Shown here: positions 1 through 64,000 of the stretch, piece after piece
How the letters are laid out: every line of letters starts with the position of its first letter
How positions within the stretch are numbered: the stretch's first letter is position 1
DNA from: Candidatus Tectimicrobiota bacterium
GTDB lineage: Bacteria > Tectomicrobia > Entotheonellia > Entotheonellales > Entotheonellaceae
Length of the DNA stretch: 64,000 bases
Assembly (NCBI GenBank): GCA_026005175.1
Contig: BPKO01000008.1
Location: 62,001-126,000 of the forward strand
Direction of reading: 5' to 3'
Notes under the pieces: generated by a model
Database searches by the model: none
What the model was told of the DNA's origin: nothing
What the model saw: the letters and a program-made list of their open reading frames with translations, nothing else
Position numbers and translations under genes: made by a program

Positions 1-2033
1 AAGCGGCGCGGCTTTTGGACGTCGAAGGCGCCGGCTTTCGCCTTTTGCACGAGGCGCGCCTGGTCATTGGCGGTGCCTGGGGCATTGCCCGCCACGTCAT
101 GCGCCAGCCTGCCCTGCGCGTGGGCGAGAGCCTGAGCGGCTGGGTGGCGCAGCAGGGGCAGCCGCTGATCGTGACTGACATGCGTGACACGCCGCTTGTC
201 CTGCCCGAGCACCGCGAGGCCGCCCTGCGCTATGGGGTCATCGCCTACCTGGGGGTGCCGCTGCGCTACCGCGACCGCCTCACCGGCGTGCTCAACGTCT
301 ATAGCAGCAAGCCGCGGCACTTTTCCGAGGCCGAGCGGCGCCTGCTGGGCGCCTTTGCCGATCAGGCCGCCATTGCCATCGAGCACCTGCAGCTGCTGGC
401 CGAAGCGCAGGCGCAAGCCGAGCGGCTCAAGCAAGCCAACGCCGCCCTCGAGGAAGAAATGGCCGAGCGCCGGCGCACCGAAGCCCTGCTGGCCGGACAG
501 AAGCGGGTGCTCGAAATGATCGTCGCCGAGCGGCCCCTTCCCGAAGTGCTGGCCGAGGTGGTGCACCTTATCGAAGCCCAGGCCCCCGGCCTGCTTGGCT
601 CCGTTTTGCTGCTCGACGAAGACGGCCAGCACCTGCGCCACGGCGCCGCCCCCAGCCTGCCGGAAGCCTACAACCGCGCCGTCGATGGCATTGCCATCGG
701 GCCGCAGGCGGGCTCGTGCGGCACCGCCGCTTACCGCCGCGAAGCGGTGATCGTCAGTGACATCGCCAGCGATCCCCTGTGGGCCGAGTTTCGCCATTTG
801 GCCCTGCCCCACGGCCTGCGCGCTTGCTGGTCGACACCCATTCTGGGCAGCCATGGCCAGGTGCTGGGCACCTTTGCCTGCTACTACCGCGAGCCGCGCG
901 CGCCCACAGAAAGCGAGCTGCGGCTCGTCGAACTCTGCACCCACCTGGCCGGGCTGGCCATCGAGCGCCAGCGCGAGCACGAGGCCCTGCGGGCCAGCGA
1001 AGAGCGCTACCGCGAGCTCTTTGAAAGCGCCAGCGACATCGTCTGCACTTTTGACCTCAGCGGCCGCCTCACCGCTGTCAACGCTGCTGCTGAGCGCCTC
1101 ACCGGCTACCGCCGCGAGGAAGCCTTAGGTGCCGACTTGGTGCAACTTCTTGCCCCCGAGGACCGCGAGCGCGTGCTGCAGGCGCTCAACAGTAAACTTA
1201 CTGGGGAAGCGTCAGCGACGACGTACGAGCTGGAGTTGCAGTGCAAAGACGGCCGGCGCCTGCCCCTGGAAGTGTGCACGCAGCTGCTTTACCGCGGAGG
1301 CAGGCCGGCAGCAGTGCTGGCCATTGCCCGCGACATCAGCGAGCGCCGGCGCCTGGAGACGCAGCTGCGGCAGGCGCAGAAAATGGAAGCCATCGGCACC
1401 CTGGCCGGCGGCATTGCCCACGACTTCAACAACATCCTGGCCGCCATTATAGGATACGCGGAGCTGGCGCTTTACGAGGTGGACAAGGACCAGCCGGCAG
1501 CACGCCATCTGGGCGAGGTGCTCAAAGCGGCGCAGCGGGCCAAGCGCCTGGTGCAACAGATCCTCGCCTTTAGCCGCCAGCAGCAGGCCGAGCGCCAGCC
1601 GCTGCAGCTGCACCTGCTCGTCAAAGAAGCCCTGACCTTGCTGCGCGCCACGCTGCCCGCCACCATCCGCATCGAGACCGCGCTAGCCACCCACGACGAC
1701 ACCGTGCTGGCCGACGCCACGCAGCTGCACCAGGTGCTGCTCAACCTCTGCGCCAACGCCGAGTACGCCATGCGCCCCCAGGGAGGCACCCTGGAGATTC
1801 GCCTGGCGCCGGTGGAGGTGGACGCTGCCTTTGCCGCCGCCCACCCGCCGCTGGCGCCGGGGCCGCACGTGCGCCTGACGGTGCGCGACACCGGCTGCGG
1901 CATGCCGCCGGAGGTGCGCGAGCGCATTTTCGAGCCCTTCTTCACCACCAAAGGGGTGGGGGAAGGCACCGGCATGGGCCCCTGGCGGTGGTCCACGGCA
2001 TCGTCACCGCCCACGAGGGCGCCATCACCGTAG
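1..2033 (+). CDS. Hybrid sensor histidine kinase, sensor/kinase part (left-truncated, frameshifted)
   Basis: Senses a signal and autophosphorylates on histidine; probably cytoplasmic, since no membrane segment is visible. The frame is open to the left edge, so the true start lies outside; the TTG at 15 is only the first possible start. Domains in order: GAF, a coiled linker (about 138-165), a second GAF, PAS (about 330-450), HisKA with [17 protein letters not shown] (phospho-His near residue 469), then the HATPase N box and [19 protein letters not shown]. The frame breaks inside the G2 box: GTGMG is followed by PWRW instead of the expected LAVVHGIV, which continues in the next ORF. The C4 run at 1979-1982 should hold two Cs. 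Sequence error or real mutation cannot be told apart here. Confidence 0.85.
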
Positions 2034-2521
2034 AGAGCACGGTGGGGCAAGGCACGCGCTTCGACATTTACCTGCCGCGCCTGGAGCAGGCCAGCCATCC
2101 CCAGGCCGCGCCGCTCGAAGCCTCTTTGCCGCGGGGCACGGAGCACGTGCTCTTTGTCGACGACGAGCTTCCGCTGGCCCGCCTGGGGCAGGCGCTGCTC
2201 GAGCGCCTGGGCTACCGCGTCACCGTCTTCACCAGCAGCCTGGAGGCCCTGGCCGCCTTTCGTGCCGCTCCCGATGCCTTTGACGTGCTGCTCACCGACC
2301 AGACCATGCCCGAGCTCACCGGTGAAGCCCTGATCCAGGAAGTGCGCCGGCTGCGCCCCGAGCTGCCGGTGATTCTCTGCACCGGCTTTAGCCACACCGT
2401 CGACGAGGACAAAGCGCGCGCCTTGGGCATCGACGCCTTTGTGCTCAAGCCCCTGGTGGGGCAGGAGCTGGCCCGCCTCCTGCGCCAGGTGCTCGAAGGC
2501 AAGCGCCGCGCGGCGCCCTAG
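1988..2521 (+). CDS. Hybrid histidine kinase, C-terminal part: end of HATPase plus receiver domain
   Basis: This is the continuation of the preceding kinase in another frame. It opens with [15 protein letters not shown] and GQGTRF, the tail of a HATPase domain, and ends in a receiver domain with the acidic pair in FVDDE, the phospho-acceptor Asp in [10 protein letters not shown] and the conserved Lys in LKPL. The ATG at 1988 is therefore unlikely to be a real start; with two Cs removed upstream the two ORFs form one hybrid kinase. There is no output domain, so the receiver probably modulates the kinase or passes phosphate on. Its TAG stop overlaps the TAG of the convergent crotonase gene inside a shared CTAG. 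Confidence 0.85.
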
Positions 2522-3309
2522 CGGCCCTGAAAGCGCGGCGGGCGCTTTTCCAGAAAAGCGCGGCGCCCTTCCTGAAAGTCCTCGCTCTGCAAGCAGCGCT
2601 GGCGCAGGCGGCGGATCTCCTCAGCATGCGCCGAAAAGTCCTGAAAGCGCTGCACCAGGGCAAGGACGCGCTTGGTGAACTGCACCGACAGCGGCGCGTT
2701 GCGGGCGATCTGGCTGGCCATGGCGTAAGTGCAGGCTTCCAGCTCCGCCGCCGGCACCACGTGGTTCACCAGGCCCATGGCGTGGGCCCGCTGCGCGTCG
2801 AAGGTGCAGGCGGTGAAGAAGATCTCGCTGGTGTTGGCAATGCCGATGAGGTTGATGAAGCGCAGCAGCCCCTCGCCCGAGTAAAGCACCCCCAGGCGCG
2901 CCGGCGGCATGCAAAAGCGCGCGGTGTCGGCCGCCAGGCGCACGTCGCAGGCGGCGGCCAACTCCAAGCCGCCGCCCATGCAAAAGCCGTAGATCATGGC
3001 AAGCACCGGTGCGGGAAACGCCTGCACGGCTGCCAGCACCCGCGCAAAGAGGCCGGTGCCATCGTCCTGCGGCGGAGGCTGCTCCGGGGAGCGCTGCGGC
3101 AGGCGGGCGATGTCGTAGCCGGAGCTGAAGGCCTGCGTGCCCTGGCCGCGGAGGATGAGAACGCGCGTTGTGCCCTCTGCCGCCAGCTGCTGCAAGGTGT
3201 CGTGCAGGCACTGCAGCAGCTCGGGCGACAGGGCGTTGTGCTTCTCGGGGCGGTTGAGGACGAGGGTAGTGATGTGCGGCTGGCGCTGGCAGAGCACTGG
3301 GGACGACAC
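2518..3309 (-). CDS. Enoyl-CoA hydratase/isomerase (crotonase) family protein
   Basis: Crotonase-fold acyl-CoA enzyme of 263 residues, normal length. Visible are the N-terminal LNRPEKHNALS, the oxyanion-hole region FSSGYDIA and MGGGLELAAACD. The first catalytic glutamate of classical hydratases (in GGGLE) is present, but the second, normally in a PE-hLG motif, is replaced by proline (MPPARLG). The reaction may therefore differ from simple hydration of trans-2-enoyl-CoA, for example isomerisation or hydrolysis. The GTG start at 3309 is preceded by GGAG at good spacing. It is divergent from arfB and convergent with the kinase. The family is certain; the substrate is unknown. Confidence 0.88.
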   Translation of the reverse strand: MSSPVLCQRQPHITTLVLNRPEKHNALSPELLQCLHDTLQQLAAEGTTRVLILRGQGTQAFSSGYDIARLPQRSPEQPPPQDDGTGLFARVLAAVQAFPAPVLAMIYGFCMGGGLELAAACDVRLAADTARFCMPPARLGVLYSGEGLLRFINLIGIANTSEIFFTACTFDAQRAHAMGLVNHVVPAAELEACTYAMASQIARNAPLSVQFTKRVLALVQRFQDFSAHAEEIRRLRQRCLQSEDFQEGRRAFLEKRPPRFQGR

Positions 3310-3329
3310 GGGCGATCTCCTGCTGGGGG

Positions 3330-3358
3330 TTGGCCTTGGCTGCCGGGCAGGCTATTAT
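3330..3358 (+). promoter_or_regulatory. Candidate sigma-70-type promoter for arfB
   Basis: TTGGCC and TATTAT are separated by 17 bp in the gap between the divergent crotonase and arfB, about 40 bp before the arfB start. Read by eye only. Confidence 0.4.
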
Positions 3359-3399
3359 AGCCCACGGGCGCCGTGCCGTCACCTCCCTGGAGCCAGGCG

Positions 3400-3823
3400 A
3401 TGCTGCGCATCACCGACGAGCTGGCCATTCCCGAAGCAGAGCTGCGATTTACTGCCGCGCGCAGCAGCGGCCCCGGCGGACAGCACGTCAACACCACCGC
3501 CACCCGGGTCACCCTGCGCTTCGACGTGCTCGCTTCCCCCAGCCTTTCGCCAGCCCAGAAGCAGCGCCTGCTTTCGCGCCTAAGGTCGCGCATCAGCAAG
3601 GACGGCATCCTGCGCGTGGTGGCGCAGCAATACCGCAGCCAGGAAGCCAACCGCCGCGCCGCCGTGGCGCGTTTTGTTTCCCTGCTGCGCCAGGCCCCTG
3701 GCCCCGGAAGTGCCGCGCCGGCCCACCGCGGTGCCGCCCTGGGCCACCCGGCGCCGCCTGGAAGCCAAGAAGCACCGCAGCCGGCTCAAGCAACAGCGGG
3801 CCTTTCGGCCCGAGATCCCTTAA
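3400..3823 (+). CDS. arfB: ArfB/YaeJ-type peptidyl-tRNA hydrolase, ribosome rescue (frameshifted)
   Basis: Small RF-1-domain protein that releases stalled peptides from ribosomes lacking a usable stop codon. The start MLRITDELAIPEAEL and the catalytic GGQ in SSGPGGQHVN match the family. The track ORF begins too early (3373) and runs out of frame after RFVSLLRQA. Removing one C from the C4 run at 3695-3698 restores LAPEVPRRPT and the basic tail RRRLEAKKHRSRLKQQRAF, ending at TAA 3821-3823. That tail is the part of ArfB that enters the mRNA channel, so the repaired frame (about 140 aa, normal length) is convincing. The next gene starts 12 bp later. Confidence 0.88.
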
Positions 3824-3835
3824 GAGGAGAACCCC

Positions 3836-4513
3836 ATGGAACTCTACGAGGTCATGCGGACGACCTTTGCGGCGCGCGACTTTACCGACGAGCCCCTGCC
3901 CGACGCCGTGCTGTACCGCATTCTCGACCACGCCCGCTTTGCCCCCAGCGGCGGCAACCGCCAGGGCTGGCACGTCATCGTGGTGCGCGACCAGAAGACG
4001 CGCGAGGCGCTGGCCGCGCTCACCGAGCCGGCGGCCAAGCGCTATGCGGCGCAGCTGCAGGCAGGCGAGAACCCCTGGAACACCATCGACGCCAGCCGCG
4101 TCGACGCCGACACCATCGCCCGCACGCCGGCGCCGGCGCGCCTCATCGAGCCGCTGCGGCGGGCTGCCGTGGTGCTGGTGGTCTGTGTCGACCTCAAGGT
4201 GGTGGCCGCCACCGACCAGTATCTTGACCGCGTAGGGGTGATCAGCGGCGCCTCGATTTATCCCTTTGTGTGGAACATCCTGCTGGCGGCGCGCCACGAG
4301 GGCTATGGCGGCACCATCACCACCTTGGCGGTAGCGGAAGAGCCCCGCATTCAGGCGCTTTTGGGCATTCCCCGCCACGTGGCGGTATGTGCCGTGGTGC
4401 CGCTGGGCAAGCCGGCGCGGCCGCTGCGGCGCTTGCGGCGCAAGCCGGTTGCAGCCTTTGCCAGGCTCGAGCGCTGGGACGGGCCGCCGCTGGCGGCAGA
4501 GGGGAGCGCCTGA
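3836..4513 (+). CDS. Nitroreductase family FMN oxidoreductase
   Basis: FMN-dependent NAD(P)H oxidoreductase of the nitroreductase fold, 225 aa, cytoplasmic. The N-terminal RTTFAARDFTDEPLPD and the FMN-contacting RFAPSGGNRQGWH are typical, as is GGTITTLA near the C-terminus. The start follows GAGGAG at ideal spacing, just after the repaired arfB stop, so the two are probably co-transcribed. The natural substrate cannot be read from sequence; candidates are quinones, nitro compounds or enones. Confidence 0.88.
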   Translation: MELYEVMRTTFAARDFTDEPLPDAVLYRILDHARFAPSGGNRQGWHVIVVRDQKTREALAALTEPAAKRYAAQLQAGENPWNTIDASRVDADTIARTPAPARLIEPLRRAAVVLVVCVDLKVVAATDQYLDRVGVISGASIYPFVWNILLAARHEGYGGTITTLAVAEEPRIQALLGIPRHVAVCAVVPLGKPARPLRRLRRKPVAAFARLERWDGPPLAAEGSA

Positions 4514-4696
4514 GCGGCCGGGAACTCAGGCGCTGGGGAGTCCCCTCTGCGGGGGTGCTCAGTTGACCAGCAGGCGGCTGGCAGTGACGTCGCCGCAGCG
4601 GTACGGCATGCAGTAATTCCTTATCTCCGTATCGTGATGGCGGAGGCTTTTCCTGCCCTGCAGTATCGGCCGTTAGCAACAAAAACTTGAGCGCAC

Positions 4697-4719
4697 AAAA
4701 AGGGGACAGGCTACTTTTT
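4697..4719 (+). repeat. REP-like repeat, left copy of an inverted pair
   Basis: The stretch AAAAAGGGGACAGGCTACTT(TTT) lies in the gap between the nitroreductase and the SDR gene. Its reverse complement recurs at 5972-5993 with 22 matching bases. Motifs of this type occur in many bacterial genomes as short dispersed repeats, often near Y1/RAYT transposases; that link is from memory. No transposase is seen here. The rest of the 4514-4755 gap shows no convincing gene. Confidence 0.7.
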
Positions 4720-4755
4720 CTCGAGCGTCGGGAACACGGGCTGAGGAGGCAAAAG

Positions 4756-5506
4756 ATGGAGCTGCGCGGCACGGTGGCGGTGGTCACGGGCGGCAGTGGC
4801 GGGCTGGGACGGCGGATTTGCCACGCGCTGGCGCGCGCCGGCAGCCACGTGGCGGTGGTCTACCTGCAGAGCCGCGAGCAGGCACAGGCCGTGGCGGACG
4901 CGCTGCGGGCGCTGGGCGTGCGCGCCGAGGCCATGGCCTGCGATGTGAGCGACGCGGCGCAAGTGCAGCGCCTGGTGGCGCAAGTCCTGGAAGTCTTTGG
5001 CCGCCTTGACATCCTGGTCAACGACGCAGCGTACAACCAGTGGATTCCTTTTGCCGATCTTGAGGCGCTCACAGAGGCGGTGTGGCACAAGATCCTCAGC
5101 GTCAACCTCACCGGACCGCTGCTGTGCAGCAAAGCCGTGGCGCCGATCATGCGCCGGCAAGGGCAGGGGCGCATCGTCAACATTGCCTCCATCGCCGGAC
5201 TGCTGCCCACAGGGTCCTCGATTGCCTACGCCGTCTCCAAGGCCGGCCTCATCCACCTCACCCGCTGCCTGGCTGTGGCCTTGGCCCCGCAGGTGCTGGT
5301 GAACTGCATTGCCCCGGGCTACCTGGAAGGCACCAGAGCCACTGCCAACCTCGACCCGGCGTACCAGGAGGCGGCGCGGCGTGGGGCCCTGCTGCAGCGG
5401 GCCGCGGACAAAGACGACATTGCCGACCAGGTGGTGGCCCTCTGCCGCAGCAACAGCATCACCGGCCAGACTCTGGTGATCGACGCCGGCCCGCTGCTTC
5501 CACTGA
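4756..5506 (+). CDS. Short-chain dehydrogenase/reductase (SDR), frameshifted at the 3' end
   Basis: NAD(P)-dependent oxidoreductase, likely a 3-oxoacyl-ACP reductase-type enzyme. It has the cofactor motif TGGSGGLGRRI, NDAA, a catalytic Ser in IASIAG and the YAVSKAG catalytic Tyr/Lys. The start at 4756 follows GAGGAGG; the track start (4687) lies upstream in the repeat. As given, the frame has no stop after the natural end (VIDAG) and runs to 6234 across the antisense EipA-like gene. Removing one C from CCC at 5490-5492 gives VIDAGRCFH and a TGA at 5504-5506, a typical SDR ending at about 249 aa. The 3' extension of the track ORF is therefore rejected. Confidence 0.85.
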
Positions 5507-5520
5507 AGGCGCCGGGGATG

Positions 5521-5916
5521 CTAAAACGGGACCCAGGACTTCTTCCGCGTATAGTGCGTGTATCCGACGACGAGGACAAAGACCTTTGCGGCATTGGCTC
5601 CCACATCGAACCCGAGCGACGGGCCTGTCCAGTGCACCGTGGCGCGCCTGCCGTCCTTGAGCTGCAGCGTGCCGCTGCCATAACGCAAGCCCACAGCGAA
5701 GGCTCCGGCGATTTCCTCTCCAGCAATGTAGCCGTTTGGCTGTCCCAGGTCTTCAAAGGCTTTGGCGACGACTTGCGCCAGCGCTTCGGTGCTTTCGCCA
5801 AAAAAGGCGGCGATTTCCTTGAGAATCGTGTCCTTGTCGTACGTTTCCTGCGCTGCCGCGGGAGCAATGCCCAGTCCCAACATCGCAGCGAGGAGGCTTA
5901 TCCACAACCAGGACAT
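5521..5916 (-). CDS. EipA/DUF1134-like periplasmic protein, internally shortened
   Basis: Small exported protein of 131 aa. The signal peptide MSWLWISLLAAMLGLGIAPAAA is followed by a DUF1134-like domain (GYIAGEEIAGAFAVGLRYG, GPSLGFDVGANAAKVFVLV). In EipA, a cell-envelope protein described in Brucella, roughly 40-50 residues separate this segment from the final LG-x-N-x-GY..TR-x-x-W-PF. Here they are joined directly as VLVVGYTHYTRKKSWVPF, so an internal in-frame deletion or a short subfamily is likely. The start at 5916 is preceded by GGGGAG; the longer track start (5973) lies in the repeat. It is convergent with the SDR gene. The family call comes from remembered motifs. Confidence 0.65.
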   Translation of the reverse strand: MSWLWISLLAAMLGLGIAPAAAQETYDKDTILKEIAAFFGESTEALAQVVAKAFEDLGQPNGYIAGEEIAGAFAVGLRYGSGTLQLKDGRRATVHWTGPSLGFDVGANAAKVFVLVVGYTHYTRKKSWVPF

Positions 5917-5963
5917 CCCGCGTCTCCCCTGTTTCTCGTTGTCACGATGAGAGGAGGCATTCT

Positions 5964-6608
5964 GTGGAAGCAAAAAGTAGCCTGTCCCCTTTTCGGTGCG
6001 CGGTGGTGCTGTTTGAGGGCTTTACCGTGCTTGATGTTTACGGACCGGTGCAAGCGTTTGCCAGCTGCCGCGTGCCGCAGCCCGATGGCAGTGAGCAGCG
6101 CCTCTTCACGCTTTTTAGCATGGCCATGGCTCCTGGGATCGTACGCAGCAGCGAAGGGCCGCCTTCGTATGCCGAGTACAGCTTTGTCACAGCCCCGGGC
6201 CCCTACGATATTCTGCTCATCCCCGGCGGCCTAGGCACGCGCACCGCCGTCAACGACGCCGATTTTTTGCGCCACCTGGCGGCGGCCAGCCAGCGTGCCC
6301 GCCTCACCGCCACCGTGTGTACGGGCTCGGCCCTGCTGGCACGCACCGGCCTCCTCGACGGCCGCCCGGCGACGTCCAACAAGCTCGCCTGGGACTGGGT
6401 GGTGCAGCAAGGCCCTCGCGTGCACTGGCAGCGACAAGCGCGCTGGATCGACGCCGGCAACATCGTCACCGCTTCAGGCGTTTCGGCCGGCATCGACATG
6501 GCCCTGGGGCTGGTGGCCCGCCTGTGCGGTCGCGACATAGCCCGTGCGGCCGCTCGCCGCATGGAATACCGCTGGCACGAAGACCCCGCAGACGACCCCT
6601 TTGCCTGA
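5964..6608 (+). CDS. DJ-1/PfpI family protein (isocyanide hydratase-like)
   Basis: Class I glutamine-amidotransferase-like fold of 214 aa. The core begins at CAVVLFEGFTVLDVYGP. The nucleophile elbow is TVCTGSALLARTG, with Cys as nucleophile, followed by LLDGRPATSNK and the late ASGVSAGIDMALG, all as in cyclohexyl-isocyanide hydratase-like proteins and AraC-type DJ-1 domains. No HTH domain follows, so it is probably an enzyme. The GTG at 5964 has GAGGAGG six bases upstream; the REP-like repeat lies directly after it, so the native N-terminus may have been altered. The substrate is unknown. Confidence 0.8.
   Translation: MEAKSSLSPFRCAVVLFEGFTVLDVYGPVQAFASCRVPQPDGSEQRLFTLFSMAMAPGIVRSSEGPPSYAEYSFVTAPGPYDILLIPGGLGTRTAVNDADFLRHLAAASQRARLTATVCTGSALLARTGLLDGRPATSNKLAWDWVVQQGPRVHWQRQARWIDAGNIVTASGVSAGIDMALGLVARLCGRDIARAAARRMEYRWHEDPADDPFA
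5972..5993 (-). repeat. REP-like repeat, right copy of the inverted pair
   Basis: This is the reverse complement of the 4697-4719 copy over 22 bases; the flanking GTGCGC is also shared with a one-base offset. It falls just after the probable GTG start of the DJ-1-like gene, so the repeat would encode that protein's first residues (EAKSSLSP). Confidence 0.7.
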
Positions 6609-6611
6609 AGC

Positions 6612-6640
6612 TTGACGCCACCTGCGGGTGCGGCTAGGAT
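6612..6640 (+). promoter_or_regulatory. Candidate promoter for the CDP-alcohol phosphotransferase gene
   Basis: TTGACG, 17 bp, TAGGAT, ending 54 bp before the GTG start at 6695, directly after the DJ-1 stop. Confidence 0.45.
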
Positions 6641-6694
6641 AGCGTCGTACCGGATGCCTTGGGCGCGCACAGACGCTGAGGAGGGCCAACCGCC

Positions 6695-7276
6695 GTGGCC
6701 TCACGCAAAGCGCTGGCAGACGTGCTTACCGTCGTGCGCCTGTGTTGTGCAGGGGTCATCCTCGGCCTGGGACTGATCGGCGGCGCCGATGCCCTGCCGG
6801 CCACCGTCCTGGTGCTCATCCTGGCCTGGCTCACCGACGCGCTCGACGGGCCCCTGGCACGGCGCGACCCGGCGCCACGCCACACCTGGATCGGGGACCG
6901 CGACCTCCACGTCGATGTGACGGTGAACTTCACGGTGCTCGTCTACCTCACCCTGGCGGGCTACGTGACTCCCCATACGGCCCTGGGGTACACCCTGCTG
7001 TGTGCCGTGCTGCTGGGATACTTCCGCTCTCCCCACCTGGCCTGGGCGGTGCAGGCCCCGCCCTACGCCGGCATTCTCTACGTAGCCCTGCGCGACGCCC
7101 GCTCCTACGGCCTGCTCGCCGTCGGTTACCTCATCTTGCTCATCATCATCACTTGGCCCCGCTTTCCGCACGAGGTCCTTCCCCAGTTCCTCGACGGCAT
7201 GCGCAACCTGGGGCGCACCCGCTGGGCTGCCGACCACTCCACGCCACCCGGAAAGGCGGCGGTCAAAGAGCAATAA
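6695..7276 (+). CDS. CDP-alcohol phosphatidyltransferase family membrane protein
   Basis: Integral membrane enzyme (193 aa, about five or six hydrophobic segments) that would move a phospho-alcohol between CDP and an acceptor in phospholipid synthesis. The catalytic motif is visible as DALDGPLAR followed by GDRDLHVD, close to the family pattern of paired aspartates. Spacing between the AR and the G-x-x-D half is slightly longer than usual. The GTG start at 6695 has GAGGAGGG upstream. The alcohol substrate is not readable. Confidence 0.75.
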   Translation: MASRKALADVLTVVRLCCAGVILGLGLIGGADALPATVLVLILAWLTDALDGPLARRDPAPRHTWIGDRDLHVDVTVNFTVLVYLTLAGYVTPHTALGYTLLCAVLLGYFRSPHLAWAVQAPPYAGILYVALRDARSYGLLAVGYLILLIIITWPRFPHEVLPQFLDGMRNLGRTRWAADHSTPPGKAAVKEQ

Positions 7277-7341
7277 CGGTGCCCGCAAGGGATGCAGAGG
7301 GAAGCCGCGCACCGTATCATATGCTGGTGGTGGAAAGGACG

Positions 7342-8679
7342 ATGTGCGGCTGGCAACGCTTCCTGCTCTGCTGCCTGCTGGGAGCCCTGGGCGGCTGTGC
7401 CTACACCCTGCCCGTGCGGCCGATTCTGTCTCCCCAGTGGACCGCCACCGTGCACTACCGGGCGCACGCCTTGGACAGCCAGGCGTCGGCGCGCACCCTG
7501 GCCTACCTTCAAGCCTGGCGCCAACTCGCGCAAGAGGCCGCGCGCACCGCACGAGCGCCCTCCTCGGCCCAGCCTTCGGCGCTCCTCGCCGCGGCCGTCC
7601 TCCCCGTCGTGGTGCACGAGCAGTGGGACGGCACCACCTATCGCCTCACCGCCCGTGCCCCCACTGACGCTGCCGGCCTGGCTGCCGCCTGGCAGCGCCT
7701 GGCTCGCTATCCTTATGCCGCCGAGGCCCTGCACGGCGCGCAGCAGCGCCTCGAGGGATTGCTGCGGCAACTGGCAGCGCTGCGTCAGACAGCTGGCGAG
7801 GACGCCCACCTGCGGCAACGGTACGCGGCCCACGCCGAGGCCCTGGCCGCGACCGTCCAGTACGTGCGCGGCCTCGTCCACGCTGCCGCGGCGCAGCCGC
7901 AGCAAGCGCTGGCCGCCTTTGACGCCGCCCTTGCCCTCGACGCGCACTACGCGGCCGCCTACGTGGCCCGCGGCACGGTGGCCGATGAGCTTGGCGACTA
8001 CCGGCGCGCCCTCAAGGACTTTGATACCGCTATTGCGCTTGCCCCCGACTTTGCCCTGGCCTATGCCAGCCGGGGGGTGACGTACGCGCGGCTGGCGCAG
8101 CACCAGGCCGCCCTGGCCGACTTTGACCGCGCCATTGCCCTGGCCCCGCAGGCGGCCAGAGTCTACTACAACCGCGGCACGCTCTATGCGGAAATGGGCA
8201 AGGACCGGCAAGCCCTGGCCGACTTCGACCGCGCCATTGCCCTGGCGCCCCGGGACGCCGCAGCCTACACCAACCGCGGCGCCGTTTATGCCCGCCTGGG
8301 CAAGGACCGGCAAGCCCTGGCCGACTTTAACCGCGCCATTGCCCTGGCACCCACGCACCCCGGCGCGTACTACAACCGCGGCACCCTGTATGCCAAGCGG
8401 GGCAAGTACCGGCAGGCCATTGCCGACCTGCAGGCCGCCCTGCAGCTGGGCCTGCGGCAAGCAGAGCGCAAGCTCCTTGCCCTGCGCCAGCGCCAGCTCG
8501 TCCTGGAGGTGCAAGAGCGCTTGCAGCGCGCCGGATTTAATCCCGGCGCCCGCGACGGCCTGCTGGGGCCGCAAACGCGCGCCGCCCTGCGCCGCTACCA
8601 GCAGCGGCGCGGGCTGCCCGTCACCGGCGAGCCCGACCCTGCCACCTTGCAGGCGCTGGGCCTGGCGGCAGCGCAGTAA
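7342..8679 (+). CDS. TPR-repeat lipoprotein with C-terminal peptidoglycan-binding domain
   Basis: Predicted outer-envelope lipoprotein, 445 aa. The signal peptide CGWQRFLLCCLLGALGGC ends in a lipobox (lipidated Cys about residue 18). An alpha-helical N-terminal half is followed by about six TPR units of the form ALADFDRAIALAP / YYNRGTLYA. The last 70 residues form a PG_binding_1 domain (VQERLQRAGFNPGARDGLLGPQTRAALRRYQ, quoted in parts of the family pattern). It probably bridges murein and partner proteins. The start at 7342 is preferred over 7321 because GGAAAGGA precedes it; the track ORF start (6742) is a shadow. The TPR units are nearly identical at DNA level, hinting at recent expansion. 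Confidence 0.8.
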   Translation: MCGWQRFLLCCLLGALGGCAYTLPVRPILSPQWTATVHYRAHALDSQASARTLAYLQAWRQLAQEAARTARAPSSAQPSALLAAAVLPVVVHEQWDGTTYRLTARAPTDAAGLAAAWQRLARYPYAAEALHGAQQRLEGLLRQLAALRQTAGEDAHLRQRYAAHAEALAATVQYVRGLVHAAAAQPQQALAAFDAALALDAHYAAAYVARGTVADELGDYRRALKDFDTAIALAPDFALAYASRGVTYARLAQHQAALADFDRAIALAPQAARVYYNRGTLYAEMGKDRQALADFDRAIALAPRDAAAYTNRGAVYARLGKDRQALADFNRAIALAPTHPGAYYNRGTLYAKRGKYRQAIADLQAALQLGLRQAERKLLALRQRQLVLEVQERLQRAGFNPGARDGLLGPQTRAALRRYQQRRGLPVTGEPDPATLQALGLAAAQ

Positions 8680-8693
8680 GCGCCAACACCGCT

Positions 8694-9713
8694 TCAGTCT
8701 GCCACCGCGGCCGACTCCGCCTCCTGCGGCCTTCCCAGCCGCCCGGCCAGCAGCTGCAAGCCCTGCCAGATGCCGCCTTTGAGGAAAAGCACCACGAGGA
8801 TGAAAATGACCCCGACGATGAGGCGCCAGCGGTCCCAGTACGCTGAAAAGAGGTCTTGCAAGGTGAGCATGAACGCTGCCCCCAGCACCGGCCCAAAAAG
8901 CGAGCCCATGCCGCCGATCAGCGTCATCATCACCACGTCGCCAGAGGTGGTCCAGTAAAGCAAGTCGAGGTAGGAAAAGCGCAGCAGCATGGCAAACAGG
9001 CCGCCGGCCAGCCCCGACAGGGCGCCGGAGATGACGAAGCAGCAGAGCTTGTACACCTGCGTGTTGTAGCCCACCATGCGGGCGCGCTCTTCGTTTTCGC
9101 GGATGGCGTGCAAGACACTGCCAAAGGGGGTGCGCACCAGGCGGTGGAGGAACGCAAAACTGACGGCAAAGACGGCCAGCACGAAGAAGTAAAACGCCAG
9201 GTTGTCGTTCATGTCCCAGCCCAGCAGCGCCGGGCGCCAAAACGGCAGCCCGTCCTCGCCACCGGTGAGGGTCTCGACCTGGTTGGCAATGAAAAACAGC
9301 ACCTGGGCAAAGGCCAGGGTAACCATGGCCAGGTAAATGCCCCGCAGCTGGATGGAAAAAAAGCCGATGAGCGCCGCCAGCGCCGCCGACACCACCAGCA
9401 CCGCGGCAAGGGTAAGGAGCATCGAGTCCACCGGCGCATACGTGACAAACAGGGCAGCGGTATAGGCGCCGACCCCCAAGTACGCCGCGTGGCCAAACGA
9501 GAGGATGCCGGTGTGGCCAAAGAGCAGATCAAAGGCAATGGCAAAAAGGGCGAAAATGACGATCTGCGCCAGCAGCATGGTGCGCGGCACCACAAAGGGC
9601 ACAAGGACAAACGCCAAAAGCAAGAGCCACACGCCGTAGGCGCTCGCGCGCTGCAGCGGCGCCGCCACGCCGGCGCGGGCTTCTTCCTGGCGGGCCAGCT
9701 TTTCCACCGGCAT
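8694..9713 (-). CDS. livM: Branched-chain amino acid/amide ABC transporter permease LivM
   Basis: Inner-membrane permease, 339 aa, partner of LivH. Signature segments include FDLLFGHTGILSFGHAAYLGVGAYTAAL, the family's conserved loop GYNTQVYKL and GGMGSLFGPVLGA. The start at 9713 was chosen because its ATG overlaps the livH TGA as TGATG; the 473-aa track ORF extends upstream through livH in a wrong frame. It is the last gene of the operon. The substrate may be leucine-type amino acids, urea or short amides. Confidence 0.92.
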   Translation of the reverse strand: MPVEKLARQEEARAGVAAPLQRASAYGVWLLLLAFVLVPFVVPRTMLLAQIVIFALFAIAFDLLFGHTGILSFGHAAYLGVGAYTAALFVTYAPVDSMLLTLAAVLVVSAALAALIGFFSIQLRGIYLAMVTLAFAQVLFFIANQVETLTGGEDGLPFWRPALLGWDMNDNLAFYFFVLAVFAVSFAFLHRLVRTPFGSVLHAIRENEERARMVGYNTQVYKLCCFVISGALSGLAGGLFAMLLRFSYLDLLYWTTSGDVVMMTLIGGMGSLFGPVLGAAFMLTLQDLFSAYWDRWRLIVGVIFILVVLFLKGGIWQGLQLLAGRLGRPQEAESAAVAD

Positions 9714-10582
9714 CACACCACTCCTTTGCCACCAAAGAGGCCTTCGGGTTTGAGCAGCAAAAAGGCCGCCATGAAGACGAAAATCACCGTGTTGGAAAAC
9801 TCCGGCGACACGATGGCCGTGAGGTTCATCACCAGGCCCACGAAGAGCCCGCCAAAGAGGGCACCGCGGAAGTTGCCCAGGCCGCCCAATACGACGACCA
9901 CGAAGCTCTCGACCAGAATGGAGTTGCCCATCAGGGGCTCGATGGTTACCAGCGGCGTCATCAGCGTGCCGGCCACCGCGGCCAGGGCCACGCCCACGCC
10001 GTAACCGGCGGTGAACAGACGGCGGATGTTGATCCCCAGGCACTCCACCATCTCCGGCCACTCCACCCCCGCACGGAGGATGGCCCCGTACTTGGTGGTG
10101 CGCAGGAAGAGCCAAATGAGCAGCACCAGCACCGCGGTAAAAGCGATCAGGAACAGCCGATACAGGGCCACTTTGGTAAAGCCCAAGTCCACCGTCCCCT
10201 GAAGCAGCGCCGGGGGATGGGTCGTCCTTCCTTCTAGGCCCCAGACGATGGCAATGCCTTCCTCAAAGATCAGGGCCAGGCCAAAGAGCAGCAGCAAGTG
10301 GTAGTGCGGATCCTCGCTGTAAAGCGGCCGCAGCAGCCCCGCTTCCACGACGATGCCCAGCAGCCCGGTAAGAAGGGCGCTGCCCACCAGCCCCAGGAAG
10401 AAGCTGCCGGTGGCCTGCGTCAGGGAATAGGCCAGGTAAACGCCCAGGGCGTAAAAGACGCCGTGGGCAAAGTTGATGATGCGCAGCATGCCAAAAATAA
10501 TCGACAGGCCCACGGCCACCAGCACCAGGCTCATCCCCGTGACCAGGCCGTTGAGCGCCTGACTGACCAGAAGTTCGAGCAT
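9713..10582 (-). CDS. livH: Branched-chain amino acid/amide ABC transporter permease LivH
   Basis: Inner-membrane permease of about 289 aa with the typical opening LNGLVTGMSLVLVAVGLSIIFGMLRIINFAHG and GGLGNFRGALFGGL near the C-terminus. I chose ATG 10582; its GAGGAG sits very close (2 nt), so the TTG at 10597 with AGGAG four bases upstream is an alternative. It is coupled to livM by a TGATG overlap. A hairpin separates it from livK, which would lower permease expression relative to the binding protein. Confidence 0.92.
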   Translation of the reverse strand: MLELLVSQALNGLVTGMSLVLVAVGLSIIFGMLRIINFAHGVFYALGVYLAYSLTQATGSFFLGLVGSALLTGLLGIVVEAGLLRPLYSEDPHYHLLLLFGLALIFEEGIAIVWGLEGRTTHPPALLQGTVDLGFTKVALYRLFLIAFTAVLVLLIWLFLRTTKYGAILRAGVEWPEMVECLGINIRRLFTAGYGVGVALAAVAGTLMTPLVTIEPLMGNSILVESFVVVVLGGLGNFRGALFGGLFVGLVMNLTAIVSPEFSNTVIFVFMAAFLLLKPEGLFGGKGVV

Positions 10583-10645
10583 GGCTCCTCGCGGCAATCG
10601 GCTCCTGCTGGGAGTCTTTTAAGTCTCGCCGGCCCGGCGCAGGGG

Positions 10646-10676
10646 GCGCCCCAGGGGCACGCCCCTGCGGGGGCGC
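10646..10676 (-). terminator. Stem-loop between livK and livH
   Basis: Read on the minus strand: outer arms GCGCCCC/GGGGCGC (7 bp) and inner arms AGGGG/CCCCT (5 bp) around CGTG, with a 3-nt bulge, starting right after the livK stop. There is no T run, so it is more likely a partial terminator or mRNA-stabilising hairpin than a full intrinsic terminator. Confidence 0.5.
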
Positions 10677-11952
10677 TTAGATGCGCTCCTTGAAGTGGCA
10701 CTGCGCCCGCGCTTGCGTCCAGGCGATTTCGGCCGGGTTGGACACCGTGTGCAAGAAGACCCAGTCGTCCTCGTAACGCTTCTCTTCGGGCTTTTTGCCC
10801 ACCGCGGCGTAGTGCGGCTTTTCCACCACGTGGGTGTCCGGGTTCATGCGCTCCGGGCCGGTGAGGCCGTCGAACTGCCACTTCTCCAGCGCCAGGATGT
10901 TGTCGCGCGCCTTGAGCGACTGCGTCTCGGCCACGGTCTTGAGGTACATGAGCAGCGTGGCGTAGCCTACGGCGTGATACCAGTCCGGGGTGCGGTTATA
11001 CGTCTTCCTGAAGCGCGCCGTGAACTCCTGCGACAGCGGGGGCCTCGACGGTGTGCCACCACAGGAGGTTGGTGATGGTGCCCTGCAGCACCTGCGAGCC
11101 GCAGTTCTGGAAGGGGTTCAGCCCGCCCAGCGTCCACAGCACCCGCATTTCCTCCATCAGCCCCATCTGGTAGGCCTGCTTCAGGGCGTTGATGGTGGCC
11201 GGCGCGCCGATGCCGATCCAGAAAAGGGCGTCGGGCTTCTGCACCCGCGCCTTGTTGAGGTGCGAGGTGAAGTCCGAGGCTTTGGGGTCAAAAAAGCTGT
11301 CCTCCACGATCTGAATGGGCAGCTCTTTTTCCTTGATGTAGTCCAGCACCACCTGCCGCGACTGCTTGCCCCAGTTGTAGTTCACCGTCGCCAGGGCCCA
11401 GCGCCCTTGCCGCAGCTCTGGATACGTCTCCAGGGCGTAAATAAACGGCGTGCGCAGCTGGGTGAAGTTGGTGGCATTCCACTTGAAGACGTAGCGGTTG
11501 CACTTCTCGCCAAAGAGCTCGAACTGCCCGGTGCCGGTGGTCATGGTGACGCGGTTACCGGAGGCGATGGGGGCCAGTGCGGTGGCCGTTGAAGCCAGAA
11601 TGGCGCCGTCGAGGTGATGCGCCCCGCGCTCCAGGGCCTCGTGCGCCTTGCGCACCGCCACCCCGGGATTGGACTGCGTGTCGTAAATCGTGTGCTCCAC
11701 CTCCAGGCCCCGGCGCTTGAGCTGCGGCCGCATCTCTTCCAAGGCCAGCTGCGCCCCTTCGTTGTAGTAAGCGCCGTAGAACTGGGCAAACCCCGACATG
11801 CAGTAAAGCGCGGCGATGCGCAGGGTCTTGTTCTGGGCGTGCAGGATGCCGGGGAAGCCCACGGCCGCCAGGCTGCCGGCGGCAAGGGTGGCGCGGAGCA
11901 CCTGGCGGCGCGTGACACGCGGGACGGCTTGCGGTTGCGTGGAGGTCTGCAT
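10677..11952 (-). CDS. livK: Branched-chain amino acid/amide ABC transporter substrate-binding protein (frameshifted)
   Basis: Periplasmic type I binding protein. The N-terminus carries a twin-arginine signal (VTRRQVLRATLAAG) and cleavage near LHAQN, so Tat export is likely. The track splits it in two: residues 1-318 end falsely in HGALQEDV, while the next frame reads SQEFTARFRKTYNRTPDWYHAVGY and continues to the C-terminus. Removing one base from the plus-strand G5 run at 11038-11042 (coding-strand C5) gives EAPLSQEF and one protein of about 424 aa, the usual length. GGGAGG precedes the ATG. The gene lies between livF and livH. Confidence 0.88.
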
Positions 11953-11987
11953 GGTCTTTCCTCCCTTAAAATTCCCAGGCCACGCCG

Positions 11988-12677
11988 CTACACGCCGAGG
12001 AAGGCCTCCTGCACCTGGCGGTTGCGGCGCAAGTCCTGGGTCGTGCCCTGGTAGCGGATGACGCCCTGGTCGATGATGTAGTGGCGATCCGCCACCGCCA
12101 GGCAGAGCTCCAAATTCTGCTCTGCCACCAGCAGGGTAACGCCTTCGCGCTTGAGCTCCAGCAGCAGCGCTTTGATGGCCTGCACGATCAGCGGGGCCAG
12201 GCCTTCGGAAGGCTCGTCGAGGAGGATCAGCCGCGGGCCGTTAACCAGGGTGCGGGCGATGGCCAGCATCTGCTGCTCGCCGCCGCTGAGCGCCCGGCCG
12301 CGGTGGGTGCGGCGGGCGGCCAGTCCGGGAAAGGTGTCCAGGACCCGCTCAATGGTCCAGGGATGGCCTGGCCGCCAGGCAATAGTGAGATTCTCCAGCA
12401 CCGTGAGCTCGGTAAAAATGAGGCGGTTTTCCGGCACGTAGCCCAGCCCCAGGCGGCTGATTTCGTAAGGGCGCATGCCGGTCAGCGCCTTGCCGCAAAA
12501 GCGCACCTCACCGCGCCGCGGTGGCGTCAGCCCCATGATCGAGCGCAGGGTGGTCGTCTTGCCGGCGCCGTTGCGGCCCAGCAGGGTGACCACTTCGCCT
12601 TCGGCCACCTGCAAGTCGATGCCGTGCAGGATGTGGCTCTTGCCGTAGTAAGTGTGCACGCCGTGCAGCTCAAGCAT
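11988..12677 (-). CDS. livF: Branched-chain amino acid/amide ABC transporter ATP-binding protein LivF
   Basis: ATPase subunit, 229 aa, normal LivF length. Walker A GRNGAGKTT, signature LSGGEQQ, Walker B LILLDEP, and the LivF-specific YVPENRLIFTELTV. It overlaps the end of livG by 8 bp, so translation is coupled. GGGAGGG precedes the ATG. It is followed by livK after 35 bp. Confidence 0.95.
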   Translation of the reverse strand: MLELHGVHTYYGKSHILHGIDLQVAEGEVVTLLGRNGAGKTTTLRSIMGLTPPRRGEVRFCGKALTGMRPYEISRLGLGYVPENRLIFTELTVLENLTIAWRPGHPWTIERVLDTFPGLAARRTHRGRALSGGEQQMLAIARTLVNGPRLILLDEPSEGLAPLIVQAIKALLLELKREGVTLLVAEQNLELCLAVADRHYIIDQGVIRYQGTTQDLRRNRQVQEAFLGV

Positions 12678-13431
12678 GCTGGAGCCCTCCCAGGTAAGCC
12701 CGCTGCACGGCTTCGTTTTGCCGGACCTCCGCCGGCGTGCCTTCGGCCAGCACCGCGCCCTGGTGCAGCACCGTGATGCGCGTGGAAATGCTCATGACGA
12801 TTTTCATGTCGTGCTCGATGAGCACGATGGTCCTGCTTTCCCCGATCCGCTCGATGAGCTGCATCATGGCGCGCGTCTCGTCGCGCGACATGCCGCTGGT
12901 GGGCTCGTCCAGCAGCAGCAGGCGCGGCTCGGTGGCCAGCGCCAGTCCCACTTCCAGCGCCCGGTAGTCGCCGTGCGACAGCTCCCGCACCAGCTTGTGG
13001 CGCTGCGCGTACAGCCCCACCTGCGCCAGGACCGCTTCGGCACGCTCGTTCACTTCCTTAAGGGAGGAGGCCAGGCGCAGCAGGCTGAAGCGGTACGGGC
13101 TGCGCGCCTGCACCGCCAGGCGCACGTTCTCGTACACGCTGAGGCCGGGAAAGAGGCTGGAAATCTGGAAAGAGCGGCCGATGCCAAGCTGCGCAATGGC
13201 GTAAGGCTTGAGCCCGGTGATGTCGCGCCCCTGAAAGAAAATGCGCCCCGCCGTCGGCGCCAGGTGCCCGGAGAGAAGGTTGAAGAGGGTGGTCTTGCCC
13301 GCCCCGTTGGGCCCGATGATGGCGTGGATGCTGCCCGGCGTGACCCCCAGGTTCACCCGCTGCACCGCCACCAGGCCGCCAAAGGCCTTGGTGAGGTCGC
13401 GAGTCTCGAGAATAAATCGCCCGTTTTTCAC
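12670..13431 (-). CDS. livG: Branched-chain amino acid/amide ABC transporter ATP-binding protein LivG
   Basis: First gene of the liv operon, 253 aa. Walker A GPNGAGKTT, Walker B LLLLDEP with the family's SGMS, and the LivG-type FQISSLFPGLSVYENV. The ABC signature is LSHGDYRALEVGLAL, the variant normal for LivG. The start is GTG 13431 with AGAGGAGGG just upstream. A strong promoter-like sequence lies 30-60 bp before it. Confidence 0.95.
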   Translation of the reverse strand: MKNGRFILETRDLTKAFGGLVAVQRVNLGVTPGSIHAIIGPNGAGKTTLFNLLSGHLAPTAGRIFFQGRDITGLKPYAIAQLGIGRSFQISSLFPGLSVYENVRLAVQARSPYRFSLLRLASSLKEVNERAEAVLAQVGLYAQRHKLVRELSHGDYRALEVGLALATEPRLLLLDEPTSGMSRDETRAMMQLIERIGESRTIVLIEHDMKIVMSISTRITVLHQGAVLAEGTPAEVRQNEAVQRAYLGGLQHA

Positions 13432-13462
13432 GTGCCCTCCTCTGGTCCCTGCCGATGGCGGC

Positions 13463-13492
13463 AGTCTACGCCGAGGCCCCGGGCGCTGTCAA
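13463..13492 (-). promoter_or_regulatory. Candidate sigma-70 promoter of the liv operon
   Basis: On the minus strand, a perfect TTGACA (13487-13492), 18 bp spacer and TAGACT (13463-13468), about 32 bp before the livG start. This is the best -35/-10 pair seen in the window. A small CTGCCG/CGGCAG inverted repeat (13449-13464) overlaps the leader. Confidence 0.55.
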
Positions 13493-13515
13493 GCCCAGAG
13501 GGCACCCGGCGCCCT

Positions 13516-13530
13516 GTCAGGATTCCTGAC
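13516..13530. promoter_or_regulatory. Perfect 15-bp palindrome upstream of the liv promoter
   Basis: GTCAGGATTCCTGAC is a 7+1+7 perfect inverted repeat about 24 bp upstream of the liv -35 box, in the gap between livG and the matrixin gene. Its position suits an activator or repressor site for either gene. The rest of 13432-13820 shows no gene that I can support. Confidence 0.35.
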
Positions 13531-13820
13531 GGCGGCCATCCTGGCGCCAACGCCTTGGAATTCTTGCCCTTTGGGCGGCAGGCGGGCGGGCGGTGTCGGA
13601 TTGCTTGCCACTCTACCACCGGCCGGGCCGCCCGCATCAAGGCGGCGCTGCCGCTCCCCAGGCCTAGCGGATGCGTCGCTTCCACGACAGCTGAGCCCTG
13701 TATGCGAAGAGAGACAAAATGCGGTTCCTGCCGCCAGCAGGCGAAGCCGAAACGAGCACGGCCTTTGCATGCGGAGGCCTGCCAGGGGCACGCACGGGGA
13801 GCCAAGGGAGGAGCAGCGAC

Positions 13821-14519
13821 ATGCGAGGCATCAAAGTGATTCTCCTCGGCGTGGGACTGGCCGTCAGCCTGCTTGGCCGCCCGTGGCCGGCCTGGAGTTA
13901 CTCCCTGTTCGGTCCTGGCTGGGATGGCCCCGGGCTGGGCAGCGCCACGGTGCTGTACCACTTCGGGCCCCTGACCTCCGACTTGCCAGAAGACGTGGTC
14001 AAGGACACCCTGCGCGCCGCCCTCGACGTCTGGGCAGCAGTGGCCAACCTCACCTTCATCGAAACGGCCACTGCCGGCCTGCCGCAGGCCATTGATTTTT
14101 CCTTCACCACCCTTTCCCCAGGCGACATTCTCGCCTTTGCCTTCCCGCCACCGCCCTGGAATTCCGAAACCCACGCCGGGGACGTCGTCTTTGACGATGC
14201 CGAACTCTGGGAAGTGGGCAACGGGCTGGGCGGCGCCGCCTATGACTTGCTCTGGGTGGCGGTGCACGAGGTCGGCCACGCCCTGGGGCTCGGCCATTCT
14301 GACGTCTTTGGCTCGGTGATGTATCCGTTTGTCAGTGCGGATACTGCCTTCACCGGGCTACACGCCGATGACATCGCCGGCATCTTGGCCCTCTACGCCG
14401 CGGCGCCCGAGCCGGGCACGCTGGTGCTCCTTGCCAGCGGGCTCGGCGGCCTGCTTGGCCTGCGCCGCCGCGCTAGATCACCCCTTCCTGGCGCAAGGCG
14501 GCAAGCTCTGCGGCCGTGA
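13821..14519 (+). CDS. Secreted matrixin-type zinc metalloprotease with PEP-CTERM sorting tail
   Basis: Extracellular or surface protease of 232 aa. Signal peptide (GIKVILLGVGLAVSLL) first, then a matrixin catalytic domain with the zinc motif VHEVGHALGLGHSD (first His at residue 149) and the Met-turn SVMYPF. The C-terminus is a PEP-CTERM signal: PEPGTLVLLASGLGGLLGLRRR, removed by an exosortase on export. The family pattern predicts anchoring or release into exopolysaccharide. The ATG at 13821 follows GGGAGGAG. About 16 residues run past the Arg cluster and overlap the convergent CoA-transferase 3' end by 47 bp, which is unusual. No exosortase gene is in this window. Confidence 0.85.
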   Translation: MRGIKVILLGVGLAVSLLGRPWPAWSYSLFGPGWDGPGLGSATVLYHFGPLTSDLPEDVVKDTLRAALDVWAAVANLTFIETATAGLPQAIDFSFTTLSPGDILAFAFPPPPWNSETHAGDVVFDDAELWEVGNGLGGAAYDLLWVAVHEVGHALGLGHSDVFGSVMYPFVSADTAFTGLHADDIAGILALYAAAPEPGTLVLLASGLGGLLGLRRRARSPLPGARRQALRP

Positions 14520-15669
14520 GGCCCAGCAGCCCGCCGAGGATCTCCTCGGTGTGGGCACCCAGAGGCGGCCCGGCGTGGGTGACGCGGCCCGGGGTGCGCG
14601 ACAGCTTGGGCACCACCCCGGGCTGCGGCAAGGCACCAACGTGCGGCTCTGGGGCCTCGATGATCATCTCGCGCGCCCGGTAGTGGGGATCGGCAAAAAT
14701 ATCGGCAATGCTCATGATCGGAGCGTAGGGCACCTGGTGCGCCTCCAGCTCGCGCGCCGCCTCCTCGTAAGTTCTCGCCGCAAACCAGGCCTCCACTTGC
14801 TGCAGCAGCGCTTCGAGGTGCTCGGCCCGCGCCTCGGCCGTGGCAAAGCGCGGGTCGTCGACCAGCTCGGGCTGCCCCAGCAAGGCGCAGAGGCGAGCGA
14901 AGAGGTGCTGCGCCGGCGCCGTGTAGGCCACCCAGCGGCCGTCTTTGGTCTGGCAGGCACCGCCCGGCCAGGCCACGTGCTGCCGCAGGCCCCGCTCGCG
15001 CACCACCCCCTGGCGGCCGTACAGGGTAGCCGTGTACTCCAGGACGCGAAAGGCCGACTCGTAGAGCGCGGCGTCGATCCACTGCCCCTCGCCGGTGGCG
15101 TCGCGGTGGCGCAGGGCAGCGAGAATGCCAAAGGCGGCAAACAGCCCCGTCAAGTAGTCCGGGTAGACGGGGGTGGGGCGGATGGGGGGCAGCTCCGGCA
15201 CGCCGTTGAGGTACCAGGTACCGCCGAAGGCCGAGCCGATGGCGGCAAAGCCGGGGCCGTGGCGCCGCGGCCCGCTCTGGCCAAAGGCGGTGATGCGGGC
15301 CATCACCAGGCGCGGGTTGAGGCGGCTGAGCTCCTCCCAGCCCAGGTGCCAGCGCTCCAGGGTGCCGGGGCGGAAGTTCTCGATGACCACGTCGCACAGG
15401 GGCACCAGGCGCCGCACGATCTCCTGACCGCGAGGGTGGCGCAAGTCAAGGGTGAAGACTTTCTTGCCGCGGTTTTCCAGCGCCCACCAGTAGTGACACT
15501 CCCCTTCTGCGGGGCCCATGCGCCGCAGGTCGTCGCCGCGGCCGGGCAGTTCGGCTTTTAACACCTCGGCGCCAAACTCGGCCAGCAGGGCGCCACAGAA
15601 AGGACCGGCGACTACCGAAGCCAGCTCCAGCACGCGAATGCCTTCCAGGGGTCGTCGTCCCGCGCTCAT
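14473..15669 (-). CDS. Family III CoA-transferase (CaiB/BaiF type)
   Basis: Moves CoA between carboxylic acids, cytoplasmic, 398 aa. Typical start GIRVLELASVVAGPFCGALLAEFGAEV, then ENRGKKVFTLDL and ENFRPGTLERWHLG. The catalytic Asp is expected in PTPVYPDYLTGLFAAFGI. A second, different CoA-transferase of the family lies at 35.9-37.1 kb. Nothing nearby fixes the acid substrate; oxalate/formate, carnitine, mesaconate and aromatic acids are all handled by this family. Confidence 0.92.
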   Translation of the reverse strand: MSAGRRPLEGIRVLELASVVAGPFCGALLAEFGAEVLKAELPGRGDDLRRMGPAEGECHYWWALENRGKKVFTLDLRHPRGQEIVRRLVPLCDVVIENFRPGTLERWHLGWEELSRLNPRLVMARITAFGQSGPRRHGPGFAAIGSAFGGTWYLNGVPELPPIRPTPVYPDYLTGLFAAFGILAALRHRDATGEGQWIDAALYESAFRVLEYTATLYGRQGVVRERGLRQHVAWPGGACQTKDGRWVAYTAPAQHLFARLCALLGQPELVDDPRFATAEARAEHLEALLQQVEAWFAARTYEEAARELEAHQVPYAPIMSIADIFADPHYRAREMIIEAPEPHVGALPQPGVVPKLSRTPGRVTHAGPPLGAHTEEILGGLLGLTAAELAALRQEGVI

Positions 15670-15771
15670 GCGCCTTTTTGCTCCTCTGCAAGCAGCGGTA
15701 GGGTGTTTCCGGCCCTTCTGTATACCACGGCCGGCCGCAGCGCACCAGCCGCGCCGTGGCCACCGCCCGCG

Positions 15772-17304
15772 CTAGCCGCGCCTGCCGTCGCCGCACAAGG
15801 TGAGCAGGGCGACGGCGATGAACCCCAGGGCGTACAGCCCCAGCAGCCCGGCCATGGCCAGGTGGCCACGGGTGGCGTAAAGCCATGCCGCCACGGCGCA
15901 GCCGGCACCGCCCAGGCCGTCGAGGAGCACCGGCCACGACAGCGGCAGGCGGTATTCTCCCAGGCTGCGCGCGGCGCCCCGCTTGGGGGTGCGCACGAAC
16001 TCCCCGGGTCGCCGCCGCAGCACCTGCCAGAAGGCCCGCGTGGTGTTCATCGCCAGCCCTGCCCCCAGAGGCAACAGCAGGGGCAGCAGCCACAGGCGCC
16101 GCCACCCGTCGCGGTAAAGGACAAGTTGCGCGGCGCCGTAGCTCAGCAGCGGCCCCAGCACCCCCACGGCAAACAGCGCCAGGTCCACGGCCGTAAGGGG
16201 TTGAGGCGCCGGGACCAGGGGCAGCTGCAGCAGGGCCAGCCCCACCGAGGCCAGCATCAGCGGGTGAATCAAGTAGACGGTCAGGTGCAGCGTCGCTTGC
16301 AGCTTCACCCACCCCGGCAGCGGCGCTTGCCAGAGGCGGGGCAGGAGCTTGCGCGCCGTCTGCAGCGATCCTTTGGCCCAGCGGAACTGCTGCGCTTTGA
16401 CACTGCGCATGTCTGCCGGCAGTTCTGCCGCCACCGTCACCTCGGGCAGGTAGGCGATGCGCCAGCCTCTGAGCTGCGCCCGGTAAGAAAGGTCGAGGTC
16501 CTCCGTCAGGGTATCGCCTTGCCAGCCGCCAGCGTCCTGGATGGCCGCTGCCCGCCACACTCCGGCGGTGCCGTTGAAGTTGCCCAGCAGGCCGTTCCAC
16601 AGGCGGGCAGCCTGCTCTACGGCAAAGTGGCCGTCGATGGCCAGGGCCAGCACGCGGGTAAGCAGCGAGGCGTCACGGTTGAGGTGCGTCCAGCGCGTCT
16701 GCACCGCCCCCACGCGGGGATCGGCCAGCAAGTAAGGGATGGTTTTCTGGAGCCAGTCGCGCGGCGGCACGAAATCGGCGTCGAAAATCGCCGTAAAGGG
16801 CGCCTGGCTGCGCTTCTGCCCTTCTTGCAAGGCACCGGCTTTGTAGCCGTGACGCACGTGGCGCCTGAGGTGCTGCACGTCCACCCCCTGGGTGCGCCAG
16901 CGGGCCACTTCCGCGGCCACCAGCCAGGGCGTGTCGTCGGTGGAGTCGTCGAGCACCTGCACCGTCAGGCGCTCGCGCGGCCAATCAAGGGCGCAGGCCG
17001 CCTGAATCACCCGCCGCACCACCTGCTTTTCGTTGTAGACCGGCAGCTGCACGAGCACCGCCGGCCACGCCTGCCGCGCGGCCGGCAGGCCAGGACCCTG
17101 CCGCTGCTGGCGGATGACCTTGCGCCAGCGGCGCAGCATCAAGGCCAGCAGCACGTACCAGTTCACCGTGTAGGCAAACAACGCCAGCGTCACCAGCAGG
17201 TGCAGGATGACCAGTGCCCACGCTCCCAGCATGCCCACCCCGATGCGCCCTCGGCCCGAGAAAGCCGCAGTTCCGGTTCCTGCCTGAGCGGCGGCAAAGA
17301 GCAT
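15772..17304 (-). CDS. Processive glycosyltransferase family 2 membrane protein
   Basis: Inner-membrane beta-glycan synthase-like enzyme, about 510 aa. An N-terminal membrane segment is followed by the GT2 domain with VQLPVYNE, DDSTDDT, DAD (FDADF), TEDLDLSYR and the processivity motif QQFRW, then several C-terminal membrane helices. This is the cellulose synthase/CSLA-like layout and could build a surface or matrix polysaccharide. Start 17304 has AGGAGAGG upstream; 17232 is an alternative. No BcsB-type partner is seen. The track ORF to 18138 is an extension through other genes. Confidence 0.87.
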   Translation of the reverse strand: MLFAAAQAGTGTAAFSGRGRIGVGMLGAWALVILHLLVTLALFAYTVNWYVLLALMLRRWRKVIRQQRQGPGLPAARQAWPAVLVQLPVYNEKQVVRRVIQAACALDWPRERLTVQVLDDSTDDTPWLVAAEVARWRTQGVDVQHLRRHVRHGYKAGALQEGQKRSQAPFTAIFDADFVPPRDWLQKTIPYLLADPRVGAVQTRWTHLNRDASLLTRVLALAIDGHFAVEQAARLWNGLLGNFNGTAGVWRAAAIQDAGGWQGDTLTEDLDLSYRAQLRGWRIAYLPEVTVAAELPADMRSVKAQQFRWAKGSLQTARKLLPRLWQAPLPGWVKLQATLHLTVYLIHPLMLASVGLALLQLPLVPAPQPLTAVDLALFAVGVLGPLLSYGAAQLVLYRDGWRRLWLLPLLLPLGAGLAMNTTRAFWQVLRRRPGEFVRTPKRGAARSLGEYRLPLSWPVLLDGLGGAGCAVAAWLYATRGHLAMAGLLGLYALGFIAVALLTLCGDGRRG

Positions 17305-17400
17305 AGCACAGCCTCTCCTGCCGAGGCGAGGGCTGCCGGTAGGGGCAGCGCGCGCAAGCCGCATGTGGTATAAAATGGGCTGGTGAGAAAGAGGGGTGCC

Positions 17401-17841
17401 ATGACCGCCCTGCCCGAACCCTTTCCCCCTTGCACTTGCCCGCGCTGCCAGGCCCTGTGCCGGCGGCCCTGCTGGCCCACGCCGGCCGAGGCCGAGGCGC
17501 TGCTTGCCGCCGGCTACGGCCCGCAGCTCATGCTGGCCTGGTGGCCGCGGCCACGCCAGGGAGAGATTCTGGTGCTCTGCCCGGCGGTGACGGGGCGCGA
17601 GGGCTTCTGTGCCCCGGCGCCGGAAGACTGGGAAGCGGAGGCGCCAGGGCGGCGCTGCGTCATGCAGACCCCGGAAGGGCTCTGCCGCCTCCATGCCCTG
17701 GGGCTCAAACCCCTTGAGGGCCGCCTGGCAAGCGGCTGTGCCCCTTACCCGGGATGGCAGGTGCGCCAGGCGATTGCCGCCCTGTGGGATACCCCCGAGG
17801 GCAAGGCGGTGGTGGACCGCTGGCGGCAGGATGCGGGCTGA
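17401..17841 (+). CDS. Cysteine-rich conserved protein of unknown function
   Basis: 146-aa cytoplasmic protein, probably metal-binding: the N-terminus has CTCPRCQALCRRPC, with two more Cys pairs in the middle (LCPAV, RRCVM, GLCRLH) and SGCAPY later. I do not recognise a function; it loosely recalls YkgJ-type Cys-cluster proteins. The start 17401 has GAGGGG upstream. It overlaps the following glycosyltransferase by 11 bp, so the two are probably translated together. Confidence 0.7.
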   Translation: MTALPEPFPPCTCPRCQALCRRPCWPTPAEAEALLAAGYGPQLMLAWWPRPRQGEILVLCPAVTGREGFCAPAPEDWEAEAPGRRCVMQTPEGLCRLHALGLKPLEGRLASGCAPYPGWQVRQAIAALWDTPEGKAVVDRWRQDAG

Positions 17842-18859
17842 CGCGGTGGCCCAAGACGCGCCGCTGGTTTCGGTGTTGCTGCCGGTGTGGAACGCCGCAG
17901 CCACCCTGCTCGCCTGCCTGCGCAGCCTGCAGCGGCAGCGCGAGCGGCGCTGGGAGTGTGTTCTCGTCGACGACGGCTCTTGCGACGCCTCCCTTGCCGT
18001 GGCACGCCGCGTTGCCGCCCGCGAGCCGCGCCTAAAGGTGCTTGCCACGCCGCACCGCGGCCTGGTGGCGGCGCTGCAGACCGGCCTAAACCACTGCCGC
18101 GGCCGCTTCGTGGCGCGCATGGACGCCGACGACCTCATGCACCGCGAGCGCCTGGCCTTGCAGAGCCAGTGGCTCCTGAGCCACCCCGAGCTGGCGGCAG
18201 TGGGCTGCCACGTGCGGCTCTTCCCGCGCCGCTTTCTGCGTGCGGGGCGGCGCGCTTACGAGCGCTGGCTCAACAGCATCGACAGCCCGCAGCGGGTGCG
18301 CCAGGAAGCCTTCGTGGAGTGCCCCGTGGCCCATCCCACGCTCATGGTGCGCCGCGAGATCCTGCTGGCTTTTGGCTACCGCGACTGCGGCTGGCCCGAG
18401 GACTACGACTTGCTCCTGCGCCTGCTCACCAGCGGCCTGCACGTGGGCATGGTGCCGCGGCGCCTGCTGCTGTGGCGCGACACGCCACAGCGGCTGTCGC
18501 GCACCAGCCCCACGTACGCGCTGTCACGCTTTACCGCCTGCAAGGCGGCCTTTCTTGCCGCCTCGTTCCTTGCCGGCAGGGACACCTACATCCTGTGGGG
18601 GTTTGGCGAAACCGGCAAGGCCCTCCACCGCGCCTTGCGGGCGCACGGCAAGCGCCCGGCCTACATCGTCGAGCTGCACCCGCGGCGGCTGGGCAAAACC
18701 ATCCACGGCGCGGCGGTCATCCCTCCTGACGCCCTGCCCCGGGTGGCGCGCCTGCCGCTGGTGGTTTCGGTAGCCGGGGCGGCCGCCCGCACCGAGATCC
18801 GCCAGGCCCTGGCGCAAATGGGCTTTGTAGAAACCCGCGACTTTGTCTGCGCTGCATAA
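17831..18859 (+). CDS. Family 2 glycosyltransferase with C-terminal Rossmann-like domain
   Basis: Soluble GT-A enzyme of 342 aa. The N-terminal 230 residues carry VSVLLPVWNAA, VDDGS and MDADD, with ED in GWPEDYDL as probable base. The last 100 residues form a separate nucleotide-binding-like fold, YILWGFGETGKALHRAL, ending in VSVAGAAARTEIRQ. GT2 proteins with such a tail may bind a sugar nucleotide or control chain building; this is inference. The ATG at 17831 lies inside the Cys-rich gene's 3' end; the longer track start (17609) is rejected because it covers that gene. Confidence 0.83.
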   Translation: MRADAVAQDAPLVSVLLPVWNAAATLLACLRSLQRQRERRWECVLVDDGSCDASLAVARRVAAREPRLKVLATPHRGLVAALQTGLNHCRGRFVARMDADDLMHRERLALQSQWLLSHPELAAVGCHVRLFPRRFLRAGRRAYERWLNSIDSPQRVRQEAFVECPVAHPTLMVRREILLAFGYRDCGWPEDYDLLLRLLTSGLHVGMVPRRLLLWRDTPQRLSRTSPTYALSRFTACKAAFLAASFLAGRDTYILWGFGETGKALHRALRAHGKRPAYIVELHPRRLGKTIHGAAVIPPDALPRVARLPLVVSVAGAAARTEIRQALAQMGFVETRDFVCAA

Positions 18860-18879
18860 AAAAACGCCAGGCCGCAGGG

Positions 18880-18920
18880 CGCCACCTTCCCTTGTTTTCC
18901 AGGGGCAGGTGGCGTAGACT
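18880..18920 (+). promoter_or_regulatory. Inverted repeat overlapping a candidate promoter
   Basis: CGCCACCT/AGGTGGCG arms (18880-18887, 18907-18914) enclose TTGTTT (18892-18897); TAGACT follows at 18915, 17 bp after the -35. The structure could end transcription of the glycosyltransferase, act as an operator for the molybdopterin gene, or both. Confidence 0.4.
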
Positions 18921-18951
18921 GCGGCGGCAACCCGTACGGAGGAGGATCCCC

Positions 18952-20982
18952 ATGGGCGAGCTGCGGCGCACCGTGCGCACCATGTGCCCGATGAACTGCC
19001 ACCCCACCCTCTGCGGCATGCTCGTCACGGTCGAAGACGGCCGCCTGCTGGAGATCCGGGGCGATCGCGACAACCCCGACAGCCAGGGCTTTCTCTGCGT
19101 GCGCGGCCAGGCTGCCGGCGAGATCTTGAGCAGTCCGGCCCGCCTGCGGCGGCCGCTGCTGCGCCGCCGGCTTGCGGATTCCTGGCGCGAGGTGAGCTGG
19201 GAAGAGGCCCTCGCGCTCATGGTACAGCGCATGCAGGCCGCCGGGCGCGAGGCGGTGGGCATCTGGGCCGGCCACGGGGCGCTGAGCACCAGCTACGGCA
19301 CGCGCATCGGCGCGCAGCTGCTGCGGCGCTTTGCCAACTTTTACGGCTGCCAGTGGTGGAACCCGACGATGATCTGCTGGGGGCTGGGGGCTTTTGGCCT
19401 GGGGTTGACCGGCGTGCTGGCCACCCACACCAAAGAGGACATGAGCGCGCACGCCCGGCTGATCCTTCTCTGGGGAGCCAACCTCACCAGCCAGCCCAAC
19501 ACCGCCCGCCACCTGGTGGCCGCCAAGCGGCGCGGCGCCTTCTTGGTGGCCATCGACGTGCGCCGCAGCGAAGCTGCCGACTTGGCGCACGAGGCCCTCT
19601 GCCTGCGCCCGGGCACGGACGCGGCGCTGGCCCTGGCGCTGATGCACGTGCTCATCGGCGAGGGACTGTACGACCGCGACTTCGTGGCGCGCCACACGGT
19701 GGGCTTTGCCGAGCTGGCAGCGCACGTGCAGGCGTTTTCTCCGGCCTGGGCGGAAGCGATCACTGGCGTGCCGGCCGCGCGCATCGTGGCCCTGGCGCGC
19801 CGCTACGCCACCACGCGGCCGGCGATGATCGTGCTGGGCGGCAGCTCGATGCACAAAGGCGCCAACGGCTGGCAGGCCAGCCGCGCCATCGCTTGCCTCC
19901 CTGCCCTCACCGGCAACCTGGGCATTCCCGGCGGCGGCTTTGGCCCGCGCCACGGCGCCGCCAGCCACGGCCAGGCCCTGGCCAGCATCACCGCCGAGGA
20001 CGTGCGCCCGCCGGGCAGGTACCTGCCCAACCAGATGGCCCGCCTCACCGCGGCGCTGCTGGAAGGGCAAGTGCGCGTGCTGTTGCTCTTTGGCACCAAC
20101 ATGCTCTCTTCCTTTGCCGCCGCCGGAGAGGTGGCCGCGGGACTGGCGCACGCCGACCTCGTGGTCTGCCACGACCTCTTTCTGAGCGACACGGCGCGGC
20201 GCTTTGCCCACCTCGTGCTGCCCGGCACCGCCTGGCTCGAAGAGCTGGGGTGCAAGATGACCAACACCCATCTCTACCTGATGGAGAAAGTCCTGGAGCC
20301 GCCACAGGAGGCGCGCCCGCTGGCCTGGGTCCTCAGGGCGCTGGCGGCACGCCTGGGACTGGAGGGGTTTTATCCCTGGCAGAGCGAAGAAGAGGTGATC
20401 AATGCCATTCTCGACCACCCCTGCACCGGCCACCTCACGGTGGCCGAGTTGCGTGCCCGGGGTGGCATAGCGCCGCTGCACGTGTCGCCCGTGGCCTACC
20501 CCGACCGCCGCTTCCCTACCCCCTCGGGCAAGGTGGAGTTTTACTCCCAGCGTGCCGCCGAGCTAGGCCTGCCGCCGCTGCCGATCTACGAACCGCCGCC
20601 GCCCTTGCCTTATCCCCTGACCTTGCAGCAGGGGCGCACCCTCACCCACTTCCACGCCTTTTATGACCACGGCCGCGCCTTGCCCACTCTGGCGCGGCTG
20701 GATCCCGAACCGCGGCTGTGGCTGTCGCCGGCCGACGCCGCGGCGCGCGGCCTGCGCGAGGGCGACCCAATCCGGGTGGTCAACGCGCGCGGGGTTTTCG
20801 CAGCGCGGGCGCAGGTGACGCCGCGCTTGCCTCCGGGCACGGCGTGGATCCGCGACGGGTGGGCCGGGCTGAACGAGCTGACCGACGGCGAGGCCTGTCT
20901 GCCCGACGCCGCCGTCGACCTCTTTGGCTTTGCCGCCGGGCAGGCGCGCTTTACCGCCCAGGTGGAGGTGGAAAAAGGCTGA
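18952..20982 (+). CDS. Molybdopterin (bis-MGD) oxidoreductase, DMSO-reductase superfamily
   Basis: Cytoplasmic (no Tat or Sec signal) Mo/W enzyme of 676 aa. The N-terminal iron-sulfur motif is MCPMNCHPTLCG with the fourth Cys in FLCVRG. The probable Mo ligand is the Cys in NPTMICWGLGAFG. Cofactor-binding stretches include LWGANLTSQPNT, GGSSMHKGANG and the C-terminal molydopterin-binding half (LSPADAAARGLREGDPIRVVNARG). The start 18952 follows GAGGAGG. No small iron-sulfur or membrane subunit is adjacent, so its electron partner and substrate are unknown. It is convergent, end to end, with the DinB-like gene. Confidence 0.9.
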   Translation: MGELRRTVRTMCPMNCHPTLCGMLVTVEDGRLLEIRGDRDNPDSQGFLCVRGQAAGEILSSPARLRRPLLRRRLADSWREVSWEEALALMVQRMQAAGREAVGIWAGHGALSTSYGTRIGAQLLRRFANFYGCQWWNPTMICWGLGAFGLGLTGVLATHTKEDMSAHARLILLWGANLTSQPNTARHLVAAKRRGAFLVAIDVRRSEAADLAHEALCLRPGTDAALALALMHVLIGEGLYDRDFVARHTVGFAELAAHVQAFSPAWAEAITGVPAARIVALARRYATTRPAMIVLGGSSMHKGANGWQASRAIACLPALTGNLGIPGGGFGPRHGAASHGQALASITAEDVRPPGRYLPNQMARLTAALLEGQVRVLLLFGTNMLSSFAAAGEVAAGLAHADLVVCHDLFLSDTARRFAHLVLPGTAWLEELGCKMTNTHLYLMEKVLEPPQEARPLAWVLRALAARLGLEGFYPWQSEEEVINAILDHPCTGHLTVAELRARGGIAPLHVSPVAYPDRRFPTPSGKVEFYSQRAAELGLPPLPIYEPPPPLPYPLTLQQGRTLTHFHAFYDHGRALPTLARLDPEPRLWLSPADAAARGLREGDPIRVVNARGVFAARAQVTPRLPPGTAWIRDGWAGLNELTDGEACLPDAAVDLFGFAAGQARFTAQVEVEKG

Positions 20983-21795
20983 TCAGATCATGAAGTTCAT
21001 CTGCCGCACGATGGTTTCGCCCAGGGCGGTGTCGCCGCTGAGGCGCACCTTGCCTTGCTGCAGCACCCATTCTGGATCCCAGCGGCCGCAGCCCAGGCAG
21101 TTGAACGTCTCCACGTCCATGGTCAGGCGCACCGTGGGCGAGGCGGGGACGGTCTCCAGCGGCTTGGCCCGCCTTCCTTCCACGCCGATGGCCAGGGTGC
21201 GGCCGGCCGGCCCCGTCACCTCGAAGACCACCGTCGTGCCGTCAGGGGCCTGCGCCTTCTTGCCCACCACGTACGGCATGGCCAGGGCGATGCGGCCCAC
21301 GGCGTGCTCGGCCACTGGCCCCTCCAGGTGGCCGGGGCGCCCTACGGCGCGGCGCATATCCTGCTCGTGCACCCAGCAATCAAAAATGCGGATCTCCAGG
21401 AAATCCCGCACCGTTCCCGGCCCCACCGGCGTCTGCGTGGGGGCGGCAAAGTCCTCCGGGGTCATGGCCCGCAGCCGGCGCAGGCGCTCTCCGGTCACCT
21501 CACGGAACTCGGCCAGCACTTCCGCGCCGCGGCGCGAGCGGCGCCAGTCCACCTGGATCTCGTTGCGTCGGGCGATGTCGTTTTTCACGTGGCTCATGTC
21601 CTGCGGCGTGTGCTCTGGCGCCGGCCGCCCCAGCAGGGTGGCCTCGGTGCCCACGATGTGGGACAGGTGGTCCTGCACCGACCACTTGGGGCAGTCGGTA
21701 GGCCGCTTCCACTCCTCCTCGCTCAGCGTCGCCCCCAGTTCTTCGAGCGAGCGCCACACGCGCTCCAGCTTGTCCACCAGCGCCTGATCGCTCAT
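20983..21795 (-). CDS. DinB-like/maleylpyruvate isomerase family protein
   Basis: Four-helix-bundle protein of 270 aa, of the mycothiol-dependent maleylpyruvate isomerase-like group. The N-terminal DCPKWSVQDHLSHIVGTEATLLGR with its metal-type His, and IFDCWVHEQDMRRAVGRPG in the middle, match the family; a C-terminal sterol-carrier-like segment (VRLTMDVETFNCLGCGR) follows. In actinobacteria such proteins use mycothiol or bacillithiol; here the thiol is unknown. Start 21795 was chosen over 21813 for its GGAGAG. Its stop directly abuts that of the molybdopterin gene. Confidence 0.78.
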   Translation of the reverse strand: MSDQALVDKLERVWRSLEELGATLSEEEWKRPTDCPKWSVQDHLSHIVGTEATLLGRPAPEHTPQDMSHVKNDIARRNEIQVDWRRSRRGAEVLAEFREVTGERLRRLRAMTPEDFAAPTQTPVGPGTVRDFLEIRIFDCWVHEQDMRRAVGRPGHLEGPVAEHAVGRIALAMPYVVGKKAQAPDGTTVVFEVTGPAGRTLAIGVEGRRAKPLETVPASPTVRLTMDVETFNCLGCGRWDPEWVLQQGKVRLSGDTALGETIVRQMNFMI

Positions 21796-21903
21796 TTTCT
21801 CTCTCCTCTGCACGGATGCCGGTCACGCCTCGCCGGGCTCGGGCAACGTCACTTCAAAACCGCGAAACCGTCCGCTGCGCATCGCCTCGCTTCTTGCTGG
21901 CGA

Positions 21904-22284
21904 TCAGAGCGGCCGCCGCCCGCGCAGCTTGCGCAGGATCTTGGCGTGGTACTGCCGGTGCGCGGCGCCACGCACGCGGCGCTCCATCATGATGTTGTAA
22001 CGCAGGATCTTGTCGTTGAGCTCCACCTGCAGCTCCTGGCGGGTTTCTTCGTCGTAGCAGGCGTTGAGCAAGTCCTGCAGGGTAAGGATCTCCTTGCGCA
22101 GCTGCAGCTCTTCGGGCAGCACGCCGGCGTTTTTGAGCAGGCGGTAGGCCATGCGCAGGTCCTCGGGGACGCTCGAGAGGTCCTCGGGAATGACGGGAAT
22201 GCCGTGGAAGGGCAGGTTGTCGAACTCCCCGCGCTCCATAGCCTCGCGGATCTTCTGCTCGGCGATTTTGGCAAAGATGTCCAT
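21904..22284 (-). CDS. DUF1992 (DnaJ-homolog C28-like conserved domain) protein
   Basis: Small cytoplasmic protein of 126 aa. IFAKIAEQKIREAMERGEFDNLPFHG is the hallmark start of DUF1992, and EELQLRKEILTLQDLL and the basic C-terminus (RQYHAKILRKLRGRR) fit. Function unknown in bacteria. Start 22284 was chosen because the domain begins there and AAAGGA precedes it; the longer track start adds 20 unrelated residues. Confidence 0.85.
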   Translation of the reverse strand: MDIFAKIAEQKIREAMERGEFDNLPFHGIPVIPEDLSSVPEDLRMAYRLLKNAGVLPEELQLRKEILTLQDLLNACYDEETRQELQVELNDKILRYNIMMERRVRGAAHRQYHAKILRKLRGRRPL

Positions 22285-22372
22285 GCCCCGTCCTTTCTGG
22301 CAAGCCGTGTGCCCTAGTTTCGCCCACCTCTCCCGCTCATGCAAGCCTTTTGTGTGCCGCCGCCGCGGCCGG

Positions 22373-22402
22373 TTGACTCCGGCGTCAGGGGCAAGCTATA
22401 GT
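22373..22402 (+). promoter_or_regulatory. Candidate promoter of the fumarate reductase/fumarase operon
   Basis: TTGACT, 18 bp, TATAGT, ending 34 bp before the flavoprotein ATG. One of the stronger pairs in the window. Confidence 0.5.
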
Positions 22403-22436
22403 CAGAGGCAGGCCCCTCGTGCCGGGACGCGAAACC

Positions 22437-24185
22437 ATGACCTTGCCCGCTTACGAGACGCTGACCACCGACATCCTTATCCTGGGCAGCGGCGGCGCCG
22501 GCCTGCTTGCCGCCCTGCACGCCCACGACGCCCAGCCTCGCGCCTCGATCCACATCCTGGTCAAGGGCCTGCTGGGCAAGTCTGGCTGCACGCGCATGGT
22601 GCAGGGTGGCTACAACGCCGTGCTGCACCCCCAGGACTCCCTGGAGCTGCACTTTCGCGACACCCTGGCCGGGGGGGCGTACTTGAACGACCAGGAGCTG
22701 GCCTGGACCCTGGTGGCGCAGGCGCCCGAGCGCATCCGCGAGCTGGAAAGCCGCTTTGGGTGCTTTTTTGACCGCAACCCTGATGGCACCCTGCACCAGA
22801 AGCCCTTTGCCGGGCAGTCCTTTGACCGCACCGTGCACCGCGGCGACCTCACCGGCATCGAGATCATGAACCGCCTCGCAGAGCAGGTGCTGCGCCACGG
22901 CCTTCCCACCCTGGAGGACCACCGTGCCCTGGCGCTGCTGCCCAGCGCCGACGGCGGCGGCGTTGCCGGGGCGCTGTGCCTCGACGTGCGGCGCGGCACT
23001 TTCCTGGTCATCCGCGCCAAAGCCACGCTGCTGGCCACCGGCGGCGGCCCCACGATGTACAAAATCACCGCCGCCTCGGCAGAAAAGACCGTCGACGGCC
23101 TGGCCATGGCCTTTCGTGCCGGTGCCCGCCTGGTGGACATGGAGATGGTGCAGTTTCACCCCACCGGCTTGCTGGTAGGCGAGTCGGGAATGAGCGGCAC
23201 GGTGCTCGAAGAGGGGTTGCGCGGCGCCGGCGGCCACCTGCTCAACGGCCGCGGCGAGCGCTTCATGGCCAAGTACGACCCGCAGCGCCTGGAGCGCTCC
23301 ACGCGCGACATCGTGGCGCGCAGCGCCTATCTGGAAATCATGGCCGGGCGCGGCACGCCGCACGGCGGCGTGTACCTCGACGTCTCGCACCTGGGCGCGG
23401 CGTTCGTGGAGCAGCACTTCCCGGGCATGGTGGCGCGCTGCCGCGACATGGGCTTTGACCTGGCGCGCGAGCCGGTCGAAGTCTCGCCCACCGCGCACTA
23501 CCTCATGGGCGGGGTGAAAATCGACACGGCTTGCCGCAGCAACCTCGAAGGGCTCTTCGTGGCCGGCGAGGACGCCGGAGGCGTGCACGGCGCCAACCGC
23601 CTGGGCGGCAACGGCGTGGCCTGCTCCACCGTCTTTGGGGGAATTGCCGGCGACAGCATGGCGGCCTACCTTGCCGGCCGGGCACTGCCGCCCCTTGACG
23701 AGGCGCAGGTGCGCGCTGCCCTGGCGTGGGCGGTGGCGCCCTTTGCCGCCGCTGGAGAGGAAGACGTCTACGCCTTGCGCGACGAGCTCAAGGCGCTGAT
23801 GTGGGAAAAGGCGGGGCTGGTGCGCCACGCGAGCGACCTCAAGGCGGCGCAGGAAGCCTTAGCGCACTTGCGGTGGCGTGCTGCGCGCGTGCGCGTGCAC
23901 GGCACGCCGCGCCTCAACCTGGAGTGGCAGGAGTGGCTGAACCTCGACAGCCTGCTCACCGTTTCTGACCTCATCGTGGCCAGCGCCCTGGAGCGACAAG
24001 AAAGCCGGGGGTCGCACTACCGCAGCGACTACCCGCACCCGGACGACGGCCAGCTCTACAACGTCTACGTGCAGCGCGAGGGCGAAGCCTGGCGCCTGTG
24101 GCGCCAGCCGGTGGTTTTTTCCCGCCTCAAGCCGCCGGCCACGGGCACGCCCGAAAGGGCTTACTTGGCGCAGGAGGGGGAGTGA
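22437..24185 (+). CDS. Fumarate reductase/succinate dehydrogenase flavoprotein subunit
   Basis: Interconverts succinate and fumarate using FAD, on the cytoplasmic face of the membrane complex; 582 aa. The FAD fold is ILILGSGGAGLLAAL; VQFHPTG, the capping-domain Arg region and GEDAGGVHGANRLGGN are intact, as is ESRGSHYRSDYP near the end. The residue that is His in covalent flavoproteins (RSHT-type motif) is Cys51 here (KSGCTRMVQGG), so FAD is probably not covalently bound, as in thiol:fumarate-reductase-like enzymes and NadB. First gene of a five-gene operon; the GTG at 22419 is an alternative start. Confidence 0.9.
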   Translation: MTLPAYETLTTDILILGSGGAGLLAALHAHDAQPRASIHILVKGLLGKSGCTRMVQGGYNAVLHPQDSLELHFRDTLAGGAYLNDQELAWTLVAQAPERIRELESRFGCFFDRNPDGTLHQKPFAGQSFDRTVHRGDLTGIEIMNRLAEQVLRHGLPTLEDHRALALLPSADGGGVAGALCLDVRRGTFLVIRAKATLLATGGGPTMYKITAASAEKTVDGLAMAFRAGARLVDMEMVQFHPTGLLVGESGMSGTVLEEGLRGAGGHLLNGRGERFMAKYDPQRLERSTRDIVARSAYLEIMAGRGTPHGGVYLDVSHLGAAFVEQHFPGMVARCRDMGFDLAREPVEVSPTAHYLMGGVKIDTACRSNLEGLFVAGEDAGGVHGANRLGGNGVACSTVFGGIAGDSMAAYLAGRALPPLDEAQVRAALAWAVAPFAAAGEEDVYALRDELKALMWEKAGLVRHASDLKAAQEALAHLRWRAARVRVHGTPRLNLEWQEWLNLDSLLTVSDLIVASALERQESRGSHYRSDYPHPDDGQLYNVYVQREGEAWRLWRQPVVFSRLKPPATGTPERAYLAQEGE

Positions 24186-24481
24186 TGGCCAGGCCCTCCT
24201 TGCCGGCCAGCGGCAAGCCGGCTTACCTGGGCATGTGGACCTGGCTGGTGCAGCGCCTGGCGTCGCTGGCCTTGCTGGTGCTGCTGCCCTGGCACTGGCT
24301 CAACCCTTACTTGCGGCCGGTGCGCATCGCCGTTTTGGCCCTCGTGCTCTTGCACGCCATGGCCGGCATCCGCGTCATGCTCCTCGACCTGGGCTTTGGC
24401 GAGCGCTGGCAGCGCGGCCTGGTGTGGCTGCTGGCTGCCCTGGGGGCCGGGCTGTTTTTCTTCTTCGTGCAGTTTGCCTGA
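24185..24481 (+). CDS. Succinate dehydrogenase/fumarate reductase membrane anchor subunit
   Basis: 98-aa protein with three membrane helices. LLHAMAGIRVMLLDLG resembles the conserved His-x(n)-G-R..DLG segment of SdhC/SdhD anchors that contacts quinone or haem. Its ATG shares bases with the flavoprotein TGA (TGATG), and the iron-sulfur gene follows after 7 bp, so its role is fixed mostly by position. Only one anchor gene is present, so two copies may pair or a partner may lie elsewhere. Confidence 0.8.
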   Translation: MARPSLPASGKPAYLGMWTWLVQRLASLALLVLLPWHWLNPYLRPVRIAVLALVLLHAMAGIRVMLLDLGFGERWQRGLVWLLAALGAGLFFFFVQFA

Positions 24482-24488
24482 GGGCGCC

Positions 24489-25235
24489 ATGGAGTGGCTG
24501 GTGGAGGTTTACCGCTACGATCCCGCGCAGGACACGGCGGGGCGGCTGGTCACGTACCGGGTGCCGGCGCGGGAGAAGCTGACCGTGCTCGACGCCCTGC
24601 TGTACATCCAGCGCCACCACGACCGCTCGCTGGCCTTTCGCTACGCCTGCCGCCTGGGCATGTGCGGCACCTGCACGGTGATGGTCAACGGCATTCCGCG
24701 CTGGGCCTGCCGCACCTCGCTGGCCCGCCTGAAGGGGCCGCGGCTGCGCATCACTCCCTTGCGCCACCTGCCGGTCATCAAAGACGTGCTCGTTGACTTT
24801 ACCCCCTTTATGGACAAGTACCGCGCCGCCATGGGCTACTTTGTTCCGGCTGGGGAGGCGGCTGCGCCGGTGCGCCTGGCCCCGCAGGGGCGCGAGCGGC
24901 AGACCATCGACCCGCACCTTCAGTGCATCACCTGCGGCGCCTGCTACGCGGCGTGCACCATGCTGGCGCAAGACCCGCAGTACCTGGGGCCGGCGGCGCT
25001 CAACCGCGCCTTTACCCTGGTGCACGACTCCCGCGACGGGGCGCGGGCGGCGCGCCTGGCCGCCGTGGGCGGCGAGCACGGCTGCTGGCGCTGCCACACC
25101 CTGGCCAACTGCACCGAGGTCTGCCCCTTGCAGCTGCGTCCCTCGCGTGCCATCCAGGGGCTCAAGCGGGCCATTGTTAGCGACTGGCTGCGCCGGGCGC
25201 TGTTCCCCAGCCAGCAGCGGGAGGAAGACCGATGA
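24489..25235 (+). CDS. Succinate dehydrogenase/fumarate reductase iron-sulfur subunit
   Basis: Carries electrons between FAD and quinone; 248 aa. The N-terminal ferredoxin domain has the 2Fe-2S ligands YACRLGMCGTCTVMVNG and a later RWAC. The C-terminal domain has CITCGACYAACTM and CWRCHTLANCTEVCPL for the second and third clusters. It overlaps the fumarase alpha gene by 4 bp (ATGA). Confidence 0.92.
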   Translation: MEWLVEVYRYDPAQDTAGRLVTYRVPAREKLTVLDALLYIQRHHDRSLAFRYACRLGMCGTCTVMVNGIPRWACRTSLARLKGPRLRITPLRHLPVIKDVLVDFTPFMDKYRAAMGYFVPAGEAAAPVRLAPQGRERQTIDPHLQCITCGACYAACTMLAQDPQYLGPAALNRAFTLVHDSRDGARAARLAAVGGEHGCWRCHTLANCTEVCPLQLRPSRAIQGLKRAIVSDWLRRALFPSQQREEDR

Positions 25236-26162
25236 TCCGCACGGCCACCATTTACCAAGCGGCCTGCGAGCTGCACCGCCTGGCAGCGATCAAGATCCCG
25301 GAAGACGTGCGCCGGGCCGTGGCGCGCATGCACGAGCGCGAAACCCATCAGCTGGCCAAGTACGTCCTGGGGCAGATCGTGCAGAACTACGAGCTGGCTA
25401 TTGCCGAGCAGCGCCCCATGTGTGCCGATACCGGTCTGCCGCGCTTTTACGCCAAGGTGGGCAACGAGGCCCCGCATCGAGGGCGGCATGGTGGCCCTGG
25501 AGCGGGCGCTGCGCCAGGCCACGGCCGATGCCACCGCCGCCATTCCCCTGCGCCCCAACCGCGTGCACCCGCTGACGCGTAAGGACCCCAACAACAACGT
25601 CGGCGTGCACGCCCCCACGGTGGACTACAGCTTCGAGCCCGACGCCGACTGGCTCGACCTCACCGTGGTGCACAAGGGCGGGCTATTTGGCGGCGACTAC
25701 CGCATGCTCTTTCCGGCCGACGGCCTTGACGGCATCAAGCGCTTTTTCCTCGACAGCATCAGCGAGTTCTTCCGCCGCGGCATGGCCTGCCAGCCGCTGG
25801 TGGTGGGGCTGGGCATCGGCGGCACCAAAGACGTCTGCGTGCGCCTGGCCAAAGAAGCGGCCTGCCTGCGCCTGGTGGGCGACCGCCATCCCGACCCGGA
25901 CATCGCCGCCCTGGAAGAGGAACTGCTGGCGCTGGGCAACGCCACCGGCTTTGGCGCCATGGGCTTTCCTGGCGACAGCAGCATCATGGACGTGCACGTC
26001 GAAATTGCTTACACCCACACCGGGGGCATGCCGGTGGCCATCCAGCAGTTCTGCTTTGCCCACCGGCGCATGAGCGCCCGCATCGACGCCGACAACCGCG
26101 TCACGTACCGCGAAGATCCGCAGTGGTTCACCCCCTACTACCGCCGCGACGGCATTGCCTGA
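25232..26162 (+). CDS. Class I fumarate hydratase alpha subunit (frameshifted)
   Basis: Oxygen-sensitive 4Fe-4S hydratase, N-terminal-domain subunit, converting fumarate and malate; L-tartrate dehydratase is the close alternative. The frame starting at 25232 reads through CADTGLPRFYAKVGNEA and then breaks; the ORF at 25401 continues with RIEGGMVALERAL, PNNNVGVHAP and IGGTKDVC. Deleting one C from the C4 run at 25470-25473 gives GNEARIEGGMV and a single protein of about 309 aa, normal length. ATGA coupling to the iron-sulfur subunit and the adjacent beta subunit support the assignment. Confidence 0.88.
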
Positions 26163-26174
26163 AGGAGCGCCGCC

Positions 26175-26855
26175 ATGACCCAGGCCACCCCGCCCGGTAT
26201 GCGCGAAGTGCACCTGCAGCTGCCCCTGAGCGAGGAGAGCGTGCGGGCCTTGCAGCTTGGCGACGCCGTCTTCCTCAGCGGGCTGCTCTTTACCGGCCGC
26301 GAGGGCGTGTACCGGCAGCTTTTTGAGCGCGGCCTTGCCCCGCCGCTTGACCTGCGCACCTGCAACGTCAACTTTCACTGCTCTCCGGCGGTGAGCGAGG
26401 TGGCGCCCGGGCAGTACCGCATGCCCTCGGTAACCGCCACCGCCAGCTTCCGCTTTGCCAAGTACGTGCCGCTGCTGCTCGAGCGCTACGGCGTGCGCGC
26501 CATCATCGGCAAAGGCGGCATGCAGCCGGAGGTGTACGAGAGCGCCTTTCGCCGCTTTGGCGCCGTTTACCTCACCACCGTGGGGTACGGCCTGGGCGCC
26601 ACGTACGGCAAAGGCATCCGCCGCGTCAAGGACGTCTTCTGGAAAGAGGAGCTCGGCCTGGCGCAGGCGCTGTGGGTGCTGGAGGTAGAAAACCTGGGGC
26701 CGTTTCTTGTGGAATGCGACGCCGAAGGGCGCAGTCTTTTTGCCCGCGCCAACGCCGAGATCAACGCCCGGCTGCAGCACCTCTACGCCGGGCTGCCGCC
26801 GCCGGCCCTGCGGCGGCTCGGCGAGGTCACTTCCCCTACCGAGGAAGTGCTGTAG
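26175..26855 (+). CDS. Class I fumarate hydratase beta subunit
   Basis: C-terminal-domain subunit of the two-part fumarase/tartrate dehydratase, 226 aa. LQLGDAVFLSGLLFTGREGVYRQL, GPLDL-like LDLRTCNVNFHCSPA, IIGKGGM and TVGYGLGATYGKGI are all typical. AAGGAG lies 8 bases before the ATG, 12 bp after the alpha stop. With the three preceding genes it forms a succinate-fumarate-malate module. Confidence 0.9.
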   Translation: MTQATPPGMREVHLQLPLSEESVRALQLGDAVFLSGLLFTGREGVYRQLFERGLAPPLDLRTCNVNFHCSPAVSEVAPGQYRMPSVTATASFRFAKYVPLLLERYGVRAIIGKGGMQPEVYESAFRRFGAVYLTTVGYGLGATYGKGIRRVKDVFWKEELGLAQALWVLEVENLGPFLVECDAEGRSLFARANAEINARLQHLYAGLPPPALRRLGEVTSPTEEVL

Positions 26856-26882
26856 CTTTCCGGCCGCGCCCGAGCGCCAGCG

Positions 26883-26891
26883 TGCTATAAT
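26883..26891 (+). promoter_or_regulatory. Extended -10 element upstream of the coiled-coil gene
   Basis: TGCTATAAT, a perfect extended -10 box, 21 bp before the ATG at 26913; no clear -35 is seen. Confidence 0.45.
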
Positions 26892-26912
26892 GGCGGCAGG
26901 AGGATTGCAGCC

Positions 26913-27806
26913 ATGCTGCTGTTCAATCCCTTACGCCTGCGAAACCGCCTCGTCGACAGTGGCATGCCCGTGGCGCAGGCCGAGGCACTGGCCGAGGTGC
27001 TCTGCGAGCCCGAAGTCACCGAGCTGGCGACCCGAAGCGACCTCACCGAAGTGCGCGGCGAGCTCCAGGGCCTGCGCAGCCAAATCCGGGAACTGCGCAC
27101 CGATCTCCAAGGGTTGCGCACCGAGGTCTACGGCCAAATTCAGGAACTACGGGCCGACGTCCAGGGTCAAATCCAAGGCCTGCGCACTGAGGTCCACGGT
27201 CAAATCCAGGAACTGCGTGCTGAGGTCCAGGGTCAATTCCAGGAACTGCGCGCTGAAAACCAAACCCTACGCGCTGATCTCCAAGGGCTGCGCACCGAGG
27301 TCTACGGCCAATTCCAGGAACTGCGCGCTGAAAACCAAACCCTACGCGCTGATCTCCAAGGCCTGCGCACTGAGGTCCACGGTCAAATCCAGGAACTGCG
27401 TGCTGAGGTCCAGGGTCAACTCCAGGAACTGCGCGCTGAAAACCAAAGCCTGCGCACCGAGCTCCAGGGCCTGCGCACCGACGTCCAGGGTCAATTCCAG
27501 GAACTGCGCGCTGAAAACCAAACCCTACGCGCCGAGCTGCATGGCCAAATCCAGGAGCTACGCACTGAAATGCGCACCGAGATGCAGCGCTTGCGCAACG
27601 AAAACCAGGAGCTGCGGACCGAAGTGCGCACCGAGCTCCAGAACCTACATAACGAAAACCAGGACTTGCGCACCGAAGTGCAGCGCGTCTTGCACGAACT
27701 GCGCGCGGAAATGGCCCGCACCGAAGCCCGCCTGATGCGCTGGATGATCGCCGGCGCCGCCCTGGGCGGCCTGGTGGGCAGCTTCGTGGGCAGCCTGGCG
27801 CGCTGA
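26913..27806 (+). CDS. Coiled-coil protein built of 7- and 11-residue LR modules with C-terminal membrane helix
   Basis: 297-aa protein of unknown function. Residues 1-45 are a short helical head (DSGMPVAQAEALAEVL recalls the DUF1640/CCDC90 family start). Residues about 50-270 are an uninterrupted coiled coil made only of units that begin with LR (LH once): 11-residue units such as LRTEVYGQIQE and 7-residue units such as LRAENQT and LRADLQG. A membrane segment (MIAGAALGGLVGSFVGSL) closes the protein. The DNA is correspondingly repetitive, which opens long false ORFs in other frames. GGAGG precedes the ATG. The MT-A70 gene follows 21 bp later. Confidence 0.82.
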   Translation: MLLFNPLRLRNRLVDSGMPVAQAEALAEVLCEPEVTELATRSDLTEVRGELQGLRSQIRELRTDLQGLRTEVYGQIQELRADVQGQIQGLRTEVHGQIQELRAEVQGQFQELRAENQTLRADLQGLRTEVYGQFQELRAENQTLRADLQGLRTEVHGQIQELRAEVQGQLQELRAENQSLRTELQGLRTDVQGQFQELRAENQTLRAELHGQIQELRTEMRTEMQRLRNENQELRTEVRTELQNLHNENQDLRTEVQRVLHELRAEMARTEARLMRWMIAGAALGGLVGSFVGSLAR

Positions 27807-27827
27807 GGACTTGCGGAGAGGGGGCCG

Positions 27828-28421
27828 ATGCCCGACGCCCTGCCTGCGCAGGCGACACCGGCAGCCGCGCTGCGGGCCCAGGTGCAAGGCCGCTTCGGCA
27901 CCATCCTGGCCGACCCGCCCTGGCGCTTCACCAACCGTACCGGCAAGATGGCCCCCGAACACCGCCGCCTTGCCCGCTACCCTACCCTCACCCTGGCCGA
28001 TATCCTCGCCCTGCCGGTGGCCGAGCTGGCCCTGCCGCAAAGCCATCTCTACCTCTGGGTGCCCAACGCCCTGCTGCGCGAAGGCCTTGAAGTCATGGAA
28101 CGCTGGGGCTTTACTTACAAAACCACCCTGGTGTGGTACAAAGTGCGCCGCGACGGCGGCCCGGACCGGCGCGGCGTGGGCTTTTACTTCCGCAACGTGA
28201 CCGAGCTGGTTCTCTTTGGCACGCGGGGCAACCTGCGCACTCTGGCGCCGGGACGGCGGCAAGCCAACATCATCGTCAGCCGCAAGCGCGAGCACTCGCG
28301 CAAACCCGACGAGCTCTACGATGTTATCGAGCGCTGCAGCCCCGGCCCCTACCTGGAGCTCTTCGCCCGCCAGCTGCGACCCGGCTGGACGCAGTGGGGC
28401 GACGCGCTCGCCCCGCGCTAG
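27828..28421 (+). CDS. MT-A70 family N6-adenine methyltransferase
   Basis: SAM-dependent adenine-N6 methyltransferase, 197 aa. The catalytic motif is DPPW (ILADPPWRF, Asp29), followed by LYLWVPNALL, FTYKTTLVWYK, the family segment FYFRNVTELVLFGTRG and SRKREHSRKPDELYDVIE. In bacteria such proteins methylate DNA, often in phages and mobile elements; RNA is possible. No restriction enzyme or specificity subunit is adjacent, so it is an orphan. GGAGAGGGGG precedes the ATG. Its stop overlaps the convergent DoxX stop in CTAG. Confidence 0.9.
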   Translation: MPDALPAQATPAAALRAQVQGRFGTILADPPWRFTNRTGKMAPEHRRLARYPTLTLADILALPVAELALPQSHLYLWVPNALLREGLEVMERWGFTYKTTLVWYKVRRDGGPDRRGVGFYFRNVTELVLFGTRGNLRTLAPGRRQANIIVSRKREHSRKPDELYDVIERCSPGPYLELFARQLRPGWTQWGDALAPR

Positions 28422-28825
28422 CCGCCACGGAACCCAAGCAGGATCAGGCCCAGCAGGGCGACGGCCATGTAGCTGGCCAGCACCGCCGCCCCCGCGTAGT
28501 CCTTGGCCAGGCGCTGCCCGAAAAAGAGACAGAGCAGCGACACCACGGCAAAAACCATGCCCAGCAGCGCCAGGCCACTGCCCAGGCCGACCAGCAGCTG
28601 CAGTGCCCCCAAGCCGCACAGCCCTCCGGCGAGCGACTCGAGCACGGTGATGGTCCAGAAGAGAAAAGGGACCAGGGCGCGCAGGGGAGAAGCGGCAAAG
28701 TGCTCGCGGAGAAAGGCGAGGTTGCCGGCGCGGTCGAGCCACTTGTCAGCCGCCGATTGCCCAAAAGCAGTGGCAAAAAAGGCGGTCACGGCCAGCCGGC
28801 CAAACCACAGCACCCAGCCCTCCAT
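28418..28825 (-). CDS. DoxX-like integral membrane protein
   Basis: 135-aa protein with four hydrophobic segments and the DoxX-type layout (GWVLWFGRLAVTAFFATAFGQSAADKWLDR, TVLESLAGGLCGLG, GLILLG). DoxX proteins are linked to quinone or thiosulfate metabolism and redox stress, but the role is not fixed. GGAGGAG precedes the ATG at 28825, chosen over 28840. Confidence 0.72.
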   Translation of the reverse strand: MEGWVLWFGRLAVTAFFATAFGQSAADKWLDRAGNLAFLREHFAASPLRALVPFLFWTITVLESLAGGLCGLGALQLLVGLGSGLALLGMVFAVVSLLCLFFGQRLAKDYAGAAVLASYMAVALLGLILLGFRGG

Positions 28826-28850
28826 CGTCTCCTCCCGCAAAGCAGGTCTC

Positions 28851-30005
28851 TCAGGTGTGCATGGTCAGCGTTTCGTGCAGCAGGGTCCCCTGGGCAAAGC
28901 GCTCCAGGCGCAGCGGGGACACGTCAAGGGTGCGGGCCTGGCCGTACAGGATGAGCTCGGCCACCACCTGCCCGGTGGCCGGGCTGTGCATGAAGCCGTG
29001 GCCGCTAAAGCCGTTGGCCAGGAAAAAGCCCTCTACCCCCGGCGCCGGCCCAAGGATGGCATGGTTGTCCGGGGAGATCTCGTACAACCCAGCCCAGCCG
29101 CGCACGATGCGGGCCTGGGCCAGCGCCGGCAGGCGGTGCGCCGCCCGCTCGCAGGCCCATACCGTGGCTTCCCAGTCCACCGTGGTGTTGAAGCTGGGCT
29201 CCCGGTCCTGGGGCCCGTACAGCATGTAGCCTTCGCCTTCCCGCCGGTAAGTGGTGCCGGCACCCAGGTCGATAATCTGCGGCGTTTCGTCGGGCAGCCC
29301 CGGCACCGGGCCGCTGATAAACACCTGGCGGCGGATGGGCTTGACAGGAATCTCAAGCCCCACCATGCGTCCCACTACGGCGGCATAGGGGCCGGCGGCG
29401 TTGAGCACCACCGGCGCGGCGATGTCCCCTTGCGGCGTCCTTACCCCCTGCACCCGGCCGTGGGCCACCAGGACGTCGATTACCGGCGTCTGCTGGTAAA
29501 TGCGCACCCCCAGACGCCGCGCCGCCTGGGCATAGCCCTGCACCACTTCGTGCGGCCCCAGGTAGCCATCGCAGGCGCAGTACGTTGCCCCGCGCACATC
29601 CTCGGTGTGGATGTACGGCCAGCGATAGCGCACCTCCTCCGGCGTCAGGTACTCCACCGGAAGCTGGAACTGGGCATAGAGCGGCCGGTTGCGCTGCAGC
29701 TGCGCCAGCGCCAAGTCGGAAGTCGCCAGCATCAGGTAGCCAATGCGGCGAAAGCCGGGGTCAACCCCCACCTCCTCGGCAAAGCGCGCCAGCTTGGCAA
29801 AGGCCAGCTGCGAAAACTGGATGTTGATCGCCGTGGAGAACTCCAGCCGCGCGCCGCCGGCGCAGCGCCCGGTAGAGCCTTCCCCCAGGGCGTCTTTTTC
29901 CAGCAGCACCACGTCCTTGGCCCCCAGGGCTGCCAGGTGGTAGGCCGTACTCACCCCCACGGCGCCGCCGCCAATGATCACCACCTCAGCGGTTCGCGGC
30001 AGCAT
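28851..30005 (-). CDS. FAD-dependent amine/sarcosine oxidase-like oxidoreductase (DAO family)
   Basis: Oxidises an amine or amino acid, 384 aa. The FAD fold is VVIIGGGAVGVSTAYHLAALGA with E in LLEKD; EGSTGRCAGG, RRQVFISGP and the C-terminal GFSGHGFMHSPATG are as in sarcosine oxidase beta subunits. The start ATG 30005 lies 2 bp after the LLM stop; GTG 30011 (overlapping as GTGA) is equally possible, and both imply coupling. No alpha or gamma subunits are adjacent, so it is probably a stand-alone enzyme. Confidence 0.87.
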   Translation of the reverse strand: MLPRTAEVVIIGGGAVGVSTAYHLAALGAKDVVLLEKDALGEGSTGRCAGGARLEFSTAINIQFSQLAFAKLARFAEEVGVDPGFRRIGYLMLATSDLALAQLQRNRPLYAQFQLPVEYLTPEEVRYRWPYIHTEDVRGATYCACDGYLGPHEVVQGYAQAARRLGVRIYQQTPVIDVLVAHGRVQGVRTPQGDIAAPVVLNAAGPYAAVVGRMVGLEIPVKPIRRQVFISGPVPGLPDETPQIIDLGAGTTYRREGEGYMLYGPQDREPSFNTTVDWEATVWACERAAHRLPALAQARIVRGWAGLYEISPDNHAILGPAPGVEGFFLANGFSGHGFMHSPATGQVVAELILYGQARTLDVSPLRLERFAQGTLLHETLTMHT

Positions 30006-30007
30006 GG

Positions 30008-30961
30008 TCACTGGCCCTGGGCGCGCACCGCAGGCAGCACATCGCGGGCAAAGCGCTCCATGACGCGCTGCATCTCGGCCACTTCGGTGGTCTGCACGTC
30101 AAAGACCAGGTGGCTGACGCCGCAGTCGGCGTAGCGGCCGATGTCCTCCTGGATGGCCGCCGGGCTGCCGGTAAGCGGTGTGCGCGGGCCGCTGGCGGCC
30201 TCGCGGAAGACCAGCGGCGCGCGAAACGAGATGGTGATCTCCTGCGGGTTGCGGCCGGCGCGTGCCGCTTCCTCGCGCAGCTGTGCCACCGCCTGCCGCA
30301 TCTCCTCAGGGGCCAGGCCAGCCGGAGGCCGCAGCCCAATGGGATGCCAGCCGTCACCCAGGCGCGCGGCGCGGCGGATGGCTGCCGGCGTGTGGCCGCC
30401 TACCCAGATGGGCGGATGCGGGCGGCGCACCGGCTTGGGGGCAAAGCCAATGTCGGCAAAGCGCACGAAGCGCCCCTCAAAGCGAGGATCGTCGCTTGTC
30501 CACAGCACCCGCAGCGCCTGGATGTACTCGTCGGTGACCGCCCCGCGCTGGTGGAAGGTGTCAAGGCCCAGGGCCACGAACTCCTCCTCCATCCAGCCCA
30601 CCCCTACGCCCAGCAGCACCCGGCCGCCGGCCAGGGTGTCCAGCGTCGCCACCACTTTGGCGGTGAGGAGCACGTTGCGGTAAGGCAAAATGAGTACGCT
30701 GGTGCCAAGCTGCACGCGCTGCGTGCAGGCCGCCAGAAAGGTGAGCGTGGTCAGCGGCTCGAAGTAAGCCTGCTCGGGCGGGGTGGGAAAGCGCCCCTGC
30801 GGGTCGTAGGGATAAAACGAACGAATCGTCTTAGGCACCAGGATGTGGTCGCTCACCCAGACAGAATCAAGACCCAGCGCCTCGACGTGGGTGGCCAGGG
30901 TGCGCAGGTTCTGCGTCGTCGCCGCCGGCCCGCGGCTGGGCAAGCTGAAGCCAAACTGCAT
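30008..30961 (-). CDS. LLM-class flavin-dependent oxidoreductase (F420-type subgroup)
   Basis: Luciferase-like monooxygenase-fold protein of 317 aa, using FMN or F420. The start QFGFSLPSRGP, SVWVSDHILVP, VGVGVGWMEEEF, PPIWVGGHTPAAIRRAARLGDGWHP are characteristic of the TIGR03619-type group. The start 30961 follows GAGGAGG; the track start 40 residues upstream is rejected. It is co-transcribed with the DAO enzyme and divergent from glcDEF. Confidence 0.87.
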   Translation of the reverse strand: MQFGFSLPSRGPAATTQNLRTLATHVEALGLDSVWVSDHILVPKTIRSFYPYDPQGRFPTPPEQAYFEPLTTLTFLAACTQRVQLGTSVLILPYRNVLLTAKVVATLDTLAGGRVLLGVGVGWMEEEFVALGLDTFHQRGAVTDEYIQALRVLWTSDDPRFEGRFVRFADIGFAPKPVRRPHPPIWVGGHTPAAIRRAARLGDGWHPIGLRPPAGLAPEEMRQAVAQLREEAARAGRNPQEITISFRAPLVFREAASGPRTPLTGSPAAIQEDIGRYADCGVSHLVFDVQTTEVAEMQRVMERFARDVLPAVRAQGQ

Positions 30962-31011
30962 GGGGGTCCTCCTCTGACAAGGGATGGACAGCCATCGCCC
31001 GCTGGCCAGGA

Positions 31012-31041
31012 AGCCTACCAGATCCCTTCCGGCCAGCACAA
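31012..31041 (-). promoter_or_regulatory. Candidate promoter of the LLM/DAO operon
   Basis: On the minus strand: TTGTGC (31036-31041), 18 bp, TAGGCT (31012-31017), 51 bp before the LLM ATG. Confidence 0.35.
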
Positions 31042-31053
31042 GCCAGAGCCGGC

Positions 31054-31082
31054 TTGTGCGCTGCGACAAAGTCAGGTACACT
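31054..31082 (+). promoter_or_regulatory. Candidate promoter of glcDEF
   Basis: TTGTGC, 17 bp, TACACT, 38 bp before the glcD ATG. It lies back to back with the LLM promoter, so one regulator could control both directions. Confidence 0.45.
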
Positions 31083-31119
31083 CGAGGGCAGCAGCAAAGG
31101 CAAGCAGAAGGAACGGGGG

Positions 31120-32526
31120 ATGGACGTAGAGCAGGCCCGTCAGGGGCTGGCGGCCATCGTCGGCGAAGAACACGTGCTCACCTCGCGTGCCGAGCGTGCC
31201 GTCTACTGCTACGACGCCTCGGTTTTTCGCGGCCGCGACCTCCTGGCGGTGGTCTTTCCCGAGACGGCTACGCAGGTCTCGCAAATCGTGCGCTGGTGCC
31301 ACCAGCACCGCGTGCCCTACATCGCCCGTGGCACCGGCACCGCCATCAGCGGCGGGGCCATTCCCACCCACGGTGGCATTGTCATCGAGCTGGCCCGCAT
31401 GAACCGCGTGCTGGAAATCGACCTCGACAACCAGGCGGCGGTGGTCGAGCCGGGGGTGATCAACCAGGACCTCAAAGAGCTGCTTGCCGCCCACGGCTAC
31501 GGCTACACGTACGTGCCCGACCCGGGCAGCCAGGTGGTTTCCACCATCGGCGGCAACGTGGCCACCAATGCCGGCGGCATGCACTGTTTGAAGTACGGCA
31601 TCACCAGCAACCACATCCTGGGGCTGGAGGTGGTTCTGCCCGGCGGCGACATCGTGGAAGTGGGCGGCAAGGTGGTCGACCAGCCCGGTGCCGACCTCAC
31701 CGGGCTGCTGGTGGGCTCGGAAGGCACCCTGGGCATTGTCACCAAGATCGTGGTGCGCTTGCTGCGGCTGCCCGAAGCGGTGGTGACGCAGCTGGCCCTG
31801 TTTAAAAGCGTGGAGGATGCTGCCAGCGCCGTCTCGGCAATTATTGCCGCCGGCATCCTGCCGGCCGCCTTGGAGCTGCTCGACCGGGCCATCATGCGGG
31901 TCATCGACCAGGCCATTCACGTCGGCTACCCGGAGCAGGCCGGGGCGGCGCTGATCATCGAGCTCGACGGCCTGCGCGACGACATGCCGCGCACCGTCGA
32001 CCGCGTGGCCGAGATCTGCAAAGCCCACGACGTGATCAGCATCGAAACGGCGCAAGATGCCGAAGCGAGCGCGCGGCTGTGGCTGAGCCGCCGCGCCGCT
32101 TTTGGCGCCATGGCTCGCCTGGCCCCACACTGCTACATCGTCGACGGCTGTGTGCCGCGCACCAAGCTGCCCGAAGCCCTGCGGCAGGTCATCGCCATCG
32201 GCAAGCGCTATGGCTTGTCCATCGTCAACCTGGCCCACGCCGGCGACGGCAACCTGCACCCGGGGATCCCGTTCAACAAGTTCCGCCCCGAAGAGACGGC
32301 CAAGGTGCTGCAGGCAGGGCGGGAGATCCTCGAAGTCTGCGTGGCCCTGGGCGGCAGCATCACCGGGGAGCATGGCGTGGGCATCGAGAAGCAAAACGAG
32401 ATGCTGCTCATGTTTTCCGCCACGGATCTGGAAGTGATGCGGCGCCTCAAGCGGGCCCATGACCCCGAGGACTTGTGCAACCCGAAGAAGATCTTCCCCC
32501 TCAGCCTGTTTTCTGATGCCGCATGA
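31120..32526 (+). CDS. glcD: Glycolate oxidase subunit GlcD (FAD-linked)
   Basis: Catalytic flavoprotein oxidising glycolate (or D-lactate) to the keto acid, 468 aa. PCMH FAD domain with ARGTGTAISGGAIPTHGG, the conserved GGNVATNAGGMHCLKYG and GSEGTLGIVTKI; the C-terminal oxidase domain ends with GDGNLHPGI and GEHGVGIEK. GlcE follows with an ATGA overlap and GlcF after 41 bp, the standard three-subunit order. Confidence 0.93.
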   Translation: MDVEQARQGLAAIVGEEHVLTSRAERAVYCYDASVFRGRDLLAVVFPETATQVSQIVRWCHQHRVPYIARGTGTAISGGAIPTHGGIVIELARMNRVLEIDLDNQAAVVEPGVINQDLKELLAAHGYGYTYVPDPGSQVVSTIGGNVATNAGGMHCLKYGITSNHILGLEVVLPGGDIVEVGGKVVDQPGADLTGLLVGSEGTLGIVTKIVVRLLRLPEAVVTQLALFKSVEDAASAVSAIIAAGILPAALELLDRAIMRVIDQAIHVGYPEQAGAALIIELDGLRDDMPRTVDRVAEICKAHDVISIETAQDAEASARLWLSRRAAFGAMARLAPHCYIVDGCVPRTKLPEALRQVIAIGKRYGLSIVNLAHAGDGNLHPGIPFNKFRPEETAKVLQAGREILEVCVALGGSITGEHGVGIEKQNEMLLMFSATDLEVMRRLKRAHDPEDLCNPKKIFPLSLFSDAA

Positions 32527-33866
32527 GCCTCACCCCTTCTGTGCTGGCCCGCCTGGAAGCCCTGGTGGGCGCCGAGCGCGTGCGCACGGCCGCTGCCTGC
32601 ACGGCACGCTTTGCCATTGGCGAGGTGCCCCCGGCCGCGGTAGTAGAGCCCGCCACCCTGGAGGAAGCGGCAGCGGTAGTGGCGTTTGCCGGCCGCGAAG
32701 GCCTGGCGCTGGTGCCCTGGGGGCAGGGCACGCAGATGCACCTGGGCGGCCTGCCGCGCCGCTACGACCTGGCCCTTTCCCTGGCTGCCTTGCAGCGCCT
32801 TGTGGAGTACGACGCCGCCAACCTCACCTTGACGGCCGAAGCCGGGCTGCCCCTGCGCGAGGTCTACCGGGCCACCTTGCCGCAGCGGCAGTTCCTGCCC
32901 CTGGGCTTTCCCGGCACGGCGGCCAGTCTGGGCGGCCTGCTGGTTACCAACACCAGCGGCGTCAAGCGTCTGCGCTACGGCAGCCTGCGCGACTTGGTGC
33001 TCGGGGTACGCGTGGCTCTGCCAGACGGCGCCCTGGTGCGCTTTGGCGGCCGGGTGGTGAAGAACGTGGCCGGCTACGACATGAACAAGCTGTTCATCGG
33101 CTCGCTGGGGGCTTTCGGGGTGGTGCTGGAGGCGACTTACCGCCTGGCCGCACTGCCCGAAGAGAACCAGGCACTGGTGGCGATATTCCCTGCCCTGGCG
33201 GCGGCTGCCGCCGCTGCGGCGGCGGTGCGCCGCTCCCCGCTGCTGCCCTCGGCTCTGCTGCTGCTCGACGCCGCAGCGGCCGCCACCTGCCCTCCCTTGC
33301 AGTCGCTGCCGATCCGCGACGGAGAGGTGCTCTGGGTGCTCGACGTCGACGGCACCCACGAGGCGGTGGCCCGCCAGCTGCGCGACGGCAAAGCCATCTG
33401 CGAGACTCATGGGGCGCGGGAGACGGCGGTGCTCGGTGGCGAGGCGCTGCTTGCCCTGTGGGCGTGGGGCGAAGCCTGGCGCGCGCCGCAGGCAAATGCC
33501 GCCGAGCGCTTCGGCCTGCGCCTTGGCCTGCTGCCCTCGGCGCTGGCCACCACCTTGCCGCAGCTGCCGGCGCCCCCGGGAGGGCGGCTGGCCTGGCTGG
33601 CCGACTACCCGCACGGCCAGGTGCTGGCCCACGTGGCCTTGCCTGAGGCCGTGAGTGCCCCGCAAGTTCAGGCCTGGCTGCAGCAGGTGCGGACGGCGGT
33701 CAGCGCGCAGGCGGGTTACTGCGTCGTCGAACACGCCCCGGCGGCGCTGCGCCGGCAGCTCGACCTGTGGGGGGAAGTGCGCGGCGCCTCGCTCTTGCGG
33801 CGCTACAAGCAGCAGTTCGACCCCCAAGGGGTCCTCAACCCCGGGCGCACCGCGGCCGATTTGTAA
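32523..33866 (+). CDS. glcE: Glycolate oxidase subunit GlcE (FAD-binding)
   Basis: Second FAD-binding subunit of glycolate oxidase, 447 aa, a little longer than the usual 350-400. VPWGQGTQMHLGG, LGFPGTAASLGGLLVTNTSGVKRLRYG, and KNVAGYDMNKLFIGSLGAFGVV are typical. A run of nine alanines (PALAAAAAAAAAV) marks a low-complexity insert in the middle. It ends with the conserved LNPGR. It overlaps glcD by 4 bp (ATGA). Confidence 0.92.
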   Translation: MSLTPSVLARLEALVGAERVRTAAACTARFAIGEVPPAAVVEPATLEEAAAVVAFAGREGLALVPWGQGTQMHLGGLPRRYDLALSLAALQRLVEYDAANLTLTAEAGLPLREVYRATLPQRQFLPLGFPGTAASLGGLLVTNTSGVKRLRYGSLRDLVLGVRVALPDGALVRFGGRVVKNVAGYDMNKLFIGSLGAFGVVLEATYRLAALPEENQALVAIFPALAAAAAAAAAVRRSPLLPSALLLLDAAAAATCPPLQSLPIRDGEVLWVLDVDGTHEAVARQLRDGKAICETHGARETAVLGGEALLALWAWGEAWRAPQANAAERFGLRLGLLPSALATTLPQLPAPPGGRLAWLADYPHGQVLAHVALPEAVSAPQVQAWLQQVRTAVSAQAGYCVVEHAPAALRRQLDLWGEVRGASLLRRYKQQFDPQGVLNPGRTAADL

Positions 33867-33907
33867 CGCCTCGCCGCCTTGGCGAGCCCGGATAAGGATG
33901 GCACGTG

Positions 33908-35218
33908 ATGCTTGAAGTGGCCAGCACCGCTTCTGCTCCCTCGCCGCTGCACCGCGCCGTGCAGCACGCCCAGACCAGCTGCATCAAGTGCGGCTTTTGC
34001 CTGCCCAAGTGTCCCACGTATCGCCTGACGGGCAACGAAGCCGCCTCGCCCCGCGGCCGTCTCGATCTCCTGTACCTGGTGGCGCAGGGCGAGCTGGCGG
34101 CGACGGACATCGCCGCCGCACTCGATTTCTGCTTGGGATGCCGCGCCTGCGAGACGGCTTGCCCGGCCGGCGTCGCGTTCGGCGAGCTGCTGGTGGCCGG
34201 CCGTGCCACAGTGACAGCGGCGCACCCCAAGCCCTGGCTGGTGCGGTGGCTCCTGTGCCGCCTTGTGCCCTCGCCGGCGGGGCTGCGCGTGGCTGCCCTT
34301 TTCCTGCGCCTGTACCAGGCCAGCGGCATGCAGAAGCTGCTGCGCGCCAGCGGCCTGTGGCGCCTGGCGCCGGCCCTGGGCGCGCGCGAGGCCCTGCTGC
34401 CGCCCTTGCCCCCCTGGCGCACCTGGCGCCGGCTGCCCGCCGTGACCCCCGCTGTGGGCACGGGAAAAGGCACGGTGGCACTGCTTACTGGCTGCGTGGT
34501 GCCCGTGCTCTTGCCGCAGCTCAACCAGGCCACGGTACAGGTGCTGGCGCGCAACGGCTACCGCGTCCTCGTGCCGGCAGGGCAGCGCTGCTGTGGTGCC
34601 TTGCAGGCCCACGCCGGCGAACTGGAAGCGGCGCGGCAGCTGGCACGCCACCACCTTGCCCTTTTTGAAGCCGCAGGTGCCGACTGGGTCATCAGCAACG
34701 CCGCCGGCTGCGGTGCCATGCTCAAAGAGTACGGCGAGCTGCTGCGCGACGACCCGCGCTTTGCCGAGCGCGCCGCCGCCTTCAGTGCCCGCGTACGCGA
34801 CGTCAGCGAGCTGCTGGCCAGCGCGCCCCTGCGCGGGCCGCTGGCACCCCTGCCGCTGCGCGTGGCTTACGACGACCCCTGCCACCTGCTGCACGGCCAG
34901 GGCATTGCTGCCCCGCCGCGCCAGCTGCTGCGGCAGGTGCCGGCGCTAGAGCTGCTCGAGGTGCCCGAAAGCGACTGGTGCTGTGGCAGTGCCGGCATCT
35001 ACAACCTGGTGCACCCCGAGATGGCACAGCAGCTCCTGGAGCGCAAGCTGCGGCATCTTGCCGCCTTGCGCCCTCAGGTCATCGCCACCGGCAACCCGGG
35101 CTGCATCGTGCAGCTGCGCTACGGGGCGACGCGCCACGGCCTGGCTGCCGAAGTGCTGCATCCGGTAGAAGTGCTGGCGCGGGCGTACGGCGAAGCGGCC
35201 GGAGCGCCGCAGCCCTAA
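33908..35218 (+). CDS. glcF: Glycolate oxidase iron-sulfur subunit GlcF
   Basis: Electron-transfer subunit of 436 aa. Two 4Fe-4S motifs, CIKCGFCLPKCPTY and CLGCRACETACPAG, are followed by two cysteine-rich CCG domains (GQRCCGALQAHAG, YDDPCHL and SDWCCGSAG). AAGGA precedes the ATG; GTG 33905 directly before it is an alternative. It completes the glycolate-oxidising complex, which delivers electrons to quinone. Confidence 0.93.
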   Translation: MLEVASTASAPSPLHRAVQHAQTSCIKCGFCLPKCPTYRLTGNEAASPRGRLDLLYLVAQGELAATDIAAALDFCLGCRACETACPAGVAFGELLVAGRATVTAAHPKPWLVRWLLCRLVPSPAGLRVAALFLRLYQASGMQKLLRASGLWRLAPALGAREALLPPLPPWRTWRRLPAVTPAVGTGKGTVALLTGCVVPVLLPQLNQATVQVLARNGYRVLVPAGQRCCGALQAHAGELEAARQLARHHLALFEAAGADWVISNAAGCGAMLKEYGELLRDDPRFAERAAAFSARVRDVSELLASAPLRGPLAPLPLRVAYDDPCHLLHGQGIAAPPRQLLRQVPALELLEVPESDWCCGSAGIYNLVHPEMAQQLLERKLRHLAALRPQVIATGNPGCIVQLRYGATRHGLAAEVLHPVEVLARAYGEAAGAPQP

Positions 35219-35238
35219 ACGCCAGGAGCCCGCACCCG

Positions 35239-35850
35239 ATGGGCCTGTACCGCCGCCTGATCTTGCCCCGCCTGCTGCACCTGGTGATGCGCAGCCGCGA
35301 GCTGACGCCCTATCGGGTGCAGCTGATCCCGCAGGCCGGCGGGCAGGTGCTCGAGCTGGGCATCGGCTCGGGCTTGAACCTTCCCTTTTACACCGCGCAG
35401 GTGACGCGCCTCTACGGCCTTGATCCCTCCTTGGCGCTGCTGCGCCTGGCCCGCCGGCAGGCCGCCAGGGCTTCTGTGCCCGTGCTCCTGCTCCACGGCC
35501 TGGCCGAAGCCTTGCCCCTGGCCGATGCCAGCCTCGACACCGTGGTATCCACCTGGACGCTGTGCACCATCACCGGCATTGAGGCGGCGCTGGCCGAAGC
35601 GCGCCGCGTGCTGCGCCCACAAGGGCAGCTGCTCTTCGTCGAACACGGCCTGGCGCCGCAACCGCGCGTGGCGGCCTGGCAGCGGCGGCTGACGCCGTGG
35701 TGGCAGCCGCTGGCCGGCGGCTGCCACCTGGATCGTCCCATCGCCGCCCTGCTTGAGGCGGCCGGGTGGCGTCTTGCTGAGCTTCATACCACTTACCTCA
35801 GAGGGCCTCGCCCCTGGACCTACACTTACTGGGGGCGGGCGGTGCCCTGA
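35239..35850 (+). CDS. Class I SAM-dependent methyltransferase (METTL7/type 11-like)
   Basis: 203-aa Rossmann methyltransferase. Motif I VLELGIGSGLNLPFY, the acidic loop YGLDPS, LPLADASLDTVVSTWTLCTI and RVLRPQGQLLFVEHGLA are as in the METTL7-like phospholipid/thiol methyltransferase group. It follows glcF by 20 bp and may be co-transcribed. The substrate is unknown. Confidence 0.83.
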   Translation: MGLYRRLILPRLLHLVMRSRELTPYRVQLIPQAGGQVLELGIGSGLNLPFYTAQVTRLYGLDPSLALLRLARRQAARASVPVLLLHGLAEALPLADASLDTVVSTWTLCTITGIEAALAEARRVLRPQGQLLFVEHGLAPQPRVAAWQRRLTPWWQPLAGGCHLDRPIAALLEAAGWRLAELHTTYLRGPRPWTYTYWGRAVP

Positions 35851-35858
35851 AGTGCGCC

Positions 35859-35887
35859 TTGCATGGCCAAAGAGGCCATGCTACGCT
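35859..35887 (+). promoter_or_regulatory. Candidate promoter with an 8-bp inverted repeat across its spacer
   Basis: TTGCAT (35859-35864), 17 bp, TACGCT (35882-35887). The arms GCATGGCC/GGCCATGC (35861-35868, 35874-35881) are a perfect palindrome with a 5-nt centre, lying between -35 and -10, a classic repressor position. The CoA-transferase ATG is 30 bp downstream. Confidence 0.45.
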
Positions 35888-35916
35888 GGCAAGCCCTCGC
35901 AGCGAAGGAGGAAGCG

Positions 35917-37131
35917 ATGACCCTGCCAAAGACGGCGCTGGAAGGTATCCGCGTGCTCGACCTCGGCCGCTACCAGGCCGGACCGCGCATCGGCTTGGTG
36001 TTGGCCCGACTGGGGGCCGAGGTGATCAAAATCGAAGCCCCCGGTGGGGACGAAAGCCGGCAGATGGAGCCGCACGTGCGCGGGCAGAGCGCCTACTGGG
36101 TGCAGTATAACAGCGGCAAGAAGAGCCTGGGGCTGAACCTGCGCAGCGACAAAGGCAAGGCCATCCTGCGCGAGCTGGTGCGCGTTTCGGACATCTTTAT
36201 CCAAAACTTTCGTCCCGGCACCATCGAGGCCATGGGCTTTGGCTACGAGCAGCTGCGGGCCCTCAACCGGCGCCTCATCATGGTCAACGTTTCGGCTTAC
36301 GGGCAGTACGGTCCCTACCGCGACCGCTTAGGCTTTGACCCCATCGGCCAGGCCATCAGCGGCATGATGTCGCTTACTGGCTTTCCCGGCACACCGCCCA
36401 CACGCACCTACAACCCGGTTATCGACCGCATCACCGCCCTGCACGGCACCATCGGCGCCCTGGCGGCGCTGCGCGAGCGCGAGCTGTCCGGAGAAGGACA
36501 GGCGATCGACGTCTGCCTTGCCGACACCGGCTTTAGCATGACGGAGATCCAGTGCTGCGCGTATCTTGGCGCCGGCATCGTGCCCGAGCGCGTGGGCAAC
36601 GGCCGCGGGCTGATGAACACTTACCAGACCCGGGACGGCTGGGTGCTCATTGCCGCCATGAGCGACAACATCTGGCCGCGGCTGTGCGAGGCCATCGGCG
36701 CTCCCGAGTGGCGAAACGACCCGCGCTTTCGGCGCCTCGCCGACCGCCACCGCGCCTGGCAGGACATCGAGGCGCGCCTGCGCCCCTGGTTTGCCGCGCG
36801 CACGACGCGCGAGGCGGTGGACACCCTGGCCCCCCTGGGCATTCCCATCAGCCCGGTAAACGACATTCCCGCAGCGGCGCAAGAGCCCCACTTGCACGCA
36901 CGCGAGCTGCTCGTCGAGGTGCCCGACCCCATTGCCGGGCGCATCCACGTCTCTGGCAAGCACATCAAGCTCAGCCGCAGCGAGACGGTCATTGGCCCCG
37001 CGCCTCTTCCCGGGCAGCACACCGAAGAGATCCTGACCACACTGCTACACTATCGCGCCGACGAGGTGGCGGCGCTAGAGGCAGAAGGGGTGATTTACTG
37101 CAGCCGGCTTCCCGCAGCGGCACCGCGCTGA
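35917..37131 (+). CDS. Family III CoA-transferase (CaiB/BaiF type), second copy
   Basis: 404-aa acyl-CoA:carboxylate CoA-transferase. GIRVLDLGRYQAGPRIGLVLARLGAEVIKIE, NSGKKSLGLNLRS, and NFRPGTIEAMGFGY are typical; the catalytic Asp is expected in NPVIDRITALHG. It differs clearly from the 14.5-15.7 kb homologue, so different acids are likely. Start 35917 follows AAGGAGG; the track start at 35863 lies inside the promoter palindrome and is rejected. Confidence 0.92.
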   Translation: MTLPKTALEGIRVLDLGRYQAGPRIGLVLARLGAEVIKIEAPGGDESRQMEPHVRGQSAYWVQYNSGKKSLGLNLRSDKGKAILRELVRVSDIFIQNFRPGTIEAMGFGYEQLRALNRRLIMVNVSAYGQYGPYRDRLGFDPIGQAISGMMSLTGFPGTPPTRTYNPVIDRITALHGTIGALAALRERELSGEGQAIDVCLADTGFSMTEIQCCAYLGAGIVPERVGNGRGLMNTYQTRDGWVLIAAMSDNIWPRLCEAIGAPEWRNDPRFRRLADRHRAWQDIEARLRPWFAARTTREAVDTLAPLGIPISPVNDIPAAAQEPHLHARELLVEVPDPIAGRIHVSGKHIKLSRSETVIGPAPLPGQHTEEILTTLLHYRADEVAALEAEGVIYCSRLPAAAPR

Positions 37132-37208
37132 CGGAGAGCACTGGCTGGAGGCTGCGGGCCAATCAACGGCGAAAGGAACGAGCCCCGGCCATGGGCCGGG
37201 AGGCAGGG

Positions 37209-37640
37209 CTAAGGTCCGATCAAGTCGCGAACCCGGTCGAGCAACTCCTGGATGGTAAAAGGCTTGCTCAGAAACGGCACGGCGCCAGTGGCCACGTCGG
37301 GCAGCGTGCGGCTGTGCGGATCGCCGCTCATGAGCAAGAACCGCATGGTGGGATGGGCGGCCTTCCAGCGCTGGTAAAGCTCGTAGCCCTCTTGCCCCGT
37401 GGGCGTCAAGCGCACATCGGCAATCACCAGGGCGATGGCCTCAGGCCCCACTCGCTGCCGGACTTCTTCGGCCTCCTGCACGCTGGCCACCGCGGTCACA
37501 GCATACTGCCGCAAGCCCAAGGCCTCCACCAGCAGCTCCCGCACCGCGGCATCGTCATCAACCACGAGAATTCGCGGACGGGGTGGCTCGGCCGCCCTCG
37601 TGGGTCTCCTTGCCCGCCCACCTCTTGCCCGCTCAGCCAT
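37209..37640 (-). CDS. Single-domain response regulator
   Basis: 143-aa CheY-like receiver with a basic, proline-rich 22-residue lead. RILVVDDDAAVRELL gives the acidic pair; the phospho-acceptor Asp is in LVIADVRLTP, the Thr/Ser in LLMSGDPH and the Lys in FLSKPF. No output domain and no kinase nearby, so it is an orphan that may serve the hybrid kinase at the left edge or another sensor. Confidence 0.85.
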   Translation of the reverse strand: MAERARGGRARRPTRAAEPPRPRILVVDDDAAVRELLVEALGLRQYAVTAVASVQEAEEVRQRVGPEAIALVIADVRLTPTGQEGYELYQRWKAAHPTMRFLLMSGDPHSRTLPDVATGAVPFLSKPFTIQELLDRVRDLIGP

Positions 37641-37719
37641 GCGTCAATCCTCTCGTAGGACGCCTTCTCCCTCCGGCCAGGACAGCTCGTCCCCCAGTCA
37701 GTCAGAGGACCTCTGACCC

Positions 37720-37958
37720 GGCACCCACCCCTCCACTGCAGGCCCGATGGTTCCGTAATCTTAAACACACTCTCACCTCACCTGTCAATAGCTTCCAGCA
37801 GACATAACGAGCAGAGATCACATCGAAATCTCACTATGGCAGCAGTGACATAGCATGAAAGTCAAGGCGGGTAATTTCCACAGGATTCGCGGAACGAAGT
37901 TGAGTAACCAGTGCAAATTGGGAGACTAATATTTGGATCAAAGGCAAGGTGCAGCTAT
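37720..37958. other. AT-rich intergenic island without a recognisable gene
   Basis: My hand count for 37741-37980 is 114 G+C of 240, about 47%, far below the surrounding genes. No ORF here has a ribosome site or family resemblance. It may be a promoter/leader region for the response regulator, a remnant of foreign DNA, or a structured region. The 37641-37958 gap holds nothing else I can support. Confidence 0.5.
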
Positions 37959-38069
37959 TTAGGGCAGTCTCGGATGCCTGGTATGGACGACGAACAGGCC
38001 CAGGCCCAGGGCGGAGAGACCCAAAGCGGTGGTGGTGCCGACGAGGAAGGCGACGAGGGGAAGGGGCAT
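37959..38069 (-). CDS. 36-aa single-pass membrane peptide
   Basis: A short ORF reading PLPLVAFLVGTTTALGLSAL and ending in a basic tail (HTRHPRLP). One hydrophobic helix spans most of it, so insertion in the inner membrane is predicted. The ATG has GGAGG seven bases upstream, a better site than most large genes here have. The track shows only a longer ORF (38162) without such a site. No family is recognised. It sits between the AT-rich island and the divergent CoA-transferase gene. Confidence 0.5.
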   Translation of the reverse strand: MPLPLVAFLVGTTTALGLSALGLGLFVVHTRHPRLP

Positions 38070-38266
38070 GGCGAACCTCCACGCTGGAGCAGAACGATCC
38101 TTTCTGGAAGATCTCGGCAGCGACGCCACCAGACTTGAGCCGGGCGCGGCAAGGGATGACACGCCCGGCCGCCTGCGCTACGATGGGAAAGCCGCAGTTG
38201 CGGCACCGCGCCTGACCTGCATCGCGTACCAAGGCCCTGCTGGCCTACCGTGACGGAGGACGTCCC

Positions 38267-39584
38267 ATGCAGCCCTGGCAAGAACGCTACCGTGACAAGC
38301 TGGTGCCGGTGGACGACGCCCTGCGGGTCATCAAGCCCGGCGATACGGTGGTCATCGGCATCAATGGCAACATTCCGTCTTTTCTGTGTCGCGCCCTCGG
38401 CGAGCGCCTGGAGGCCTGGCCCGAGCTGCACCTTCTTGGTGCCGGCCTCCTGGAGCGCTTTGCTTTCCACGAACCGCAAGTGGCAGCCCGCTACACGGTG
38501 CAGGACATGTTTCTCACCGCCGCCACGCGCCCGGCGATGCAGCAGCGGGCCATTGACTTCTTGCCCTTCAATACCGCCCTCTGGCCTAGCGACGTGCGCC
38601 AGGGGCTGCGCACGGTCAATGTCTTTCTTACCAGCGTTTCGCCACCTGACGAGCACGGCTACTGCAGCTTCGGCTTCATGCTCTGGGCTTCGGCAGACCT
38701 GGTGGAAGTGGCCAAGGTGGTGATCGCCGAAGTGGACGAAAGCCACATCGTTACTTACGGCGACAACTACGTGCACGTGTCGCAGCTCGACTACCTGGTA
38801 GAGAAGCCCGAGGCCACCACGTTCGGCGACGTGGCCACCACCATGGGGTTTTCGGCACCCGACGCGGTGGACCGCCAGATCGCTGCGCACGCTGCCGAGC
38901 TCATCCACGACGGCGATACTTTCCAGCTCGGCGCCGGCACCGTCTCCATGGCGGTGATCGAGCACCTGCGCCAGAAGAACGACCTCGGCTTTCATTCCGA
39001 AATCTGCCCCACCGGGGTGGCCCAGCTCATTGCCGCTGGCAACATCAACGGTGCCTACAAGACGCTCAACCCGCGCAAGGCGGTCTGCACTGCCCTGTGG
39101 GGCGACGAGTTCACCCTCGACTTTGCCCACCTCAACCCGGCCATCGAGCTCAAGCGCATGAGCTACACCAACAATCCGCGCATCATCGCCCAGCACGACA
39201 ACATGGTGGCCATCAACACCGCCCTGAGCGTCGACCTGACGGGGCAGGTGGCAGTGGAGAGCTTCGGGGCCGGCCATGTACTCCGGGGTGGGGGGTCAGC
39301 TAGAGTTCACCATCGGCGCCTTGCTGGCCAAAAACGGCCGTGCTGTGACCGTGCTGCCCTCGACCGCCCGCGGCGGGACGGTGAGCCGCATCGTGCCGCA
39401 GCACCCCGAAGGCACGGTGGTCAGCGTGCCGCGCACGTACGTCAATTACGTGGTGACCGAGTACGGCGCCGTCAACTTGCTGGGCAAGTCCCAGCGCGAG
39501 CGGGCCGAGCTGCTCATCTCCATTGCCCACCCCGACTTTCGCCCCGAGCTGCGCCGTGCGGCGCGGCGCCTGTTCTGGCCGTAA
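38267..39584 (+). CDS. Acetyl-CoA hydrolase/4-hydroxybutyrate CoA-transferase family protein (frameshifted)
   Basis: Family I CoA-transferase of about 438 aa. DALRVIKPGDTVVIG, PDEHGYCSFG, GDTFQLGAGTVSMAV, and GFHSEICPTGVAQL are typical. The frame breaks after VAVESFGAG; the ORF at 39276 continues with MYSGVGGQLEFTIGALLAKNG and ends YVVTEYGAVNLLGKSQRERA. One extra C at 39274-39275 explains it. GGAGG precedes the ATG. The track ORF that joins its N-terminal part to the downstream kinase is a frameshift artefact. It leads a three-gene operon. Confidence 0.87.
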
Positions 39585-39631
39585 GATCCAAGGCCCTGCC
39601 ATGTGGTACGCTTAAAAGCAAGGAGAACGGC

Positions 39632-40651
39632 GTGAGCGCGGTGGGTATCCTCGCCAATCCAGCAGCAGGCCGTGACATCCGCCGGCTGGTGGCCGCGGGG
39701 TCGGTGGTGTCGAATAGGGAAAAAGTGCAGATCGTGCGCCGCGTGCTGCTTGGGCTCGACGCCCTGGGGGTAGAGACGGTGCTCACCATGCCCGACGCTT
39801 TTGCCATCTGCCGCCAGGCGCAGCAGGGGCTGCGCCTGCGCGCCTGCGTGGTGGAGGTGCCGCTGGCGGCCGAGTTCACGGCGCTCGACACCACCCGGGC
39901 GGCGGCGCTGATGGCCGCCCAGGGGGTAGGGTGCCTCGTCAGCCTGGGCGGCGATGGCACCTGCCGGGCCGTGGCCAAGGGATGTGGCAACGTCCCCCTC
40001 CTGCCCTTGTCGACGGGGACCAACAACGTCTTTCCCTATGCTCTGGAAGGCACCCTGGCCGGGCTGGCCGCAGGCCTCGTGGCGCGCGCCCTGGTGCCGC
40101 CAGAGGCGGTCATCGAGCAGCGGCCGCGCCTGGACGTTATCCGCAACGGGACGGCGGCCGAGCTGGCGGTGGTCGACGTCGTCTTCTGCACCCAACCCTT
40201 TGTCGGCGCCCGTGCCGTCTGGGACGTGCGTACCGTGCGCACCGTGGTGGTGGCCCAGCGCCGGCCGGCGCAGCTGGGCTTTGCCGCCCTGGCCGGCAAC
40301 TTCCCCGCCGACGGGGCAGGCGGCATGCTCCTGGAGCTCGACCCGGACGCCCCGCCGGTGCTGGCGCCCATTGCCCCCGGAATGGTGGTGCCGGTGGGGG
40401 TCCGCCGCGCCGTGCCGCTTCCTCCTGGGGCAGAGGTGACGCTGGCGGCGGGTGCTGGTACCCTGGCGCTCGACGGCGAGCGCGAGGTGGAGGTGAGCCC
40501 GCACGACCGCATTGTGGTGCGCCTCAACCCCCACGGGCCGCGGGTCATCAATCCCTGGCGGGTACTGGAGCTAGCAGCCCAGGAAGGCGTTTTTGTGCGG
40601 CTGCCCGGCTTGGGAAAGCCGGCCGGCACCGACGAGGCAGAGGCGCAATGA
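39632..40651 (+). CDS. ATP-NAD kinase/AcoX-like protein
   Basis: 339-aa protein of the COG3199 group of NAD-kinase-like folds. GILANPAAGRDIRRLV, LVSLGGDGTCRAVAKGC and LPLSTGTNNVFP are the family's nucleotide-binding motifs. AcoX members sit in acetoin operons with unproved function; others are annotated as ATP- or polyphosphate-dependent NAD kinases. The GTG start at 39632 has AAGGAG at good spacing. It overlaps the next gene by ATGA, so it is tied to the PEP-synthase-like enzyme and the CoA-transferase. Confidence 0.8.
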   Translation: MSAVGILANPAAGRDIRRLVAAGSVVSNREKVQIVRRVLLGLDALGVETVLTMPDAFAICRQAQQGLRLRACVVEVPLAAEFTALDTTRAAALMAAQGVGCLVSLGGDGTCRAVAKGCGNVPLLPLSTGTNNVFPYALEGTLAGLAAGLVARALVPPEAVIEQRPRLDVIRNGTAAELAVVDVVFCTQPFVGARAVWDVRTVRTVVVAQRRPAQLGFAALAGNFPADGAGGMLLELDPDAPPVLAPIAPGMVVPVGVRRAVPLPPGAEVTLAAGAGTLALDGEREVEVSPHDRIVVRLNPHGPRVINPWRVLELAAQEGVFVRLPGLGKPAGTDEAEAQ

Positions 40652-43158
40652 GCGAGGTGCTTTTCTTTACGGAAGCAGCGGCTACCGAGGTCGCCCTGGC
40701 CGGCGGCAAAGGGGCCACCCTGGCGCGGCTGGCCCAGGAGGGGCTGCCGGTGCCGGCAGGCTGCATCCTTACCACCCGCGCCCTGGCCGCGTGCCTGGCG
40801 CGCTTGCAGCGGCGCGCCGACGCCGCCTCGCCGGTGCCAGCTGACGCGTTGCAGGCCGTCGTTCCCGAGGCGCTGCGCCAGGCGCTGCAACAGGCCTTGC
40901 GCCAGCTGGGAGAGGCGCCGCACGGCTGGGCGGTGCGCTCCTCCGCGGTAGAAGAAGACAGCGCCACCGCCTCGTTTGCCGGCATGTACGTCAGCTTTGT
41001 CGCTGTGGCCGAAGCCGACCTGTGGCATGCCATCAGCGCCTGCTGGGCCTCGTGGTGGGGAGAGCGTGCGGTGGCTTACCGCCGCCGCCTGGGTAGGGCC
41101 GGCGACACGCCGCGCCTGGCGGTGGTGGTGCAGAAGACGGTGCCGGCCCGCAGCGCCGGTGTCGCCTTTACGGCCGACCCGCTCAGCGGCGACCGGCAGC
41201 GGCTGGTGATCAACGCCGCGGCGGGCAGCGGAGAGCCCGTGGTGGCCGGGGTGGTAGAGCCCGAGCAGTACGTGCTGGCCAAGAGCCCTACCCTACGCCT
41301 GCTGCAGCGCACCCCGGCGTCTTCTGCCGTGCTGCCCGAGCCGGCCTTGATGGCCCTGGCCGCGCTCTGCTTGCGCCTGGAAGCCCTGGGCGGTACGCCG
41401 CAAGACGTCGAGTGGGTGTGGGACGGAAGGCAGTGCTGGATCGTGCAGAGCCGGCCGATCACCACCCTGGCAGAGGGCGAGGGCGACCCCGTGGTGTGGA
41501 GCAACGCCAACCTCAAAGAGGTGATGCCCGGGCTGGTGTCGCCGTTTACCTGGTCGCTGATGCAGCCTCAGCTCGAAGCGGCCATGCGCTGCCAGTATGC
41601 CCAGGCCGGCTACCGCGTGCCGGCCGGTACGCCTTTGCTGCGGCGCATTTGGGGGAGGCCGTACTTCAACCTGTCGCTCTTGCAGCGCGCCGCCTACGCG
41701 CTCTACGGCACCACGCCGGAGCCCCACACCGAGCAGCTCGGCGGGGTGGCCATTGCCACGTTTACCCCGCCGGCGCAGGTGCCAGTGTGGCAGCGCCTGC
41801 GCTGGCTGGGCAACGCCTTGCGCTTTAGCCGCCTTGCCGAAAAAGTCCGCCGCCGCGCTCCGGCACAGTTTGCCGCCGTGGTGCGCTTGTGGCGCGAAGC
41901 CCTGGCGCAGGTCCCGTCTCTGGAGCGCCAGGCCCTGCTTTCCAGGCTCGAGGCCTTTGCTTCCGAGACCCTGCCTTTTCTCTTGCAGCACCTGCACCTG
42001 ACTTGGGCGATGAGCGGCAATCTCGGCTATTTGCGCGCTTTTGTCGCCCGCCGCCTGCCGCAGGCGCGCCCCGGCCTGGTGGCCGAGCTGGTGACCGGTC
42101 TGGGGGAAGTCAGCAGCGCCGAGCAGAGCTACCGGCTGTGGGCACTGTCGCGCCTGGCGCGGCAGTCGCCGCAGGTGATGGCCTTTCTGGCACAGCGGCA
42201 GTGGCACCGCTGGCCGCAGGCTCTGGCCGGCACCGCCTTTGCCGAAGCCTGGCAGCAGTTTCTCGACGACTTTGGCCACCGCGGCGTGTACGAAGTCGAA
42301 ATGGCCAACCCGCGCTGGCGGGAGCAGCCGGATTACCTCTTTGCCACGCTGGCCGCTTACGCCGCGCTTCCTGGGGAAACGCCGCCCTTTGCGCCGCAGG
42401 TGCAGAGCCAGCGGCGGCAGGCTGCCGAGCGCGAGCTGCTGCGCCAAGTGGCGCCCTGGTGGCGCCCCTGGCTGCGACTGGTGATTCGCCGCAGCCAGGA
42501 ATTCTCGCGCCTGCGGGAAAACAGCAAAGCGCACCTCGTGCGGCTCATCGACGTGGGCAGGATGCTGGCCCTGGCCGCCGGGCGCTTCCTGGTTGCCGAC
42601 GGCCTGCTCCAGCAAGTCGAGGAGGTTTTCCTGCTCACCGGCGACGAGGTGAAAGCGGCGCTGCGCGGCGAGCTGACTGCCTCGGCGCTGCGCCAGCGGC
42701 TGGCACAGCGCCGCCTGGAGCGCCAGCGCGATGCTGCCTTGCAGCCGCCAGAGGCCTTCGTCGGCACCCGGCCCCTCTATGGACAGGCCCTGGATGGCGA
42801 AGCGGTGTTGCGCGGGCTGCCTTCCAGCCCAGGGCGGGTGACGGCCACGGTGCGGGTGCTGCGCTCGCCGCGCGAAGGCGACCGCTTGCAGCCCGGAGAG
42901 ATCCTGGTGGCGCCGGCCACCGATCCGGGCTGGACGCCGCTCTTTCTTCTGGCAGCCGGGCTGGTGGTAGAGACGGGCGGCTACCTCTCCCACGGCGCCA
43001 TCGTGGCAAGAGAATACGGCATTCCGGCGGTGCTCAACGTGCCGCAGGCCACGCGCCGCATTCCCGATGGTGCCATCGTTACTCTGGACGGTGGCGAGGG
43101 CCTGGTGCGGCTGCACGCGAGCGCTCCGCCTTGCGCGCCACAAACAGCCCCTCGGTAA
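40648..43158 (+). CDS. PEP-synthase/rifampin-phosphotransferase-like dikinase
   Basis: 836-aa phosphotransferase with three parts: an N-terminal ATP-grasp domain (GGKGATLARLAQEGLPVPAG, WAVRSSAVEEDSATASFAGMY, VEWVWDG..WIVQSRP), a central helical part with FGHRGVYEVEMANPRW, and a C-terminal swivelling domain with the phospho-His in GGYLSHGAIVARE (His782). This order, with no separate PEP/pyruvate TIM barrel, is that of rifampin phosphotransferase and related PPDK-like proteins. A true PEP synthase is therefore less likely. It overlaps the AcoX-like gene (ATGA). Its 3' end overlaps the convergent methyltransferase by 80 bp. Confidence 0.82.
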   Translation: MSEVLFFTEAAATEVALAGGKGATLARLAQEGLPVPAGCILTTRALAACLARLQRRADAASPVPADALQAVVPEALRQALQQALRQLGEAPHGWAVRSSAVEEDSATASFAGMYVSFVAVAEADLWHAISACWASWWGERAVAYRRRLGRAGDTPRLAVVVQKTVPARSAGVAFTADPLSGDRQRLVINAAAGSGEPVVAGVVEPEQYVLAKSPTLRLLQRTPASSAVLPEPALMALAALCLRLEALGGTPQDVEWVWDGRQCWIVQSRPITTLAEGEGDPVVWSNANLKEVMPGLVSPFTWSLMQPQLEAAMRCQYAQAGYRVPAGTPLLRRIWGRPYFNLSLLQRAAYALYGTTPEPHTEQLGGVAIATFTPPAQVPVWQRLRWLGNALRFSRLAEKVRRRAPAQFAAVVRLWREALAQVPSLERQALLSRLEAFASETLPFLLQHLHLTWAMSGNLGYLRAFVARRLPQARPGLVAELVTGLGEVSSAEQSYRLWALSRLARQSPQVMAFLAQRQWHRWPQALAGTAFAEAWQQFLDDFGHRGVYEVEMANPRWREQPDYLFATLAAYAALPGETPPFAPQVQSQRRQAAERELLRQVAPWWRPWLRLVIRRSQEFSRLRENSKAHLVRLIDVGRMLALAAGRFLVADGLLQQVEEVFLLTGDEVKAALRGELTASALRQRLAQRRLERQRDAALQPPEAFVGTRPLYGQALDGEAVLRGLPSSPGRVTATVRVLRSPREGDRLQPGEILVAPATDPGWTPLFLLAAGLVVETGGYLSHGAIVAREYGIPAVLNVPQATRRIPDGAIVTLDGGEGLVRLHASAPPCAPQTAPR

Positions 43159-43897
43159 GCTCGAAGTAGGCTTCCTGCCCTTCCACGCGCGGCCGCAAGT
43201 AAGCCCGCGACGCCGCCGGGGCGTTGAAGAGCCGCTGGCGTAGCTCCTCGACCACCTCGCGGCTCACCGCCAGGCGCGCCACCCAGTCGGCAAAGTTCAT
43301 CGTCTTGACCAGCACTTCCTCGGCCTCCAGGATGAGCCCGGCAGCTTGCAGCAGCTGGCGCCAGTCGGAAAGCGAATAGGCCCAGTGGTGCGAGGGGTCG
43401 CGCAGCGCTTCGAAGTCGTTGATGTATGCCGCGGCAGCCGTATCCTCCGGCATCACGTTATCGGCCAGGGCCACCCGTCCTCCCGGAGCGCAGACGCGAG
43501 CCATTTCGCGCAGCGCCCGCGCCACATCGGGGAAGTGGTGCGGCGCGATGCGGCACGTCACCACGGCAAAGCTGGCGTCAGCAAAGGGGAGGTGCTCGGC
43601 GTCACCTTGGCAGAAGCCGACGTTGCCAAGGCCGCGCTGGTGGGCCAGCCAGCGGGCTTCACCCAGCATGGGGCGGGTGAGGTCGAGGCCCACCACGTAA
43701 GCCACGTGCGGTGCAAACGCCAAGGCCGTGTGTCCGGCACCGGTGGCGATGTCGAGGACCCGCTCGTGGCCTTGCGGCGCCACGAGCTGCACCAGGCGCG
43801 CCAAGCTGGTGCCTCGTGCGTGCACGGCACTGGTCGTATAAGCACGGGCGTGCGGGCCAAAGGACGCCTGCACGCGGTTCTTGTGGGTCGAATCCAT
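43079..43897 (-). CDS. UbiE/COQ5-like SAM-dependent methyltransferase
   Basis: 272-aa class I methyltransferase. RVLDIATGAGHTALAFAP (motif I), VGLDLTRPML, GDAEHLPFADASFAVVTCRIAPHHF and CAPGGRVALADNV are typical of UbiE-type small-molecule methyltransferases. Start 43897 has GAGGAG upstream; the track start (44170) is rejected because the first 91 residues are not protein-like and cross the repeat. The last 20 residues (RSRAAAPGPRHRPE) lie inside the convergent dikinase gene and look like an accidental extension. Confidence 0.8.
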   Translation of the reverse strand: MDSTHKNRVQASFGPHARAYTTSAVHARGTSLARLVQLVAPQGHERVLDIATGAGHTALAFAPHVAYVVGLDLTRPMLGEARWLAHQRGLGNVGFCQGDAEHLPFADASFAVVTCRIAPHHFPDVARALREMARVCAPGGRVALADNVMPEDTAAAAYINDFEALRDPSHHWAYSLSDWRQLLQAAGLILEAEEVLVKTMNFADWVARLAVSREVVEELRQRLFNAPAASRAYLRPRVEGQEAYFELTEGLFVARKAERSRAAAPGPRHRPE

Positions 43898-43983
43898 AGG
43901 CTCCTCGCCTTTCAAGCAACCGGGACGCCTTCGCCTTTCGCAGAAGGGAGCATAGCGCTTCCCCGCCCCGCCGTCCACTTCCG

Positions 43984-44008
43984 AAAATGTACTCTGACCC
44001 CATTTTTT
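43984..44008 (-). repeat. REP-like repeat of a second type
   Basis: AAAATGTACTCTGACCCCATTTTTT; its complement AATGGGGTCAGAGTACATTT is a short motif I recall as dispersed and often found beside RAYT/Y1 transposases. It has the same architecture (A run, G4, core, T run) as the 4697/5972 pair but a different core. Single copy here, upstream of the methyltransferase. Confidence 0.55.
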
Positions 44009-44090
44009 GCGGTTAAGTTTTTTGGGCGGGTGGCCGAAAGAGATGGCAGGAAGCCAAAAGCTTCCCATCGTCTCTCCTCCCCTGACCCCG

Positions 44091-44122
44091 TGCTCCTGGG
44101 GACCGCGCGGTTCCCAGGAGCA
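44091..44122 (+). ncRNA. Strong hairpin upstream of a 51-aa ORF
   Basis: TGCTCCTGGGGACC and GGTTCCCAGGAGCA pair over 14 bp (one G-T) around GCGC. It lies 36 bp upstream of the small ORF, so it may be a leader structure controlling its translation, a terminator, or part of a repeat. Confidence 0.45.
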
Positions 44123-44157
44123 TGGGTGCAAGGAGATGAACCAAGAGGAGTCGGCGC

Positions 44158-44313
44158 ATGCCTCTGCCACCCGAGCTGGCTGCCACGCCCGAAGACACGG
44201 CGGTGGTAGGCGACATCGACGCCCTCATCGCTTACATCGAAAGCGGCCAGGCCTTGCAAGATTGGGAAGAACGGCGCGCCGCTTTGCTGCGCGAACTCGA
44301 AGAGCTGCTCTGA
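44158..44313 (+). CDS. Small acidic helical protein, 51 aa
   Basis: Short ORF with a good ribosome site (GAGGAG, 7 bases before ATG). PLPPELAATPEDTAVV leads into DIDALIAYIESGQALQDW, and the end EERRAALLRELEELL is an amphipathic acidic helix. The composition is protein-like and the first half of the ORF is not repetitive. No family recognised; a small regulator or antitoxin-like partner is only a guess. It is set between two strong hairpins and has no toxin-like neighbour. Confidence 0.55.
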   Translation: MPLPPELAATPEDTAVVGDIDALIAYIESGQALQDWEERRAALLRELEELL

Positions 44314-44327
44314 GCCCGTTTGCCGCA

Positions 44328-44384
44328 CCGTCTTTCCGGAGGCGGGTATGGAATGGCATGGGGGTACCCGCCTCCGGAAGACGG
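44328..44384 (+). terminator. 20-bp-stem hairpin after the 51-aa ORF
   Basis: CCGTCTTTCCGGAGGCGGGTA pairs with TACCCGCCTCCGGAAGACGG apart from one bulged T; the loop is 16 nt. It starts 14 bp after the stop. There is no T run; it could be a terminator or an insertion of a palindromic element. Confidence 0.5.
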
Positions 44385-44518
44385 CTTCCTGCCGTCATCC
44401 CCCCTTTGCTCGCTTCCGGCCGGTCGCGCCTGAAGGCTGCGGCTGCGCTCGAGATGCGCTATAATCCCCGCGGTGCCAAGAAAAGGCCGGATGAGCGGCC
44501 GCCGTGGGGAGAACCGCT

Positions 44519-45004
44519 GTGGCGCCTGAAGAAATTATTGCCGAGCAGCTGCGCCGCCGCGGCTGGCGCCTGGCGCTGGCCGAAACCACCACCGGCGGCC
44601 TCATCGCCGTGCGGCTGGTGCGCCTGGCCGGCAGCTCGGCTTACTTCGACCGCAGCATCGTGGCTTACAGCCGACAGGCTAAAATCGATTCCCTGGGCGT
44701 GGACCCGGCGGTGCTGGCGCAGTTTGGCTCGGTAAGCCTGGAGACGGCGCGGGCCATGGCCCTGGGGCTGCAGCGCCTCAGCCGCGTCGAGCTGGTGCTG
44801 GCAGAAACGGGCATCGCCGGCCCCATTGCCGGTCGCTCGCCCAAGCCCATCGGCACGGCGTGCTTTGCGCTGTGCACCCCCACGGGAACGATTTGCGAAG
44901 AGCACCGCTTCAGCGGCGACCGCCACGCCATTCAGGACCACATCGCCGAGCACGCCCTCACCATGCTGGCGCATTACCTGACGAGCGTCCCCGAGGGAAG
45001 CTGA
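44519..45004 (+). CDS. CinA C-terminal-domain protein (nicotinamide-nucleotide amidase, PncC-like)
   Basis: 161-aa protein matching the stand-alone CinA C-terminal domain, which deamidates NMN to NaMN in pyridine nucleotide recycling. LALAETTTGGLIAVRLVRLAGSSAYF and VLAETGIAGPIAG, GTACFAL are the family motifs. The start GTG 44519 has GGGGAG upstream; 44504 is less likely. A TATAAT (44460-44465) lies 54 bp upstream. Its TGA directly precedes the ldcA GTG, so it leads the operon. Confidence 0.85.
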   Translation: MAPEEIIAEQLRRRGWRLALAETTTGGLIAVRLVRLAGSSAYFDRSIVAYSRQAKIDSLGVDPAVLAQFGSVSLETARAMALGLQRLSRVELVLAETGIAGPIAGRSPKPIGTACFALCTPTGTICEEHRFSGDRHAIQDHIAEHALTMLAHYLTSVPEGS

Positions 45005-45970
45005 GTGCCACCGCGGATTTTTCCCCCCGCTTTGCAGCCCGGCGACGCCGTTGGCCTGGCGGCTCCGGCCAGCCCCTTTGATCGCCGAGCCTTCGACGCC
45101 GGGGTGGCGGCCCTGCAGCGCCTGGGGTTCCGCGTCCGCTACACGCCGCGTGTCTTTGAGGTGCAGCGCTACTTGGCGGGAAGCGATGCGGCACGGGCCG
45201 ACGAGCTGCACCGGCTGTTTGCCGACCCGCAAGTAAAGGCGATTTTTTGCTGCCGTGGTGGCTATGGCGCGCAGCGGCTGCTCCCGCTTCTTGACCCGGC
45301 GCTCATCCGCGCCCACGCCAAGATCTTCGTCGGCTACAGCGACCTCACCAGCCTGCTGCTGTACTTTTACAGCCAGTGCCGGCTCATTTCCTTCCACGGT
45401 CCGGTGGTCGCCGGGGAGCTGAGCCGCGGCCTGGCGCCAGCCACGCAGCGGCAGCTGCTGGGCGTGCTGGGCGGCGATGCACAGGCCATGCAGCCCCCGC
45501 CCTCGCGCCTGGCCACCCTGCGCGTGCTACGCCCGGGGGAAGCCGAGGGACCCCTGCTTGGCGGCTGCCTCTCCCTGCTGGTCTGTACCCTGGGCACCCC
45601 TTTTCAGCCTTGCACCCGCGGCGCCATCCTCTTTCTTGAAGACCGCGGCGAGCGCCTCTACGCCATCGACCGCATGCTCACCCACCTGCGGCTGGCCGGC
45701 GCCCTAGAAGGGGTGCGGGGCGTTGTCTTCGGGCAGCACGAAGCGGTGGCTGCCGACCGCCGGCAACCCTACGGCCTGGCCGAGGTGCTGCTCGACGTGC
45801 TGGGAGACCTCGAGGTGCCGATTCTTTGCGGCTTTCCTGCTGGCCACTGCCGGCAGCCGCTGACGCTGCCCATCGGGGCGCGGGTGGCCATCCGCGACGG
45901 GCGCCTGGTGCTGTGCGAAGTGCCGGTTACCCCTCGCCCTTTGGAGCCCGAGCGCCGTGCAGGCCGTTGA
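45005..45970 (+). CDS. ldcA: Muramoyltetrapeptide LD-carboxypeptidase (peptidase S66)
   Basis: Removes the terminal D-alanine from murein tetrapeptides in the cytoplasm, 321 aa. Catalytic Ser in VGYSDLTSLL (residue 112), Glu in LFLEDRGERLYAIDRML and His in GFPAGHC form the S66 triad; CCRGGYGAQRLLPLLD is also typical. A MccF-type self-immunity hydrolase is the alternative, but mpl downstream favours recycling. The GTG start abuts the upstream stop with GAGGGAAG before it. Confidence 0.9.
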   Translation: MPPRIFPPALQPGDAVGLAAPASPFDRRAFDAGVAALQRLGFRVRYTPRVFEVQRYLAGSDAARADELHRLFADPQVKAIFCCRGGYGAQRLLPLLDPALIRAHAKIFVGYSDLTSLLLYFYSQCRLISFHGPVVAGELSRGLAPATQRQLLGVLGGDAQAMQPPPSRLATLRVLRPGEAEGPLLGGCLSLLVCTLGTPFQPCTRGAILFLEDRGERLYAIDRMLTHLRLAGALEGVRGVVFGQHEAVAADRRQPYGLAEVLLDVLGDLEVPILCGFPAGHCRQPLTLPIGARVAIRDGRLVLCEVPVTPRPLEPERRAGR

Positions 45971-47066
45971 CGCGTTGCTGATCCGGGCCACCCAGGAAGG
46001 CGCGCTTCCCGGTGCCGTGCTGTGCGTGGGCGTAGGCAGCCAGTTGGTGTGGCAGCGGGCCTACGGCGCGGCGGCGCTGGTGCCGGCCTGGCGGCCGATG
46101 CACTGCGACACGCTGTTCGACGTGGCCTCGCTCACCAAAGTGGTGGCCACGACCTCGCTGGTGCTCCTGGCCTGCCACCACGGGCTGTGCCAGCTCGACG
46201 ACCCGCTGCGCCGGTTTCTTCCTGTGCCGGCGCCGCTGGGCAACGTGACCCTGCGCCAGCTGCTGGCGCACAGCGGTGGGCTGGCGGCCTGGCTGCCCCT
46301 TTACCGCTGGCTGCTGCCCCATGGCCCGCAGCCTTGCACGGCTTCGCAGGCGCGCCTGCGGCTGCAGCAGGCCGTGGCACACATCGCTGCTACGCCGCTG
46401 GCCTATTGCCCCGGGACGGAGGTGCGCTACAGCGACCTGGGCTTCATTCTCCTGGGCGCCGTGCTGGAAGCCGTCTATGCGCAGACGCTTGACCGCCTTT
46501 TTATCGCCCACGTGGCGTGCCCGCTGGGCCTGCGGGCCACCGCCTATCGCCCCCTCTACGGCCCCAGTCCCTTGCCGGAGAGCCCGCAGGCCTATGCCGC
46601 CACCGAAGCCTGCCCCTGGCGCGGGCGGGTGCTGGCCGGCGAGGTGCACGACGAGAACGCCTGGGCCCTTGGCGGGGTGGCCGGCCATGCCGGGCTCTTT
46701 GCCACCGCTGCGGATCTGTGGCGCTTTGCCACGGCGCTGCTGGAAGCGGCGGCGGGACGCCACGACTGGCTCCCTGCGCCTCTGGTGCGGCTGAGCTGGC
46801 AGCGCCAGGCCCCAGGCAGCACGCGGGCCCTGGGCTGGGATACCCCCAGCCCAGGGCAGAGCAGCGCCGGGGAGCTTTTCTCGCCGCAGAGCGTTGGGCA
46901 CCTGGGCTTTACCGGTTGCAGCCTGTGGCTCGACCCCTGCCGCGGCGTCAGCGTGGTCCTGTGCACCAACCGCGTGCATCCCCACCGCCAAAACCCTGTC
47001 CTTGCGCACCTGCGCCCCCAGGTGCACAACCTGGTGATGCGCGCCTTGGGAGTCTCTGCCCCATGA
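45957..47066 (+). CDS. Beta-lactamase/DD-peptidase-fold serine hydrolase
   Basis: 369-aa class C-type hydrolase (Pfam Beta-lactamase). SLTK gives the Ser58/Lys61 pair, YSD replaces YxN, and HLGFTG provides the KTG-like strand. No signal peptide is seen, so it probably acts in the cytoplasm. It overlaps ldcA by 14 bp and mpl by ATGA, which places it squarely in murein peptide recovery; it may cleave an amide, ester or D-amino-acid bond in recycled muropeptides. A hydrolase acting on unrelated esters cannot be excluded. Confidence 0.85.
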   Translation: MQAVDALLIRATQEGALPGAVLCVGVGSQLVWQRAYGAAALVPAWRPMHCDTLFDVASLTKVVATTSLVLLACHHGLCQLDDPLRRFLPVPAPLGNVTLRQLLAHSGGLAAWLPLYRWLLPHGPQPCTASQARLRLQQAVAHIAATPLAYCPGTEVRYSDLGFILLGAVLEAVYAQTLDRLFIAHVACPLGLRATAYRPLYGPSPLPESPQAYAATEACPWRGRVLAGEVHDENAWALGGVAGHAGLFATAADLWRFATALLEAAAGRHDWLPAPLVRLSWQRQAPGSTRALGWDTPSPGQSSAGELFSPQSVGHLGFTGCSLWLDPCRGVSVVLCTNRVHPHRQNPVLAHLRPQVHNLVMRALGVSAP

Positions 47067-48481
47067 TGCCACGCCACGTGCATCTCATTGCCTGCGGTGG
47101 CACCGGCATGGGCAGCCTCGCCGGCATGTTCAAAGCCTGCGGGTGCCACGTCACGGGCTCGGACCAGGCCATTTATCCGCCCATGTCCGAGCAGCTGCAA
47201 GCCTGGGGCGTCCACGTTTTTGAAGGCTTCGATCCGCAGCACCTCGAGCCGCGCCCGGACCTGGTGATCGTGGGCAACGCCGTGCGGCGCGACAACCCTG
47301 AAGCGGTGGCGGCGCAGCAGGCCGGCCTGCCGATCATGTCGTTTCCGCAGGCGCTGGCCCACTTCTTCATCCAAGAGCGCCACGCCGTGGTGGTGGCCGG
47401 CACGCACGGCAAGAGCACCACCACCGCCCTTATCGCCTGGCTGCTCTGCCATGCCGGCTACGACCCCGGCGTCTTCGTGGGCGCGGTGATGCGCAACTTC
47501 GACCGCACCTTTCGGCTGGGTGCCGGCCCCTACTTCGTCGTGGAAGGCGACGAGTACGACAGCGCTTACTTCGACAAGGGCCCGAAGTTTCTCCACTACC
47601 GGCCGCGCACCGCGGTACTCACCTCGCTCGAATTCGACCACGCCGACATTTACCGCGACCTTGCCCACCTGGAGGCGGCTTTTGCCCGCTTCCTGCAGTT
47701 GCTCCCGCAAGCGGGAGCCCTCTTTGCTTGCAGCGACTTTCCGCGCGTGCGCGCCCTGCTTGAGCGCACGCCCTTGCGGGCCACGGTGCAGACCTACGGC
47801 CTTGCCACCGCGGCCGACTGGCAGGTGCGCGACGTGGCCTACGACCCCGACGGCACCCGCTTCACCGTCTGCTACCGTGGCGCCGCCGTGGGGCGCTTTT
47901 TCAGCCCCCTATACGGCCGGCACAACGTGCAAAACGCCCTGGCCGCCATCGCCGTGGGCACCCACCTGGGCCTAAAGCCGCCGCAGCTGGCCGCCGCCTT
48001 GGCAGGCTTCCAGCACCTCAAGCGGCGCGGCGAGGTGCGCGGGCAAGCGGCTGGCGTGACCGTCATCGACGACTTTGCCCACCACCCCACGGCGGTGCGG
48101 GCCACCCTCGACGCGGTGCGGCAGGCCTTTCCGGCCTCGCGCGTGTGGGCCGTCTTCGAGCCGCGCACCGCCACCAGCCGGCGGCGCGTCTTCCAGCACG
48201 ACTACGCCCGCGCCCTGCGCCATGCCGACCGCGTGCTGGTGGCCGAGGTGTACCGCAAAGAACAGATCCCCGAAAGCGAGCGCTTCTCCCCCCCGCAGCT
48301 GGTGCAGGCCCTGCAAGCCAGCGGGGTGCCCGCCTGGTTCTACGAGCGTACCGAAGACATCATCTCCCACCTCTGTCGCGAAGCGCGTGCGCCGGACGTC
48401 GTCGTCATCATGTCCAACGGGGGATTTGACAACATCCACCAGCGCCTTCTTGCCGCCTTGGCACGGCGCGTGGCGCCCTGA
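47063..48481 (+). CDS. mpl: UDP-N-acetylmuramate:L-alanyl-gamma-D-glutamyl-meso-diaminopimelate ligase
   Basis: Attaches recovered tripeptide to UDP-MurNAc, short-cutting peptidoglycan synthesis; 472 aa. The start HLIACGGTGMGSLAGMF, the ATP loop AGTHGKSTTTALIAW (about residue 113), EGDEYDSAYFDKGPKFLHY (Mpl-specific) and DDFAHHPTAVRATLDA are diagnostic. It starts inside the previous gene's stop (ATGATGA context). It implies an mDAP peptidoglycan and a Gram-negative cell. Confidence 0.95.
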   Translation: MMPRHVHLIACGGTGMGSLAGMFKACGCHVTGSDQAIYPPMSEQLQAWGVHVFEGFDPQHLEPRPDLVIVGNAVRRDNPEAVAAQQAGLPIMSFPQALAHFFIQERHAVVVAGTHGKSTTTALIAWLLCHAGYDPGVFVGAVMRNFDRTFRLGAGPYFVVEGDEYDSAYFDKGPKFLHYRPRTAVLTSLEFDHADIYRDLAHLEAAFARFLQLLPQAGALFACSDFPRVRALLERTPLRATVQTYGLATAADWQVRDVAYDPDGTRFTVCYRGAAVGRFFSPLYGRHNVQNALAAIAVGTHLGLKPPQLAAALAGFQHLKRRGEVRGQAAGVTVIDDFAHHPTAVRATLDAVRQAFPASRVWAVFEPRTATSRRRVFQHDYARALRHADRVLVAEVYRKEQIPESERFSPPQLVQALQASGVPAWFYERTEDIISHLCREARAPDVVVIMSNGGFDNIHQRLLAALARRVAP

Positions 48482-48557
48482 GGCGGTTTTCCCCTGGCCA
48501 CTCGTCAAGAAAACCGCTATACTGCGAAGACATCCAGACTTCTTGAGGTGAGGCGCC

Positions 48558-49424
48558 ATGAAGAAAAACGGGTACGGTGCGGGTCTTGTCGCGCTCTTGT
48601 TGTTCATGCTGAGCCAAACCGGCAAAGCCACGCCAACCGCTTATGTGCTGCGCTTTTCCGATGTTCCGGCGCTGCAGCAGGCGGCCAATTCCCATCACGC
48701 CTATGTCTATACCCCTCTTGACGAGCCTGAAGCGCCGGCAGCGCCGGCGGTGGACTGGCTCAAGGCACAAGGCTGGAAGCAGGTCTGGCCCCTGCTTCAC
48801 CCTACCGACAAGTTCCTGACGTTTGCCGGCCCCCACACGCAGCGCTACTTACGCATTGCCACGGAAGACAACTACTACATCTGGACACGCCGTCTCGAAG
48901 TCGACCCGCAGCAGCTGCCCATTTTGGAGCTCACCTGGGGGGTAGAGCGCTTTCCTACCGGAGCGGCCCTCGACCTCTACCGGGCCAACGACCGCGCCCT
49001 GGCGGTGCTCGTTTTCTTCGGGGAGAAGGTGTCCGCTGGCGGCGTCCTCATCCCCAACGTCCCTCGCGGGCTGGCCTTTTTCTGGGGGGAAACGGAAACC
49101 GTCGGCGCCACGTACACCTGCGTACCGGCGCGCAACGGCCCGGCCGAAGTGCGCATGCAGTGCAAGTATCCCCACGTCAAGTACATTGCCCTGCGCCGCG
49201 GCGAGGCTGGAACCGTGCACACCGACCGCGTCGACCTCGTGGCCTTGTTCAAGCAGCACTTTCCGGACTACTGGCAGCAGCACCGCCGCGTGCCGCCGGT
49301 GGTGGCGGTGAGCTTCGAAGCCGGCTCCAACCAGACCCACAGCGCTTCGCTTGCCCGCCTCTACGCGCTGGTCTTCAAGCCAGCGGGGGCGCCGCTGTTG
49401 CAGCCGGCGGCAGGGTCGCGCTAA
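48558..49424 (+). CDS. Exported DUF3047 family protein
   Basis: 288-aa protein with signal peptide (GLVALLLFMLSQTGKA), then the DUF3047 fold: LELTWGVERFPTGAALDLYRANDRALAVLVFFGE, NVPRGLAFFWGETE, and VSFEAGSNQT. Likely periplasmic; function unknown, family members resemble jelly-roll carbohydrate-binding proteins. GAGGTGAGG precedes the ATG and a TATACT box lies at 48518-48523. Confidence 0.8.
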   Translation: MKKNGYGAGLVALLLFMLSQTGKATPTAYVLRFSDVPALQQAANSHHAYVYTPLDEPEAPAAPAVDWLKAQGWKQVWPLLHPTDKFLTFAGPHTQRYLRIATEDNYYIWTRRLEVDPQQLPILELTWGVERFPTGAALDLYRANDRALAVLVFFGEKVSAGGVLIPNVPRGLAFFWGETETVGATYTCVPARNGPAEVRMQCKYPHVKYIALRRGEAGTVHTDRVDLVALFKQHFPDYWQQHRRVPPVVAVSFEAGSNQTHSASLARLYALVFKPAGAPLLQPAAGSR

Positions 49425-49430
49425 GCGGGC

Positions 49431-49459
49431 TGGTAAGGCAAGCGCACGCCCGCTACAAT
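49431..49459 (+). promoter_or_regulatory. Candidate promoter of the EmrA-like gene
   Basis: TGGTAA, 17 bp, TACAAT, 42 bp before the ATG at 49502. Confidence 0.35.
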
Positions 49460-49501
49460 AGCCCTGTCGTGGCGCCCCCCTGGAGATAAGGACGCTGGGC
49501 C

Positions 49502-50824
49502 ATGAGCGCGGACACCTCTTCTCTAGCAGACACGTCCTCCACCCTGGTCCAGCGGCGTGCCAAGCACTGGCGTCTGCTCGCGCCTCTTTTGGCGGCGGCC
49601 CTTGTGGGACTGGGCTACTGGGGCCTGCGGTGGTGGTGGTACACGCTCCATCACGTCTCCACGGACGATGCCCGCGTCAAGGGGCGCCTCATCACCCTCA
49701 GCGCCCAGGTCCCAGGACGACTGGTGGTGCTGAGCGTGGAAGAAGGCCAGCGCGTGCGGCAGGGCGAGCTGATCGCCCGCCTGCAGCCCGACGAGTACGA
49801 AGCGCAGGTTGCGCTGCACGCGGCCGCCTTGGAAGCGGCCAGGAGCCAGCTGGCCAGCGCCGAAGCCGAACTGGAGCTGGCCCGCACCACGGCCATCGGC
49901 GCCGTCGAGCGCTCCGACGCCGCGCTGGGAATTTCGCTCAGCCAGCTGGCAGAGGCAGAAAAAGCGGCGGCGCTCGAGGCCGAGCGAGTCAAAGCCTCCT
50001 TGCGCGAGAAAGAGGCCGCGGTGGAAGAAGCCAAAGCGCGGCTCAGCGGCGCCAAGGCGACGCTCGACAAAGCCGCCGTCGACCTCGAGCGCGCCCGGCG
50101 CCTGTTTGCAGACGGCGTCATCGCCGCGCAGCAGCGCGATCAGGCTGCTGCCGCATACGACTTGGCCCTCGCCCAGTACCAGTCGGCCCAGGAAGCCCTC
50201 AACAAGAGCCAGGCCCTGCTGGCCATGGCGCAAGCCGAAAGCCGCCGGGTGCAGCTCTTGCTCGACAACGTGCGGACCCGTCAGCGCCAGGTGCTCGAGT
50301 CCGAGGCTCTCAAAAAGCTCGCCAGCGCCGAGTGGCAGCGGGTGCGCAAGCAGGAAGAGGTGGTCAAGCACCTGCAGGCCAAGGTGCAGGAAGCCGAGGC
50401 AAGGCTCGCGCTGGCCCGCCTGCGCCTGGCCGAGACCACCCTCACCAGCCCCGTCGACGGGGTGGTCAGCCAAGTCATCGCCGATGCCGGTGAGTACGTG
50501 CAACCCGGACAACCCATCGTTATCGTCCACGACCCGCGTGACGTGTGGATCGAAGCCAACATCGAAGAAACCCACATCCGCAAGGTGCGCGTGGGGCAGC
50601 CGGTGGAGATCGCCGTGGATGCCTATCCTGATCGCACCTTTCACGGCACGGTGGCCCAAATCGGCACGGCCACGCGCTCGGAGTTTGCCCTGATTCCGGT
50701 CGGCAGCGCTTCGGCCCACTTCATCAAAGTCACGCAGCGGATCCCGGTGCGCATCGCCGTGGCCAACCCCGAAGGGCTGCTCAAGCCGGGCATGATGGTG
50801 GTGGTCGGCATCCGGGTCAAATAG
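49502..50824 (+). CDS. HlyD/EmrA-type membrane fusion protein
   Basis: 440-aa periplasmic adaptor anchored by one N-terminal helix (LLAPLLAAALVGLGYWGL). HVSTDDARVKG, the lipoyl half VPGRLVVLSVEEGQRVRQGELIARL, a very long coiled coil (about 110-290) and the second lipoyl half LTSPVDGVVSQVIADAGEYVQPGQ fit EmrA. No MFS or ABC transporter and no TolC gene lie beside it; the next gene is convergent. The transport partner must be elsewhere. Confidence 0.88.
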   Translation: MSADTSSLADTSSTLVQRRAKHWRLLAPLLAAALVGLGYWGLRWWWYTLHHVSTDDARVKGRLITLSAQVPGRLVVLSVEEGQRVRQGELIARLQPDEYEAQVALHAAALEAARSQLASAEAELELARTTAIGAVERSDAALGISLSQLAEAEKAAALEAERVKASLREKEAAVEEAKARLSGAKATLDKAAVDLERARRLFADGVIAAQQRDQAAAAYDLALAQYQSAQEALNKSQALLAMAQAESRRVQLLLDNVRTRQRQVLESEALKKLASAEWQRVRKQEEVVKHLQAKVQEAEARLALARLRLAETTLTSPVDGVVSQVIADAGEYVQPGQPIVIVHDPRDVWIEANIEETHIRKVRVGQPVEIAVDAYPDRTFHGTVAQIGTATRSEFALIPVGSASAHFIKVTQRIPVRIAVANPEGLLKPGMMVVVGIRVK

Positions 50825-50834
50825 CCACTCGGGC

Positions 50835-51200
50835 TTAGCGGGACGAGGGCTCCTGGAGCGGAGGCCACCAGCGATAGCGTGCCAGATCGATGCGGCCCTG
50901 GAGGTCAAAGACCACCCCTTCCGCTTCCAGGCGCAGGCGCTGCAACAGCGGACTTTCTGGAGGGAAGCGGGGGCTGATCTGCCCGCGGTGGTTGATGACG
51001 CGGTGCCAGGGCACATCGCTGGCGCCGCGCAGGGCGCGCAGCGCATAGCCGACGGCACGGGCGGCATGCGGGCTGCCCAGCAGGGCCGCCACTTGCCCGT
51101 ACGTCACCACCTTGCCCCGCGGTACCTGACGCACCAGGGCGTAGACCCGCTGGTAGAAGTTGGCAGATTCCTGTGGAGACTTATGGTCTGGCGATTGCAT
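50835..51200 (-). CDS. Alkyltransferase-like (ATL) DNA repair protein
   Basis: 121-aa MGMT C-terminal-domain protein that binds O6-alkylguanine and flags it for nucleotide excision repair. The HTH VTYGQVAALLGSPHAARAVGYAL is intact, but the acceptor motif PCHRV reads PWHRV: Cys is replaced by Trp, so it cannot take up the alkyl group. Length and start (GGGAAGG before ATG) are normal for ATLs. It is convergent with the EmrA-like gene, 10 bp apart. Confidence 0.9.
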   Translation of the reverse strand: MQSPDHKSPQESANFYQRVYALVRQVPRGKVVTYGQVAALLGSPHAARAVGYALRALRGASDVPWHRVINHRGQISPRFPPESPLLQRLRLEAEGVVFDLQGRIDLARYRWWPPLQEPSSR

Positions 51201-51373
51201 TTACCTTCCCTGCGGTGCCTGCGCAGCGCCGCAGGCGCACGGTCCAGCCCTAACCCGTTGGCAAAAGACGTCTGCCCGCCGGCCGCCGCGGGCAGCCACG
51301 CCGTGGCGTTTTCTATCACAAGGGAGACGCGGCGGGCAAGCGCGTCTTGCCACTCCCGGAGCGAGGAATTCTG

Positions 51374-52816
51374 ATGGAGCTGTACGAACTGCGGCAGCAC
51401 GTTGAGCTTGCCCTGGACCTTCTGGCCGCCGAACCCGGCATCGTGGAAGCCGAGGTGTGTGCTTCCTGGTGCACCTGGCACCAGGTCGCCATCGCCTACG
51501 ACGCCGACCGCCCCGGCGAAGCCCTTGCCGCACCTTGCACCACGCCCACATACGGCATCGGCATGCTGGTGGTCGTCGCGCCTGGACAGCGGGTGGGCTT
51601 TGGCTACGACAGCGACGACCTGTCACCCGAGGCCATTCGCTTTGCCCTGGAGCGGGCGCGAGAAAACGCCATGCCCGACCCTGACTTCGTCGGCCTGGCG
51701 CGGCCGCTGGCGCCCGTCCCCCCGCTGCCGGCGTTTTTCGACCCCGAGGTGGTGGCCCTGGCGCCGGAAGAGCTGGCCAGCTTGGCGGCCGATGCCCTGC
51801 ACGGCGCACTCTCTGCTTGTCAGGAGGCCGGCTACACCACGGGGGTGGCGGTCAGCGGCACCCTGGAGAGCCGCACCACCCACCTGGTGGTGGGCAACAC
51901 CCACGGGCTCCTCCAGGGGGAAACCACCACCGCCGTGCTGGGAAGCCTCTCCGTGGCGCTGCGCCGCGATCAAGTCCACGGCACCGACAGCCGTGGCACC
52001 ACCCATCTGCAAGATTTTGCCGCTGCCGAGCTCGGCCGTGAAGCAGCACAGCGGGCCCTCCTTACCCGGGGGGGCGTGACGCTTCCTGCCGGCAGCTACC
52101 CGGTGATCTTTGGCCCCCGTGCCGTTGCCGACCTGCTGCAAGACCTGGTGCTGCCCGCCCTCAGCCTCGACACCGTGGCGGCCGGCACCAGCCCGTGGGG
52201 CACTTGCTTGGGACAGCAAGTGGCCGCGCCGCTGCTCTTCCTTGTCGACGACGGCCGCCAGCCGCGCCTGCTCGGCAGCCACGCCATCACCGGCGAAGGC
52301 CTGCCCACCGGTCGCACCGCTCTCCTTGAGGCCGGTCGCCTGGTGGGCTTTCTGGCCGATGTCTACCACGCCCAGAAGCTGGCGCCGCGCCTGGATACCC
52401 TTCCCCCCCGCAACGGCATGCGCTTTGCCACCGATGGCGCCAGCTTCCGCATGCGCCCGGGCATCTTCCCTACCAACGTCTTGGTGAGCGGCGAAGGCGC
52501 CGTGGCCCCAGAAGCGCTGCTGGCTGCGGTGCGCGACGGCATTTACGTCGATTCGCTGTGGGCCACGCAGCCCCGGGGCGAGCTCCGCAGCGGGCGCTTC
52601 ACCGCCACGGTCATCGGACCCTCGTTCCACATCCGGCAAGGCAAGCGCCAGCGCCCCTTGCGGCCCGGCACCCTGCGCCTGGAAGACGACTTCTGCGACT
52701 TGCTGCGGCGCCTCGACGGCCTCTCCACTGCCACCCTCGCGGTGCCTTTGGCCACCGGCCATTCTCTGGTGGTGGCGCCCGAACTGCGCTGCCCGTTTGC
52801 CCGCTTTACGGCGTAG
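51374..52816 (+). CDS. TldD/PmbA family protein (PmbA/TldE type)
   Basis: 480-aa protein of the modulator-of-gyrase family. GIGMLVVVAPGQRVGFGYDSDDLSPEAI, VVGNTHGLLQGETTTAVLGSL and SHAITGEGLPTGRT fit the family. The zinc motif HExxxH of TldD is absent, so this is the PmbA/TldE-like half that normally pairs with TldD in proteolysing small modified peptides. No TldD gene lies in the window. GAGGAA precedes the ATG at 51374. The 3' end overlaps trmJ by 11 bp. Confidence 0.85.
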   Translation: MELYELRQHVELALDLLAAEPGIVEAEVCASWCTWHQVAIAYDADRPGEALAAPCTTPTYGIGMLVVVAPGQRVGFGYDSDDLSPEAIRFALERARENAMPDPDFVGLARPLAPVPPLPAFFDPEVVALAPEELASLAADALHGALSACQEAGYTTGVAVSGTLESRTTHLVVGNTHGLLQGETTTAVLGSLSVALRRDQVHGTDSRGTTHLQDFAAAELGREAAQRALLTRGGVTLPAGSYPVIFGPRAVADLLQDLVLPALSLDTVAAGTSPWGTCLGQQVAAPLLFLVDDGRQPRLLGSHAITGEGLPTGRTALLEAGRLVGFLADVYHAQKLAPRLDTLPPRNGMRFATDGASFRMRPGIFPTNVLVSGEGAVAPEALLAAVRDGIYVDSLWATQPRGELRSGRFTATVIGPSFHIRQGKRQRPLRPGTLRLEDDFCDLLRRLDGLSTATLAVPLATGHSLVVAPELRCPFARFTA

Positions 52817-53588
52817 TCTCCCCCTCAGCCACCGGGGGATCCGGCGCCTCCCCGGGGTGCTGCAGGGCCCAGGCCAGCTGGCGGGCGATCCCCCGCAAGA
52901 GGGCCACGTCGCGGCGCTCCAGCCCGGCGCGGTCGAAGATGCGGCGCAGGCCCTCGAGCACGCGCGTCACGGCAGCGTCGCCGGCAAAGCCACGAATGGC
53001 CAGCGTCTGGCGCACGTGTTCGTACATGGCCGTCACCTCTGCCAGCGGGGCCAGCGCTGGCGGCGGCAGCGGCGGTGGCGGGGCGCTCGCCAGCAGGATC
53101 TCGTAACAGACGATGAGCACGGCCTGCGCCAGATTGAGCGAGGTGGCGGCCGGCACGGTGGGAATGGTGAGCAGCTCGTGGCAGAGATCGAGTTCGGCAC
53201 GGGTGAGGCCGCTGTCTTCGGGACCAAACAGCACGCCGACGCGGTGCTGCTGGGTCAAGGCGGGGAGCTTCTGGGCCCACTGGCGCGGCGCAAGGGGAGG
53301 ATGGCGGAAGTGGCGGCGGCGTGCCGAGGTGCCCACCAGCCAGTGGCAGTCTGCCACGGCCTCTTCAAGGGTGGCGCACACGCGGGCCTGCTGCAAGAGC
53401 CCTTGGGCGTCGCAGGCCATCATGCGCGCTTCGGGATGCGGGAAGCGCTCGGGGGCTACCAGCACCAAGTGGCGCAGTCCCATGTTGTGCATGGCCCGGG
53501 CCACCGCGCCGATGTTGCCGGGGCTCTGCGGCCGCACCAGGACGATGCGCACCTGCTCGCTGCGCACTCTGGCGAAAGGCTTTGACAT
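52806..53588 (-). CDS. TrmJ-like tRNA/rRNA 2'-O-methyltransferase (SPOUT)
   Basis: 260-aa TrmH/SpoU-family enzyme, TrmJ group, methylating tRNA ribose (position 32 in known TrmJ). VRPQSPGNIGAVARAMHNMG, VLFGPEDSGLT and IPTVPAATSLNLAQAVLI are the three knot motifs; the C-terminal extension of about 90 residues matches TrmJ. AAGGA precedes the ATG. Confidence 0.88.
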   Translation of the reverse strand: MSKPFARVRSEQVRIVLVRPQSPGNIGAVARAMHNMGLRHLVLVAPERFPHPEARMMACDAQGLLQQARVCATLEEAVADCHWLVGTSARRRHFRHPPLAPRQWAQKLPALTQQHRVGVLFGPEDSGLTRAELDLCHELLTIPTVPAATSLNLAQAVLIVCYEILLASAPPPPLPPPALAPLAEVTAMYEHVRQTLAIRGFAGDAAVTRVLEGLRRIFDRAGLERRDVALLRGIARQLAWALQHPGEAPDPPVAEGETTP

Positions 53589-53715
53589 GCCTCGGTCCTT
53601 TCGCTACGTTATAACGCGTTGCCTGGGCCGTTGAGGGAGCACCCCGTGACCTGCACCCGCCTCTCCCGGAGCCGAACCTGCCGCCCGTGCGGCGCGGCGT
53701 CCCGCCCCGGACGCC

Positions 53716-54159
53716 ATGGTGCAGGCGTTTGCCGAGCTGCGCGAAACCTTGCAGCACGACCTGCACGAGCAGTTCCGCTCCCTGGAGCAGCAGCTTCAGC
53801 GCGACGGCCAGCGGCAGCGCGAGCGGCTCGACGCCGAGCTGCACAAGGTCCGGCAGCAGCTGGCCACCCTGGAACAGGAGACCCTGCGCCAGCAGCAAGC
53901 GCTGCGCGCCACGCTCCACGAAACCCTGGAGCGGCTGCGCAAAGAAGTGACCGAGGCGCTCCAGCGCCTGGCCCAGGACGTGGGCAGCGCTTTGCAGCAG
54001 GCCGACACGCAGGCACAGCGGGCTCTTGAAGCCCTGCGCAACGAGGTGCTGCGCATGTTCCTGGAGCGCGACGCCACCACGCTACGCCGCCACGAGCTTG
54101 CCGAGCAGCTCATCGCCCTGGGCAAGCAGCTGCAGGCCACCGCTTCGGACGACGCATAG
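53716..54159 (+). CDS. Coiled-coil protein of unknown function
   Basis: 147-aa, almost wholly alpha-helical, Gln/Glu/Arg/Leu-rich coiled coil with no membrane helix; the last 40 residues (FLERDATTLRRHELAEQLIALGKQL) may form a short helical hairpin. It recalls the larger coiled-coil gene at 26.9 kb in composition but lacks its LR modules. No good ribosome site precedes the ATG at 53716. Convergent with the sigma-54 activator. Function unknown. Confidence 0.6.
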   Translation: MVQAFAELRETLQHDLHEQFRSLEQQLQRDGQRQRERLDAELHKVRQQLATLEQETLRQQQALRATLHETLERLRKEVTEALQRLAQDVGSALQQADTQAQRALEALRNEVLRMFLERDATTLRRHELAEQLIALGKQLQATASDDA

Positions 54160-54180
54160 CCCTTCTCTCCCTGCTGCAAC

Positions 54181-55668
54181 TCATCCCAGGACCAGGCGCG
54201 GGTCGATACCGTACTTGCGCAGCCGGTACCCGAGCTGGCGCGGCGTGATACCCAGCAGCGTGGCGGCGCGCGTCTGCACGCCCCCGCAGCGCCGCAGCGC
54301 CTCGAGCAGCCGCTGGCGTTCGACGTCTGCCACCGCCTGCGGCAGGGAGGCGGCGTCGGCCGGCGGGTTCGGCCGCGCTGCCGGCGTGGCGAATCCGGGG
54401 GCCGGCAGGGGGACGTCCTCGGGGGCGATGATGTCGCGGCGCGCCATCACCACCATACGCTCGATGCAGTTTTCCAGCTCGCGCACGTTACCCGGCCAGT
54501 CGTAACTGACAATGAGCTCCATGGCCGCCGAGGAGATCTTGACCTCCTTGTGGTTTTCGGCATTGAAGCGCTGCAGGAAGTGGCCCACCAGCAGCGGGAT
54601 ATCCTCGCGCCGCTGGCGCAGTGGCGGCAAGACGATGGGCACGACGTTGAGGCGGTAGTAGAGGTCCTCGCGAAAGCGCCGCATGCGTACCGCCTCCTCA
54701 AGGTCGGTATTAGTGGCAGCGATGATGCGCACGTCGACGTGGATGGGACGATTGCCTCCGACGCGCTCGAAGGTGCGCTCCTGCAGCACCCGCAGCAGCT
54801 TGACCTGCACCGCGGGGCCGATGTCGCCGATTTCGTCGAGAAAAAGCGTTCCCTTGTCGGCCAGCTCGAAGCGCCCGCGGCGCATTTTGACGGCGCCGGT
54901 AAAGGCGCCGCGCTCGTGGCCAAAGAGCTCGCTTTCGAGCAAACTCTCAGGCAGCGCCGCGCAGTTGAGGGTAACAAACGGCTGCTCGCGCCGCGGGCTG
55001 AGCCGGTGCAGGGCGCGGGCAATGAGTTCCTTCCCCGTGCCGCTTTCCCCACGCAGCAGCACCGTGGAGCGGCTGCGCGCCGCCTGCTCCACTTCGCGCA
55101 GCACCTGGCGCATCACTGGGCTCTGGCCGATGATCTGGTCGGGATCGTAGGCGGTGGGACTGCTCGGGGCGGCCGGCTCCGGCGGGGCAGCCTTGAGCTG
55201 CGCTTGCAAATCGGCATTTTGCACGTACAGCCCCAGCAGGGTGCCGGCTGCCTCCAGCCATGCCAGCTGGGCTTCAAGCGTCGCTGGCGGCGGCGGGGCA
55301 CAGAAGGCGACCACCACGCCCAGGGCTTGCTGCCAGCCGCGCAGCGGGGCGGCCAGCAGCAGCCCTTCGGCGCCGCTTGTCCCGCCACTGCCGGGCAAGA
55401 CCACACGCCGCGCCGTAGCCGACGCCGGCGCCTCGAGATTGGCCGCCAGCTCGCGTGCCAGCTCGACCAGCTGCGGCCCCTGGGCGCCCCAGTGGTATTC
55501 CGGGGCGCGGCGGCCCACCGCGCGCCGCAAAGCAAGAGCCACACCGCGCGCCGCCAGGGTGTCGGCAAGCAGCGGCAGTGCCCGCTCCAGCACCCCACCG
55601 GCGTGCCGCACCCCGCTTGCCACGCTGGCCAGCTGGCGTAGCAGGTGCAAAGAAGCCTCAAGTGCCAT
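54181..55668 (-). CDS. Sigma-54-dependent activator, GAF-AAA+-Fis type (NifA-like layout)
   Basis: 495-aa enhancer-binding protein. N-terminal GAF-like sensor (about 1-160), then AAA+ domain with Walker A GESGTGKE, the sigma-54 contact loop GAFTGA, Walker B GTLFLDEIGD and FREDLYYRLNVVPI, then a C-terminal Fis HTH (VQTRAATLLGITPRQLGYRLRKYGI). The HTH, with its TPRQLGYRL, is close to NifA and VnfA. No nif genes are in the window, so the regulon is unknown. Start 55668 chosen for the GAF start; the track ORF is longer. Confidence 0.88.
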   Translation of the reverse strand: MALEASLHLLRQLASVASGVRHAGGVLERALPLLADTLAARGVALALRRAVGRRAPEYHWGAQGPQLVELARELAANLEAPASATARRVVLPGSGGTSGAEGLLLAAPLRGWQQALGVVVAFCAPPPPATLEAQLAWLEAAGTLLGLYVQNADLQAQLKAAPPEPAAPSSPTAYDPDQIIGQSPVMRQVLREVEQAARSRSTVLLRGESGTGKELIARALHRLSPRREQPFVTLNCAALPESLLESELFGHERGAFTGAVKMRRGRFELADKGTLFLDEIGDIGPAVQVKLLRVLQERTFERVGGNRPIHVDVRIIAATNTDLEEAVRMRRFREDLYYRLNVVPIVLPPLRQRREDIPLLVGHFLQRFNAENHKEVKISSAAMELIVSYDWPGNVRELENCIERMVVMARRDIIAPEDVPLPAPGFATPAARPNPPADAASLPQAVADVERQRLLEALRRCGGVQTRAATLLGITPRQLGYRLRKYGIDPRLVLG

Positions 55669-55734
55669 TGCGCCTTGCGCTCCCTCTCTTGTTTCATACC
55701 TGACGGCAGCGGCACCGGTCAAGGCCGCGAGGGC

Positions 55735-55763
55735 TCGACAGCCGCGCTGCCGTCGTCTATGCT
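55735..55763 (+). promoter_or_regulatory. Candidate promoter of the HAD/panE/thioesterase operon
   Basis: TCGACA, 17 bp, TATGCT, 33 bp before the HAD ATG. Confidence 0.35.
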
Positions 55764-55796
55764 TCTGCAGGCAACCGCCCCTGGCAGGAGCCTTCG

Positions 55797-56525
55797 ATGC
55801 CTCGATACGAAGCGGTCTTTTTTGACGCCGCCAACACCCTGCTTTACCCTTTCCCTTCGGTGGGGGCCGTCTACGCCGAGGTGGCAGCACGCCACGGCGT
55901 GGTGACCAGTGCGGCTGCCGTGGAGGGCGCCTTTGGCCGCGCCTGGCAGCAAGTCCAGCGCCAGGCCCATGCCGACCCGGTGCGCTACGGGGTGGGCGAA
56001 GCCGACGGCCGGCGCTTCTGGCGCGCCCTGGTGCACGCCACCTTTGCCGAGATCGGCCTCCCGGCGGACTTTGACGCCTTTTTCGACGAGCTCTACTGGC
56101 GCTTTGCCCAGCCCGAGGTGTGGCGCCTTTACCCAGAGTGCCATGAGGTGCTTCAGGCGCTGCGCGCGCAACGCTACATCGTAGGCATTATATCGAACTG
56201 GGACAATCGACTCCTCGACTTGCTTACCGGTCTTGGGCTTATGCCCTACCTGGACCACGTGAGCATTTCCGCCCTCGTGGGCTGGGAAAAGCCTCACCCC
56301 GCCATTTTCCACCACGCCACCGCCGCCGTGGGGGTGGCACCGGAGCGCGCCCTGCACGTGGGCGACAGCCTGCAGGCCGACGTGCTCGGCGCCCAGCAGG
56401 CCGGGTTGCAGCCGCTGTGGTTGCAACGGGGCGCTGCCACCCCCAGCCCTTTTCCGGTGATCCGTGACCTCTACGGCGTGCTGGCCTGGCTGCGCGACCA
56501 CGACGTCCTCGAGGGAGAGCGCTGA
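55797..56525 (+). CDS. HAD superfamily hydrolase (HDHD3-like)
   Basis: 242-aa phosphatase-fold protein. Motif I AVFFDAANTLLYPF (DxAxT, not DxDxT), motif II Ser/Thr in IISNWDNRL, motif III Lys in GWEKPHPAIF, and motif IV GDSLQADVLGAQQAG. The missing second Asp (Ala instead) is as in phosphonatase and some HDHD3 proteins. AGGAG precedes the ATG. It shares one base with panE (TGATG). Confidence 0.85.
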   Translation: MPRYEAVFFDAANTLLYPFPSVGAVYAEVAARHGVVTSAAAVEGAFGRAWQQVQRQAHADPVRYGVGEADGRRFWRALVHATFAEIGLPADFDAFFDELYWRFAQPEVWRLYPECHEVLQALRAQRYIVGIISNWDNRLLDLLTGLGLMPYLDHVSISALVGWEKPHPAIFHHATAAVGVAPERALHVGDSLQADVLGAQQAGLQPLWLQRGAATPSPFPVIRDLYGVLAWLRDHDVLEGER

Positions 56526-57439
56526 TGAACGTCCTCGTCATGGGTGCCGGGGCTGTGGGATGCTACTATGGCGCCTTGCTGGCCCGCCACGGCCACGAGG
56601 TCTGGTTCATCGCCCGCGGCGCCCACCTGGAGGCCATGCAACAGCAAGGGCTGGAAGTGCGCAGCGTGCGCAGCGGCACCTTTCGCCTGCCCGTGCGGGC
56701 TGCCGCCACGCCGGCGGCGGCAGGCCCTGCCGAGCTTGTGCTCTTCACCGTTAAGACTTACGACACCGCCACGGCGGCAGCGCAGCTGCGCCCCGTGCTG
56801 ACTCCGCAAACGGTGGTGCTCACGCTGCAAAACGGCATTGACAACGCCGAGCAGCTTGCTGCTCTCCTCGACGTGCCGGTCCTGGCCGGCGCCGTGTACA
56901 TCGGGGTGAGCGTCACCGCCCCGGGCGTCGTGGAGCACAACGCCGGCCCTTGCCGCCTCGTCTTTGGTGCCTACGATGCCGCCGGGGCGGCGCGCGCCCC
57001 GCAGCTGCTGCGCGTCTTCCAGGCAGCCGACATCCCCGCCGAGCTGGCAGCCGACGTGCGCCTTGCCCTGTGGGAAAAGTTCGTCTTCATCTGCGCCTTC
57101 AGCGGCTTTACCGCCCTTACCCGCCTTCCCGTTGGTGCCTGGCGGGCCTTTCCACCCCTGCGCGAGCTCTACACCCGCAGCTTGCAAGAGCTCTGCGAGG
57201 TGGCCCGCGCCAGCGGCGTGTCCCTGCGCCCCGACATGGTGGCGCACGTCCTGGCTTTCACCGACAGCCTGGCCCCCGAGATGACCTCTTCCTTGCAGCT
57301 CGACCTGGCGCACGGCAAGCCGCTGGAAGTCGAAAGCCTGCAAGGCACCGTGGTGCGCCTGGGGCGGGCGCTGGGCGTGGCCACCCCGGTGCACGAGCTG
57401 CTCTACGCCTTCTTGCAAGTCCACAACCCGCGGCGCTAA
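56525..57439 (+). CDS. panE: 2-dehydropantoate 2-reductase family protein
   Basis: NADPH-dependent reductase of 304 aa. VLVMGAGAVGCYYGALLARHGHEV binds the cofactor; VKTYDT, LQNGIDN and the catalytic Lys in LWEKFVFICAFSG plus the C-terminal SSLQLDLAHGKPLEVE match ApbA/PanE. Ketopantoate reduction for CoA synthesis is the default role; related 2-keto-acid reductases exist. TGATG coupling to the HAD gene. Confidence 0.88.
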   Translation: MNVLVMGAGAVGCYYGALLARHGHEVWFIARGAHLEAMQQQGLEVRSVRSGTFRLPVRAAATPAAAGPAELVLFTVKTYDTATAAAQLRPVLTPQTVVLTLQNGIDNAEQLAALLDVPVLAGAVYIGVSVTAPGVVEHNAGPCRLVFGAYDAAGAARAPQLLRVFQAADIPAELAADVRLALWEKFVFICAFSGFTALTRLPVGAWRAFPPLRELYTRSLQELCEVARASGVSLRPDMVAHVLAFTDSLAPEMTSSLQLDLAHGKPLEVESLQGTVVRLGRALGVATPVHELLYAFLQVHNPRR

Positions 57440-57449
57440 GGAGAGGCCG

Positions 57450-57881
57450 ATGGCCGCCCCCTTCTCCTGCCAGCTGCGCGTGCAGTTTTACCACACCGAT
57501 GCCCAGGGCCGCGTCTTTTACGCCCACTTTTTTGCGTTTCTCGAGCAGGCCCGCTGCGCTTTCTGGGAAGCCCTGGGCTTTGACGAAGCCACCGTGCGGC
57601 AAATCGAGCAAGAGACGGTGGTGGTGCACTTGGAAGCCGACTACCTGGGGCCGGCAGCCTTTTACGACTTGCTGCGGGTGGAAGTGAGCGTCGAAGCCCT
57701 GGGGAAATCGAGCCTCCGCCTGGGATACCGCATCGCTCAGGCCCGCAGCGGCGAGGAAATCTTTCGCGCCCGCACGGTGCTGGTGCAAATTGACCCCACC
57801 ACCGCCCGGGCGCGGCCCTGGAGCGAGGCCTTTCGCCAGGCCATCCTGGCGCACTGCAGCCCGCAGGGAGGGCAAGCCTGA
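57450..57881 (+). CDS. Acyl-CoA thioesterase, 4HBT/YbgC-like hotdog protein
   Basis: 143-aa hotdog-fold thioesterase. VQFYHTDAQGRVFYAHFFAFLEQAR contains the catalytic Asp in HTDAQG; GKSSLRLGYRI follows. AAGGAG precedes the ATG, 10 bp after panE, so a three-gene operon is likely. Substrate chain length unknown. Confidence 0.85.
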   Translation: MAAPFSCQLRVQFYHTDAQGRVFYAHFFAFLEQARCAFWEALGFDEATVRQIEQETVVVHLEADYLGPAAFYDLLRVEVSVEALGKSSLRLGYRIAQARSGEEIFRARTVLVQIDPTTARARPWSEAFRQAILAHCSPQGGQA

Positions 57882-57949
57882 GCGGGTCACGGTGACGCCC
57901 ACCGGAGGGGCCGCTCGATATCACGGCTCACCCCTTTGCCTGCACGCCC

Positions 57950-58438
57950 TTACGCCTGGTCAGGCTGGTCGAAGCGCCGGATGTCAAGGATGCGCAGCCG
58001 CCGCACGCCAGAGGGCACTTCGATGGTCACCTCGTCGTCGGGTTCTTTGCCGATGAGGCCGCGGGCCAGGGGAGACTGGTACGAAATGACGTTCTTTTCC
58101 GGCTCGGCGTCGGCAGGGCCGAGAATGGTGTAGGTGACGGTCTCCCGCGTGGCCAGATCGAGGCAGACGACCGTTGTCCCTACCGACACCCGCTCGCAAG
58201 AGATGGGCAGTTCTTCGATGAAGCGCGGCGCGCGGAGCTGTTCTTCAAGCTCGTAAATGCGGCGCTGGAGCATGGTGAGCTGCTCGCTGGTGGCCTGGTA
58301 CTCGGCGTTCTCGCTGAGGTCGCCCTGGGCCGCAGCGGCGTTTTTCGCCCGGCTCAGGGCCGGCAGCGCCTCGCTGCGCAGGCGCGTCAGTTCCTCCAGC
58401 AGCCGCGCGTACGTGGCACGCGTGAAGAAGTGGCTCAT
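57950..58438 (-). CDS. greA: Transcription elongation factor GreA
   Basis: 162-aa factor that rescues backtracked RNA polymerase. N-terminal coiled coil with the acidic tip AQGDLSENAEYQATSEQ, then the FKBP-like half (VSVGTTVVCLDLATRETVTYTILG, SPLARGLIGKEPDDEVTIEVPSG). Start 58438 was chosen because the family begins there and AAGGAGGAG lies upstream; the track start (58498) adds unrelated residues. It is divergent from gcvP. Confidence 0.93.
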   Translation of the reverse strand: MSHFFTRATYARLLEELTRLRSEALPALSRAKNAAAAQGDLSENAEYQATSEQLTMLQRRIYELEEQLRAPRFIEELPISCERVSVGTTVVCLDLATRETVTYTILGPADAEPEKNVISYQSPLARGLIGKEPDDEVTIEVPSGVRRLRILDIRRFDQPDQA

Positions 58439-58519
58439 GGCGTCGCTGCTCCTCCTTCCTGGCATCGTGTCTTTGTAAAGCGTAGCACAATTCCCCACCT
58501 AGGTCAGGGGGAGAAGCGC

Positions 58520-58548
58520 TTGGCCAGGGGCAGGAATTGGGCTAGAAT
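58520..58548 (+). promoter_or_regulatory. Candidate promoter of gcvP
   Basis: TTGGCC, 17 bp, TAGAAT, 43 bp before the ATG at 58592. No glycine-riboswitch-like fold is evident in this short leader. Confidence 0.45.
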
Positions 58549-58591
58549 TGTGCGATGTGTTGCGAGGAACTCCTAGCCACCAGGGTGACGC

Positions 58592-61500
58592 ATGCACGAG
58601 ACCACGGTTTCGCCGCTTCCTTATGATCCCGAAGCGCTGCCGCGGGAGCGGGCGCGCCATTACATCCCGGCCACCGACGACGACATTCGCGCCATGCTGT
58701 CGGCGCTTGGCCTGTCGCAGCTCGCCGACCTCTACCGCCACCTGCCGGTGGCGGTGCGCATGGCGCAGCCGCTGGCCCTGCCCGAGGAACTGCCTTACGC
58801 GCAGCTCTACCGCCACCTGGTGGCGCAGAGCCAGAAGAACCGCCTGCCGCAAGCGACGTTTCTCGGCGATGCCCTGCCGCAGTACACGGTGCCCGAGCTG
58901 GTGCCTTTTGTGGCCGGCCTGCGCGAGCTGCTGACCGCCTACACCCCTTATCAGCCCGAGCGCAGCCAGGGCACTTTGATGACGCAGTGGCTCTACCAGT
59001 GCTGCCTGGTGGCCTTGACCGGCTTTGAGGCCATCAACGCCTCGCAGTACGACCGTGCCACCGCCCTGGTGGAAGCGCTCTTTACCGCGGCACGCCTCTT
59101 TCGCTTCAGCCGCACCCACTTCCTGCTTGCCGCCACCCTCTTCCCGCAGGACCTGGAAGTGGTGCAGACGCTGCTCACCGGCACGCGCCTGACCTACGAG
59201 CTGGTGCCGATGGATCCGGCGCGGGGCACGGTGTCCCTCGACGCCTTGCGTCGCCTGCTTGCGGCGCAGGGCGAACGGCTGGCCGGCCTCGTCTTCCCGC
59301 AAGTCAACAGCCTGGGATGCCTGGAAGACGTCAACACCCTCACCGACTTGGCCCATGCTGCCGGCATCAAGGCAATTGCGGTGGTTGACCCCATGCTTTT
59401 GGCCACCGGGGGCCTGCGGCCGCCGGCGGCGTTTGGCCAGCACGGTGCCGACTTGCTGGTGGGCGAAGGGCAGCACCTGGCCCTGCCGCCCCACTACGGC
59501 GGCCCCGGCCTGGGCGTCTTTGGCATTCGCTACAACGAGGCGCACCGGCAGGATATCCGCAGCGCGCCGGGGCGCTTTGTCGGCGCGGCACGCGACGCCG
59601 CCGGGCGCCCGGCCAAAGTGCTGGTGCTGTCGACGCGCGAGCAGCACATCCGGCGCGAGAAGGCCACTTCGAACATCTGCACCAACCAGGGTTTCGTCGC
59701 CACCTTGGCCGCCGCCGCCATCCTCGGCCGTGGTGAGCGGGGCATGCGCGAGGCCTGCGCGCGGACCGAGCACAACGCCCGCACCGCCGCCGCGGCGTTG
59801 CTGCGCTTCCCCGGGGTGCGCCTGGCCTTTCCCTCCACTCCCTTCTTCAACGCCTTTACCCTGGCCCTGCCTCGCCCCAGCCGGGAGGTGCTGGCCCTGG
59901 CGCGCCAGCGCGGCCTGCATCTGGGGGTGGACGTCTCGGCACGCCTGCCGCAGTCGGCGGGCAACCACCTGCTGCTGTCGTTTTCCGACTTGCAGCAGCC
60001 AGCCGACCTGGAGCGCCTCACGGCGTGCTTTGCCGAGCTGTTTGGCCCGCCGGCCTCCGAGGCGGCGCCGGCGCTGCCCGAGGTGCCTGCGGCTTACCGG
60101 CGGCATGACGTGGTGGCCCTGCCCAACTGGGACACGGCGGCGCTTAAGGCCTTTTTCACCGCCCTGGCCGAGCAAAACGTGAGCCCGGACCGCACTTGCT
60201 ATCCGCTGGGCTCCTGCACCATGAAGTACAACCCTTACTTAAACGAAGTGGTGGCCAACTTGCCCGGCTTTGCCTTGCTGCACCCGCAGGCCCCGGAAGA
60301 AGACGCCCAGGGCACCCTGGAAGTCCTCTATCACCTTCAGGAGTACTTCAAGGCCATCACCGGCCTGGCTGCGGTGGCCTTGCAGCCGGTGGCCGGGGCG
60401 CAGGGAGAGCTGGTGGGCTTAAAGATGTTCCAGGCCTACCACCGCAGCCGCGGTGAAAGCCATCGCGACGTCATCCTCATTCCCCACTCGGCGCACGGCA
60501 CCAACCCGGCCAGCGCCACCATGGCCGGCTTTGAGACCGTGCAGCGCGGCGGAGAAGTGCTCTCCGGGGTGGCAGAGATCCGGGCCGGAGCCAACGGGCA
60601 GATGGACGTCGACCACCTGCGCTGGCTGCTGGCGCGCTACGGCAACCGCGTGGCCGGCATCATGATCACCAACCCCAACACCTCGGGAGTCTTCGAAACC
60701 CGCTTTCAGGAAGTGGCCGAACTCGTCCACCGCGCCGGCGGGCTGGTCTACATGGACGGCGCCAACATGAACGCCATTGCCGGCTGGGTCAACTTGGGCG
60801 CCCTGGGCGTCGATGCCGTGCACAACAACACCCACAAGACCTGGAGCATCCCTCACGGCGGCGGCGGGCCCGGCGACGCCTTTGTGGCGGTGAGCGCCCG
60901 CCTGGCCCCCTTTCTTCCCGGCTACCAGGTGGTGCGCACGCCCCAAGGGTACCGGCTGCAGCGGCCGCCGCAGTCGATTGGCTCCGTACACCGCCACTTT
61001 GGCAACGTGGCGCACAAGATCCGCGCTTACGCTTACTTGCGGGCCCTGGGGCGCGAGGGCGTGCCGCGCATGGCCGCGGTGGCCGTGCTGGCGGCCCGCT
61101 ACCTGCACCACCGCCTCAAGCCTTACTTCCCCACCTTGCCGCCGGAGACCCCCGACTCGCCGCGCATGCACGAGTTCATCATCACGCTACCGGAAGAAAC
61201 CTTTGCCAAGCTAGACGCCATCGGCATCGGCCGCATGAAAGCCGTGGGGCTCTTTGGCAAGCTGTTCCTCGACTTTGGTTACTATGCCCCCACGGTCTCG
61301 TTTCCTGAGGCCGAAGGGCTGATGATCGAACCCACCGAGTCGTACACCAAGGCCGAGCTCGACCGCTTTGCCGACGCCATCATTCTCATGCTGCGGCTGG
61401 TCAACGAGGAGCCGACGGTTCTGCACACCGTGCCCCACTTTACGCCGGTGGACCGCATCGACGAAGTCAGCGCCAACAAGCACGTGGTGCTCAGCGAACC

Positions 61501-61642
61501 GCTCACCACGCTGCCGCCGGTGCTGCCCAACCGCATCGCTCCAGATCGCCTGGCCACCATGGACTTGGAGGAGATTGCTGCGGCCATCCGCGCTGCCAGC
61601 CGCGAGAAGCTGGCGGCACAGCGCCCGGCAAGTCGCTCCTGA
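58592..61642 (+). CDS. gcvP: Glycine dehydrogenase (decarboxylating), fused P-protein subunits 1 and 2
   Basis: P-protein of the glycine cleavage system: decarboxylates glycine and passes aminomethyl to GcvH. 1016 aa. Residues 1-480 look like subunit 1 (GcvPA: HYIPATDDDIRAMLSALG, TNQGFVATLAAA), and about 500-1016 like subunit 2 (GcvPB: CYPLGSCTMKYNP, HGTNPASATMAGF, PLP-Lys749 in THKTWSIPHGGGGPG). These halves are usually two genes; here they form one frame without a stop. Classical one-piece GcvP has a different sequence type. No gcvT or gcvH is adjacent. Confidence 0.92.
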   Translation: MHETTVSPLPYDPEALPRERARHYIPATDDDIRAMLSALGLSQLADLYRHLPVAVRMAQPLALPEELPYAQLYRHLVAQSQKNRLPQATFLGDALPQYTVPELVPFVAGLRELLTAYTPYQPERSQGTLMTQWLYQCCLVALTGFEAINASQYDRATALVEALFTAARLFRFSRTHFLLAATLFPQDLEVVQTLLTGTRLTYELVPMDPARGTVSLDALRRLLAAQGERLAGLVFPQVNSLGCLEDVNTLTDLAHAAGIKAIAVVDPMLLATGGLRPPAAFGQHGADLLVGEGQHLALPPHYGGPGLGVFGIRYNEAHRQDIRSAPGRFVGAARDAAGRPAKVLVLSTREQHIRREKATSNICTNQGFVATLAAAAILGRGERGMREACARTEHNARTAAAALLRFPGVRLAFPSTPFFNAFTLALPRPSREVLALARQRGLHLGVDVSARLPQSAGNHLLLSFSDLQQPADLERLTACFAELFGPPASEAAPALPEVPAAYRRHDVVALPNWDTAALKAFFTALAEQNVSPDRTCYPLGSCTMKYNPYLNEVVANLPGFALLHPQAPEEDAQGTLEVLYHLQEYFKAITGLAAVALQPVAGAQGELVGLKMFQAYHRSRGESHRDVILIPHSAHGTNPASATMAGFETVQRGGEVLSGVAEIRAGANGQMDVDHLRWLLARYGNRVAGIMITNPNTSGVFETRFQEVAELVHRAGGLVYMDGANMNAIAGWVNLGALGVDAVHNNTHKTWSIPHGGGGPGDAFVAVSARLAPFLPGYQVVRTPQGYRLQRPPQSIGSVHRHFGNVAHKIRAYAYLRALGREGVPRMAAVAVLAARYLHHRLKPYFPTLPPETPDSPRMHEFIITLPEETFAKLDAIGIGRMKAVGLFGKLFLDFGYYAPTVSFPEAEGLMIEPTESYTKAELDRFADAIILMLRLVNEEPTVLHTVPHFTPVDRIDEVSANKHVVLSEPLTTLPPVLPNRIAPDRLATMDLEEIAAAIRAASREKLAAQRPASRS

Positions 61643-61689
61643 TCCGCCCCCAGTCACCGCTGTCCTGCCAGCCACGAGGGCTTCCACCG

Positions 61690-63361
61690 ATGGCGCTTCT
61701 TACGGGTTCGCTCTCGCCACGCCAAGACCTCGGCAGCCGCCGGCCGTTGCTGGTCCTGCTGGGGCTGGTGGTCTGGGTGTGGGCTGTCCAAGTACCACCC
61801 GTTTGTGGCCGTGCCGCGGGTTTTCGACGACGACGCGCGGCAGCACGTCTACTGGACCTACCGCTTCCGCGACGGCGAGCTGTTTCGCGACGACCTGCTC
61901 ACCGCCTTTATGTCTTCGCCCAAAGTGGCGCCGCTAGGCTACCAGGCGCTTTACTTCCTGGGCGTGCAGGTGTTTAATCCCTTGCTTTTTAGCCAGCTTC
62001 TTTCTCTGGCCCTGGCGCTGCTGGCCACCTGGCTCATCTTTTGTCTGGGCTGTGAGATAGGAGGACGCCAGGGCGGCAGCCTGGCCGCCGGCGGCTTCCT
62101 GCTCTACTACTTGTACGCCACGGGCGGCGGTCTGCCCAAGTCGTTTGCTTTCCCCCTGCTGCTGGCCAGCCTCTTGAGCCTCGAGCGCCGCCGCTACACG
62201 GGGGTGGCGGCGCTCTTTGTCTTGCAAAGCCTCTTCTATCCCCCCGTGCTGCTTAACACCGCCGCCCTGGTGGCGCTGCGCTGGGGGCGGCAGCGCCGCC
62301 TCTGGCGCCAGGCCTGGCGGCAGCTCGCCCTCTGTGGGCTTGGCCTGGGGCTGGCCGGAGGGCTGCTGCTGGGCGTCTACGCCTCCCACCCGGCGGCCTT
62401 TGGCCGCCAGATCACCGCTGCCGAAGCGCGGGCCATGCCAGAGTTTTCCGCCCAAGGGCGCAGCGCCTTCTACGGCGATACGCTGCTCCAGACCCTGGCC
62501 AACGAGCGCGGGGGCATTGGCGCCTCGCGGCTGCTGGGCTTTGCCGGCCTGCTCTTGCTCCTGGCCCTGCTGCAGCGGCCGCCGCGCCTGCGCGTACCGG
62601 CAGTGGTCGGCGAGCTGCTCCTGACCTCCGGTGTCCTTTTTCTCCTGGCGCACGCGCTGCTCTTTCGCCTGCACTTGCCGTCGCGCTACGTGCTTTACAC
62701 CTTCCCGCTGGCCGCCCTGCTGCTCATAGCCGCCAACACCCCCGCGGCGCTGGCCGGCATGCGGCAGCGCTGGCCGGGCCTCCTCGCCCGCCTGGCCAGC
62801 AGGCCACCGCGGTGGAACATCGGCTGGGCGCTTGTCGCCCTGCTGGCCTTTGCTTACGTGCAGAACCGCTACCTGGTGCACCTCGATCCCCTGGTGGTTT
62901 ACGTCGACCGGCAGGCCATGCCGCTCTACCGGTACCTGCATACCTTGCCCAAAGACGTGCTCATTGCCGGCCACCCGCTTGACCTGGACAACGTGCCGCT
63001 TCTGGCACAGCGCACGGTGCTGGTCAACCGCGAGACCTCTCTGCCCTACTTCACCGGGTACTACGGGCAGGTGCGCCAGCGGCTTTTTGACACCCTGGCC
63101 GCTTACTATGCCGCCGAGGAAGCCGAGGTGTGGCGCTTTGTCAAGAAGTACGGCATCGACTACCTTTTGCTTAACCGCGAGCGCTTCACCCCTCAGTTCG
63201 TGCGCAACGGGGTATACTATGAGCCGTTCGCCAGTTTCGTGCGGCAGCGGCTGACCGAGCCGCCGCGCTTTGCCCTGCTCGCGCTGGCCAAGACGCACAC
63301 GGTGTATGCCGTGGGGCCCTATCGCCTGTTGTCTTTTCACCGCAAAGGGACGCCGCCATGA
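61690..63361 (+). CDS. Polytopic membrane protein, possible glycosyltransferase (frameshifted)
   Basis: About 556-aa inner-membrane protein with 8 or more helices followed by a soluble C-terminal domain (about 150 aa). The first frame runs LLVLLGLVVWVWAV and breaks; the second reads KYHPFVAVPRVFDDDARQHVYWTYRF. Removing one C at 61798-61799 joins them. The luminal Asp-rich loop after helix 1 and YLHTLPKDVLIAGHPL late in the protein resemble GT-C-type transferases acting on lipid-linked sugars. It is coupled by ATGA to a DPM1-like glycosyltransferase, which supports a role in polyprenyl-phosphate sugar chemistry. No certain family. Confidence 0.7.
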
Positions 63362-64000
63362 CCCAGGACGCCGAGGACACCGTCGCCGTCAGCATCGTCA
63401 TTCCGGCTTACGAAGAAGAGCAGGCCATTGGCGGCGTCATCGAGGCGGTGCAGGCGGCCATGGCGCCCACCGGCTACCGCTACGAGATTCTGGTGGTCGA
63501 CGACGGCTCGCGGGACCAGACGGCGGCCCGCGCGCAGGCCAAAGGGGTGCGCGTCTACCGCCACCGTTACAACCTGGGCTCGGGTGCGGCCCGCAAGACT
63601 GGCATCTTGCAGGCCCGCGGCGAAATCGTGGTGATGATCGACGCCGACGGCACTTACCCGGCGGACGCCATTCCACGCCTGCTGGCCCACTTTCCCGAAG
63701 CCGACCAGGTGGTGGGGGCACGCACCAGCGAGCAAGGCACCCACCGGTGGCTGCGCGCCTTTGCCAAAACCGTCATCCGCCGCCTGGCGGCGTACCTGGT
63801 GGGGCAGCCGATTCCCGACCTCAACTCCGGACTGCGCGCGTTTAAGCGCGCGGTGATGCTGCGCTACCTTTACCTCTTGCCCGACGGCTTTTCTTGCGTC
63901 TCCACCATGTCGCTGGCTTTTCTGGCCAACCGGCACGTGGTGGTGTACGAGCCCATCGCTTACTTTGCGCGCATCGGCCGCTCGAAGTTCCACCCCATCA
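63358..64000 (+). CDS. DPM1-like family 2 glycosyltransferase (cut by right edge)
   Basis: This gene is not in the ORF track because it has no stop before the window ends; 214 codons are visible. VSIVIPAYEEEQAIGGVI, VVDDGSRDQT, YRHRYNLGSGAARKTG, MIDADGTYP and VVGARTSEQG identify a dolichyl/polyprenyl-phosphate mannose- or glucose-synthase-like GT2. Such enzymes load a sugar on a polyprenyl phosphate for use by GT-C enzymes, in line with the coupled upstream membrane protein (ATGA overlap). Confidence 0.88.
   Translation, partial: MTQDAEDTVAVSIVIPAYEEEQAIGGVIEAVQAAMAPTGYRYEILVVDDGSRDQTAARAQAKGVRVYRHRYNLGSGAARKTGILQARGEIVVMIDADGTYPADAIPRLLAHFPEADQVVGARTSEQGTHRWLRAFAKTVIRRLAAYLVGQPIPDLNSGLRAFKRAVMLRYLYLLPDGFSCVSTMSLAFLANRHVVVYEPIAYFARIGRSKFHPI

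Follow-up and report, generated by a model that had tools for sequence, protein, structure and literature searches.

What sort of protein is built largely from two repeated words of 7 and 11 residues, and what is it likely to do? This question is raised by an open reading frame on contig BPKO01000008.1 of Candidatus Tectimicrobiota bacterium. We analyzed the whole 64,000-nucleotide stretch in which it lies (hereafter the window, whose coordinates we use). The open reading frame starts with an ATG at 26913, its stop codon ends at 27806, and it encodes 297 amino acids. By sequence, it has the architecture of the DUF1640/CCDC90-like family, with a head, a neck, a stalk, and a predicted membrane anchor:

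26913..27806, + strand: whole gene, DUF1640/CCDC90-like membrane-anchored coiled-coil protein of 297 aa (open reading frame and Pfam family PF07798)
26913..27016, + strand: N-terminal two-helix head (residues 1-34, GMPxxQA; fuller form SGMPxxQAE), from the leave-one-out profile and AlphaFold2
27024..27041, + strand: putative beta-layer neck motif LATRSD (residues 38-43), from the published consensus, the alignment, and a helix break in the models
27072..27698, + strand: stalk (residues 54-262) of 23 LR/LH units, each closed and 7 or 11 residues long, followed by an open LRAEMAR
27171..27536, + strand: tandem duplication of a 183-nt (61-residue) segment, the two copies 91.8% identical, from DNA comparison
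27732..27803, + strand: LMRW junction and predicted C-terminal membrane helix with a glycine zipper (residues 274-297), from hydropathy

Between residue 54 and the last anchor at residue 263, there are 11 units of heptad length (7 residues) and 12 of hendecad length (11 residues), each beginning with LR or LH. Their order is 7,7,11,11,11,11,7,7,11,7,7,11,11,7,7,11,7,11,11,7,11,7,11. An earlier note on this DNA had listed these 23 bounded units exactly; it had also counted a final 7 (LRAEMAR), which has no closing LR. One unit (residues 205-215, LRAELHGQIQE) can alternatively be read as 4+7 because there is an LH at residue 209. When every pair of unit lengths from 5 to 15 was tried, only 7 and 11 chained all 24 anchors; the runner-up chained 14. 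In 300 shuffled stalks, the longest chain with steps of 7 and 11 had 3 anchors (two units). The LR/LH pattern is real and goes beyond chance. The 209 residues of the stalk correspond to 58 helical turns, or 3.603 residues per turn, and Fourier analysis of its hydrophobicity gives a peak at 3.60. This periodicity bears out the coiled coil of mixed heptads and hendecads that had been proposed.

The whole protein matches the CCDC90-like family in Pfam (PF07798) at 76.4 bits (curated cut-off 33.5). Because coiled coils inflate Pfam scores, we tested the head separately. A profile was built from the head and neck regions of 19 relatives, with this protein left out, and searched against the 941 open reading frames of the window: it matches this one at E = 7.4e-13 and the next at 2.2. 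Most of the 19 relatives were collected with the pattern GMPExQA, so the conservation of the head motif is partly due to their selection; the neck motif lies outside the pattern. In prokaryotic and mitochondrial membrane proteins of the DUF1640 family, a beta-layer of the form [aliphatic]-A-T-K-[polar]-[DE] begins the stalk (PMC4786415). LATRSD fits this consensus with R for K, and ATK or ATR is aligned in most of the relatives. AlphaFold2 models have helices at residues 6-15 and 20-31; the neck interrupts the helical structure, after which a single helix runs from 45 to 295.

A further profile, made from 20 aligned head-to-stalk regions (this protein among them), was compared to solved structures. 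The top match was human CCDC90B (6h9m; E = 5e-8, with the match starting from the third position of the profile), followed by 6h9l (an "uncharacterized protein" with ATKED repeats) and then 5apz (Thermosinus Tcar0761). A fold search with two models against the PDB gave no significant match, but the long helix makes this search uninformative. No relative came up when the genome contigs were scanned with this one sequence, and the closest relatives in two Entotheonella genomes (G002 and G003; see below) score below the Pfam cut-off when taken singly. We also considered naming the protein from NCBIfam and rejected this: TIGR04211 (below its cut-off) and sll1863_fam (just above) both matched the coiled coil only. 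For proteins with such repetitive stalks, we suggest taking the family name from the head and neck rather than from the repeats. Overall, family membership and the arrangement of head, neck, stalk, and anchor are established at the level of sequence. The earlier note had the structure broadly right but overlooked the family, the head, and the beta-layer neck, which lie in the first 50 residues.

The two copies of the 183-nt segment (27171-27353 and 27354-27536) differ at about 15 of 183 bases. Within the 61-residue segment there is also a period of 75 nt (25 residues), with about 91% identity at that shift. Both repeats comprise only complete modules (61 = 3x11+4x7 and 25 = 11+2x7). Where the residues match, the codons match in 84% of cases for the 61-residue shift and 75% for the 25-residue shift, as compared to 57% expected from the codon usage of the stalk. 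This excess implies segmental duplication rather than convergence. Recent expansion had been suggested from near-identical blocks of DNA; the DNA repeats confirm the duplication, but the copies are about 8% diverged and not identical.

We compared five species of the phylum, in which the nearest genomes of the same family are those of Candidatus Entotheonella (OX639990.1 and OY282375.1, or G002 and G003). In Entotheonella, homologues that share the head have stalks of RF modules (7,7,7,11,11,11,11 in L012 and 7,7,7,11,11 in L016), and the tandem Entotheonella copies have heptads almost exclusively. Four homologues come from one alphaproteobacterium, CATOSZ01; they are built from LR/VR modules, 7 or 11 residues long, whose order differs between them. 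The 7/11 grammar is also found under other heads in genome G000 (L002, with FR and 17 anchors, and L005, with a perfect alternation of 11 and 7) and in several RF proteins of G000, G002, and G003. As the grammar occurs both in multiple homologues and in proteins with other heads, it is a recurrent stalk design and is not special to this gene. The earlier note named homologues with no such grammar as a refutation, and as a rule this is not what we see: several homologues and paralogues share it, though others are pure heptad or pure hendecad. Where paralogues with 92-98% identity differ in the stalk, the indels measure 21, 33, 63, 108, and 141 nt, or 7, 11, 21, 36, and 47 residues, and these are all sums of modules; the only non-module indel among close paralogues is 15 nt and lies at an anchor junction. 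Stalks thus usually gain and lose whole modules. For example, at one locus (L028; G003 3424500-3442000), four same-head paralogues lie within 10 kb, three of them are 98% identical, and one of these three has a clean 63-nt (three-heptad) indel. Modular stalk proteins are greatly expanded in the Entotheonella family, and this expansion looks undescribed.

Some other observations concern these relatives. Small coiled-coil proteins with RF modules gave 76 matches in G003, 26 in G002, and 16 in G000, many with C-terminal membrane helices, and about 12 RF-module genes lie in tandem at 3273-3282 kb of G003. L002 and L003 (on contigs C6 and C10 of G000) are longer proteins with another head, MPETPEELxRFIRxVVD; their stalks are FRQE-type 11/7 or pure 11, and their terminal membrane helices are near-identical. 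At L075 (CATOSZ010000003.1), the homologue lies between two copies of an open reading frame (200-1723 and 4632-6155) whose first 50 residues are identical and which reads like an IS21-type transposase; this genome has at least four such homologues.

The two words share their core. Position 1 is Leu in both. At position 5, the 11-residue word takes V, L, or M, and the 7-residue word takes N, L, or I; position 9 of the 11-residue word is almost always I, F, L, or M. This common logic (+0, +4, and +8 in the hendecads) makes the words interchangeable in order without breaking the hydrophobic stripe. A relaxed helix has 3.63 residues per turn (PMC4786415), and the stalk's period of 3.603 is close to this, which implies little supercoil. 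Relative to 3.63, the 7/11 mix gives a left-handed twist of about 0.7 degrees per residue, or a pitch of about 70 nm for a rod length of about 34 nm. The computed pitch is about 14 nm for heptads alone and about 54 nm (right-handed) for hendecads alone. The rod should be nearly straight, which we infer for the rod in solution. The earlier note attributed a near-straight rod to the mixing of words; the mean period does approach that of the unstrained helix, but mixing is unnecessary, as a pure hendecad rod would be about equally straight. We rejected a general tuning of the mix to 3.60-3.63 residues per turn, since stalks built in this way span 3.50 (pure heptads, in the tandem paralogues of G003) to 3.667 (pure hendecads, in L088 and L003). 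The phase balance of the unit order is unremarkable, with 15% of shuffled orders matching it.

At the C-terminus, hydropathy reaches a maximum of 1.7 at residues 278-296, which supports the membrane helix that had been predicted. This stretch contains a perfect glycine zipper (G281-x3-G285-x3-G289-x3-G293) that was not seen in the relatives' anchors; glycines at a spacing of four suggest tight packing of helices in the membrane. The LMRW junction before it (type [LM][KR]W) resembles the LLKW, LLRW, and LMKW of relatives. We inspected the N-terminus and saw nothing like a signal peptide. A tail anchor and no signal peptide by inspection would place both head and rod in the cytoplasm, and this topology, with the anchor in the inner membrane, is the most likely one. 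The picture of a long rod on the membrane thus holds as far as the predicted anchor and coiled coil go, but the rod would stand on the cytoplasmic side of the inner membrane and not at the cell surface.

Several lines of evidence bear on the number of chains in the rod. A trimer is expected from what Adlakha 2019 reportedly found for the family. Trimers have been described for beta-layers (PMC4786415). The hendecad cores are bulky (L/V/I-F-L) and contain no Ala, and bulky Ala-free hendecad cores require higher oligomers (PMC9858780); by this rule, a trimer or higher is favored. Asn is found at core position a in 6 of the 11 heptads. Asn at this position is frequent in dimers, so a dimeric stalk is possible. 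Three chains probably associate, with the Asn residues making the reading ambiguous.

Could the family assignment be a product of the repeats? The protein might be an unrelated, generic coiled coil, or an 11-mer amphipathic helix lying on the membrane like an apolipoprotein, with matches to the family arising from low-complexity LR/E/Q repeats. The stalk does match Apolipoprotein, bZIP, and HALZ among many coiled-coil families, and solved apolipoprotein A-I was matched weakly. However, the head and neck match the family on their own (E = 7.4e-13), and a stripe that has L/V/I at +0, +4, and +8 and a period of 3.60 residues per turn is a coiled-coil core, so we consider this explanation quite improbable. 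Still less probable is that the copy number is an assembly artefact, with blocks collapsed or expanded and a true stalk of another length. The genome is a draft (77.5% complete, 14 contigs) and the 183-nt copies are 92% identical. Yet the copies can be told apart by their differences and the open reading frame is intact; like modular stalks are found in paralogues from the single-contig Entotheonella genomes (G002 and G003); and the family assignment does not depend on the copy number.

Alternatively, the stalk might be exported beyond the inner membrane as a surface or periplasmic rod, like an adhesin. Trimeric autotransporter adhesins likewise have beta-layers and long modular stalks (PMC4786415). 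We think this improbable, given the N-terminus described above, a C-terminus that is one helix and not a YadA-type barrel, and a family that consists of proteins of the inner membrane or of organelle membranes.

In the window, the genes upstream (22419-28421 includes both sides of the locus) encode a flavoprotein and an iron-sulphur protein that read as succinate dehydrogenase/fumarate reductase-like, as well as both halves of a fumarase (by Pfam); an MT-A70 methyltransferase (27828-28421) begins 21 nt downstream. We rejected a link to the fumarase genes or to the methylase because the neighborhood differs at the homologous loci that we inspected. At those loci, we found no conserved neighbor that would point to a client.

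We consider it likely that the gene encodes a prokaryotic DUF1640/CCDC90-like protein, probably a trimer, with a cytoplasmic head on a rod of about 34 nm that is anchored in the inner membrane and acts as a spacer or scaffold. Beyond the beta-layer neck, on which the N-terminal heads would sit, the chains would run in parallel for about 229 residues (about 34 nm) to form the coiled-coil rod, which the glycine-zipper helix would fix in the inner membrane. As a spacer or scaffold, the rod may keep a putative client-binding head at a set distance from the membrane. By analogy with MCUR1 and MCU, the head may bind some client in or near the membrane. Because heptads and hendecads share their core logic, whole modules can be duplicated or deleted without loss of register, so the length of the rod can evolve quickly while supercoiling stays slight. 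A stronger proposal is that these proteins are adjustable molecular rulers: selection would act on the number and mix of modules, length would change in quantized steps of about 1.0 and 1.6 nm with a nearly straight core and the register preserved, and the same head would stand closer to the membrane or farther from it in different paralogues. This we regard as unlikely. To our knowledge, no function has been established for the MCUR1/CCDC90 family in bacteria, and the role of the mitochondrial members is still disputed. Put6 and Put7 act on mitochondrial proline metabolism, and MCUR1 binds MCU (PMC7519068). Together with the paralogues found in its relatives, this gene forms a natural series in which similar heads sit on rods of different length, the differences being whole heptads or hendecads; this makes it testable whether length matters to the family and how coiled coils grow in register.

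Among known systems, the closest is PF07798 itself (mitochondrial MCUR1 and CCDC90B, yeast Put6 and Put7, and prokaryotic homologues), which has the same head, beta-layer neck, coiled-coil stalk, and C-terminal membrane helix. The homologues with this head that we inspected are 84-214 residues in total, whereas the stalk here is about 229 residues and is made of two repeated words; the protein also differs in the R in place of K in the neck and in its glycine-zipper anchor. The Entotheonella paralogues in OX639990.1 and OY282375.1 (L012-L019 and L066-L072) share the head, the neck, the 7/11 modules, and the C-terminal membrane helix, but they have RF rather than LR words, short stalks, another anchor sequence, and a tandem gene array. 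FilP and Scy of Streptomyces are also long bacterial rods in which heptads are expanded by hendecads; they differ in that they are dimeric, have cores rich in Ala, and carry a DivIVA-like N-terminus (PMC9858780). Trimeric autotransporter adhesins (YadA, UspA1, and OMP100) resemble this protein in their beta-layers and in stalks of changing periodicity (PMC4786415); no YadA-type beta-barrel anchor is among its 25 best Pfam matches, and its C-terminus is a single helix. The family is a described one, and what is distinctive here is the length of the stalk, its relatively fresh duplications, and the glycine-zipper anchor.

Follow-up and report, generated by a model that had tools for sequence, protein, structure and literature searches.

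A solitary TIRtron-type TIR copy beside a probable lineage-restricted small gene and its neighbouring hairpins in a Candidatus Tectimicrobiota genome

The 400-bp block described here lies in a 64-kb stretch of Candidatus Tectimicrobiota DNA, which was analysed whole and which we call the window. The block separates a methyltransferase gene on the minus strand from a plus-strand cinA gene, itself followed by an S66 LD-carboxypeptidase gene. The original prediction placed a REP-like motif, a 14-bp-stem hairpin, an acidic open reading frame (ORF) with a ribosome site and a 20-bp-stem hairpin in this block. All four are present, accompanied by a third hairpin (A) that it had missed:

43079-43897, minus strand: SAM-dependent methyltransferase gene (Methyltransf_11, E 1e-23)
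43984-44006, minus strand: solitary TIR-family copy, AAAATGGGGTCAGAGTACATTTT, with its GGGG end pointing right, towards the ORF
44039-44075, strand not applicable: hairpin A, two paired segments (8 + 6 pairs) separated by a 2x2 internal loop; it resembles a terminator when read on the minus strand
44087-44126, strand not applicable: hairpin B, separating the TIR from the ORF; its fold reaches 18 pairs when G-U is counted, or 14 columns of which one is a mismatch
44158-44313, plus strand: 51-aa acidic ORF, called from coding score, ribosome site and a two-helix model
44328-44384, strand not applicable: hairpin C, a stem of 15 perfect pairs extended by 5 past a one-base bulge
44460-44465, plus strand: probable cinA -10 box, in CGCTATAAT (whole 44457-44465), from comparison by eye
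44519-45004, plus strand: cinA C-terminal-domain gene, its start picked by comparison with relatives

The methyltransferase gene starts at an ATG at 43897 behind a GAGGAG site, and the TIR copy sits about 87 bp upstream of that start, in the 260-bp divergent region between this gene and the 51-aa ORF. Elsewhere in the window, a single 794-aa ORF (38267-40651) has an acetyl-CoA hydrolase-like frame running into a kinase-like one; its middle reads by eye like wrong-frame sequence, and a frameshift or assembly error is possible.

The repeat belongs to a dispersed family in its own genome. Its 23-bp unit, AAAATGTACTCTGACCCCATTTT, embeds the 14-mer GGGGTCAGAGTACA, which matches exactly on the minus strand at 43988-44001 and is the only copy in the window within two mismatches. 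Across the genome as assembled (3.99 Mb in 14 contigs, 77% complete), we found 23 copies of this 14-mer, 11 exact and 12 with one mismatch, compared with none for a reversed-pattern control. The core AATGGGGTCAGAGNNCA has 22 exact copies there versus no exact copy in four relatives of the class, one of which holds a single one-mismatch match. A/T-rich borders common to the copies extend the family consensus to the 23-bp AAAATGGGGTCAGAG(T/A)ACATTTT. The copies are scattered as singles, inverted pairs and direct pairs, 21 of the 23 outside predicted genes. Some of the inverted pairs would fold into hairpins with 24-bp stems, and the unit AAAATGGGGTCAGAGTACATTTT itself shows weak self-pairing (a 6-bp stem, AAAATG/CATTTT). 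The window copy and other listed copies carry the motif GGGGWSAS in the form GGGGTCAG. Another GGGGTCAG, at 44082 on the minus strand and 88 bp away, might have been a degenerate direct partner of the repeat, but we rejected it: it lacks the A/T context, and by our own estimate such an 8-mer is expected a few times per 64 kb at the composition of the window. Searching the literature by the letters of the repeat returned unrelated primers only, and no relevant paper among those searched gave its exact sequence.

The position of the copies relative to gene ends is an observation of its own. With gene calls that are approximate, 12 of the 23 copies of the GGGGTCAGAG repeat (loci L001-L023) overlap a predicted stop codon or sit within 10 bp of one; of the window's intergenic bases, only about 5% lie that close. 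At L002, L004 and L009, a TGA within the repeat appears to act as the stop of the gene (for example, ...ENVL*).

On contig 3, three copies of the same repeat, at C3:108739 (+), 109467 (-) and 109519 (-), surround a Y1_Tnp gene for a Y1/HUH transposase (domain C3:109082-109408, minus strand); all three face inward, and the GGGG side forms the outer end of the repeat. The encoded protein has 234 aa, with a Y1 match that stops near residue 140, and homologous transposases in other phyla are also accompanied by GGGGACAG or GGGGTCAG inverted repeats. Genes of the TIRYT kind have been described with flanking TIRs of consensus GGGGWSAS, in an arrangement named the TIRtron, and certain TIRs belong to dispersed repeat families (Di Nocera et al. 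2013, PMC3733652). Most TIRYTs have been placed in TnpA-Y1 subclass 2.1, where no typical REPs were noted (PMC6006769). Judged by sequence, the repeat at 43984-44006 matches a TIR copy of this TIRtron/TIRYT kind, not a classical GTAG REP. It shares with that kind a short GGGGWSAS repeat inverted around a Y1 tyrosine transposase gene and a dispersal as singles and dimers mostly outside genes; it differs in that the window copy is a lone repeat without a transposase.

Two better-known systems resemble it in part. As with REPs and REPINs and their RAYTs (PMC3116915, PMC2817692), a non-autonomous dispersed repeat goes together with a cognate HUH transposase gene, and the inverted doublets resemble REPINs. 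However, AAAATGGGGTCAGAGTACATTTT lacks the GTAG/GTGG foot of REPs and REPINs, its internal palindrome is weak, and its copies number in the tens rather than the hundreds. The earlier description as REP-like is thus apt for a transposase-associated repeat of TIRYT type, although not in the sense of a true REP with its GTAG foot. The Y1 HUH domain is also shared with IS200/IS605 insertion sequences, but the contig 3 protein scores poorly on the IS200 model (18.5 bits, below the cut-off of 55) and just passes the NCBI REP_Tyr_transpos model (80.3 versus a cut-off of 80). This HUH tyrosine transposase would most likely recognize the repeat as single-stranded DNA and be the enzyme that spread it.

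The genome holds three TIRtrons, each with a repeat of its own, and two of these repeats form dispersed families in tens of copies. The TIRtron on contig 8 has the repeat GGGGACAGGCTAC. A second TIR family, AAGGGGACAGGCTAC, which includes C8:27393 and 28096, flanks another Y1 transposase gene; allowing one mismatch, it numbers 53 copies in the genome, many of them in plus/minus doublets 36-38 bp apart that are REPIN-like. Two inward-facing AAGGGGACAGGCTAC copies in the window, at 4702 (+) and 5982 (-), enclose 1.3 kb with a short-chain dehydrogenase-like gene and a small gene, a segment that is possibly a composite element. The third TIRtron, on contig 4 (C4:307134-307421, L048), has a Y1 transposase, apparently frameshifted, inside GGGGTCAGGTCTTGAA inverted repeats. 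Separately, seven direct copies of (A/T)TGGGGTCAGAGTCCTTTTTT at C3:393620-401364 (L096) adjoin repeated genes that encode coiled-coil membrane-like proteins and others resembling the Uma2 family; this array looks like a segmental duplication rather than independent insertions.

The 51-aa ORF looks coding by several measures. An AGAGGAG ribosome site lies seven bases ahead of its ATG. In a codon model trained on the genes of the window with this ORF held out, it scores 0.45 per codon, where the real-gene mean is 0.51 and the wrong-frame mean -0.56, a comparison to be read with the caveat that its A/E/L-rich composition can inflate codon scores. Among wrong-frame stretches 0.4% reach its score, and among 5,245 open shuffles not one does; the score ranks first among the 164 window ORFs of 40-70 aa; the other reading frames across 44158-44313 score as non-coding. 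From the single sequence, AlphaFold confidently predicts a two-helix hairpin (mean pLDDT 92.5, pTM 0.57), although high scores are frequent for short helical sequences. The conservation that the original prediction had made a test of its proposal did not materialize: no homologue turned up in 386 genomes, three of the same family included, in 84,980 genomes covered by a seeded scan, or in plasmids, and there was nothing credible in the class or phylum, in Pfam, NCBIfam, PHROGs or PADLOC, in the PDB by either sequence or fold, or among viral folds.

These observations most likely describe a real orphan gene, restricted to its lineage, for a small acidic two-helix protein whose translation we infer; a role for it in binding or regulation is no more than a guess. 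The ORF might instead be untranslated, with a codon bias that arose by chance or was left from a longer gene, a reading with which the lack of homologues in every set searched agrees. We consider this unlikely in view of the top coding score among the small ORFs of the window, the open shuffles that never equalled it, the well-spaced ribosome site and the confident single-sequence fold.

The hairpins are unusually strong for this DNA. The window contains five stem-loops with at least 13 paired bases, versus one or two in each of three Markov shuffles, and hairpins B and C are two of the five. RNA folding, which had been proposed as a check, bore out their strength, with z = -5.0 for the leader (44020-44160) and z = -2.6 for 44300-44400. 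Neither B nor C has a U tract, no T run follows the stem of hairpin C on either strand, and a terminator search reported no intrinsic terminator at hairpin C. A tRNA search found none. By position, hairpins A and B would lie in the leader of the small gene or in the divergent promoter region. Hairpin C is placed as expected for the end of the small gene's transcript because the cinA promoter box lies downstream; from that placement, it would probably end or stabilize this transcript ahead of a separate cinA promoter, and calling it a terminator is a guess. Most likely, then, the hairpins bound the transcript of the small gene, and cinA uses its own downstream promoter. A CG(C/T)TATAAT box precedes cinA in two of three same-family genomes. 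The region upstream of cinA differs between the window and these relatives, and neither the 51-aa ORF nor the hairpins occur upstream of cinA in the three genomes.

How the parts belong together is a further question, on which the original prediction offered a regulated small-protein unit or a miniature mobile element carrying an ORF. The coding look of the ORF sustains the small-protein half of the former, but neither a homologue nor a conserved RNA structure nor a sign of regulation was found for the rest. The hairpins might form a cis-regulatory RNA, an attenuator or riboswitch acting on the 51-aa ORF or cinA. The low z of the leader fits such a role, as does a competition at hairpin C, whose outer pairs (44328-44332 with 44380-44384) vie with a small alternative hairpin at 44380-44396; yet an Rfam search gave nothing above threshold and only implausible weak matches, the hairpins are not kept upstream of cinA in relatives, and the U tract is missing, which together leave the idea improbable. 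Similarly improbable, in our judgement, is a combined version in which the lineage-restricted two-helix protein has an expression-controlling structured leader in hairpins A and B and is ended by a U-less terminator hairpin.

The miniature-element proposal would make the entire 400-bp block a MITE-like unit mobilized in trans with the 51-aa ORF as cargo, and it has in its favour a bona fide transposase-associated repeat at one end and the absence of the block from the orthologous region upstream of cinA in relatives. The check that the original prediction itself had named, a genome search for further copies of the whole block, recovered the 23-bp repeat only, with no second copy of the sequence of hairpins A/B or hairpin C and a single copy of the ORF. 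Since hairpins and ORF are thus found once in the genome, we reject the proposal. Nor does the window hold an inverted partner repeat that would close an element around the ORF; moreover, because GGGG is the outer end in the contig 3 TIRtron and here faces the ORF, the ORF would fall outside any such element. A mobile block of this kind is therefore very improbable. We found no sign supporting the repeat and the ORF as a linked unit, and the features adjoin by happenstance. With considerable confidence, we read the locus as three independent things side by side: a solitary TIRtron TIR, a probable lineage-restricted small gene and hairpins by its transcript.

Neither the TIR copy nor the small ORF alters current understanding, and the 51-aa ORF offers small-protein annotation a modest candidate. 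With this family, the TIRtron/TIRYT repeats, which have been sparsely studied, reach a bacterial phylum of which little has been sampled (five genomes), and the three TIRtrons with distinct repeats in one genome can serve as a natural test of how specific each transposase is for its repeat.
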